This document shows positions 1-36,220 of a stretch of DNA of 36,220 nucleotides, in pieces (position 1 is the stretch's first letter; every line of letters starts with the position of its first letter). Source of the stretch: Nostoc sp. B(2019) (lineage in GTDB: Bacteria; Cyanobacteriota; Cyanobacteriia; Cyanobacteriales; Nostocaceae); contig NZ_WVID01000034.1 in the NCBI RefSeq assembly GCF_010091925.1, positions 27,832 to 64,051 on the forward strand, given 5' to 3'. The translations under genes were made by a program, and so were the position numbers. The notes below the pieces were generated by a model. It saw only the letters and a list, made by a program, of their open reading frames with translations. It did not search any database and was not told where the DNA came from.

Positions 1-147
1 GTTCCGAGGTGGATGAACGAGTATCAAAGACTCGTGAATGGAGTTCCGAGGTGGATGAACGAGTATCAAAGACTCGTTAACGGAGTTCCGAGGTGGATGA
101 ACGAGTATCAAAGACTCATTAATGGAGTTCAAAGGTGGATTAATCCA
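1..147. repeat. 42-base tandem repeat, three full copies plus a partial
   Basis: Three near-identical 42-base units lie at 1-42, 43-84 and 85-126, followed by a decayed partial unit at 127-147. The array may continue to the left of the window. Each unit carries an inverted repeat, ACGAGT and ACTCGT separated by 7 bases; in the third copy the right arm has one change. The partial unit ends in a perfect 12-base palindrome, TGGATTAATCCA (136-147). Because 42 is a multiple of three, the array stays open in one frame and would encode a repeated 14-residue peptide beginning MNEYQRL, but there is no ribosome-binding site. I read it as intergenic repeat DNA like the long tandemly repeated elements known in heterocystous cyanobacteria. 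There are no variable spacers, so it is not CRISPR. Confidence 0.8.
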
Positions 148-155
148 GTTCTAAC

Positions 156-196
156 TTTCCTCTGCCCCCTGCCCCCCTGCCTCCCTGCCCCTCCTC
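156..196. repeat. C-rich short tandem repeat tract (CCCCTGC-like)
   Basis: A pyrimidine tract made of degenerate CCCCTGC/CCTCTGC heptamers sits directly after the stop codon of the leftward pentapeptide-repeat gene. Such degenerate heptamer arrays are typical of Nostocales intergenic DNA. No gene is visible in it. Confidence 0.6.
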
Positions 197-2104
197 TTAA
201 TTCAGTCCCAGTTGTTCTTTCAACGCTTCTGGCACATTAACTGCTGTCTCTAATCCTCGTACCCCTTCCCACTGCTGTTTTTCACCCCAAGTCATTTCTT
301 CTAAATTGGCGTCGCTGAGGTCAGCACCACTAAGAATGGCGTAGCTCAGGTTACTGTGGCTAAGATCCGCACCATTGAGGATAGCACCGCTGAGGTTACT
401 GCCACAGAGGTTAGTATTATTAAGGTTGGCGTAGCTGAGGTCTGTGCCGAAAAGTACAGCATCGGAGAGGTCAGCACCGCTAAGGTCGGCGTCGTTGAGA
501 GTTACCCCACTGAGATCGGCATCGTTGAGAGATACTCTGCTGAGGTCTACACCACTCAAGTCAGCACCTAAGAACATTGCACCGTTGAGTCTGGCGTCGT
601 TGAGCTTTGCACCGTTGAGTTTAGCGTAACTAAGGTCTGCTGCGACCAGGATAGCGTCGCTGAGGTTGGTACTAAAAAGAATTGTGTCACTGAGGTTAGT
701 GCCGTTAAGGATAGCGTGAGATAGATCAGCACCACTGAGGTCGGCACGGCAAAGATCGGCATGGCTAAGGTTAACGCTGATGAGGTTGGCCTCACTGAGA
801 TTAGCACCGAAGAGAATAGCGTTGCTGAGGTCGGCGCGACTGAGTTCGCTATTTTTGAGGTTGGCACTGCTAAGGTCTGCGTGGCTGAGGTTGGCATTGC
901 TGAGGTTGGCACTGCTAAGATCAGCGTGGCTAAGATTGGCGCGACTAAGGTTAGCACCGATCAGATTAGCGCCGCTGAGGTTGGTACTGCCGAGATCAGC
1001 ACGACTGAGGTTAGCACCGCTGAGATTAGCGCCGCTGAGATTAGCATCACCGAGGTTAGCACCGCTGAGGTTAGCACTGCTGAAGTTGACGCCAGTGAGG
1101 TTGGCATCACCTAGGTAAGCACCGCTGAGGTCAGCACCGCTGAAGTTGACGCCAGTGAGATTCGCATCACCCAGGTAAGCACCTATAAAGTTGCCACCTC
1201 TAAGAAATTCCCCAACAATAGTACTAAAATTGCCAATTTCCAAAGCATCACTATAGTTAATGATCTGAAGCAATTGGCATGTGAAAAAATTTTCTGTATC
1301 TGGTTGAGCAGATGGATAAAAAGTAATTTGTTGCTTGAGTTCATCTTGCCCTTGTGCGTAACGATGTAACTCTAAGAGTAAAATCAGTACGTTCAACCCT
1401 GTATATATATCTACTTGCCTAAGTCCGATGGTAATATTTTGTGCTGCCAGCTTTAACATTTTTTTCTGAGGCAGGTTAGACTCCGGTGCAGCGTCAATAA
1501 ATTCCCCCTGGCTCCAGCGACGATAAAAATTTTCTAGCCGCTGGAAAAGCATTTCAGGACGAACTTTTTTACTAGTTACAAGGAATTCCATCAATTGCTC
1601 GACTATTTCTGGTTTCAGCGCACCGTTGCCTAGTAAATCGTAAATCTCTTCATGTAATCGGCGATCGCCTAAATTTCCTCCAGGTAACTTCTCGTAAAGC
1701 AGTGTGTCTGGCTTCAAAGTCAAGCTATTGACTGATATTGTCCATTCTTCCAAGCTTTTTTGCAGTCTTTGAAACCATAAATAATCCTGTAAATGATCTG
1801 AAGCAAATTTAACGTTGTCTAATTCTTTAATTATTTTTCCGGGAGGCACAGCCGCTTCAGCTTCCAGAGATGTTGTCTTTGGCATCTGTTTTAACCTTGT
1901 ACCCCTTACATAATTTCTCAACAGCTTCCAGACCTGAGATAAATATGTTGACATTGTTGTGCCTGTTAATACTACAAAATTACTGTTGTGATAAACTGTA
2001 TGTAAAGATATTTCCTTGCCAGTAAGCTTTTCAACTAAAAAATATATTAGTAAAATAAATCCTAAGCATCTAAGTAATAGTGCGTTAGCGATCGCGTTAC
2101 TCAA
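197..2104 (-). CDS. Pentapeptide-repeat protein with N-terminal membrane segment
   Basis: Protein of 635 residues if the TTG at 2104 is used. Residues 10-27 form a hydrophobic segment that could be a membrane anchor. Residues about 50-300 are a non-repetitive region with no motif I recognise. From about residue 305 to 600 there are close to 60 consecutive A(D/N)LxG/S-type pentapeptides, predicting a right-handed quadrilateral beta-helix of about 15 coils. The C-terminal tail (WGEKQQWEGV...PEALKEQLGL) is the usual ending of cyanobacterial members. The start is uncertain: neither the TTG at 2104 nor the ATG at 1954 (585 residues, without the hydrophobic segment) has a clear ribosome-binding site. 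The role of most such proteins is unknown; a scaffold or protein-interaction function is only a guess. Confidence 0.85.
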   Translation of the reverse strand: MSNAIANALLLRCLGFILLIYFLVEKLTGKEISLHTVYHNSNFVVLTGTTMSTYLSQVWKLLRNYVRGTRLKQMPKTTSLEAEAAVPPGKIIKELDNVKFASDHLQDYLWFQRLQKSLEEWTISVNSLTLKPDTLLYEKLPGGNLGDRRLHEEIYDLLGNGALKPEIVEQLMEFLVTSKKVRPEMLFQRLENFYRRWSQGEFIDAAPESNLPQKKMLKLAAQNITIGLRQVDIYTGLNVLILLLELHRYAQGQDELKQQITFYPSAQPDTENFFTCQLLQIINYSDALEIGNFSTIVGEFLRGGNFIGAYLGDANLTGVNFSGADLSGAYLGDANLTGVNFSSANLSGANLGDANLSGANLSGANLSRADLGSTNLSGANLIGANLSRANLSHADLSSANLSNANLSHADLSSANLKNSELSRADLSNAILFGANLSEANLISVNLSHADLCRADLSGADLSHAILNGTNLSDTILFSTNLSDAILVAADLSYAKLNGAKLNDARLNGAMFLGADLSGVDLSRVSLNDADLSGVTLNDADLSGADLSDAVLFGTDLSYANLNNTNLCGSNLSGAILNGADLSHSNLSYAILSGADLSDANLEEMTWGEKQQWEGVRGLETAVNVPEALKEQLGLN

Positions 2105-2512
2105 AGGAGTTGCCGGAAGTTAAGGGTAGCGCGCCAGATGGCATCTCGTTAACCTTGAGGAACCTGGCGCTTTTGCTCACAATGAGGCTAAAGTGTCAGA
2201 TCTAAAACTCTTTTATTTCTGAGACAGCTCTAACATTTTGCTTAAGTTGTTCTACTTCTGTTCCAGCATCTTCACTAGTCTGAGGCAAAAATAATACGTA
2301 CTGTTTGTTACAGACGTAGTTATTAGGAAGAATACTACAGTAAAACAGTTCAACAAAGCTAAAAATTAGTAATGAAAACTAAACTAAAATGTTAATTGCT
2401 TGATACCAGGCTGCTAAAGAAATTTTTAGATTGACTCAATTAGCAGAGGTAAAACTGGGTAGTTTTGCATAAATTAAAAATTAACTAGTCATAGTTGTCA
2501 GGGATGAATTAG
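2105..2512. other. Intergenic region between divergent genes, no gene seen
   Basis: About 400 AT-rich bases separate the pentapeptide gene and the metalloprotease gene, which are transcribed away from each other, so both promoters should be here. An imperfect inverted repeat (AGCGCGCCAG at 2128-2137 and CTGGCGCT at 2164-2171, followed by TTTT) could form a hairpin. I could not assign a promoter with confidence and saw no coding frame. Confidence 0.5.
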
Positions 2513-5500
2513 ATGAACAGATTAACCTTTTGTATAATTTTGTTAAATGGTTTGTTTTTAGGAATAACAACTACTAACGCTAAGTCACTGCCTATTATTG
2601 GAGTTGAGCAAAAGGTAGGTACACAGACAACTCAGAACTTACATATAGATGGGCGTAGCCCGACTGCCATAGGAATTAAAAACAGTCGGGAGGGAAATTC
2701 TTTGACTCTGCTCTCGGCATCATCTGCAAACGCCAATATCTCTCAGAAAGCGAGGCTGCCATCAGAGCAAGTTTGGGTGGTTAATCAGAACAAACAGGCA
2801 CAGCGTCAACCTTTTATTTGGGTAGTTAACGATCTGAAAAAAGCAGGACAGCAGCCATTTTTGCAAGTACAAAAAACCCCAGATCAGCCGAATGAAAAGC
2901 CTAATTCTAGTACTAAACCACCAAAAAAGGATGACTTAGAGCCATTTGATGAAGTGGTAAAGGATACTAAAAAATCAGGGGGACTATTCACCCTTTATCG
3001 GAATCAAGAAAAGAATAAAATTTATCTAGAAGTTAAACCAGAGCAACTAAATAAGAATTATTTAGCTACGGCAACTTTGGAATCAGGGATTGGGGAAAGA
3101 GGCATTTATAGTGGGATGCCTTTGCAAGATTTTTTATTTTATTTCCAGCGAGTAGGTAAAAATTTACACTTTGTTGTTCGCAATGTCAATTTTCGGACTC
3201 GTGATGGAGATCCCCAGGCGCGATCGCTTGCCCGGTCTTTTAGCGACTCTGTTCTTTATACCATCACTATTAAAAGTATTCATCCAGAACGCAAAACTAT
3301 TCTGATTGACTTAGGAGATTTGCTACTAACAGACTTAGCCGGATTATCTATAAGTTTAGGATTACCCGGAAGCACAGACAAATCATATTTTGGCACTGCT
3401 AAAGTCTTCCCGCAAAACTTAGAAATTGAGTCAGTTTTAAACTTCTCCAGTAGCGGTAAAAGCAGCGAAAATGAAATGCGGAATTTTACAGCGCTACCTG
3501 ACAACCGTGGCTTCACACTCCGCGTCCACTATAGTCTTTCTCAACTACCAGACAAAAGTTACCGGCCACGTTTGGCTGATGAACGTGTCGGCTATTTCAT
3601 CACCGCTTACCAAGACTTATCCAAAGACGATCGCGGCGATCCTTTTGTCCGCTACATCAATCGCTGGGATTTAGAAAAACAAGACCCCAAAGCAGCAATT
3701 TCTCCACCAAAAAAACCAATTGTCTTCTGGATTGATAATGCTGTGCCCTTCGAGTACCGCGATGCCATTAAAGAAGGGGTATTGATGTGGAACAAAGCAT
3801 TTTTGAAAGCAGGATTTAAGGATGCAATTGAAGTACGCCAAATGCCAGATGACGCCACATGGGATCCGGCAGATATTCGCTACAACACGATTCGCTGGAT
3901 TAACACAGTAGATGGATATTTTGCGCTAGGGCCATCCCGCGTTAACCCGCTGACTGGGGAAATTTTGGATGCAGATATTCTGGTAGATGCTAGTTTTGTG
4001 CGGGCGCTCAAGAATGATTATCGCAAAATCGTCCAACCCAGCCAAACAGAACGTACTTCTTTATCAGCATTGATGCAAAATCGCCTACTTTGCGCCAACG
4101 GTTTAAATGCCAACAACGATGCTCCCACGCAGATGCAGGGGAAACAAGAGTTATTGAATCGTTTATCCAAACTGGCAGGTGAGTACGATCTGTGCTATGG
4201 CATGGAAGCTGCTAACCAGTTTGCCTTTGGTTCACTGGCGATGTCACTGCTGCAAGATACTGTACCTAATCAAGATCAACTCAAAGAATATACCAATCAA
4301 TACTTACGTTTAATCATCGCTCACGAAGTTGGACATACCCTTGGTTTACGCCACAACTTCCGTGGTAGTACCCTGCTGCCAGCAGAAGATATGAATAATA
4401 CAGAAATCACCCGCGCTAAAGGTTTGACAGCATCGGTAATGGATTATGTTCCCCCAAACATCGCCCCTCAAGGTACAAAGCAGGGAGACTATTTCCCTAC
4501 TATGGTGGGGCCGTATGATGAATGGGCGGTTAAGTACGGTTATACACCAATTCAAGCAGCGTCTCCCATAGCAGAAAAGCCGATTTTAGAGGAAATTGCT
4601 CAGCAATCCTACAAGCCGGAGTTAAGTTATTCCACAGATGAGGATGTGTATAGCCTTGACCCAACTGCCGATGCTTGGGACAACAGCAGCGATGTGTTGC
4701 TTTATTCACAGTGGCAGTTGAATAATTCTCGTGTAATGTGGGAGCGATTAAATAAGCGTTACCCAATGGATGGAGAGAGTTACAGCGATTTGAGCGAACG
4801 TTTTAGTACAGTTTTAGGTAACTATTTTCAGCAAGTATATTATACAAGTAAGTATATTGGTGGGCAGTCTTTCTACCGAGTTAAGGCAAGTGAAATGCCA
4901 TCCGGTACATCAGGTAATCGCCGCTTACCATTTGAACCAGTGCCAGTTGCACAACAACGACAAGCCTTAGAGACTCTACAAAAGTATGTGTTTGCAGAGG
5001 ATGCGCTCAGCTTCTCACCAGAACTGTTGAATAAATTAGCACCTTCGCGTTGGCGACATTGGGGTAGTAATCCTCTGGTTGGTCGTTTGGATTATCCAAT
5101 TCATGACTCGGTTTTGTTCATGCAAAGTGCGGTATTGCGGGATTTGCTTTCACGCGATCGCCTCTCCCGTCTCAAAGACATCGAACTCAAAACTCAGCCA
5201 GGAGAAGCACTGACTCTTCCTGAACTGTTTGATACTTTACAATCAGGTGTCTGGACGGAAGTATTAAAACCAACAAACAAACCGCTAAAAATTGCCAGTT
5301 TACGGCGAGGCTTACAGCGGGAATACTTGAACATTTTGACTGCTATGGTGTTGCGGAAAGAATATGTACCTGAAGATGCTCGTACTCTTGCTTGGTATAA
5401 ACTTAGACAATTAGACGACGAACTCAAGCAGGTGAATTCCAACGATGAATATACCAAAGCGCACATCCTAGAAACACGCGATCGCATCGAAAAAGTCTTA

Positions 5501-5524
5501 AATGCCCCGTTGCAAGGGAATTAG
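2513..5524 (+). CDS. Exported zinc-dependent metalloprotease (DUF5117/DUF4953 type)
   Basis: Protein of 1003 residues. The first 24 residues look like a signal peptide (basic start, hydrophobic core, small residues before K25). Residues about 25-150 are low-complexity and Gln/Pro-rich. The region around 150-400 resembles the DUF5118/DUF5117 part of bacterial zinc-dependent metalloproteases. The catalytic domain holds the metzincin zinc motif HExxHxxGxxH: H604, E605, H608, G611 and H614 are all present. A downstream SVMDY segment is a plausible Met-turn. The protein should act in the periplasm or outside the cell; the substrate is unknown. It stands alone, with a 408-base upstream gap. Family assignment is strong; the physiological role cannot be inferred. 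Confidence 0.9.
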   Translation: MNRLTFCIILLNGLFLGITTTNAKSLPIIGVEQKVGTQTTQNLHIDGRSPTAIGIKNSREGNSLTLLSASSANANISQKARLPSEQVWVVNQNKQAQRQPFIWVVNDLKKAGQQPFLQVQKTPDQPNEKPNSSTKPPKKDDLEPFDEVVKDTKKSGGLFTLYRNQEKNKIYLEVKPEQLNKNYLATATLESGIGERGIYSGMPLQDFLFYFQRVGKNLHFVVRNVNFRTRDGDPQARSLARSFSDSVLYTITIKSIHPERKTILIDLGDLLLTDLAGLSISLGLPGSTDKSYFGTAKVFPQNLEIESVLNFSSSGKSSENEMRNFTALPDNRGFTLRVHYSLSQLPDKSYRPRLADERVGYFITAYQDLSKDDRGDPFVRYINRWDLEKQDPKAAISPPKKPIVFWIDNAVPFEYRDAIKEGVLMWNKAFLKAGFKDAIEVRQMPDDATWDPADIRYNTIRWINTVDGYFALGPSRVNPLTGEILDADILVDASFVRALKNDYRKIVQPSQTERTSLSALMQNRLLCANGLNANNDAPTQMQGKQELLNRLSKLAGEYDLCYGMEAANQFAFGSLAMSLLQDTVPNQDQLKEYTNQYLRLIIAHEVGHTLGLRHNFRGSTLLPAEDMNNTEITRAKGLTASVMDYVPPNIAPQGTKQGDYFPTMVGPYDEWAVKYGYTPIQAASPIAEKPILEEIAQQSYKPELSYSTDEDVYSLDPTADAWDNSSDVLLYSQWQLNNSRVMWERLNKRYPMDGESYSDLSERFSTVLGNYFQQVYYTSKYIGGQSFYRVKASEMPSGTSGNRRLPFEPVPVAQQRQALETLQKYVFAEDALSFSPELLNKLAPSRWRHWGSNPLVGRLDYPIHDSVLFMQSAVLRDLLSRDRLSRLKDIELKTQPGEALTLPELFDTLQSGVWTEVLKPTNKPLKIASLRRGLQREYLNILTAMVLRKEYVPEDARTLAWYKLRQLDDELKQVNSNDEYTKAHILETRDRIEKVLNAPLQGN

Positions 5525-5646
5525 TAGGGGAATGGGGGAGTAGAAGAACAATTTTGAATTGTTATTTCCCCTCTCCTTATCCTCCTTTTCCACCAGTACT
5601 TTGGCAAAATATATTTAGAATGCCCGCGCAGGCTGAGAAAAATTTT

Positions 5647-6066
5647 ATGTCGGCTAAAGATAAATTTCATCATGTTGTGAAATCGGCATTACAAAAGGAC
5701 GGGTGGCGCATTACTCATGACCCCTTACTAATTCGCATAGAAGGCATAACCGATATGTACATTGACTTGGGAGCAGAGAGAATTATTGCCGCAGAAAGAG
5801 AGGGACAAACAATAGCAATTGAAGTTAAAAGTTTCATTGGCACTTCAACTATTTCCGAGTTTCATACTGCCGTTGGGCAGTTTATTAATTATCGCTATGC
5901 TTTAGAAGAAATAGGTTCTGAGCGAATTTTGTATTTAGCAGTGCCATTAAACACCTATAACGATTTTTTAATTAAACCGTTTATTCAAACTATTATCCAG
6001 CGTAGTCAAATCAATCTCATAGTTTATGACGTAGAAACGGAGGAAATTATCCGATGGCAGATTTAA
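5647..6066 (+). CDS. xisH: XisH family protein (fdxN element excision controlling factor)
   Basis: 139 residues from the ATG at 5647, where the family's usual start MSAKDKFHH begins. An upstream in-frame start at 5554 would add 31 unrelated Pro-rich residues and is less likely. The protein has the XisH pattern GW(R/K)ITHDPL near residues 19-27 and a PD-(D/E)xK nuclease-like core, with D40 in IDLGAE and E59-V-K61. In Anabaena, XisH and XisI are needed, with the XisF recombinase, for excision of the fdxN element in heterocysts. Most cyanobacterial copies, including this one, sit far from any such element, so their everyday role is open. The 3' end overlaps xisI by 13 bases. Confidence 0.9.
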   Translation: MSAKDKFHHVVKSALQKDGWRITHDPLLIRIEGITDMYIDLGAERIIAAEREGQTIAIEVKSFIGTSTISEFHTAVGQFINYRYALEEIGSERILYLAVPLNTYNDFLIKPFIQTIIQRSQINLIVYDVETEEIIRWQI

Positions 6067-6389
6067 ATAAATATCGAGAGTGTATTCGGCAGTTAATTAC
6101 AGAATATGCCCAGCGTGTCGCATCTAATAATGAAATTGAACCTCAAACAATTTTTGACGTAGAAAAAGATCATTATCAGCTGATATATATTGGTTGGCAA
6201 AATAAACGCAGGGTTTTTGGCCCTGTGATGCATTTTGATATCAAAGACGGCAAGATTTGGATTCAGTGGAATGGTACAGAAGAGGATGTAGGTGAACAAC
6301 TAGCGGCGATGGGAGTACCAAAACACGATATTGTAGTTGGGTTTCATCCGCCATATATCCGGCAGTATACAGATTATGCTGTTAGTTGA
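6054..6389 (+). CDS. xisI: XisI family protein
   Basis: 111 residues, the normal XisI length. Recognisable elements are the start (MADLNKYRECIRQLI), the central YxLIYIGWQNKRRVFGPVMHFDI block and the ending GVPKHDIVVGFHPPYIRQYT. The ATG lies inside the last codons of xisH in another frame, so the two are translated from one message and probably act as a pair. XisI is a known accessory factor of fdxN element excision; its biochemical activity is not established. Confidence 0.92.
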   Translation: MADLNKYRECIRQLITEYAQRVASNNEIEPQTIFDVEKDHYQLIYIGWQNKRRVFGPVMHFDIKDGKIWIQWNGTEEDVGEQLAAMGVPKHDIVVGFHPPYIRQYTDYAVS

Positions 6390-6470
6390 AGATTGAAGAA
6401 GTCTGTTTAATAAAAAGTTAGAAACTAACTGAAGTCGGATAAAAATGAGCCGCCAGAGGAGGAATATTTT

Positions 6471-7112
6471 ATGATCGTTGTCCATCATCTCAACAACTCG
6501 CGATCGCAGCGCGTACTATGGCTGCTTGAGGAATTAAGTATTGAATACGAGATCAAGTACTACGAACGCGATGCGAAGACGATGCTAGCACCGGCGTCGC
6601 TGCGCCAAGTCCATCCGCTTGGTAAGTCACCGGTGATCACAGATGGAGATCTGGCGATCGCTGAGTCGGGCGCTATTATCGAATACATAATAGATCGCTA
6701 CGGCAATGGTCAGCTAGTCCCGCCATCCGGTACACCGGAGCATCTGCGTTACACGTATTGGCTGCATTACGCCGAAGGTTCTGCAATGCCACCGCTGGTG
6801 ATGAACCTCATCTTCAACCGTTTTGGAATAGCGGATAGCAGCGCGATGGACGCATTCATCGCACCTCAGATTAAGCTTCACTTTGACTACATAGAAAGCG
6901 AACTTGGTAAGAATACGTGGTTTGTAGGCGAAGAATTCACCGCCGCCGATATCCAAATGAGCTTTCCTCTCGAAATGATCGCCACGCTTCCCGAACATAT
7001 CAAGAGCCGACCAAAGATCAAGGAATTTGTAGAGCGCATCCATACACGCCCTGCTTATAAACGCGCTCTCGAACGTGGAGGCAAATACGACTTCGCCAAC
7101 AGCATTCAATAA
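6471..7112 (+). CDS. Glutathione S-transferase
   Basis: 213 residues, the standard cytosolic GST length. The N-terminal thioredoxin-fold half contains NNSRSQRVLWLLEEL (S10 is the likely catalytic serine position) and the glutathione-binding (S/P)V..AESGAIIEYI stretch. The all-alpha C-terminal half ends near residue 205 with ...RPAYKRALERGG. A strong ribosome-binding site (AGGAGG) precedes the ATG. Base composition is unlike its neighbours: two 60-base stretches counted by eye (6541-6600 and 6601-6660) are 53% and 57% G+C, against 28% at 5881-5940. This suggests acquisition from a higher-GC bacterium. It probably conjugates glutathione to electrophiles in the cytoplasm; the substrate is unknown. 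Confidence 0.9.
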   Translation: MIVVHHLNNSRSQRVLWLLEELSIEYEIKYYERDAKTMLAPASLRQVHPLGKSPVITDGDLAIAESGAIIEYIIDRYGNGQLVPPSGTPEHLRYTYWLHYAEGSAMPPLVMNLIFNRFGIADSSAMDAFIAPQIKLHFDYIESELGKNTWFVGEEFTAADIQMSFPLEMIATLPEHIKSRPKIKEFVERIHTRPAYKRALERGGKYDFANSIQ

Positions 7113-7147
7113 TCTTCCTACTCTGAGACGAGTGACCAAATTATTAT

Positions 7148-7393
7148 TAATTCATAATTCATAATTCATAATTAAATGGGTTCAGAGCTACCACTCTCTT
7201 ACAAAGTTTTGAACGCTATGCGGGTCTGACTGCCCAACCGTTCTAAAAGAACGGTTGCCTTGGGTCTTTTAGACACAAGGGAGAGGCGCAAGGCTTTGCG
7301 CCTCTCGGCAGTGATAAAGACCATCGGAGGAAACCTCCGCTCAAACTTTGCGCTGATTGCAATTATGAATTAGTAATTATTAATTATGAATTA
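7148..7393. mobile_element. MITE-like element with nested inverted repeats and hairpins
   Basis: The ends are heptamer arrays in inverted orientation: AATTCAT repeats at 7148-7174 and ATGAATT-type repeats at 7361-7393. Inside them is a second imperfect inverted pair (CAAAGTTTTGAACGC at 7202-7216 and CGCTCAAACTTTG at 7338-7350). The centre holds three hairpins: AACCGTTCT/AGAACGGTT (7236-7256), an 11-base stem GAGAGGCGCAA/TTGCGCCTCTC (7281-7306) and CGGAGG/CCTCCG (7325-7339). There is no coding capacity. A non-autonomous transposable element or a composite of dispersed repeats explains this best. I could not define target-site duplications. Confidence 0.55.
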
Positions 7394-7410
7394 GGTTGAC
7401 ATATTAAATT

Positions 7411-7453
7411 AACGTGAGCTGCTAATGAAAGGCATTCGTTAGAAGCTCACGTT
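7411..7453 (-). terminator. Hairpin terminator candidate of the menF-DUF1995 transcript
   Basis: AACGTGAGCT (7411-7420) and AGCTCACGTT (7444-7453) form a perfect 10-base stem. The loop can pair further (CTAATGAA with TTCGTTAG, one G-U). It lies just past the stop of the leftward DUF1995 gene, and on that strand it is followed by an A/T-rich stretch rather than a clean T-run. Confidence 0.55.
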
Positions 7454-7465
7454 CAATTAAGTCAG

Positions 7466-8212
7466 TTAACTACTCAATGCCTTAAAAAAGCGTTGCAAAC
7501 TTTTGAACACATTGGGTTTTTTCGCAGGTACAGCGTCAGTTGTTGTTTGTGGTTGTCCCTTTATGAGGATGAGATCTAACTCATCACCTGATGGTTTTTT
7601 GGGTAATTCGGCAATTCTTTGATATTCGCCGTTAGTTTCCAGCCAAACTTCCCACTGTCCTGGATAGCAGCGATATACGGCAGTTTCATCATCTACGGGA
7701 CGCAGGTAATAGGCGGATTCAATGGTGCTGATGAAGCGATCACGGATTTTTCTGGCTGCATAACCAATGCCTACAACTCCAGAATCTTCTAGGCGAGGAT
7801 TTAACATGACTAAAGGGCGTGAGCCTATTACCTCACATAGCTTTTCTAGCTGTGGTACTTCCACGGAAGTAGGGGCAATGAATAAGAAGATTTCATCCTC
7901 TGGCTGAATTTTTGACTCTAAGGAGGCGGCCCTACCTGTACCAATATCCTCAATTTTAAAGGGTGTATCTGCCCAATCACGACGGGCAAGGGCAGCACCA
8001 CCAGCATCGGCAAAGAAAATCTTCAAGCGGGAATCATAAGCTGCAAAAACTGGCAGAAATTGCTCTGCTACTGTTATGGGTTTGAGTTCTGGGAATAAGA
8101 ACTCAACTTGTAGGCGAGTACAGCCATCTGCCAAGGCTGCTTGGGTAGCTACACGAGATTGGGCGATCGCATCTTCAAGACTGTTGGGAAGTTCACTCAT
8201 ATTCTGTATCAT
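7466..8212 (-). CDS. DUF1995 family protein
   Basis: 248 residues (244 if the second ATG at 8200 is used). It matches the DUF1995 family of cyanobacteria and plastids: an N-terminal LP.SLEDAI.QSR.AT.AAL.DG..RLQVE.LFPEL block, a central FFADAG...ALARRDW, and a late AYYLRP.....V.R.YPG.WEVW. The plant protein LPA3, implicated in photosystem II assembly, carries this domain; the molecular activity is unknown. It starts 32 bases after menF on the same strand and is probably co-transcribed with it, linking it loosely to photosynthetic cofactor supply. The Pro/Thr-rich C-terminal 40 residues are not conserved-looking. Confidence 0.85.
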   Translation of the reverse strand: MIQNMSELPNSLEDAIAQSRVATQAALADGCTRLQVEFLFPELKPITVAEQFLPVFAAYDSRLKIFFADAGGAALARRDWADTPFKIEDIGTGRAASLESKIQPEDEIFLFIAPTSVEVPQLEKLCEVIGSRPLVMLNPRLEDSGVVGIGYAARKIRDRFISTIESAYYLRPVDDETAVYRCYPGQWEVWLETNGEYQRIAELPKKPSGDELDLILIKGQPQTTTDAVPAKKPNVFKSLQRFFKALSS

Positions 8213-8244
8213 ACTGAAGTTTCTACTCCCATTGTTTCAGGAGT

Positions 8245-9657
8245 TCACACTAATGCCTTCAGTAAAGCCTGAAGTTTGAGTTGCACCTCTGCAAACTCTT
8301 TATCAGGATCAGAACCGGCAACAATACCAGCACCGGCGTAAAGTCTAGCGCGATCGCCATCTATCAGTGCTGAACGAATTCCAACGATAAACTCACAGTT
8401 ACCCGCAGAGTCTATCCAACCCAGAGGCGCGGCATATAAACCCCTCTCAAAGCTTTCATAACGCCGAATTTCAGCACAGGCAACATCTCGTGCTGCACCC
8501 GCAACAGCTGGTGTCGGATGCAGTTGAGCGACAATTTTTAACGGGTGTACGTTGGTAGGAACGATGGCGCTGATTGGTGTCCATAAATGCTGGATGTTAG
8601 ATAATTGTCGCAGGCGTGGTGCTAACACCTGGGGTAATACACCCAGTTGGGATAAACGTTGAGTAATGAAATCAATTACCAACAAATGTTCATGCCTTTC
8701 TTTTTCACTATTTAATAAACGATTGGCATTGGCAGCATCTTCAGCAGGTGTTTTACCTCGTGGCGCAGAACCAGCCAAAGCATCGGTAATTAACTGCTGA
8801 TTATTAATACTAATTAATCTTTCTGGGCTTGCACCAATAAAGTTTTGTCCTTTACCATTACTTGTGGAAAATATATAACAATTAGGATGTATTTGCCTGA
8901 GATTATTTAATGATTTGAATAAGTTAAAATGATTACTTGATCTCACATCTAGCGTATCTGCTAGGACAATTTTACTTAAATGGCTAGAGCGAATTTTTTC
9001 CAGAACAGAAGATACTGAGCGTTTAAACTGAGTGGCATTTGCGACGGATTTCTTACGGAAGCTTGCCGGAAAACAATCAATATGGGGATAAGATTCTAAA
9101 GACTGGAGGAATTCAATTTTGCCCCGCATAGTCTGCAATACTCTTTGAATATTTACACTGCTATTGATAATTGTATTCGTTACTAATATACAACGCTGAT
9201 TTTTGACAGCTACTTGCCATCGTGGCAAGAAAACAGTAGCAGATGGAAATGGATAATCTGCTTGGGTATTTTTGTCAAAAAAACTGAAGTAACAAAAAAA
9301 ATGAGGCCCAGAAAAAGGTTGATTAGCGTTACCAAAGTTAATTATATTTTTTAGACAAGATTTGATAAAATATTCGGCTTTAGTAAAACGGTCTATACCA
9401 TCAATTTGTAATTTTGTTACAGTATCAATTGCCGCGATCGCTTCTCCTTTACCTTTATGCTCAAAGTAAAAATTTATTTCATTTACTTGTGTAAGTTTAT
9501 TCAATACAACTAAGGGGTCAACTAAGTCAATCTCTTGGGAAATACTGACAATTTGCCTGCTATTATTTTTGAGGCACTTTTCTTGCACTGCTAACAGAAA
9601 TTGATATAAATCTTTGTGCTCTACAAAGGAGTTGGTACGACATGGTGAAACTGTCAT
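8245..9657 (-). CDS. menF: Isochorismate synthase (phylloquinone biosynthesis)
   Basis: 470 residues, the expected length. The C-terminal two thirds are a chorismate-binding domain with KIVLADTLDV, the ASPERLI signature, LAGSAPRGKTPAEDAANANRLL, SEKERHEHLLVIDFI, HPTPAVAGAARDVA, and FERGLYAAPLGWID followed by YAGAGIVAGSDP.KE. It converts chorismate to isochorismate, the committed step toward phylloquinone, the A1 electron acceptor of photosystem I. The N-terminal third is divergent, as is usual. The gene is divergent from menA, with a 263-base shared upstream region. A salicylate-type isochorismate synthase is the alternative, but the neighbouring men genes make menF much more likely. Confidence 0.93.
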   Translation of the reverse strand: MTVSPCRTNSFVEHKDLYQFLLAVQEKCLKNNSRQIVSISQEIDLVDPLVVLNKLTQVNEINFYFEHKGKGEAIAAIDTVTKLQIDGIDRFTKAEYFIKSCLKNIINFGNANQPFSGPHFFCYFSFFDKNTQADYPFPSATVFLPRWQVAVKNQRCILVTNTIINSSVNIQRVLQTMRGKIEFLQSLESYPHIDCFPASFRKKSVANATQFKRSVSSVLEKIRSSHLSKIVLADTLDVRSSNHFNLFKSLNNLRQIHPNCYIFSTSNGKGQNFIGASPERLISINNQQLITDALAGSAPRGKTPAEDAANANRLLNSEKERHEHLLVIDFITQRLSQLGVLPQVLAPRLRQLSNIQHLWTPISAIVPTNVHPLKIVAQLHPTPAVAGAARDVACAEIRRYESFERGLYAAPLGWIDSAGNCEFIVGIRSALIDGDRARLYAGAGIVAGSDPDKEFAEVQLKLQALLKALV

Positions 9658-9836
9658 GGATCTAAAGTAAATTTTTTTTAAGTTAACTTCCTAAAGTGTA
9701 ATTAATCGTGGTCGTATTTCTACAGGTAACATATTAAGTCGCCATTTCACCAGCGTGTGGTTTGCCTTGTTTGTGGTGTTCCCAGACCCTAACAAGCTAA
9801 GCTCAGTATTGAGCTGCAACTTCAGTAGTACTCAAT

Positions 9837-9859
9837 CCTGAGTTCTGAGTCCTGAGTAT
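9837..9859. repeat. Short heptamer repeat (CTGAGTY) in the menF-menA promoter region
   Basis: Three consecutive CTGAGT(T/C) units lie between the divergent menF and menA genes. The same heptamer recurs as a hairpin at 29131-29157. These are short tandemly repeated sequences typical of Nostocales. The rest of 9658-9920 shows no gene. Confidence 0.6.
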
Positions 9860-9920
9860 AACCCCACGACTAAAGTCTCTTGTGTGAGTAACATTTTGGT
9901 ATTTTAATTAATTACGACTG

Positions 9921-10817
9921 ATGACTACCAAGCAGATTTTATATCCCAACACTAAGTTATGGATGGCGGCGATTAAACCGCCGATGTACAGCGTTGCCAT
10001 TATGCCCATTTGGGTAGGAACAGCAGTAGCATTTGCCGAAACTAAAATTTTGAATGGTGCAGTATTTTCAACTTTTGTAGCTGCGGCAATTTTAATTCTG
10101 GCGTGGGAAAATATCAGTAATGATGTGTTTGATTCCGAAACAGGGATTGATCAAAATAAACACCATTCTCTGGTTAACTTAACTGGCAATAAGTCATTAA
10201 TATTTTGGTTAGGAAATTTGTGTTTAGGTTTGGGATTGCTGGGCATATTAGCGATCGCAACTTGGCAACAAGACCCAACTATCATTGGCATAATTCTGCT
10301 TTGCTGTGCATTAGGCTACACATACCAAGGGCCACCCTTTCGCTTAGGATATCAAGGTTTAGGCGAGATTATTTGCTTTTTCGCCTTTGGCCCCTTGGCA
10401 GTAGCGGCAGCATATTACAGTCAAACTCAAACTTGGTCAATGACGAGTTTAGCAGCTTCAATAATTGTCGGCATCGTCACAAGTTTAATTTTGTTTTGCT
10501 CACACTTTCACCAAGTTAAAGATGACATAGCCGCCGGTAAGCGATCGCCTATCGTCCGTTTGGGAACAGCAAAAGCTGCTCAGCTCCTAATTTGGTTCAC
10601 TGGTGGCATTTATCCCCTCACCTTGCTGTTTGTGCTGTGGGGATTTTTTCCAATTTGGACTTTGCTGAGTTGGTTTAGTTTACCCTTTGCCGTCAAACTA
10701 TGTCGTCATGTCCAAAAAAATCATCACCAGCCAGAAAAAGTTAGTAACTGTAAATTCATCGCCGTAGCCGTACATTTTTGGAGTTGCTTACTGTTAGGTT
10801 TGGGATTTATGCTTTAG
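9921..10817 (+). CDS. menA: 1,4-dihydroxy-2-naphthoate phytyltransferase (MenA)
   Basis: 298 residues, a UbiA-family integral membrane prenyltransferase with eight or nine hydrophobic segments. The first Asp-rich substrate motif is N67-D68-VF-D71, followed by SETGID. The second is in the cytoplasmic loop HFHQVKDDIAAGKRSP near residue 200. It attaches the phytyl tail to 1,4-dihydroxy-2-naphthoate in the thylakoid or plasma membrane. It begins the rightward menA-menC-menE run; 90 bases separate it from menC. Confidence 0.93.
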   Translation: MTTKQILYPNTKLWMAAIKPPMYSVAIMPIWVGTAVAFAETKILNGAVFSTFVAAAILILAWENISNDVFDSETGIDQNKHHSLVNLTGNKSLIFWLGNLCLGLGLLGILAIATWQQDPTIIGIILLCCALGYTYQGPPFRLGYQGLGEIICFFAFGPLAVAAAYYSQTQTWSMTSLAASIIVGIVTSLILFCSHFHQVKDDIAAGKRSPIVRLGTAKAAQLLIWFTGGIYPLTLLFVLWGFFPIWTLLSWFSLPFAVKLCRHVQKNHHQPEKVSNCKFIAVAVHFWSCLLLGLGFML

Positions 10818-10862
10818 TAACTCTAGAAGTTGTGAGATTTTTCGTAGCGGCAGTCCTTGGTC

Positions 10863-10878
10863 ATTTGTAATTACAAAT
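10863..10878. repeat. Perfect 16-base palindrome between menA and menC
   Basis: ATTTGTAATTACAAAT is a perfect palindrome, flanked by further CAAATGAC/TCATTTGT units that continue to about 10902. It lies 30-45 bases before the menC start. It may be a dispersed cyanobacterial repeat, or it may have a role in message folding; nothing in the sequence decides this. Confidence 0.6.
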
Positions 10879-10907
10879 AACAAATGACATTTAGCAAATG
10901 ACTTTTA

Positions 10908-11921
10908 GTGACATACAGATTTAAATTTCGTCCGTATAGACATAGATTTGTGCAATCTTTAACTACCAGTCACGGTATTTGGGATATCCGGGATGGGATT
11001 ATCCTCAACCTCACCGATAAAACAGGTAGAGTTGGCTGGGGAGAAATTGCCCCCATTAGCTGGTTTGGTTCTGAAACCATAGAACAAGCTTTAGATTTTT
11101 GTCGCCAATTACCAGAGGAAATCACAGACGAGACAATTTTCTCCATTCCAGATGAGTTACCTGCTTGTCAATTTGGCTTTGAGTCAGCGTGGGAGATGGG
11201 GAGCAGATGGGATGGGGAGCAGACGGGATGGGGAGCAGAGGAGAATCTCAATTTACCCTCTGCTTCTAGCTCTCTCACCTATAGCGGCTTATTACCGGCT
11301 GGGGAAGCGGCTTTAAATCAGTGGGAAAAGTTATGGCAACAGGGATATCGTACGTTTAAATGGAAAATTGGTGTGTATGCGATCGCTAATGAACTGGAAA
11401 TTTTCGACATACTTACGCATAGCTTACCAACTTCTACAAAACTGCGATTAGATGCTAACGGCGGACTCAGCTATGAAGAGGCTAACTTATGGCTGTGGAC
11501 TTGCGACAGTATCAAGGCGAATGAAGAAATATCTATAGAAATCGAATTTATCGAACAACCGCTACCTGTTGAGCAATTTCAGGAAATGTTGGAATTAAGT
11601 ATATGTTATGGGACTGCGATCGCTTTGGATGAGTCTGTCGCCACACTTAACCAACTTGTCACCTGTTATCAACAAGGTTGGCGAGAAATTTTTGTTATTA
11701 AGCCTGCGATAGTCGGTTCACCATCTCGTCTACGACAATTTTGCCAACAGCATAAGATTGATGCTGTATTTTCATCAGTATTTGAAACTGCGATCGCAAG
11801 ACTTGCAGCACTCCAACTAGCAGCGGAATTATCTCAAAATAACAGAGCAGTTGGTTTTGGCATCAACCACTTTTTTGAACACAAAGAAACCTGGCTTCAA
11901 AGTCTATGGAACAACCTTTAG
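10908..11921 (+). CDS. menC: o-Succinylbenzoate synthase (MenC)
   Basis: 337 residues from a GTG start; the nearby ATG at 10898 is out of frame. Enolase-superfamily protein of the OSBS type. The catalytic lysine motif F-K151-W-K153 and the second lysine K265 (FVIKPAIVG) are present, as are the metal ligands D182 (LRLDANGG), the acidic residue in EFIEQP (216) and D241 (ALDES). It dehydrates SHCHC to o-succinylbenzoate. Residues about 95-115 (Trp/Gly/Glu-rich) come from a 16-base DNA tandem repeat and are probably a surface insertion. The gene overlaps menE by 16 bases, so translation is likely coupled. Confidence 0.93.
   Translation: MTYRFKFRPYRHRFVQSLTTSHGIWDIRDGIILNLTDKTGRVGWGEIAPISWFGSETIEQALDFCRQLPEEITDETIFSIPDELPACQFGFESAWEMGSRWDGEQTGWGAEENLNLPSASSSLTYSGLLPAGEAALNQWEKLWQQGYRTFKWKIGVYAIANELEIFDILTHSLPTSTKLRLDANGGLSYEEANLWLWTCDSIKANEEISIEIEFIEQPLPVEQFQEMLELSICYGTAIALDESVATLNQLVTCYQQGWREIFVIKPAIVGSPSRLRQFCQQHKIDAVFSSVFETAIARLAALQLAAELSQNNRAVGFGINHFFEHKETWLQSLWNNL
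11195..11242 (+). repeat. Three 16-base tandem repeats inside menC
   Basis: The units GATGGGGAGCAGATGG, GATGGGGAGCAGACGG and GATGGGGAGCAGAGGA follow each other exactly (11195-11210, 11211-11226, 11227-11242). Because 16 is not a multiple of three, each copy is read in a different frame and gives a different peptide. Three copies together (48 bases) restore the frame. Confidence 0.85.
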
Positions 11922-13291
11922 ACTATCTTAAAAAACGTGCTCAGTACGATTGGCTGATTACTCATAACAGCCTTCAGTTTCATAAAATAGCTGAAGAATT
12001 ATATTTAGAACTAATACAGTTATCAGTATATGGAACGCCACCAAAAATCATCTTAGCTGAACGCGAACCAATAAAGTTTTTAGCAGGTTTTATCGCTGCT
12101 TGTGCAGCTAATTGTCCAGTTTTTTTGTGTAACCCCGACTGGGGAAAACAAGAATGGCAACAAGTCTTTGATTTAGTACAGCCAGACATTATCTGGGGAC
12201 TGGGGACTGGGGATTGGGAAGAAAAGACTACCCCTTCTCCCACTCCTCAACTCCCCCGCTCAACACTCATCATGATTCCCACAGGTGGCTCATCGGGACA
12301 GATTAAATTTGCTATGCACACTTGGGAAACTCTCATGACATCTGTTCAAGGATTTACAGAATATTTTCAGCTAAAGCAAGTAAATTCTTTTTGTGTATTG
12401 CCGCTATATCATGTCAGTGGTTTGATGCAATTTATGCGCTCCTTCGCAACCGGAGGACAACTGGCTATCCTACCATTCAAAGCAGTAGAGTCTGGTCAAA
12501 AACTCAATATTGAACAATCAAAATTTTTCCTATCTTTAGTACCTACGCAGTTACAACGTCTCCTACAAAACCCAGAATTAACTGAGTGGCTAACCAAATT
12601 TAAAACCGTACTTTTGGGAGGTGCGCCAGCATGGAATGAACTGCTAGAAAAAGCGAGATTCCATTGCATCCGGTTATCACCTACGTATGGTATGACAGAA
12701 ACCGCCTCTCAAATTGCCACCCTTAAACCCGATGATTTTCTCAAAGGTAAAATAAGCAGTGGTCAGATTCTCCCCCATGCCCGTGTAACAATTCGCAATC
12801 GGCAAGGCGAAATTTTAAATTCAAATCAAATAGGAAATATTACTATCCAAGCCAAATCTTTAGCCCTTGGTTACTATTATCCAACTGAGAAAATACAAGA
12901 TTCTTTCCAAATAGATGACTTAGGTTTTTTAGATAACCAAGGTTATTTAAATATTATTGGGCGTAGTAGCGATAAAATCATTACAGGCGGTGAAAATATC
13001 TACCCAGCAGAAATTGAGTCAGCGATATTAGCAACTAAAACGGTTGCTGATATTTGTATTATCGGCATACCAGATAAATACTGGGGACAAGCATTAACAG
13101 CCATTTATATTCCTCAAAACTCAAATATCTCTACCTTAGAAATCCAAACCCTACTCAAAGACAAACTTAGCAAATTCAAAATCCCTAAACATTGGATTCC
13201 CCAGCAAAGCTTACCCCGCAACTCCCAAGGTAAAATCAACCGTCAAAAACTACAGCAAATAGCCACAAAATTCTTACATAATCTCTCTTGA
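11906..13291 (+). CDS. menE: o-Succinylbenzoate-CoA ligase (MenE)
   Basis: 461 residues, an ANL-superfamily adenylating enzyme. It has the phosphate-binding loop [12 protein letters not shown], the aromatic motif [10 protein letters not shown], the hinge motif [20 protein letters not shown] and the late lysine in [11 protein letters not shown] that serves adenylation. It makes o-succinylbenzoyl-CoA for MenB. It overlaps menC by 16 bases at the 5' end and the convergent thioesterase gene by 18 bases at the 3' end. Residues about 98-113 ([18 protein letters not shown]) are encoded by inserted short repeats and should be a loop. Confidence 0.94.
12195..12215 (+). repeat. GGGGACT heptamer repeat inside menE
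   Basis: Two perfect GGGGACT units and one GGGGATT unit lie in frame within menE. They are followed by a C-rich stretch (to about 12257) of similar repeat character. It is the type of heptamer array normally found between Nostocales genes. Confidence 0.75.
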
Positions 13292-13720
13292 CTTTCTTCT
13301 CTCTGCGCCCTCTGCGTCTCTGCGGTTCGTTTCCAACCACCGAATAATCTCATCAGGCAATTCCTGCTTACTTCTACTACTCACCTCAATACAAACGTGT
13401 CTAGTAATTGCCTTAGCAACAACCATATCACCAACTGAAATTTCATAAGCAATTTCAAACTTATCAATACCTAATTTTTGGGGCATTAAGCTAATCACTA
13501 ACTTATCACCGCAAAACATTGGGCGCAAAAAATCTACACTAGCATGAACAATCGGAAAAGCTACAGATGAGTTACTGAAAAAACCCTTGATATTAATACC
13601 TGATGTTTCTAGAGATTCTTCGTAAGCTTCATGACAAATACCCAAAACATTAGCAAAATAAACTACCCCAGCAGCATCAGTATCTTGAAAGTGAACTGTT
13701 CGATTATAAGTAAAAGGCAT
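13274..13720 (-). CDS. 1,4-Dihydroxy-2-naphthoyl-CoA thioesterase (hotdog fold)
   Basis: 148 residues, 4-hydroxybenzoyl-CoA thioesterase-like hotdog protein. It has the signature [27 protein letters not shown]15 of DTDAAG is the expected catalytic aspartate. The cyanobacterial enzyme of this type (Slr0204 in Synechocystis) releases DHNA from DHNA-CoA before MenA prenylation. It is convergent with menE and overlaps it by 18 bases. The last 15 or so residues (Arg/Glu-rich) are encoded by a dispersed CTCTGCG-type repeat at 13299-13325, so the natural C-terminus has been extended into repeat DNA. Confidence 0.9.
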
Positions 13721-13791
13721 TTTTCAAAATTTTAAATCATAAAAATAGCAGGTAATAAACCTGCTCTATAATTTTACTGTAACTAAAATTA

Positions 13792-14877
13792 TTAATTTAA
13801 GGGGTAATATATATCTTCAGAACTAGGATTTAGATAAGGATGCTGTAAATCAATTGAATGCTGTGCAAAGTGTTGGTCAATTACCCTCATCCGCTCCTCC
13901 ATTGCATTCTTACCTTTTTGCCAAGCTTCCAACAAAGCATTAGCTACAATTTGACAACGGTTCATCCCGAAACTCTCTTGCGCCGCAAATTTTTGAGTTG
14001 GTTCCTCAGCTAAACTCAGTCCTGGTGCTAAAAACTTTGTGAACAGTGGTATTTCGGCTTGAAAATGGGATTGATGTTCTGTATAAACGGACTGAAGGAT
14101 TTCGCGGATGGCTGGATAGTCGTGAAGTTCAAAGAAGAGTACCCCTGAGTCATAGCGTTCGTATGCAGAGGGGTTGTAGAGAACCTGAAAGCTAAAAGGA
14201 ATAGCCGCTGCATTTAGTTGCTGAGTTAGGCTTTGCATGAGCGCGATCGCACCAGATGGGGTGAAATTAAAATAGATTCTCCCTGCTCCCAAATCCGCAT
14301 CTGGGTTTTGCCGTTCTTGTCCAATATTGCTAACTGCTACATAACAACCGTTTTGCAGACGATTTTTGGGCATCCAGATGGCTATTAGCTCACCCGCTTT
14401 GGCAGATTTAATATTAGGTTTTAAATGACAGTCTGGCTCAACATAAAGTGTCAAACCGCCTTTAGCCACAGCCATACTACCATCAGGCTCTTGCCGCAAC
14501 ACCCGCCAACTAGGGTCAAAATAACCGATACCATGATTACACTCATGCAGTTGCCCATAAAATTCCCAATCAATTCCCAAGGCGGAATCGGTTTCTAAAT
14601 TATGGCACTGCGTGTGATTTGTACTTTGGGTATTAACTGCCAAAGTAGTTTGCAGCGAGCCATTGTAATAAATTCCATAAAGGAAATTTCGCAATAGCAA
14701 AGTGAGATACTTATGCTGCAAAGCTGAGGAGGTTTGCTGAAATCTGTCGGCTACTTTAGTCGGCAGAGCAAAGGGTTGATAGTTGGGATGGTAAATACAA
14801 AAGTTTGGCTCAATCTGGATATTGTTAACAATATCGAATAGTGTAGTTAGCAGTTGATTGGTAGAATAATCTAGCAT
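13792..14877 (-). CDS. HopA1-family protein, putative dehydrated-peptide lyase
   Basis: 361 residues. It matches the HopA1 domain family named after the type III effector, in its cyanobacterial form: GRIYFNFTPSGAIALMQSL, FSFQVLYNPSAYERYDSGVLFFE, PLFTKFLAPGLSLAEEP and AQESFGMNRCQIVANALLEAW. In actinobacteria, HopA1-like proteins (LxmY of lexapeptide; TvaD of thioviridamide) work with an APH-like kinase (LxmK; TvaC), the lyase eliminating phosphate from phosphorylated Ser/Thr. Just such a kinase gene lies 246 bases upstream on the same strand. The function here is inferred from that pairing. There is no type III secretion context, so an effector role is unlikely. No good ribosome-binding site precedes the ATG. 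Confidence 0.85.
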   Translation of the reverse strand: MLDYSTNQLLTTLFDIVNNIQIEPNFCIYHPNYQPFALPTKVADRFQQTSSALQHKYLTLLLRNFLYGIYYNGSLQTTLAVNTQSTNHTQCHNLETDSALGIDWEFYGQLHECNHGIGYFDPSWRVLRQEPDGSMAVAKGGLTLYVEPDCHLKPNIKSAKAGELIAIWMPKNRLQNGCYVAVSNIGQERQNPDADLGAGRIYFNFTPSGAIALMQSLTQQLNAAAIPFSFQVLYNPSAYERYDSGVLFFELHDYPAIREILQSVYTEHQSHFQAEIPLFTKFLAPGLSLAEEPTQKFAAQESFGMNRCQIVANALLEAWQKGKNAMEERMRVIDQHFAQHSIDLQHPYLNPSSEDIYYPLN

Positions 14878-15057
14878 TAATCGATTCAGAACTCAAAATT
14901 CAATAACCACTCTGTATCAAATATCTTTGCTGCTTGTAAAAAGCATAATATAAAATTTGTTACCACAGATAAATCGAAAATATTTATTTGTATTAGCCTA
15001 TAATTTGATTTTAAAACCTTCTAGTTTTTCATAAACTTCAATTCAAGCAAATTAGAC

Positions 15058-15125
15058 AAAAAATAGCATACAGAACAATTCAAAATCTCTCAATTATCTT
15101 TTAAATTGTTCTGTTCTATGCTATT
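15058..15125 (-). terminator. Strong rho-independent terminator after the kinase gene
   Basis: Nineteen paired bases in two blocks: AATAGCATA (15062-15070) with TATGCTATT (15117-15125), and CAGAACAATT (15071-15080) with AATTGTTCTG (15104-15113), with a 3-base bulge. On the minus strand a run of six T (15063-15058) ends the structure. It overlaps the kinase stop codon, so the kinase message should mostly stop before the HopA1 gene, which then needs its own promoter in 14878-15057. Confidence 0.85.
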
Positions 15126-16359
15126 AACAGCCACGCAGCCGAGTTTTTTCATAATAAATGCGAAGTACTTGCTGCTCTTTTGCTGGTTGAGGAACTTTAT
15201 GAAGGTTTCCCACAGGTTTGAGGATTTCTGACTCAGATATGCCGAAAATAGTCAGTACAGATTGCTCAGGCATAGTGAGCAAACTTTTAGCGACTTGAAG
15301 CATACAAATATCAGCATTATCAAAGTATTTGCGGCACGTAATCATCTCTTGAATTTGATGAACTAGTGCCAGCCCCGCAAATTGAATAACGCGCAAAATA
15401 AAATCACGACGGTATTCCAAAATCATGGGAAAAGCATTGAGATAAGCTCTAATTAAGGCAACTATTGAAGGTTGTATAACCTCTAGAGGTGTCATCGCCA
15501 AATGCAAAGATTCTTCTAATTCAATTGTGGGGTCTACTACAAGACTAGATAGCCAAATTTCTAAATAGCTTGCTAGTAAAGTTCCTAAATCAAATGCTGG
15601 ATCTCCCCAAGAGCAGGCTTCCCAGTCAATTAGCCGCACTAGACAATTGTCTAGCTGCTCCCACCTAGAATGAACCAAAATGTTATTTAATTTCAGGTCG
15701 TTATGTGTTAAGCAGCAAGGATGCCACTCATTTGCTAAATCAGCAATTGCTGATTCTAAACTTTCGTAGCGCTGATAGAGAATATAAAACTTTAGCGCCT
15801 CGGTGGGAACTGTACCAAAAATCTCTGGACTAATTGACCCTATTCCTTGCGCCGGATTGTAATAGCCATAGCGAAACTGTCCTTGAGGAGCAGTTGCCAT
15901 GAAATCACTATATTCTCGGCGGTTGAAGGTTGCACGATGCAGCCCAGCCAAAGTAGTGCCAATAGCGGAGGCAATTTCTAGTGGAAAAATATCATTTCTG
16001 TGATATACTCTCCCAAGTTCCAAATATTCACTGAGGTAATTGCGGACAAGGATAGAATTTTCCTCATCAAAGTGCAGCACTAGTGATGCGATCGCAGAAA
16101 TATTGCCTAGAACCGGAAACTGTTGAAGTAACTGATGAAATAGCCACTCATTAAAAAACTCATGCGGCATTCCATCATTATTAATACTACGTTCTTGTTT
16201 AACAAGTAGTTTACGGTTATCTGCCAGAGTCACCAGTAAATTGCAATTCTTACTACTTTCTGGTAACTCAGATTCATTTGCTGCGCCATCTTCTGAGCTA
16301 CACAGACCTGCATCTTGCAAATACTGGATAACGTTATGAGAAGACAGTGATAATACCAT
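15124..16359 (-). CDS. Aminoglycoside-phosphotransferase-like kinase, putative RiPP Ser/Thr kinase
   Basis: 411 residues with the APH/choline-kinase fold signatures: K54 (LLVKQE), the catalytic loop LTH-N220-D221-LKLN-N226 and the metal-binding D245 of IDWEACSWGDPAFDLG. AGGAA precedes the ATG at 16359. It could phosphorylate a small molecule, as many APH proteins do. Its neighbour downstream is a HopA1-family gene, and such kinase + HopA1 pairs dehydrate Ser/Thr in class V lanthipeptides (LxmK/LxmY) and thioamitides (TvaC/TvaD). That assignment is inferred from context; no precursor peptide is evident nearby. Confidence 0.85.
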   Translation of the reverse strand: MVLSLSSHNVIQYLQDAGLCSSEDGAANESELPESSKNCNLLVTLADNRKLLVKQERSINNDGMPHEFFNEWLFHQLLQQFPVLGNISAIASLVLHFDEENSILVRNYLSEYLELGRVYHRNDIFPLEIASAIGTTLAGLHRATFNRREYSDFMATAPQGQFRYGYYNPAQGIGSISPEIFGTVPTEALKFYILYQRYESLESAIADLANEWHPCCLTHNDLKLNNILVHSRWEQLDNCLVRLIDWEACSWGDPAFDLGTLLASYLEIWLSSLVVDPTIELEESLHLAMTPLEVIQPSIVALIRAYLNAFPMILEYRRDFILRVIQFAGLALVHQIQEMITCRKYFDNADICMLQVAKSLLTMPEQSVLTIFGISESEILKPVGNLHKVPQPAKEQQVLRIYYEKTRLRGC

Positions 16360-17173
16360 GTATTATTTCCTAGTTCCTAAAATTGCGGAGAGAATCACCT
16401 ATATCAGGATTGGCTTAGCTTTAGCCGTTTTCGGTAGATAGCAACTAGTGTGTGAATAACAATAACGATTGGTACAATCTACTAATATCCCATCTGTCTA
16501 ATAAAAACCTGCCAAAATGGCACGAAACCCTTTACTTTTCCTTTAAAATTTTCTCAAAGATACCATCAATTCTTTACATTTTTCAGCATAGTTACTTGTA
16601 TCTATCTAGAGTAGAGTTTTATCAGGAATTAACGTCACCACAAACAAACTGATTCGCAGTAAGTGCTAATTGCTGTTAAGTAGTCATTGATAAATGAAGA
16701 TATTTGCTCATCCTGAATCTGATGGAAAAATGTAGTAATAATAACAATATGTCAGCTTAGAAATAGCGAAAAATCTAATAGTTCCTTCGCATCAAGAAGC
16801 ATGACATTTGACCCTATTATTTTTATTGATCATCACAAAGCTAAGACAACCGGAAATTTTAGGCGGTAAATAATTAATTTTTTTTCATATTTTATTCTTT
16901 GCCACCTTGAAGTCTCAGTAACATATTAATTTTGTCAATAATAAGCTACTGACAAGCGTAAACGCGTAGCTATGTAACCAAAGTTGCGGGTTATCGACTG
17001 GCGTGTGCTTGTCACCCCTCAATTTATGCGATCGCATTTATTTTCATCATTAGACTGTAGACCCTGTAATCCGCAGCCTACAATGTTTTTGACCCCAATT
17101 AGTCAGAATTTTTTGACCAGGTTTTTTGAAAATTTTACTTTATCAATTTCTGTGATGTTACGATAAAAGCATC
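16360..17173. other. Long AT-rich intergenic region, no convincing gene
   Basis: About 800 bases without a supported gene. I searched both strands for a small Cys/Ser/Thr-rich precursor peptide for the neighbouring kinase and found none with a ribosome-binding site. Two short frames (16452-16652 from GTG; 17026-17163 from ATG, with two cysteines near its start) lack supporting signals. A CGCGTAGC fragment near 16964 resembles dispersed Nostoc repeats. Confidence 0.5.
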
Positions 17174-17200
17174 AACCTGTACAGACTTTGTGTACAGGTT
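17174..17200 (+). promoter_or_regulatory. Operator of yefM-yoeB with two TGTACA motifs
   Basis: A perfect 10-base inverted repeat, AACCTGTACA (17174-17183) and TGTACAGGTT (17191-17200), with a 7-base spacer, lies 54 bases before the yefM ATG. Each arm contains the hexamer TGTACA (17178-17183 and 17191-17196). In E. coli the YefM antitoxin and the YefM-YoeB complex bind palindromes with a TGTACA core to autoregulate the operon. The same arrangement here is strong evidence for an operator. A weaker AGTACA follows at about 17230. Confidence 0.75.
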
Positions 17201-17254
17201 AAGTGAAAAGGTACTTAATTCAATTTACAAGTACAAAGGAAACTTTTGATACTT

Positions 17255-17614
17255 ATGGTTTTTGAAACTTATACTTACACACAAGCACGAGAAAAGCTGT
17301 CTGAACTGTGCCAGAAAGTTACTTCAGAACGCGATTTTGTAATCATTACACGTCGTAATGCTGAAAATGTAGCTCTAATAGCTGTTGATGAACTTTCTAG
17401 TATTCTAGAAACTGCTCATCTTTTACGTTCCCCTCGTAACGCTGAACGTTTGCTAACAGCTTTAAATCGAGCTAAATCAGGAGTTGTGAAATCTCAAAGC
17501 TTGGATGATCTTAGTAAGGAGTTAGGATTTGACCAAGAAGCAGAACCTCAAAAACCAATCAAAACAAGAAAATCCAGCAACTCCAAAGCAAAGAAAAACA
17601 GTATTTCAACCTGA
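17255..17614 (+). CDS. yefM: YefM-type antitoxin (Phd/YefM family)
   Basis: 119 residues from the ATG at 17255, which fits the family start (TYTQAREKLSELCQKV). A TTG at 17246 is in frame and has better spacing from the AAAGGA at 17235-17240, giving 122 residues. The core FVIITRRNAENVALIAVDELSSILETAHLLRSPRNAERLLTAL is the classic YefM block that binds DNA and leads into the toxin-binding helix. The C-terminal tail is long, Lys/Ser-rich and probably disordered. It neutralises YoeB and represses the operon with it. The gene overlaps yoeB by 86 bases in another frame, much more than the usual few bases. Confidence 0.92.
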   Translation: MVFETYTYTQAREKLSELCQKVTSERDFVIITRRNAENVALIAVDELSSILETAHLLRSPRNAERLLTALNRAKSGVVKSQSLDDLSKELGFDQEAEPQKPIKTRKSSNSKAKKNSIST

Positions 17615-17846
17615 ATTTTTAGAAGACTTAAAATTTTGGGTGGAAAATGATCAACGAGTTACCCTTAAAGTTTTGGATCTTGTCAAAGAGACTTGCCAAG
17701 ATCCTTTTAAGGGGAAAGGTAAGCCAGAACCTTTAAAATATTTAGATCCTAATACTTGGTCTCGCCGCATAACACAAGAACATAGAATTGTATATCTTGT
17801 AAAAGATGATGAAATAAATTTTTTACAAGCTCGTTATCATTATTAA
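17529..17846 (+). CDS. yoeB: YoeB-type ribosome-dependent mRNA interferase toxin
   Basis: 105 residues from a TTG start; no Met codon lies before the conserved part. The YoeB core starts near residue 26 (FQPEFLEDLKFWVEND) and includes DPFKGKGKPEPLKYL and WSRRITQEHRIVYLV, ending in ARYHY. The E. coli catalytic residues E46, R65 and H83, with the terminal Tyr, correspond to E67, R86, H104 and Y105, all present, so the toxin looks active. About 20 extra N-terminal residues arise from the long overlap with yefM; the true start may be a non-standard codon nearer the core. It cuts mRNA at the ribosomal A site when freed from YefM. Confidence 0.92.
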   Translation: MTKKQNLKNQSKQENPATPKQRKTVFQPEFLEDLKFWVENDQRVTLKVLDLVKETCQDPFKGKGKPEPLKYLDPNTWSRRITQEHRIVYLVKDDEINFLQARYHY

Positions 17847-17887
17847 CTATTAATTATCCCAAAATATAAGTAGCATTATTTAGTTTT

Positions 17888-17914
17888 GCGTAGCTTGCCG
17901 CCGTAGGCATCGCT
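17888..17914. repeat. Dispersed GCGTAGC...GCATCGC repeat
   Basis: The stretch GCGTAGCTTGCCGCCGTAGG followed by CATCGC after yoeB is a version of the highly iterated GCGTAGC...GCATCGC repeat of Nostocales genomes. No function is known. Confidence 0.5.
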
Positions 17915-18034
17915 CAACACTCCAAAAATATTTACATTGTCACTTAACAATTCGTAGTGTGGGCCAGAGTTAAAAGAATTTTCACGGCGATTAATTACAG
18001 CAACCAATAACCGAAACATATTGCCCTGGCTGCT

Positions 18035-18063
18035 TCCTGCTTCTTCGTAAAATAAAAGCAGGA
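18035..18063 (-). terminator. Hairpin downstream of the TMEM14-like gene
   Basis: TCCTGCTT (18035-18042) and AAGCAGGA (18056-18063) form a perfect 8-base stem with a 13-base loop, between two convergent genes. There is no T-run on the minus strand, so it is only a weak terminator candidate for either gene. Confidence 0.35.
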
Positions 18064-18085
18064 TAGCTGTTACCGCAAACTGATG

Positions 18086-18406
18086 CTACCTTAAAACAAC
18101 AATTTGATTTACCATTACCGCCAGTGTCAGCATACCCAAAATAGTCATCAGTCCCGCAGGCATAAACTTACGTGTTTTAATAAGCCTGAAAGCAAAAACA
18201 ACTACCAAAACACTAGTAACTAACACTGCTAAAATTAAAGCCCAGGTTTGCCCTTGGAGTTGAAAATAAGCGGCAAAAAGTAGTAATAAACCACTAATGC
18301 TGCCACTTATGAGCGAAACTTGACTATTAGCCTGAATGTAGCCAATAATGCCACCAGCGATCGCTAAAATACCGTAAGCAAGAGTAGCAATCATACCTAA
18401 ATTCAT
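18086..18406 (-). CDS. TMEM14-like small membrane protein
   Basis: 106 residues with four hydrophobic segments (about 5-22, 30-47, 55-73 and 83-101). The Gly-rich first segment (YGILAIAGGIIGYIQA) and the spacing LISG..SGLLLL match the TMEM14 family. The plant chloroplast relatives (FAX proteins) export fatty acids from plastids. A lipid-transport role in the cyanobacterial membrane is plausible but unproven. Confidence 0.8.
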   Translation of the reverse strand: MNLGMIATLAYGILAIAGGIIGYIQANSQVSLISGSISGLLLLFAAYFQLQGQTWALILAVLVTSVLVVVFAFRLIKTRKFMPAGLMTILGMLTLAVMVNQIVVLR

Positions 18407-18493
18407 TGTTAAAACCTATGTAGATTTTGACTTTACTGCCAGGGTCAGCAGACAATTTACCATAGCTGTTTAGCTATATCACCCAGTTGATTG

Positions 18494-19855
18494 ATGGATA
18501 ATCAAGCGATGCCAACGGCAAGTACTTCCTACTACACAAAGGTTCAATTTCTCCAGCGCCAAGCAGCGTCACTTTTACTGTACCAATCTGTCCTCCAAGG
18601 CGAAGTAGGGGTGGCATTTCTTGACCTGTTGCAAGCGATACGTTACACTGATGCCGATGCGCGGGGTTGCCTCCAAGCCTACGGTACTTACTTCCACGCT
18701 TTGGCTGCTAGAAATCAAAATTGGGAGGACTACCTAATTACTCAAATTCTCATCTCAGAGAACCCTTTTACAAGGCTTGCTCAACAGCGAGAATTTAAGG
18801 ATTTGCCCCCAGCTTTAGTAACAGCAGCTCAACATGATTTACAAGTATTGCAGAGTCTCTATGAATGTAGCAGCGCTTCTTTGAGTGAGTGGGTACAAAC
18901 CGTAGCCCATCTGCCAATTTCACCAGTTGTTTGGTATCAAGAATTGAAAGAGGTAGGAGTAGGCACAAGATTCACCGCATCTCTACAACATTTAGAAAAT
19001 TGGGGTAATGCTGTAGAAGATTTAGCAGCTTATTACCGGCAATTCGGCTCAGGTTTATTTGCAGAATATCGCGCTCTCCGCTGGCAATCTGGGCAGTTTA
19101 TCGGTATTCGGTATTCAGATCCAGTTAAACTTAGCACACTTGTAGGTTACGAGTCTCAGCGAGATGCTTTGCTAAAAAATACAGAGTTTTTATTATCAGG
19201 AGAAATGGCACTACACGTATTACTTTACGGTAGTCGCGGTTCGGGAAAATCTTCTTTGGTGAAAGCTTTATTGAATGAATATAGCTATCACAACCTCCGT
19301 TTGTTGGAAGTGGCAAAATCTGATTTAAAAGATTTACCAGAAATTGTAGAACATCTGCGGGGAGTGTCACAAAAATTTATCATCTTTGTCGATGACCTTT
19401 CTTTTGAAGAAGATGATGATGCCTTTAAAGCACTCAAAGTGGTTTTAGAAGGCAATTTAACCGCACGACCTCAAAACGCAGTTGTGTATGCCACCTCCAA
19501 CCGTCGCCACTTGATTCGAGAGTTTTTTGTCGATAGACCTGCTCCCAAAGACAATGAAGAGATCCATGCATGGGATACTATGCAAGAGAAGCTTTCATTT
19601 AGCGATCGCTTTGGTTTAACCTTAACCTTTGAACCAGCCGATCAGAAAACTTATTTAAAAATTGTTGGGCATCTAGCAGCACAAGCTGAAATTAATATTA
19701 AGCCAGAAGATTTAGAATATCAAGCATTACAATGGGCAACTCGTCACAACGGTCGTTCTGGTCGCACAGCACGGCAGTTTGTTGATTTTTTAAAAGCAGA
19801 TTTAGCGCTCTCTAGTGCAAATAACAATACGTTCGATACACAACCTGAAAATTAA
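18494..19855 (+). CDS. DUF815 AAA+ ATPase
   Basis: 453 residues from the ATG at 18494; a TTG immediately before it is the alternative. The N-terminal half is helical and unassigned. The C-terminal half is a DUF815 P-loop ATPase: Walker A GSRGSGKSSL (Lys near 252), Walker B FIIFVDDLSF near 300, then the family signature VVLEGNL.ARPQNAVVYATSNRRHLI, a DRFGLTLTFEPADQ.TYL motif and an arginine-rich RSGRTARQFVDFL end. The family resembles AAA+ remodelling or loader proteins; no substrate is known. It ends 20 bases before the downstream TTG frame (146 before the preferred ATG of the coiled-coil gene), so the genes may share a message. Confidence 0.88.
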   Translation: MDNQAMPTASTSYYTKVQFLQRQAASLLLYQSVLQGEVGVAFLDLLQAIRYTDADARGCLQAYGTYFHALAARNQNWEDYLITQILISENPFTRLAQQREFKDLPPALVTAAQHDLQVLQSLYECSSASLSEWVQTVAHLPISPVVWYQELKEVGVGTRFTASLQHLENWGNAVEDLAAYYRQFGSGLFAEYRALRWQSGQFIGIRYSDPVKLSTLVGYESQRDALLKNTEFLLSGEMALHVLLYGSRGSGKSSLVKALLNEYSYHNLRLLEVAKSDLKDLPEIVEHLRGVSQKFIIFVDDLSFEEDDDAFKALKVVLEGNLTARPQNAVVYATSNRRHLIREFFVDRPAPKDNEEIHAWDTMQEKLSFSDRFGLTLTFEPADQKTYLKIVGHLAAQAEINIKPEDLEYQALQWATRHNGRSGRTARQFVDFLKADLALSSANNNTFDTQPEN

Positions 19856-20001
19856 TTTGCTGATAATTTATTTTTTTGTTACTTATAAAACAGTCTGATG
19901 CACAAATACTTAAAATTGGAGATTTCAAAACAACTATATCAGGGGTAATAACCTTACTAACTACTTATTCTGATAACTTAACTACCCTAAAAATAAGCAA
20001 T

Positions 20002-21288
20002 ATGCAATCAGTAATGGTAAGCAATCGATTTATCCTAGGCATAGTAGCCTTCAGTGTGAGTTTTGGACTCAGCCTTGTCCCAAGCTGGGATTTCAATAAA
20101 GCCTTTCTCACAGGTGTAATTACCGTACTTGCTACATATACAGCAGCATTATTTGTAGATAAGCGACGTAGAAATCATGAAATGCTTGTTTTAGGTTCTC
20201 TCCGCAAACGAATTAAAGAGATGGAGGGATTGAAGTCCCGTATTGTCAGAGAAATCAACCAAATAGAAGACCATCGTAGTTTATTATACTCAGAGTCAAA
20301 GCAACTACAAAATCAAGTTATAGAATGCCGTAATCAAAGGGATAGTCTCAATCGAGAGTTAAGCACTTTTGCAGGACAAAGAAAGCAGTTAGACGCTGAA
20401 ATAAACAACCTGAAAACTGAACTTTATAATCTTGATAAAAGTAAAACAGAACTGAACAATTCTTTTTCTACTCTTACATCTGAAAAACGTCGTTTAGAGT
20501 TGAATTATAATACATCTCGTGCTGAAATCACTCAGTTACAAACTCAAATTGGTGAACTCCAGCAAGAAAAACGAGAACTTGAAAGCAATTTAACTCTGCT
20601 AGGCAGACTCAAACCTCAACTAGAAGAAAAATTACACGAACTGCGAATCAAAATTCAAGAGCTAGAAACTGAAGTAACTACGGAAAATCAATTATTAGTA
20701 GCTACAACCAATGCCAGAACAAATATCGAAGCTAGCCTGAATTCTTTTCAAACTCAAATTGCATCTCAGAAAGTTGAACTTAATAATTTACAAGAGCAAA
20801 TCTCATTATTACAAGAAGAACGAGATCTGTTGCAAAACCAAGTTTGGGAATTACTCCAACAAGTAGAAATAATTAACCCGGAACCTTTGGCTGAAGACAC
20901 ACAGGGAGATAATCTGGACTTGTTTCCTTTTTCTGAATTAATTGAACCCTTAGAATTAATAGATACTAAAGTTGATATATCGGAAAATTTACCTGCGGAA
21001 TGGACTAACTTTCTGGAAAAACTACCAGGAGATGAAATACAAGTATTAAAAGCCATAGTTGAGCTAGATAATCCCAAAGCAGCTATTAAACAGATTGCTG
21101 AAGCAAATATTACCATGCCAAATTTATTAATAGATTCTATAAATGAACGGGCAAATGATACTATTGGTGAATTAATAATTGAAACTAATTTGGAAATTCC
21201 ACAAGTTTATCAAGAGCATATCGCAAACGTCAGAAAAATGATTGCAATGTATGAAATTCTCATGGCTAGACACGCCTCATCAAATTAA
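20002..21288 (+). CDS. Membrane-anchored coiled-coil protein with TerB-C-like C-terminus
   Basis: 428 residues from the ATG at 20002. A longer frame from a TTG at 19876 and a shorter one from ATG 20014 are possible; none has a good ribosome-binding site. Two hydrophobic segments (about residues 10-27 and 33-50) precede a basic stop (DKRRRN). Residues about 60-300 form a long coiled coil rich in Glu, Gln, Leu and Lys. The end (about 340-425: EWTNFLEKLPGDEIQVLKAIVE, then MPNLLIDSINERANDTIGELIIE and VYQEHI) resembles the TerB C-terminal domain of tellurite/stress and defence-linked systems. It is followed after 96 bases by a BrxD-like ATPase, a pairing known in Ter- and BREX-related operons. I infer a membrane-bound structural partner of that ATPase. 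Confidence 0.8.
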   Translation: MQSVMVSNRFILGIVAFSVSFGLSLVPSWDFNKAFLTGVITVLATYTAALFVDKRRRNHEMLVLGSLRKRIKEMEGLKSRIVREINQIEDHRSLLYSESKQLQNQVIECRNQRDSLNRELSTFAGQRKQLDAEINNLKTELYNLDKSKTELNNSFSTLTSEKRRLELNYNTSRAEITQLQTQIGELQQEKRELESNLTLLGRLKPQLEEKLHELRIKIQELETEVTTENQLLVATTNARTNIEASLNSFQTQIASQKVELNNLQEQISLLQEERDLLQNQVWELLQQVEIINPEPLAEDTQGDNLDLFPFSELIEPLELIDTKVDISENLPAEWTNFLEKLPGDEIQVLKAIVELDNPKAAIKQIAEANITMPNLLIDSINERANDTIGELIIETNLEIPQVYQEHIANVRKMIAMYEILMARHASSN

Positions 21289-21384
21289 ATTATTCTTGCC
21301 GTCGTCAGATTATTAGTGAGGTGAGCATAAGCCTTACCTACTGGCTACGCGCCTCTGCGTTTAAAATAAAGTGAGGTGTAATAA

Positions 21385-22707
21385 ATGGCAAAGCTCAAAA
21401 TCTCGAAAAAAATATCTACTGCTTTAATCAATTCTCTTGGTGCAGGGGTAGTACCAAGAGCGGGAGTTGAACATATAGCAGTAGGTCGAGAAAAGGAACT
21501 TAAAAGCCTATTACAAAATCTTGACGACATTGCAGAAGGTGTAGCGTCATTTCGTTTTATAATTGGTAACTACGGTTCAGGGAAAAGCTTCCTGCTACAA
21601 ATGGTTCGTAACCGTGCTATGGAGCAAGGGTTTGTAGTAGCTGATGCTGATTTATCTTCCGAACGCCGATTGGCAGGAACTAATAACGAAGGTCTAGCAA
21701 CCTATCGAGAATTAATGAGCCGCCTAGCTACAAAAACTCGTCCTGATGGTGGTGCTTTAGTCTCAATTTTGGAAGGATGGATTAATAAAATTCAACAAGA
21801 AGTTGTTAAAGAAACTGGAATGCGTCCTAATGATGATGGTTTTGATGACCAAGTTGAAGCAAAAATTAGGGAAGTAGTCCAGTATATTGAAGACTTAGTT
21901 CACGGATTTGATTTTGGCAGCGTTATTATTGCGTATTGGCGTGGCTACCGATTAGATGATGATGAATTGAAAAACGCCGCAATGCGTTGGTTTCGTGGAG
22001 AATTTAGTACTAAAACTGAGGCAAAAGCAGCCTTGGGAGTGCGAGTAATTATTGATGATGATAGTTGGTATGACTACATTAAATTATTCGCTAAGTTTGT
22101 GGCTGAGATTGGCTATAAAGGACTTTTAGTGTTGCTTGATGAAGCCGTACATATATATCAAATATCAACTACGGTTACTCGTGAAAAAAATTATAATAGA
22201 CTACTGGCAATGTTTAATGACACTATGCAGTGCAAAGCAGAACATCTTGGCATTGTCATTGGTGGAACAACCAGATTTTTAGAAGATCCAAACCGGGGAC
22301 TTTTTGCAGATCAAGCTTGGCGGAGGCGCACAAAAGAAAGCCGTTTTGTCACACAAGCTGGTGTTCAAGAATATTTAGGGCCAGTAATTCGACTAAACCC
22401 GTTAAGTGAAGAAGAAATCCTCACGCTTTTGCAACGCCTAACTGAGATTCATGCTGTCAATTTTGGGTATGACGAAGCTTTGACAAATCGTGAGTTAAAG
22501 GAGTTTGTCCAAGAAATTGTCAATCGCTTGGGTGCAGAGGCATTACTTACTCCAGGGGAAATTGTACGGGATTTTATGAGTTTGTTGAATATTATTCATC
22601 AAAATCCAGGAATTTCGTTTGGTGAATTAATTCATGGCTCTAAATTTAAACCTACTGCTGCGGGGAAAGATGTGGATGAAGATAATGCAGCGGAGTTTAG
22701 TTTGTGA
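21385..22707 (+). CDS. BrxD-like ATP-binding protein (DUF2791 type)
   Basis: 440 residues, with GAGGTG before the ATG. It contains a P-loop ATPase domain: IGNYGSGKSFL with K67, Walker B GLLVLLDEAVHIYQ (D252, E253), and the later GGTTRFLEDPNRGLFADQAWRRR and LLTPGEIVRDFMSLLNII typical of the BREX-type ATPase BrxD / DUF2791 family. The N-terminus (INSLGAGVVPRAGVEHIAVGREKE) is also characteristic. In BREX type 2 and Ter-related operons such ATPases accompany an Lhr-like helicase. Here the stop codon overlaps a GTG that opens only a short reading frame, apparently the cut-off start of that helicase. Most likely part of a phage-defence or stress module, now incomplete. Confidence 0.85.
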   Translation: MAKLKISKKISTALINSLGAGVVPRAGVEHIAVGREKELKSLLQNLDDIAEGVASFRFIIGNYGSGKSFLLQMVRNRAMEQGFVVADADLSSERRLAGTNNEGLATYRELMSRLATKTRPDGGALVSILEGWINKIQQEVVKETGMRPNDDGFDDQVEAKIREVVQYIEDLVHGFDFGSVIIAYWRGYRLDDDELKNAAMRWFRGEFSTKTEAKAALGVRVIIDDDSWYDYIKLFAKFVAEIGYKGLLVLLDEAVHIYQISTTVTREKNYNRLLAMFNDTMQCKAEHLGIVIGGTTRFLEDPNRGLFADQAWRRRTKESRFVTQAGVQEYLGPVIRLNPLSEEEILTLLQRLTEIHAVNFGYDEALTNRELKEFVQEIVNRLGAEALLTPGEIVRDFMSLLNIIHQNPGISFGELIHGSKFKPTAAGKDVDEDNAAEFSL

Positions 22708-22775
22708 TTAATGAACTTGAAGACCTTTTAGATTTGCCATTTAACCAGCTGATCCCCTCAAAACTGTTATCTTGA
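22704..22775 (+). pseudogene. Probable truncated 5' end of a helicase gene
   Basis: A GTG at 22704 overlaps the BrxD-like stop codon (GTGA), the usual sign of coupled translation in an operon. The frame encodes 23 residues (MINELEDLLDLPFNQLIPSK, then LLS) and stops. Its start resembles the beginnings of the large helicases that follow DUF2791 ATPases, which run D-LLDLPF-x-x-L-x-P and then continue for hundreds of residues. The most economical reading is a deletion that removed the rest of the gene. The similarity is recalled, not computed, and a coincidence is possible for so short a peptide. Confidence 0.45.
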
Positions 22776-22883
22776 CATTGCTTTAGGGAAAAATATATTT
22801 AGTCAAGGACTGAGTAAACAGCCATCTGAGCGGCCAAGTACAGTCCTGGAATTTTTGAGCTGCCTATATTTGAATTTAATTTT

Positions 22884-23855
22884 ATGGAGAAGTATCTAGC
22901 AGCGCAATGGCTCATTGCCAGACATTGCCTATTCCGCAAAAGCGGAGTTCTGACTTTAGCAATGGTTGTAGCGCTACTAGGCGCAAGCTGTACTGGGAAA
23001 GTATCTGGCAATCATCAGTCTATTAGGGATCGTGTCTCAGTTAGTAGCATAAATAACTTATCCACCTTAAAAATTGGCGTGTTGCCTACGCAAAGTCAGA
23101 TAGAGCAAGAACGGATGATCAAACCATTGGATGAATACCTGGAAAAAGCGCTAAAGCGACAGGTCGATTTCCAAGTTGCCAAGGATTATCAAGAAGTAGT
23201 TAATTGGCTAGTGGAGGAAAAGGTAGATATGGCTTATGTCGGAGCCGTGTCTTACTTTGAGGCTTTGGAGCGTGGTGCTGAAGTTGAACCGTTAATTGCG
23301 CCAATTGATAAGTACACAGGACGACCGTGGTATCGGGCTGCAATTATCGTAGCAGCTAATAGTTCCATCAAGAAGTTGGAAGACTTGAAGGGTAAGCGAA
23401 TTGCTTTTGTCAGCAAATCATCCACCTCTGGCTATCTCATGCCGATCGCAGCATTTAAAAAGCTTAAGATTAACCCTGAGCAGGACTTTGCTCAAGTCAT
23501 CTATCCTGGTACTCACGCTAAAAGCGAAGCGGCGCTGGAAAATGGACTCGTCGATGCAGTGGCGACGAATATCCCGTCATACATGAAACGGCAAAAAACC
23601 GGCAGGCTCACATCTGCTAACTCCAGAGTCCTTTGGGAGTCTGCTCCTGTTCCCCATTCGCCAATGCTGGTTTCCAAGAAACTGTCTCCTGAGTTGATCC
23701 AAGACTTAAAATGGGCATTCCTCAACATACCCGATGGCATTGAGGACATTGTAGGGACTGAAGTAGGCGGATATACCTTAGTTGAGGATGCAGACTATGC
23801 ACCCATTAAGAAACTTCGAGTAGAGCTTAAATTGAACTTTGAGGCGGCGAAATGA
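22884..23855 (+). CDS. PhnD-like phosphonate/phosphate-type substrate-binding lipoprotein
   Basis: 323 residues. The N-terminus has a hydrophobic segment ending in a lipobox-like LLGASC (C36), so it is probably a lipoprotein exposed in the periplasm. The mature part is a PhnD-type binding protein: LKIGVLPTQSQIEQERMIKPLDEYLE, DMAYVGAVSYFEA, LEDLKGKRIAFVSKSSTSGYLMP, and GLVDAVATNIPSY. There are no ABC permease or ATPase genes nearby. Instead its stop overlaps the start of a sensor histidine kinase (ATGA), so it more likely acts as the ligand-sensing partner of that kinase than in transport. The ligand (phosphonate, phosphite or another anion) cannot be told. Confidence 0.88.
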   Translation: MEKYLAAQWLIARHCLFRKSGVLTLAMVVALLGASCTGKVSGNHQSIRDRVSVSSINNLSTLKIGVLPTQSQIEQERMIKPLDEYLEKALKRQVDFQVAKDYQEVVNWLVEEKVDMAYVGAVSYFEALERGAEVEPLIAPIDKYTGRPWYRAAIIVAANSSIKKLEDLKGKRIAFVSKSSTSGYLMPIAAFKKLKINPEQDFAQVIYPGTHAKSEAALENGLVDAVATNIPSYMKRQKTGRLTSANSRVLWESAPVPHSPMLVSKKLSPELIQDLKWAFLNIPDGIEDIVGTEVGGYTLVEDADYAPIKKLRVELKLNFEAAK

Positions 23856-25630
23856 AAATCTCAACTAAGTTTATTGCCTCTTCTGCTGTGGTTACTGCCT
23901 TAATCGCTGTTGTCGTGGGTGGGAGTACCGTCTTACGGAATCAAGCTGATAAATCTATCCACCAAAAGTTTGAGAAAAGCAGTCGCTTGATAGAAGTGGC
24001 GCTTCAATCAGAGATTGATTTAACAAATGAAATTATTATCCTCAAAGACTATGTGTTATTAAAAGACCGATACTTAGATATAGAAAAATATCAAACTAAG
24101 TTTATCGCTGACCTCGACGAGCTAGAACGCTTGATGCCCCAGGCTCCAGAGCTAGGCGCAATTCGTCGTCGTCATCAGTTTCTTATTAGCTTGGCAAGTG
24201 AGCTAGCAGATCCAATTCAGATTTCATCTGAAACTTATCTGGCTGATTCTCAACAGGATTTCAGAGCAATCAATGCTTTTAACAGAGATATTGACTTCTT
24301 TTTAACCAAGCTGATTAATCGCGCTCGTCAGCAACAGTTGTTAGCTGAGCAGGAATTGGCACAACTTCAACGAACTTCACAAATGGTGTCCTATGCGATT
24401 GTGATTTTTATCCTTCTTGTTCCTGTCGGTAATTTTGTGCTGATCTTGCTTCCGGTCATCAGATCCCTAGGAAAGTTGCAGCAAGGGGCTGAAGTAATTG
24501 GTGCAGGTAACTTGGACTACTGTTTGAATTTGCAAACGGGTGATGAAATTGAGCAACTGTCGCATGAATTCAATCGCATGGTAGTAAAACTGGCTAAATC
24601 CCACAGTGTATTAGTGGAGCGCAGCAGTGAATTAAGCAAACTAAATCAAAGTTTAGAAAACGAAATTAGCGATCGCGAACGCGCACTTCGTGAACGCGAA
24701 CAAGCACAAACAGAACTCCAGCAAACTCTGCACGAACTCCAAAGCACCCAATCGCAACTAATCCAAACTGAAAAAATGTCCAGTCTGGGTCAGCTTGTAG
24801 CAGGGGTAGCACACGAAATTAATAACCCCGTTAATTTTATTTATGGCAACATCGCTCACGCTAGTCAATACACACAAGATTTACTAGAGCTATTACACCT
24901 TTACCAAGTAGAGTTTCCCAATCCAGGGTATGAGATTCAGGAAAAGCGTCAGGACATGGACTTGGATTTTCTGCTGGATGACCTGCCAAAAATTCTCAGT
25001 TCCATGAAAATGGGATCTGTGCGAATCCAACAGATTGTCTTGTCTTTACGCACCTTCTCTCGTCTGGATGAAGCAGATATGAAAGAGGTCGATATTCACG
25101 AAGGTATTGATAGTACTTTGCTGATTTTGCAAAATCGACTCAAAGCTAAGCCGGAGCATCCCCAGATTGAACTTATCAAACAATATGGCCAACTGCCTTT
25201 GGTAGAGTGTTACGCAGGGCAATTAAATCAGGTGTTTATGAACATTATTAATAATGCGATCGATGCCCTTGAGAGTTACAATGATCAGCGTTCTCCCGAA
25301 GAGATTCACACCCATTCCAGCCAGATTACAATTTGCACACAGCTTAGCAGCGATAACCGAGTAGTAGTGAGAATTGCTGACAATGGCCCAGGTATGGCTG
25401 GAGAGGTTCAGCAGAAGTTGTTTGACCCATTTTTCACAACTAAAGCTGTGGGACAGGGGACAGGGTTAGGCTTATCGATTAGCTACCAAATTATTGTGCA
25501 GAAACACTCTGGAGTGCTGCGGTGCGAGTCAGAACTGGGGAAAGGAACCGAATTTTGGATTGATATTCCTTTGCGTCAGGGGAGGAAACAGGAAATCTGC
25601 AAAACTGAATTGGAAACAGTGCAAGCGTAG
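23852..25630 (+). CDS. Membrane sensor histidine kinase coupled to a PhnD-like protein
   Basis: 592 residues. TM1 is at about 8-26, a periplasmic helical sensor region covers 30-175, and TM2 is at about 178-205. A HAMP domain (about 205-260) leads to a coiled coil (about 260-305) and the phosphoacceptor box GQLVAGVAHEINNPVNFIYGNI with H321. The catalytic domain has the N box NQVFMNIINNAIDALES, G1 IADNGPGMAG, F box FDPFFTTK and G2 GQGTGLGLSIS. Start ATG overlaps the upstream PhnD-like stop by 4 bases. No response regulator lies nearby, so the partner must be elsewhere. The kinase probably senses ligand through the lipoprotein. 25631-25877, downstream, shows no gene. Confidence 0.9.
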   Translation: MKISTKFIASSAVVTALIAVVVGGSTVLRNQADKSIHQKFEKSSRLIEVALQSEIDLTNEIIILKDYVLLKDRYLDIEKYQTKFIADLDELERLMPQAPELGAIRRRHQFLISLASELADPIQISSETYLADSQQDFRAINAFNRDIDFFLTKLINRARQQQLLAEQELAQLQRTSQMVSYAIVIFILLVPVGNFVLILLPVIRSLGKLQQGAEVIGAGNLDYCLNLQTGDEIEQLSHEFNRMVVKLAKSHSVLVERSSELSKLNQSLENEISDRERALREREQAQTELQQTLHELQSTQSQLIQTEKMSSLGQLVAGVAHEINNPVNFIYGNIAHASQYTQDLLELLHLYQVEFPNPGYEIQEKRQDMDLDFLLDDLPKILSSMKMGSVRIQQIVLSLRTFSRLDEADMKEVDIHEGIDSTLLILQNRLKAKPEHPQIELIKQYGQLPLVECYAGQLNQVFMNIINNAIDALESYNDQRSPEEIHTHSSQITICTQLSSDNRVVVRIADNGPGMAGEVQQKLFDPFFTTKAVGQGTGLGLSISYQIIVQKHSGVLRCESELGKGTEFWIDIPLRQGRKQEICKTELETVQA

Positions 25631-25877
25631 ACGCGCTAGATGTCAAAGGCGGATTCTCTTCTACACCTGTTGGTGATTTCCAATTATGCTAAGTTTGAGA
25701 CATGAAGTCGAGACTTACCCAAATATTGGTATGTTTTAGTGAACTCAATCACAGATACACTAACTTGCTGCGGTTACAAAAGAATATTTAAAGGTACACA
25801 AAATCTGGAAAGTTTATAACAACGATATTACCTAAACACAAAGAAAAGCAGAGGAATTTCTCCTCAAAAAACAAGCC

Positions 25878-26651
25878 ATGCAAAATTTCAATACATTCAA
25901 TACTACAGGGCTGAGTTTAGAGTTGTTTCATGTGCAGACTAACACTTCTTTTGAGTTACCACCAAATCTTGCTGTAATTCGCGTTGGTAAACCAAATGAG
26001 CCAATTTTGCCAGATATTGATATTTCTAGTTTGCCAAATGCTGATTTAGTTTCTCGTATTCATGCACAGATTCAGATAGATGGAAGTAATTATTTCATTG
26101 AAGACTTGGAAAGCTCCAATGGCACATTTCTCAACAACACTAGGCTAAAGCCTAGAACTCCTTATCAAGTGAATTTAGGAGATAGAATAGACCTCGGTCA
26201 AGGAGGTAAAGTAACATTTATACTTCAAGCTAAACTAGAATATCAACAAAATCCTTCGTCTACGACAATTCAGTCTCAAAGCACTGAAAACTCAAGAAAA
26301 ACTTCGGTGGATAAGACAACCAAGCTTGTAGGTTTAGCTTTAATGGTTGCAGGAATTGTGATTTTAACTGCAAGTATTCGAGTTGGGATATTTTTTCGTA
26401 TTCCTGGTATCTTGCTATGTTGCGCCGGGATTTTCGTTCTTTTACAACGACGTATCAACCCTAATTTAGGATGGATTTTAATAGCATTAGGAATTGCTGT
26501 AATAGCTTTTACTGGTAATGTATTCGCGTCAGTTAATCTTTTTGTGATTTTGGTATCATCTGCTTTATTATTTGCTGGATATCAACTTTTTACGACTGGG
26601 AAAATCTTGGATTATGATTTGCGATCGCTCCAAGCATTAATCAAGAAATAG
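25878..26651 (+). CDS. FHA-domain membrane protein
   Basis: 257 residues. The N-terminal FHA domain (about 15-115) keeps the phosphothreonine-binding residues: G37 (IRVGK), S59-R60-x-H62 (LVSRIHAQI) and N81-G82-T83 (SSNGTFLN). A linker rich in Ser/Thr (about 115-148) is followed by four hydrophobic segments (about 150-167, 172-190, 196-214 and 217-240). It should dock Thr-phosphorylated proteins at the cytoplasmic side of a membrane. No Ser/Thr kinase is in the window, so its partner is unknown. Confidence 0.85.
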   Translation: MQNFNTFNTTGLSLELFHVQTNTSFELPPNLAVIRVGKPNEPILPDIDISSLPNADLVSRIHAQIQIDGSNYFIEDLESSNGTFLNNTRLKPRTPYQVNLGDRIDLGQGGKVTFILQAKLEYQQNPSSTTIQSQSTENSRKTSVDKTTKLVGLALMVAGIVILTASIRVGIFFRIPGILLCCAGIFVLLQRRINPNLGWILIALGIAVIAFTGNVFASVNLFVILVSSALLFAGYQLFTTGKILDYDLRSLQALIKK

Positions 26652-26682
26652 ATCGTTTAGCGATCGCTTTATTCACATTTAC

Positions 26683-27177
26683 TTAACCTAAATGAATTAG
26701 GGGCTGATACCAGTTGCCATCAAACCTATTCAGTTTTTCTTGAACATGATTTTGGAATTCTAGCCATCCATTTTTGCTAATATGCCAATGTTGTTCAAAA
26801 TCTTCTTTATTTTCTAAGCTAATAACTTTTCCATTTGGAGGGAAAATTACTGGACAACCAAATATATCTTCGTTACTTGGTAGGTTATCCCAATTGTTTG
26901 TTATCCAAACTACTTGAACCAAACGACCGATGTTAAACTCAGAATCAGAGCCATCAGCGTAAATAACATGATTCAAAAGTTTAACAATATGTGTTATCTT
27001 AGCGTGCTGTCTGAGAAGGATAAGTTCGCCTTCCTTTGGCTTGTGTGCATTCTCTTTATATACACTTCTCCAATTCAAGAGAAACATTCTTGAGGTGAAG
27101 TTATCATTATAAGCCCAATATTTATCAGTACCTTGATGATTTACATTCTTGCACCACTTTAAACCTGTTAAATCCAT
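26683..27177 (-). CDS. Orphan protein of unknown function
   Basis: 164 residues from the ATG at 27177, chosen because GAGGTG lies 7 bases before it; a longer frame from 27219 adds 14 residues without such a site. No family is recognised with confidence. It is Trp- and Asn-rich, predicted soluble, with no signal peptide. The stretch KPKEGELILLRQHAKITHIVKLLNHVIY vaguely resembles PUA/EVE-like beta-barrel folds, but this is a weak impression. It is followed after 31 bases by the convergent FHA gene end. Confidence 0.65.
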   Translation of the reverse strand: MDLTGLKWCKNVNHQGTDKYWAYNDNFTSRMFLLNWRSVYKENAHKPKEGELILLRQHAKITHIVKLLNHVIYADGSDSEFNIGRLVQVVWITNNWDNLPSNEDIFGCPVIFPPNGKVISLENKEDFEQHWHISKNGWLEFQNHVQEKLNRFDGNWYQPLIHLG

Positions 27178-27357
27178 AATCAACACCTCTAATATATAAA
27201 AGAAACTATCACAGCACAACTTACCTATTTATATAGTTCCCATTTGTGCTATTAAAGTAACAATATTTATTTGATAAAAGATTCAGTCAATTATTGGGCA
27301 TTGACCACCCTAATAATTGAAATGTTTTGATATATAAATCAGTTATTTGTAATAATA

Positions 27358-28827
27358 TCAACAACGCTGCAACTGCGTTAATAACACAACAATTTCATCA
27401 ATTGCTTGCCGCACAACTGTTGCTGGCTGTTCCGATTGATTCACGATAATACTGAAAACCAACGGCTCATACCTAAGCGCATTCACATATCCAGATAGAG
27501 AAACTACACCCGTCATAGTGCCTGTTTTTGCTTGCACAATGCCCTCAGCAGATGTGTTACGAAAGCGATTTTTCAGAGTACCGCTTTTCCCTGCAACAGG
27601 TAAAGATGCACGATACACAAATGATGCTGGTGTTCTCGCTATTCCTCGCAAGGTTTGTACAAAAGCTTCTGGAGTCGCTAAATCACGACGTGATAAACCA
27701 GAACCATCCACCAAAATGTAATTTGCCGGATCAACTCCCAATTGAGTTAAACTCGCTTTCACAACTTCTAAACCTACATCAGCACTAGTTTGATTTTGCA
27801 CTCTTGGTTTTCTCACAGCTAATGCTCTCAACAGCGCTTCAGCATAAAGATTATTACTATTTACATTCGTCTCTAATAACAATTCAGATAAAGGTGGCGA
27901 TTCCACCGCTGCTATTTCCTGTTTATTAGCACCACCAGTTAGTACGAATGTCTGTCCCAAGGTAATTTTTTCTGTTGCTAAAGTATTACGGAAGCGCCGT
28001 AAGAAGTAATAATTAGGATCAACTATAGGCAAATTGAGTAAATACGGTTCGGAATTTGCTGTTAGTTGTCCTTGAATTCGCAATACTGTTCCTGATAAAT
28101 CACGGGTAAAATTGATATTGGTTGGTTGATTTTTTTCAACTGTGATTGACTGATTAATTGTCCGCCATTGTTTCGCCTCGTTAATATCAGCCCACACCAC
28201 TTGTGAAACTTTACCTACAGTTTGCGGTACAAGCTTCAAGCTAAAAAGATTTTGATTTAGAATAAAGCTGCTGACTGGTGCGCCATAATCTGACTGCAAA
28301 TCTTCCCATTGCCAAGTGGGGTTAACAATATCTCCTTGAATATAACTATCATCGGCAATCAACTGTTTAATTTGAATAATGCCCTTCTGTTTCAACTGCT
28401 TTGCTAAATCTTGCAATTGAGTATCATTTAAACTGGGATCTCCCCTACCAACAACACGCAAAACACCATTCCCATTGTCATAAATAGAGGTGCGAAAGCG
28501 AAAATTGACACCAAGCTGTTGCAATGCGGCAGCTGTTGTCAGCAGCTTGGCATTAGAAGCTGGAGTAAAGTATTTCTGAGCATCTCGATTGTAAAGAGTT
28601 TGCGCGGTTGCAAGAGGCTGTACTAAAATACCCCAGCGGGCGCGGCTGAATAAAGGGCGATTGATTACAGTATCTATAGCTGTTCCTAGTTGGGCAGAGC
28701 AAATTGATTTTGTGGTGGTTGTTGGCGCGATTTGAGTTTGTGCTTTGGCAATAGAACTAAATACTATTTGGCTAAATAAAAATATTAGGAAAAACCCCAG
28801 TGGTTTATGGAATACGTTAAATTTCAT
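27358..28827 (-). CDS. dacB: D-alanyl-D-alanine carboxypeptidase/endopeptidase (PBP4, S13 family)
   Basis: 489 residues with a signal peptide (residues 1-29, ending ...SIAKAQ). The three penicillin-binding motifs are present: SxxK at S91-N-A-K94 (FTPASNAKLLTTAAAL), SxN in NVNSNNLYAEALL, and KSG in VAGKSGTLKNRF. The order and the long insertion between motifs one and two are typical of PBP4. It trims or cuts peptidoglycan crosslinks in the periplasm. AAGGAG precedes the ATG. It stands alone. Confidence 0.93.
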   Translation of the reverse strand: MKFNVFHKPLGFFLIFLFSQIVFSSIAKAQTQIAPTTTTKSICSAQLGTAIDTVINRPLFSRARWGILVQPLATAQTLYNRDAQKYFTPASNAKLLTTAAALQQLGVNFRFRTSIYDNGNGVLRVVGRGDPSLNDTQLQDLAKQLKQKGIIQIKQLIADDSYIQGDIVNPTWQWEDLQSDYGAPVSSFILNQNLFSLKLVPQTVGKVSQVVWADINEAKQWRTINQSITVEKNQPTNINFTRDLSGTVLRIQGQLTANSEPYLLNLPIVDPNYYFLRRFRNTLATEKITLGQTFVLTGGANKQEIAAVESPPLSELLLETNVNSNNLYAEALLRALAVRKPRVQNQTSADVGLEVVKASLTQLGVDPANYILVDGSGLSRRDLATPEAFVQTLRGIARTPASFVYRASLPVAGKSGTLKNRFRNTSAEGIVQAKTGTMTGVVSLSGYVNALRYEPLVFSIIVNQSEQPATVVRQAIDEIVVLLTQLQRC

Positions 28828-28975
28828 TAAATACTCCTTCTGCCCAGAATAGATTTTATCATTTTGACCTCGGATTCTTTATTTAAACAGAATTTGCTAA
28901 GTATACTAACTCAATTTGTTTAGGAAAGATGCTGATATATTTTAATACCTAAGCAGTTAATTATAAAATTAAAAG

Positions 28976-29131
28976 GTGAACAATTCTGCATTTATAAAAA
29001 TACGAATACGCCCAAATGACTCGACTGATGCCTATACCTGGGTAAGGGTTCCCGATGGTGTTAATAACCTCGATATTTTTTTACCAGATACAGCCGCATT
29101 TAAAAATATACCAATTTCTAATTACTTCTGA
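28976..29131 (+). CDS. Possible small protein, 51 residues
   Basis: A GTG-started frame of 51 residues in the 397-base gap between dacB and the TerB gene (28828-29224). It has balanced, protein-like composition (for instance IKIRIRPNDS, YTWVRVPDGV, IFLPDTAAF) and no low-complexity tracts. Against it, the GTG directly abuts AAAAG with no proper ribosome-binding spacing, and a stop lies two codons upstream. It may be a genuine small gene or the tail of a decayed one. No function can be given. Confidence 0.3.
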   Translation: MNNSAFIKIRIRPNDSTDAYTWVRVPDGVNNLDIFLPDTAAFKNIPISNYF

Positions 29132-29157
29132 GTCCTGAGTCTTTGGAACTCAGGACT
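29131..29157. terminator. Hairpin AGTCCTGAGT/ACTCAGGACT
   Basis: A perfect 10-base stem (29131-29140 with 29148-29157) and a 7-base loop begin at the last base of the small reading frame and sit 67 bases past the stop of the leftward TerB gene. No T-run follows on either strand. Its core matches the CTGAGTY heptamers at 9837-9859, so it may be a dispersed repeat used as a terminator. Confidence 0.45.
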
Positions 29158-29224
29158 TATGACAGTTTCATCCCATACACAGGGCAGAAGTTATTACCTG
29201 AGTGAAGTTTTAATTAAAAAAAGA

Positions 29225-29701
29225 TTACTCCTCTTCTTCCTCTTCTTCCTCTTCTTCCTCTTCCTCACCGAACACTTCATCTATGAGTTCTTGTGCGCGT
29301 TTATCTGAAATCTTCAAGGCTTCCTGAAGTTCAGAGATATAATCCTGTTCAGTTTCGGGTACTTCTTCGTCAATCCCCACCACCAAGATAGCTGTAATGT
29401 ATGCAGCTTCTCGATAATCTTTATTCGGTAAGGATGCGATCGCCTGCTCAATGACAACTTCAGGTTCTTCTTCTTCTAGCAAGCTAGCGACTTTCTGTGT
29501 TAATTCTTCAAAGTCGTCATCAGAATAATCTTCAAATTGGGAAACGCTACCTAGCATTTCACTCAAGGCGTATTCTTCTTCTATGGTTATGCCTTCACCA
29601 TCAGCAGTCGCAGAAAGCAGTCCAATAACTGCGATCGCAACTTCAGGTTCTAGAGCAACTGAACTGGTACTACGGCCTTTGAGCAAATTGCGTTTAGACA
29701 T
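29225..29701 (-). CDS. TerB-like protein with poly-glutamate tail
   Basis: 158 acidic residues. The region about 15-145 resembles the TerB helical domain (AIAVIGLLSATADGEGITIEEEYALSEMLGS, then a repeated-looking second half ITAILVVGIDEEVPETEQDYISELQEAL). TerB domains bind divalent metal and occur in tellurite-resistance and general stress systems. The protein ends in 13 consecutive Glu, encoded by a 9-base repeat at 29228-29266 that is prone to slippage. No ter operon neighbours are present. Cytoplasmic; role unknown. Confidence 0.75.
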   Translation of the reverse strand: MSKRNLLKGRSTSSVALEPEVAIAVIGLLSATADGEGITIEEEYALSEMLGSVSQFEDYSDDDFEELTQKVASLLEEEEPEVVIEQAIASLPNKDYREAAYITAILVVGIDEEVPETEQDYISELQEALKISDKRAQELIDEVFGEEEEEEEEEEEEE

Positions 29702-29839
29702 AATAATCCTTTAAAAGTTACGTGATTACTGAGGAAGTAATCCCTTGCGATTTAGAAACTTCCTAAGATATAGGATTCCCAAAAAATAGGGAAAAATACA
29801 AATGCTTTTGCTTGTTAGTATGAATTTTTTCACAAAAGA

Positions 29840-29864
29840 ACGCAGAGGATACGTACCTCTGCGT
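29840..29864. repeat. Perfect hairpin ACGCAGAGG/CCTCTGCGT
   Basis: A 9-base perfect stem with a 7-base loop lies upstream of the TerB gene. The same CGCAGAG/CTCTGCG core recurs at 13299-13325 and near 21352, so it belongs to a dispersed repeat. On the minus strand TCTTTTG follows, so it could also end a leftward transcript. Confidence 0.55.
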
Positions 29865-29902
29865 ATAAAGACGGTTTAACCCAATACGGTTCAATTAAGG
29901 AA

Positions 29903-30070
29903 ATGGTAGCGACTGTCTTAAAAGTCAAGCGATCGTTAGGCAAAAAAATTAACCAGAGGCAGCAAGAAAAAAACAGTATTCGTCACCCAAGGAGAAGCCC
30001 CTGCCCTGAATCTGGTATGGTCAGAAACCTCATGGCTAAAGCCGTGGGCTTGAAAAAGCCCATCTGACCA
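29903..30070 (+). mobile_element. Probable transposon remnant (IS200/IS605-like end)
   Basis: A 54-codon frame (29903-30067) with a basic, Gln/Arg-rich peptide (KKINQRQQEKNSIRHPRRSP) runs into a structured end. The outer stem TGGTCAGA (30018-30025) pairs with TCTGACCA (30063-30070). It encloses two hairpins, CATGGCT/AGCCGTG (30031-30046) and GGCTT/AAGCC (30047-30060), making a three-way junction. Upstream is AAGGAGAAGCCC. Subterminal hairpins and a broken 3' gene tail are what a decayed IS200/IS605 (tnpB-type) element or its derived palindromic MITE would leave. I recall similar sequences in Nostocales, but the identity is not proven. Confidence 0.4.
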
Positions 30071-30093
30071 GACTAATTTATAAAAATTTTTAA

Positions 30094-30963
30094 CTATAAA
30101 CTGACTTCATTAAATGCTTGGCTCAACGCATCAACCAAATTTAATTGTTCTGCCCAATCTGTTAGGTAAGCATAGTCTAAACCTTGTTCCTGTAACTTGA
30201 GTATCCCCAATACATCGCGCCACTGTTTTTCAGATTGACTAACCCTTCCCCACAGCAACTTTTGTAAAATCATATCCTCTGGTGAAGCTATCCAAAATGG
30301 AGGTATTCCATCTAAATCAGGTAATATCCTACGTGCCATTTGCGATATTGCAAATGGTGAAACGTCATTAACATACAGGTCAGCATTAGCGATAGTTTCT
30401 GTATGCGTAATGTTCAGCATTCGCTCACTTCCTCGTTTTAAATCTTCAACTGCACCTGCCGGACAATAATATCCACCAGCTTCAAGTGTCATTACTAATA
30501 AATCAATTTGGTCAAGTTGGATTTCAATTACCAAATCTAAATCACGAGTTGAGCGAGGTTCACCATGAATGGAACTAGCAACACCACCACTAACGTAGTA
30601 AGGAATATTAAGGGATTCAAATAGTTTATGAAGTTCGCCTGCCAGAGTAATGGAATCTTGAATCCACATACTTTCATCAAAACCTTGTGGTTGGAAATTA
30701 GGAGTAAATTTATCTCCTAGCACAGCACGAGAAAATATCCGACGAATATCCTCCAAGGAAGCACCTTGATTTCGAGATTTAATTCCTGCTAGGGATAACT
30801 TTTTCAACCCGCGTTCATGGGCCGCAAACATTTTTATGCGTTGAGCGAGTGAGAGTTGCCGCAGCCGAGCAAATAGATAAATGTCAGCATTTATATTTGT
30901 ATCAGTAGCTTGTGGGTGGTAATTTGGTTGTATAGATATTTGTAATAAGTGTTTTATATTCAT
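30094..30963 (-). CDS. Nucleotidyltransferase-fold protein (AbiEii/MNT-like)
   Basis: 289 residues from the ATG at 30963, preceded by GAGG at good spacing; a GTG at 31026 would add 21 residues. The core is a minimal nucleotidyltransferase: YYVSGGVASSIHGEPRSTRDLDLVIEI, with the GG...G..R.T.D.D pattern whose two aspartates bind metal. The following DLYVNDVSPF and a late SPEDMILQKLLWGR..QWRDVLGIL are as in AbiEii-like toxins. The N-terminal 100 residues (helical, ending near the DIRRIF segment) are an uncommon extension. There is no antitoxin-like partner beside it; arfB lies 71 bases upstream. It could be a toxin, a tRNA-modifying enzyme or a solitary regulator. Confidence 0.75.
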   Translation of the reverse strand: MNIKHLLQISIQPNYHPQATDTNINADIYLFARLRQLSLAQRIKMFAAHERGLKKLSLAGIKSRNQGASLEDIRRIFSRAVLGDKFTPNFQPQGFDESMWIQDSITLAGELHKLFESLNIPYYVSGGVASSIHGEPRSTRDLDLVIEIQLDQIDLLVMTLEAGGYYCPAGAVEDLKRGSERMLNITHTETIANADLYVNDVSPFAISQMARRILPDLDGIPPFWIASPEDMILQKLLWGRVSQSEKQWRDVLGILKLQEQGLDYAYLTDWAEQLNLVDALSQAFNEVSL

Positions 30964-31034
30964 AAAAAAACCTCGCGGGATGGAAATAAGCGTGGTTTTA
31001 GCCCTGAGAGGAAAAAGTGATCGCACTTTAATCT

Positions 31035-31448
31035 TTAATCAATGACTTGCCCTCTGGTAGACTTAATCTGTCCTCGCTTAGTTTTACTGTCAAGACGTTT
31101 TTTTTGAGAGCTACGAGTTGGTTTAGTGGGTTTGCGTTTTTGGGGCAGTATGACTGCACTTTTAATGAGTTCTTTGAGTCGTTGCAAAGCCTCTTGCCGA
31201 TTTTTCTCTTGGCTTCGATGTTCTTGAGCTTTGATGACAATAACTCCTTCCTGGGTAAGGCGTCGGTCATTTAGCTTTAAAAGTTGTTCTTTATAAAAAT
31301 TGGGTAATGATGAAGCCTCAATGTTGAACCGTAAATGAATGGCAGTTGAAACCTTGTTGACATTTTGACCACCTGCTCCTTGTGAGCGAATCGCGCTAAT
31401 TTCGATTTCGCTATCGGGGATGATGATTTTGTGAGAAATTTGCAGCAT
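31035..31448 (-). CDS. arfB: Alternative ribosome-rescue factor ArfB (YaeJ), peptidyl-tRNA hydrolase
   Basis: 137 residues, the normal length. The catalytic GGQ motif is G26-G27-Q28 (IRSQGAGGQNVNKVSTAIHL). The C-terminal 35 residues are strongly basic (KRKPTKPTRSSQKKRLDSK), as needed to enter the empty mRNA channel of a stalled ribosome. Lacking the codon-reading domains of release factors, it frees nascent chains from stalled ribosomes. It lies just upstream of the nucleotidyltransferase-like gene on the same strand. Confidence 0.93.
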   Translation of the reverse strand: MLQISHKIIIPDSEIEISAIRSQGAGGQNVNKVSTAIHLRFNIEASSLPNFYKEQLLKLNDRRLTQEGVIVIKAQEHRSQEKNRQEALQRLKELIKSAVILPQKRKPTKPTRSSQKKRLDSKTKRGQIKSTRGQVID

Positions 31449-31480
31449 ATTTTATATATAGCTTTTATGTCCCTAAGAGC

Positions 31481-31503
31481 GCAAAGCCCCGATAGTGCTT
31501 TGC
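31481..31503 (-). terminator. Hairpin after the rppB-like kinase gene
   Basis: GCAAAGC (31481-31487) and GCTTTGC (31497-31503) form a 7-base stem, 47 bases beyond the histidine kinase stop codon on the minus strand. No strong T-run follows, so this is a weak terminator candidate. Confidence 0.35.
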
Positions 31504-31549
31504 ATACCAGGGGTAAAAGATGAAATTGACCAAACTGATGGATCCAGTT

Positions 31550-32953
31550 TTATCGATGTAACCGAGGATACAGCATTTTAAACGGGTAAATAGAACGAAC
31601 GCTATCAAGTGGGCGGACATCAAAAGGTAACTTAATAGTAAAAGTGCTACCTTTACCGAATTCACTTTGTACATCTATGCTACCGTGGTGTGCCTGGATA
31701 ATTGCTTGCGCGATCGCTAGTCCTAATCCAGAACCGCCAGTACTACGGGAGCGATCGCTATTCACTCGATAGAAGCGATCAAAAATCCGAGTCATTTCCT
31801 GTTGCGGAATCCCAATGCCCGTATCTTGAACCTGAATTACGGCATAATGGTCACTGCGATCTAAGTAAACAGTTACCTTACCTCCTTGTGGCGTATATTG
31901 AATTGCATTAATAATTAAATTGGAAAACAAGCGATAAAGTTGGTCTGCATTGCCGATAACATTTAAAGGAGTTGATACCCGTACTGAAGATGTTAGCGTT
32001 ACACCTTGAGCGATCGCCAACGCGGCAAATTCCTCTATTAAGTCGTTAACAATATCATCCAAGCAGCAAATGTCTCGTTGCATTGGCACAGATTGACGAT
32101 CTAGGCGAGTTAACAGTAATAAATCTGTCACAAGAGTTGTGAGTCGCTGATTCTGACGCTGTAAAGTTTGCAGAATGTCCCGCGTTTCTATTTCATCTAT
32201 TTGGTGCATCAAAAGGGCTGATTCTACAGTCGCTTGTGTTGCTGCTAGAGGTGTCCGTAACTCGTGTGCGGCATCTGCTGTAAATTGTTGAATTTGTCTA
32301 TATGAGCGATAAATAGGCTGCATTGCTAATCCTGCTAACCACCAACTAGCAACACCAACTAAAAGCATGATGATTGGTAATCCCAATCCTAAAGTGAGTT
32401 TTACAGCAACAAGATAACTATTAAAGTCTGCCAGACTTCGCCCTACTTGGATGTAACCCCAATCACGATTTTCTTGAGTGTGTAGAACAAAAGAAATCTG
32501 GTGGTAGAAGTGTCCTTTGCTGTCTTTGAGAGTTTGCCAAAGTTCCTTGTTAAATACTAGGGGTAATCCTTCTGGATAAGTTCCTGCGATCGCAATCAAG
32601 CGTCCGAAATTATCAAAAAAACGTACATAATAATTACCTTGATTGATTGCGCTTAAAATATGACGTTTAGAACTTAACTGTTCTTGAATACAGCTAGTAC
32701 CAACTACACAAATATTCGGTAAAAGCTGCTGTATAACTGGTTCTAATTTGCCAGGTTGCTGTAATTTCAGTTCAATACTGTCGTGCAGAGTTCCCGCCAC
32801 AGACTCCAGTTCTCGGTCTAATGTCACCCAATGAGCATGAGAAATCGCTCTATAGATGCCGAATCCGCACAAGCTTAAAATCAAAGCCATGACAAGCGCA
32901 TACCACAGCGCTAAACGCAAGCGGGTTTGCCGAAATAGTTTATTCTGATTCAT
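31550..32953 (-). CDS. rppB: Two-component sensor histidine kinase, RppB type
   Basis: 467 residues. TM1 is at about 13-33, a periplasmic sensor region spans 35-175, TM2 is at about 180-205, and a HAMP-like linker follows. The H box is FTADAAHELRTPLAATQATVE (His near 230). The catalytic domain shows NLIINAIQYTP, VQDTGIGIPQQEMTRIFDRFYRV and GGSGLGLAIAQAIIQAHHG. With the RppA-type regulator 859 bases upstream it matches the cyanobacterial RppA/RppB (NrsR/NrsS) system, which answers to metal or redox stress. The RND metal efflux gene in the same run supports metal sensing. The pair is separated here by hicBA. Confidence 0.85.
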   Translation of the reverse strand: MNQNKLFRQTRLRLALWYALVMALILSLCGFGIYRAISHAHWVTLDRELESVAGTLHDSIELKLQQPGKLEPVIQQLLPNICVVGTSCIQEQLSSKRHILSAINQGNYYVRFFDNFGRLIAIAGTYPEGLPLVFNKELWQTLKDSKGHFYHQISFVLHTQENRDWGYIQVGRSLADFNSYLVAVKLTLGLGLPIIMLLVGVASWWLAGLAMQPIYRSYRQIQQFTADAAHELRTPLAATQATVESALLMHQIDEIETRDILQTLQRQNQRLTTLVTDLLLLTRLDRQSVPMQRDICCLDDIVNDLIEEFAALAIAQGVTLTSSVRVSTPLNVIGNADQLYRLFSNLIINAIQYTPQGGKVTVYLDRSDHYAVIQVQDTGIGIPQQEMTRIFDRFYRVNSDRSRSTGGSGLGLAIAQAIIQAHHGSIDVQSEFGKGSTFTIKLPFDVRPLDSVRSIYPFKMLYPRLHR

Positions 32954-33258
32954 TAAATATCAATTAAGTAAAACAACTTAAATTGTTTTTTGCGCTATGG
33001 TTTGTTTTACATTTTCTATTATTTTTTTCATAACTGTAACTATGGAGATAATTAGAACCCCGACTTCTTTGAATATTCGGGGATCTGGACACCGCAAAAT
33101 TTTACAAATAAGGAGAACTGTCAACAGTCATATTCAGACGATATTTAGGGGGATTGCACTTGTTAAAAAGTAATTTGATTAACTCGAAATTAAATAAAAT
33201 TTGGTAAAATTGTAAGTCTGCCAATAGGATAATGAACGTAAAAATTAACAACTTTTTG
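32954..33258. other. Intergenic region between hicA and the histidine kinase
   Basis: About 300 AT-rich bases. An imperfect hairpin, CCCCGA (33058-33063) with TCGGGG (33077-33082), belongs to a common cyanobacterial dispersed repeat and could terminate the hicBA message. A 64-codon frame here (33102-33296) overlaps the hicA end and has no support. A promoter for the kinase gene is expected but was not identified. Confidence 0.5.
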
Positions 33259-33483
33259 CTAATCAGTTTTCCACTCAAATTCGGGAATATCTGCACCTAT
33301 CATGATATTACGCAAAGTCCCAATTGGCAGATTCCGACCTTTATGATATGGCACAATTACTTGTAGTTGGCGATCATCATTTCGCCATTTACGATGGCTA
33401 CCTTTTTGAGAAATCAGATCGAATCCGTAGTTTTGTAAAATTCTTTCAACCTCATCCGCATTCATTCGTCGGGTACGAGTCAT
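33259..33483 (-). CDS. hicA: HicA family mRNA interferase toxin
   Basis: 74 residues. It has the HicA fold signature: helix 1 ADEVERILQNYGFDLI, then the catalytic histidine H30 in QKGSHRKWRN, and the strands QLQVIVPYHKGRNLPIGTLRNIM. It degrades mRNA when free of HicB. The start overlaps the hicB stop by 4 bases. The antitoxin gene comes first, so the antitoxin is made ahead of the toxin. Confidence 0.92.
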   Translation of the reverse strand: MTRTRRMNADEVERILQNYGFDLISQKGSHRKWRNDDRQLQVIVPYHKGRNLPIGTLRNIMIGADIPEFEWKTD

Positions 33484-33683
33484 CCTACCGTAACCTCGCG
33501 GGATATTGCTCCTGGTGCTAATTGAATTGGATCGGCTTCCAAATATAATTGAATTGCCTCGCGGATATTTTCTAAAGCATCTTCTTCCGTATCACCCGCA
33601 GATGTACAACCAGGTAATTCGGGACACCAAACAGCCCATTCTCCGGTTTCTTGATCGGGTTCGAGAATTACTCGCCACTTCAT
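33480..33683 (-). CDS. hicB: HicB family antitoxin
   Basis: 67 residues from the ATG at 33683; a TTG at 33689 is better spaced from AGGAAG and would add two residues. The partial RNase H-like HicB fold is clear: WRVILEPDQETGEWAVWCPELPGCTSAGDTEEDALENIREAIQLYL. No separate C-terminal DNA-binding domain follows, so this is the short HicB form. It neutralises HicA and lies between the rppA- and rppB-like genes. Confidence 0.92.
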   Translation of the reverse strand: MKWRVILEPDQETGEWAVWCPELPGCTSAGDTEEDALENIREAIQLYLEADPIQLAPGAISREVTVG

Positions 33684-33811
33684 AGTCAATATGCTTCCTT
33701 GAAATTTATTTGACAGTTATAGCTATTTTTGAGTGTAACGGAATCTAAAATATACGAACCACTCTGTTCCACTCGCAATGACATACCTTGAAATTTTCAC
33801 AGCGATCGCGC

Positions 33812-34516
33812 TTATGAGATTTCATCAGTAAGATTCAGACGATATCCCATCCCATGCAAAGTTTCAATCATGTTTTCGCAACCACTATTAGCTAGTTTGC
33901 GTCGCAGCAAACGCATTTGAGCAGCTACCACATTACTAATAGGTTCTGCACTCACCTCCCAAAGCTGATTGCGAATTTGTTCAGTAGTCACAATTTGGTT
34001 TGGGTGTTTCATAAAATACTCTAGTAACTGGAATTCTTTATTAGTTAAGGAAATCTCCTGTTTATTGCCTGTATTATTTTGACTAACAACCATATTGTTG
34101 CCGTAATCTAGAGTTAAGTTGCCAACAGTTAATTCTTGGGGCTGAAATTGGGGCGATCGCCTCTGCAATGCCCGCAATCTTGCTAATAATTCCGCCATAC
34201 CAAATGGCTTTACTAAATAGTCATCCGCACCTGCATCCAGCCCCGTAACTTTATCTTCCATTCTGTCTTTAGCTGTTAGCATTAATACAGGTAAAGAACT
34301 TTGATGAGAACGTAGCCTTTTACATAACTCTAAACCTGATATTCCTGGCAGCATCCAATCGAAAATAGCTAGCGTGTATTGTGTCCAACTATTTTCTATA
34401 TATGCCCATGCATCATTACCATCTAGTACCCAATCAACTAAATACTTCTGCTGTGTAAGAGTTCGCTTAATAGCAGCACCTAAATCTGGTTCATCTTCGA
34501 CTAGTAGCACTCTCAT
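33812..34516 (-). CDS. rppA: Two-component response regulator, RppA/OmpR type
   Basis: 234 residues. The receiver domain (1-118) has acidic E7-D8, phosphoacceptor D53 (LAIFDWMLPG) and K103 (DDYLVKPFG). The winged-helix DNA-binding domain (about 130-228) shows LTNKEFQLLEYFMKHPNQIVTTEQI and LLRRKL..SG..N.IETLHGMGYRL. In Synechocystis the RppA/NrsR regulator adjoins metal efflux genes. Here the gene follows a small lipoprotein and an RND pump gene on the same strand, with 5 bases to the lipoprotein stop, so the operon is probably self-regulated. Confidence 0.92.
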   Translation of the reverse strand: MRVLLVEDEPDLGAAIKRTLTQQKYLVDWVLDGNDAWAYIENSWTQYTLAIFDWMLPGISGLELCKRLRSHQSSLPVLMLTAKDRMEDKVTGLDAGADDYLVKPFGMAELLARLRALQRRSPQFQPQELTVGNLTLDYGNNMVVSQNNTGNKQEISLTNKEFQLLEYFMKHPNQIVTTEQIRNQLWEVSAEPISNVVAAQMRLLRRKLANSGCENMIETLHGMGYRLNLTDEIS

Positions 34517-34521
34517 AGAGT

Positions 34522-35001
34522 TTATCGATTAAAACTAAAACGTCCATCTACTTTTTCACCTTTAACATCAGCAGAAATTTTCACCTGATACTGACCAGAT
34601 GCTTTTTCACTTAGTATGGCTGTGTAGTGTTTATCATTAGCATCAAAAGTAAAAGGAATAGTATTTTGTTTGCCATCCGGTAGCTGTACTTGAGCCGTGA
34701 CTTTAGCATTAGGTACAGTTTCGTGGTTATCACCTGTTTGTAAATATAAATCCATCTGAGTTTGATTAGCTTCTTTCTCTGGCACAAACTCTAAGTGATA
34801 TTTTCCAGTTTCCACAACTTGACCACCTTTAGAAGCACCATGCTTGCTATCTGTTTTAGCAGCAGGTACAGCTTTCTCGGCTCTTGGGGTAGAAGCAGTT
34901 GGACTATTTTCTGTACTAACTGTTTGATTACTGTTATTACAAGCCCCTAATAAAAGTACCGCTATTCCTAGAAAAATTAAACTTGATTTGAATGATTTCA
35001 T
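34522..35001 (-). CDS. Small lipoprotein of a metal-efflux operon
   Basis: 159 residues from the ATG at 35001, chosen because GAGGAG lies 7 bases upstream; the longer frame from a GTG at 35016 would place this site inside the gene. A signal peptide ends in the lipobox LLGAC. A Ser/Thr/Ala-rich linker follows, then a beta-rich domain (about 70-159: KGGQVVETGKYHLEFVPE, MDLYLQTGDNHETVPNAKVTAQVQLPDGK, FTFDANDKHYTA). Similar domains are found beside or fused to RND efflux adaptor proteins. Probably a periplasmic metal-binding or adaptor accessory. It lies between the pump and the regulator. Confidence 0.8.
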   Translation of the reverse strand: MKSFKSSLIFLGIAVLLLGACNNSNQTVSTENSPTASTPRAEKAVPAAKTDSKHGASKGGQVVETGKYHLEFVPEKEANQTQMDLYLQTGDNHETVPNAKVTAQVQLPDGKQNTIPFTFDANDKHYTAILSEKASGQYQVKISADVKGEKVDGRFSFNR

Positions 35002-35048
35002 CAATTTACTCCTCACTAGAAATAATTAATCTATGATTAAAAGGTGAA

Positions 35049-36220
35049 TTACCAATCAAATACTGCGCCTACTTTTTTACCATCCTCAACAACTGACTGA
35101 GTTTGCTTAGTAGGCATCAAGAACTTACCAAACTGAGCATACAATGCAGGTAATACCAGCAATGTTAACGCTGTAGAAGTAAACAACCCGCCCAATACTA
35201 CTACAGCTAAGGGTTGTAAGATTTCTTTGCCTGCACCTGTGCCAATTACTAAGGGTATCATTCCTAAAGCTGAAGTTAGAGCCGTCATCAAAATGGCGAC
35301 CAAGCGCTCGGTTGACCCTTCAAAAATTACTTGGTGTAGAGGCATTCCCTGTGCAATCTTGCCGTTGTAGTTATCTACTAGCAGTAGCCCGTTACGCGTT
35401 GCTACACCAAATAGAGTAATAAATCCTACCAAAGAAGCCACAGAGATAATCCCACCCCCCAAAGCAATAGAAAATATACCTCCTACCAACGCTAGAGGTA
35501 GGTTAATCATAATCATCAGCATGGCAGCAACAGATTTAACTGCAAAGTACATTAAGACTGCAATGACGACCAACGCTAGTCCCCCAAACACCAGTAGATT
35601 CTGAGTCGCTCGTTGCTCAGATTCAAACTGACCGCCGTATTGAATAAAGTAGCCTGTGGGTAACTGTATCGCCTGACTGACTTTGTTTTGAATTTCTTCT
35701 ACCGCCGAGCCTAAATCTCGACCGGAGACATTAGCAGAAACGACAATTAGGCGCGAGACATTTTCCCGGTTAATCGTGTTGGGGCCGGTTCCATAATCAA
35801 TGCTGGCGACCTGAGCTAAGGGTATTTTTTGACCTGTAGGTGTATCTACCAACAAGTTGCGGATGATATCTAAATTATTGCGTGATTCTGACTGTAACCA
35901 AACCACTAAGTCAAATAATTGCTGGTCTTTGAGAACTTGAGATACAACTCGGCCATTGAGCGCGGTTTCTACCATATCGGTGAGATGACCAACAGTTAAA
36001 CCATAACGAGCCGCCGCTTCTCGGTTGAATTGAATTTGCACCTGTCTAATAGGGACTTGGGGTTCGAGTTGTAAGTCTACGAGTCCTGAAATTCCGGTCA
36101 TAGCAGTCTGAACTTCAGAGCCAATGTGGCGTAATTCTGCTAGATCAGGGCCAAAGATTTTGACTGCGATCGCACTTCTTACCCCAGATAATACCTCATC
36201 CATGCGGTGCGAGATAAAGC
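35049..36220 (-). CDS. RND heavy-metal efflux pump, CusA/CzcA family (C-terminal part)
   Basis: The 5' part lies beyond the window; about 390 codons are visible. The frame stays open through the Met codon at 36203 to the window edge (FISHRMDEVLSGVRSAIAVK). The visible part covers the second porter domain (IFGPDL, PVRQVQI-type strands) and the last membrane segments with GVATRNGLLLVDNY, EGSTERLVAILMTALTSALGMIPL and PLAVVVLGGLFTSTALTLLVLPALY, all characteristic of the heavy-metal efflux branch. It exports metal ions such as Ni, Co, Zn or Cu/Ag across the envelope; the metal cannot be told from this part. It leads the lipoprotein and rppA genes. Confidence 0.93.
   Translation of the reverse strand, partial: FISHRMDEVLSGVRSAIAVKIFGPDLAELRHIGSEVQTAMTGISGLVDLQLEPQVPIRQVQIQFNREAAARYGLTVGHLTDMVETALNGRVVSQVLKDQQLFDLVVWLQSESRNNLDIIRNLLVDTPTGQKIPLAQVASIDYGTGPNTINRENVSRLIVVSANVSGRDLGSAVEEIQNKVSQAIQLPTGYFIQYGGQFESEQRATQNLLVFGGLALVVIAVLMYFAVKSVAAMLMIMINLPLALVGGIFSIALGGGIISVASLVGFITLFGVATRNGLLLVDNYNGKIAQGMPLHQVIFEGSTERLVAILMTALTSALGMIPLVIGTGAGKEILQPLAVVVLGGLFTSTALTLLVLPALYAQFGKFLMPTKQTQSVVEDGKKVGAVFDW

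What the first reader, a model, noticed from the sequence alone, without database searches (positions are those of the whole stretch)
13792..16359. Stand-alone kinase + HopA1 pair: candidate RiPP dehydratase in a cyanobacterium
An intact APH-like kinase (K54, D221, N226, D245) lies next to a HopA1-family gene on the same strand. Established: LxmK/LxmY (class V lanthipeptides) and TvaC/TvaD (thioamitides) are kinase + HopA1 pairs that phosphorylate and then eliminate phosphate from Ser/Thr. Inference: this pair is a split peptide dehydratase acting on a precursor encoded elsewhere, or on a different substrate. No precursor, cysteine decarboxylase or YcaO gene is visible nearby, so the module would be new in context.
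Basis: partly seen in the sequence, partly recalled or inferred. Interest (0 to 1): 0.75.

Follow-up and report, generated by a model that had tools for sequence, protein, structure and literature searches.

The report
Lyase-dead peptide-dehydratase pair in heterocystous cyanobacteria
This is a kinase and partner-enzyme gene pair related to machines that modify antibiotic peptides, but in this version the partner has lost its key catalytic residue, the peptide genes are gone, and the pair is kept by almost all members of the heterocyst-forming cyanobacterial family, so it probably does a different and still unknown job.

Summary
In detail: window 15124-16359(-) is an APH-like kinase and 13792-14877(-) a HopA1-family protein; both resemble the lexapeptide dehydratase LxmKY. 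The genome has two more such pairs, which look like ordinary cyanobacterial RiPP dehydratases with GG-leader precursors. The window pair is a separate orthologous clade: core-type kinase in 212 of 217 Nostocaceae genomes and in none of about 364 other genomes of the class.

Precursor-leader ORFs lie in 0 of 35 core loci against 57 of 58 paralogue loci; 14 of 20 genomes with only a core-type kinase have no recognisable leader. The core kinase has a conserved C-terminal tail (..YYEKTRLRGC). In 10 of 108 distinct core kinases the metal-binding Asp is also gone, yet dN/dS stays near 0.1.

Best reading: a conserved non-eliminating 'pseudo-dehydratase' complex that phosphorylates, or only binds, an unlinked substrate. 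No heterocyst role is shown, the substrate is unknown, and nothing was tested at the bench.

The parts
15124..16359 (-). LanK/LxmK-like APH kinase, core-clade member (411 aa; K54, D221, N226, D245 intact here)
15127..15168 (-). Clade-specific C-terminal tail of the kinase, VLRIYYEKTRLRGC; absent in paralogous kinases
13792..14877 (-). HopA1-family (LanY/LxmY-like) protein, predicted to lack pSer/pThr lyase activity (361 aa)
14185..14187 (-). Codon of Q231, at the place of the catalytic Lys (CaoY K219; Lys also in LxmY)
13274..13720 (-). 4HBT thioesterase (MenI/YbgC-like), directly downstream; found in 32 of 35 core loci and in 38 of 80 named loci
16510..16522 (-). Inverted repeat TGCCATTTTGGCA about 150 bp upstream of the kinase start; clade-specific conserved upstream element of unknown use

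Best explanation
The pair descends from a class V-type (LanK/LanY) Ser/Thr dehydratase but is no longer a dehydratase. Early in the Nostocaceae (heterocyst-forming) lineage the HopA1 subunit lost the general-base lysine, the precursor and exporter genes were left behind, and the kinase gained a conserved C-terminal tail. I propose that the two proteins still form the LxmKY-type heterodimer. In most species, this one included, the kinase phosphorylates Ser/Thr of a protein or peptide encoded elsewhere, and the HopA1 subunit binds and presents the substrate or the phospho-product without eliminating phosphate. The tail would dock in the complex or recruit a partner. In a few, mostly Nostoc, lineages even the kinase chemistry seems dispensable, so a binding or regulatory role may be the selected one. 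Shown here: clade, distribution, residue changes, tail, absence of the known precursor type, purifying selection. Inferred: loss of lyase activity, heterodimer, substrate in trans, tail function.
For: HopA1 core clade is one side of a branch (quick tree, SH-aLRT 97*, 35 v 61 rows); kinase core clade likewise against 6 chosen paralogues (108 v 6 rows, 100*). Position 231 aligns with the Lys of LxmY (9dk1_B); counted by hand in that alignment, LxmY has the spacing R-32-K-10-R and K-17-Y of the published CaoY R187, K219, R229, Y236. Core: Q94 E7 H4 Y1 K1 of 107 distinct; paralogues K77 E2 of 79 distinct. CaoY K219A gave only phosphorylated peptide (PMC9486802 section 6). The Y236 position is Y in 76 of 107 core v 72 of 79 paralogues. 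Precursor-leader HMM: 0 of 35 core loci v 57 of 58 paralogue loci (12 of the 58 gave the 15 sequences of the profile). Core-type kinase in 212 of 217 Nostocaceae (G141 partial), in 23 of 24 Nostocaceae and 0 of about 364 others in a class-wide draw. Tail: L408 in 125 of 125, C411 in 122 of 125 rows. dN/dS 0.07-0.17 for the window v 7 relatives, both genes.
Against: One core HopA1 (L165) has Lys at 231; its kinase has D245N. R200 and R241 and most of the fold are kept, so another base could act. Kinase catalytic residues are intact in this genome. Elimination and phosphorylation were not measured. The HopA1 model is moderate (mean pLDDT 66.6) and the kinase model poor (52.5); no complex could be predicted. 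Trans-encoded substrates with a different leader would have been missed. G017, a complete genome with hetR, lacks the core kinase, so the pair is not strictly universal.
Confidence: 0.55

Rival explanations
1. It is still an active peptide dehydratase: another residue replaces the lysine as base and the pair works in trans on a precursor encoded elsewhere.
For: Rest of the HopA1 family core is conserved, R200/R241 mostly kept; the own genome has leader-like ORFs on contigs C15, C52 and (weak, E 0.001) C42, away from the three HopA1 loci; six of 20 core-only genomes do have one or two leader matches.
Against: K219A kills elimination in CaoY; the residue is K in 77 of 79 distinct paralogues but in 1 of 107 distinct core proteins; 14 of 20 core-only genomes have no leader match at E<=0.01; of the other six, three have a best E of 5e-3 to 2.7e-5 and three of 8e-9 to 2e-9.
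Confidence: 0.15
2. A phospho-signalling complex of heterocyst-forming cyanobacteria: the pair phosphorylates or senses a developmental or cell-cell-communication protein.
For: In 212 of 217 Nostocaceae and not found outside in the class draw; hetR is found in 214 of the same 217 genomes. Simm et al. 2015 (PMC4365693, section 13 read) list one aminoglycoside phosphotransferase, alr2463, among genes with orthologues in all six heterocyst formers and in no other cyanobacterium of their set, 9.8-fold up at 12 h and 3.6-fold at 21 h of nitrogen step-down.
Against: I could not show that alr2463 is this kinase: no held genome was recognised as PCC 7120 and the hetR distance test settled nothing. Clade restriction is not function. 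G017 has hetR but no core kinase.
Confidence: 0.2
3. It belongs to phylloquinone (vitamin K1) synthesis or its regulation, because it sits beside menI and opposite menE/C/A/F.
For: A MenI-like gene in 32 of 35 core loci, menE in 28 of 35.
Against: No MenI-like gene in the stretches (up to 7 kb each side, some shorter) of 42 of 80 named loci, while kinase and HopA1 stay together. Men genes outside Nostocaceae were not searched.
Confidence: 0.05
4. A decaying relict without function.
For: Loss of the lyase Lys; loss of D245 in 10 of 108 distinct kinases, and single changes at D221 (two rows) and N226 (one row) of 125.
Against: dN/dS about 0.1 for both genes, also between D245N lineages (kinase 0.09-0.17, HopA1 0.06-0.11); near-universal retention.
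Confidence: 0.05

Closest known systems
LxmKY / CaoKY, class V lanthipeptide dehydratases (PDB 9DK1-9DK3)
   Same: Kinase + HopA1-fold pair; best structural match for both models (E 4.4e-14, E 2.2e-3, weak); kinase catalytic residues kept
   Different: Catalytic Lys replaced, no precursor of the known type, no cysteine decarboxylase hit, extra kinase tail, near-universal distribution in one family
Cyanobacterial HopA1/phosphotransferase RiPP clusters (Family 1A of Eyles et al. 2021, PMC8153245; type-B of PMC9486802)
   Same: Nearest paralogues; the two other pairs in this genome (L033, L034) look like this type
   Different: Those have GG-leader precursors and often peptidase-ABC/HlyD exporter genes, keep the Lys and lack the tail. 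That my leader family is their Family 1A is inferred from the description, not compared by sequence
Thioamitide TvaC/TvaD (TsaC/TsaD)
   Same: Same two protein families acting as a dehydration pair (literature)
   Different: No YcaO hit in the window ORFs scanned; proteins not compared by sequence
alr2463, 'aminoglycoside phosphotransferase', heterocyst-specific gene list of Simm et al. 2015
   Same: Kinase family name and phylogenetic distribution agree
   Different: Orthology not established

Membership tests
Class V LanKY dehydratase | APH-like kinase with catalytic Lys/Asp/Asn/Asp | tested here: met
   window kinase has all four
Class V LanKY dehydratase | LxmK equivalog score (NCBIfam NF038156 cut-off 315) | tested here: not met
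   67.6 bits; two precursor-linked paralogues of the same genome also fail it, 78.8 and 88.5 bits
Class V LanKY dehydratase | HopA1/LanY fold partner encoded alongside | tested here: met
Class V LanKY dehydratase | Lyase general-base Lys (CaoY K219) | tested here: not met
   Q231 here; 1 of 107 distinct core proteins has Lys
Class V LanKY dehydratase | Arg187 and Arg229 equivalents | tested here: met
   R200 and R241 present in the window protein; R in 112 and 122 of 124 core rows
Class V LanKY dehydratase | Precursor peptide in the cluster | tested here: not met
   0 of 35 core loci with the cyanobacterial GG-leader profile; other leaders not excluded
Class V LanKY dehydratase | Stable kinase-lyase heterodimer | not testable with these tools
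   no complex prediction offered
Class V LanKY dehydratase | Dehydration of Ser/Thr | not testable with these tools
   needs biochemistry
PF17914 HopA1 family | Over Pfam gathering score | tested here: met
   213.4 bits v 22.7
Thioamitide TvaC/TvaD | YcaO gene in the cluster | tested here: not met
   no YcaO among the Pfam hits of the 30 window ORFs scanned
Thioamitide TvaC/TvaD | Thioamitide-type precursor; sequence relation to TvaC/TvaD themselves | not tested
   no TvaA/C/D sequence was fetched

The most novel reading that the evidence does not exclude
A core, clade-defining regulatory complex of heterocyst-forming cyanobacteria made from a retired antibiotic-peptide dehydratase: the HopA1 subunit has become a phosphate-retaining pseudo-lyase, the kinase carries a built-in docking tail, and the complex modifies or senses a cellular protein instead of making a RiPP.
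Probability: 0.4. Interest if true: 0.75.

Novelty: new variant of a known kind. Interest (0 to 1): 0.6.

Why it matters
[quoted passage not shown] The pair is present in nearly all Nostocaceae genomes searched and appears to be a distinct, non-eliminating offshoot. If true, it is a case of a natural-product dehydratase turned into a conserved cellular complex, it gives a simple one-residue filter (position 231) to clear false RiPP calls, and it hands the heterocyst field an almost universal gene pair, not found in the other genomes of the class that were sampled, whose knock-out is straightforward.

Tried and rejected
NtcA sites: GTAN8TAC occurs upstream in 53 of 121 core loci against 13.7 in shuffles, but 50 of the hits lie at about -14 (mostly GTAGGAAATAATAC), the ribosome-binding stretch, so this was dropped. 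Inverted-repeat regulon: TGCCANNNTGGCA is upstream of the kinase in 103 of 121 core loci and 0 of 59 paralogue kinases; exact TGCCATTTTGGCA occurs 0-7 times per genome in 12 genomes (reversed control 0-3), but the other sites examined share no gene family, so no regulon could be named. Lanthionine on the kinase's own tail (T406...C411): rejected as main reading because C411 is F in 3 and T406 is P or A in 7 of 125 rows. Locating PCC 7120 alr2463 by its distance from hetR: no held genome could be recognised as PCC 7120, so the expression datum is only a lead. AlphaFold of the kinase was poor (mean pLDDT 52.5), so the tail's place is unknown; its Foldseek hits to LxmK are weak (best E 2.2e-3). 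Ten literature searches listed no paper that by title, abstract or the passages seen treats this clade; the library lacks most subscription papers, and I saw only listings for most hits.

Rows dropped and limits: three HopA1 ORFs under 300 aa (L124, L126, L127) from the tree and first alignment; two fragments (L145, L162); kinase ORFs under 350 aa (in L113 and L042), and those under 300 aa (one in L042, and the cut-off L218). 'Core' was set by phmmer score to the window kinase (over 500 bits, over 485 later), before the residues were counted. One search counts include four loci (L128-L131) that repeat earlier ones and other repeats; distinct-sequence counts are. The leader profile A3 was built from 15 of the 196 clustered precursor ORFs, out of 12 of the 58 loci, so hits in those 12 are by construction. 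The fetched core stretches differ in length (4.5-36 kb). The 20 'core-only' genomes were picked among those with one kinase match at E<=1e-60, not all of them; a single HopA1 gene was checked for nine of them. The named set is the best 80 of 168 relatives found.

Full report
Observation. The window lies in a 7.43 Mb cyanobacterial genome (G000, contig C37). ORF 15124-16359(-) is an APH-like kinase and ORF 13792-14877(-) a HopA1-family protein, 247 bp apart on the same strand. The kinase's best NCBIfam match is LxmK (E 1e-18, well under the equivalog cut-off). The HopA1 protein matches one sequence in the PDB, chain B of 9DK1-9DK3 (E 3.1e-6), which is LxmY in the lexapeptide dehydratase complex; the predicted fold gives the same entries first (E 4.4e-14), and even the poor kinase model finds LxmK first, weakly (E 2.2e-3).

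Two kinds of pair. The genome has three HopA1 genes. A search of 60 genomes (this one and 59 relatives) found HopA1 in 36 of 36 Nostocaceae and 5 of 24 others; I fetched 95 stretches around these genes and sorted them. The window pair belongs to a 'core' clade: 35 of the 36 Nostocaceae genomes have it, with kinase then HopA1 on one strand, and only G017 lacks it; the genomes outside the family have none. In the HopA1 tree the 35 core and 61 other proteins are separated by one well-supported branch. The other pairs look like precursor-linked RiPP dehydratases: the 58 non-core loci hold a 196-member family of small ORFs with a conserved leader and GG motif, and conserved neighbours include peptidase-type ABC exporters and HlyD-like proteins (the exporter names are my reading of the sequences). 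With a profile of the leader (15 sequences from 12 of these loci), 57 of 58 non-core loci have hits (174 ORFs) and 0 of 35 core loci do.

Distribution. With a profile of the core kinase, 214 of 217 Nostocaceae genomes match at E<=1e-60; leaving out G017 and G208, whose best match is of the non-core type, 212 of 217 have the core type (G141 only as a piece at a contig end). The misses are G017, G208, G209, G212 and G122: the last is 54% complete, three of the others are in 860-1300 contigs, G017 is one contig. In a class-wide draw of 388 genomes, the 24 listed from the family included 23 with the core type (669 bits or more over the whole profile); among the remaining about 364 the best score was 480 bits, in an alignment running through a stop codon, and the ORF there has no such tail (L220). 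In the named collection the best 80 of 168 relatives were kept: 77 Nostocales by NCBI taxonomy, one Plectonema (NCBI: Oscillatoriales) and two without an order. HopA1 follows the kinase in 79 of 80; in the other (L162) only a 71-aa piece is seen before the contig ends. The men-gene neighbourhood is not constant: a MenI-like gene is near in 32 of 35 core loci but in only 38 of the 80 named loci, most of the loci without it being Nostoc.

The lyase subunit. In the alignment to LxmY, window residue 231 falls on the lysine of 'AKVLSDP'. The published CaoY residues R187, K219, R229 and Y236 have the same spacing in LxmY (my count on that alignment), which fixes the register. K219A in CaoY left only phosphorylated peptide, R187A nearly so, R229Q was inefficient (PMC9486802, section 6). 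Core proteins have Q94, E7, H4, Y1, K1 at this place (107 distinct), paralogues K77, E2 (79 distinct); the Tyr position has also relaxed (Y in 76 of 107 v 72 of 79), while R200 (96 of 107 v 72 of 79) and R241 (105 of 107) are kept about as well as in paralogues. The mix Q/E/H/Y argues against a new specific base at this place. I read this as loss of elimination chemistry with the protein otherwise kept. The one exception with Lys, L165, has D245N in its kinase.

The kinase. K54, H219 and N220 are invariant in 125 core rows; D221 is kept in 123, N226 in 124, D245 in 115. D245 is lost (nine N, one Q) in 10 of 108 distinct core kinases, needing 5 changes on the quick tree, but in 0 of 79 paralogue rows. 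Pairs of D245N lineages show the same low dN/dS (kinase 0.09-0.17) as other pairs (one very close D-D pair, dS 0.004, gave an uninformative 1.75). The window kinase itself is intact. The core kinases end in a tail of about 14 residues after a variable linker, typically [LV][LVI][RP][LI]YYEKTRLRGC, absent from paralogues; L408 is invariant in 125 rows, C411 is C in 122 and F in 3.

Substrate. In 20 picked genomes with a single, core-type kinase, 14 have no match to the leader profile at E<=0.01 and six have one or two; six comparison genomes with non-core pairs have 3 to 15. So the pair does not seem to need that precursor family. A precursor with another leader is not excluded. No small ORF family was recognised as a partner beside the core pair: the intergenic small-ORF clusters listed are a Tmemb_14 membrane protein gene and stretches that I take for conserved noncoding DNA.

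Interpretation. The simplest account is a LanKY-type heterodimer that has given up elimination, and in some lineages perhaps catalysis altogether, and serves as a phosphorylating or binding complex. Heterodimer formation is inferred from LxmKY, where co-expression makes both subunits stable and soluble (PMC12141560, section 10). A heterocyst role is suggested by the distribution and by alr2463 in the list of Simm et al. (PMC4365693, section 13), but I could not connect alr2463 to this kinase and hold that as a lead only. Membership: it is built from the same two protein families as class V dehydratases, but fails the tests for catalytic lysine and linked precursor, so I do not file it as a class V lanthipeptide synthetase.

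Novelty. HopA1/phosphotransferase pairs in Cyanobacteria as RiPP enzymes are known (1,340 HopA1 proteins, 96% beside a phosphotransferase, Family 1A; PMC8153245, passages; type-B peptides, PMC9486802, passages and sections 6-7). That broad count may well include members of this clade. The separation of a precursor-less, lysine-less, tail-bearing clade in Nostocaceae was not met in the ten paper searches or in the passages read. Other papers seen only in passages: PMC10880069, PMC4788461, PMC13060382.

Noticed in passing
window 16510-16522 (-): Inverted repeat TGCCATTTTGGCA upstream of the kinase; TGCCANNNTGGCA is there in 103 of 121 core loci and 0 of 59 paralogue kinases. The exact repeat recurs elsewhere in most of 12 genomes without a shared target gene among the sites examined.
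   Followed up: partly
L042, L044, L062, L237: Second kinase/HopA1 pairs whose kinase has D221N plus N226K, and in two of them (L062, L237) HopA1 has Glu at the catalytic Lys: another, separate set of apparently dead pairs.
   Followed up: no
G000 contigs C15 (2579), C42 (13266) and C52 (756): RiPP leader-like ORFs in this genome away from the three HopA1 loci; the one on C42 is weak (E 0.001).
   Followed up: no
window 18491-22707 (+): DUF815 AAA protein, TerB_C coiled-coil protein and BrxC/D-type ATPase in a row, each found near the core pair in 20-24 of 35 core loci; function unknown.
   Followed up: no
window 17246-17846 (+): YefM/YoeB-type toxin-antitoxin pair (Pfam PhdYeFM and YoeB).
   Followed up: no
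window 5554-6066 (+): XisH family gene.
   Followed up: no
G004:C68:210966-211424 (L124): Broken non-core HopA1 with an internal stop and no kinase found in the fetched stretch.
   Followed up: no
window 8245-13291: Phylloquinone genes menF, menA, menC, menE beside the pair (names by Pfam family and recalled pathway).
   Followed up: partly
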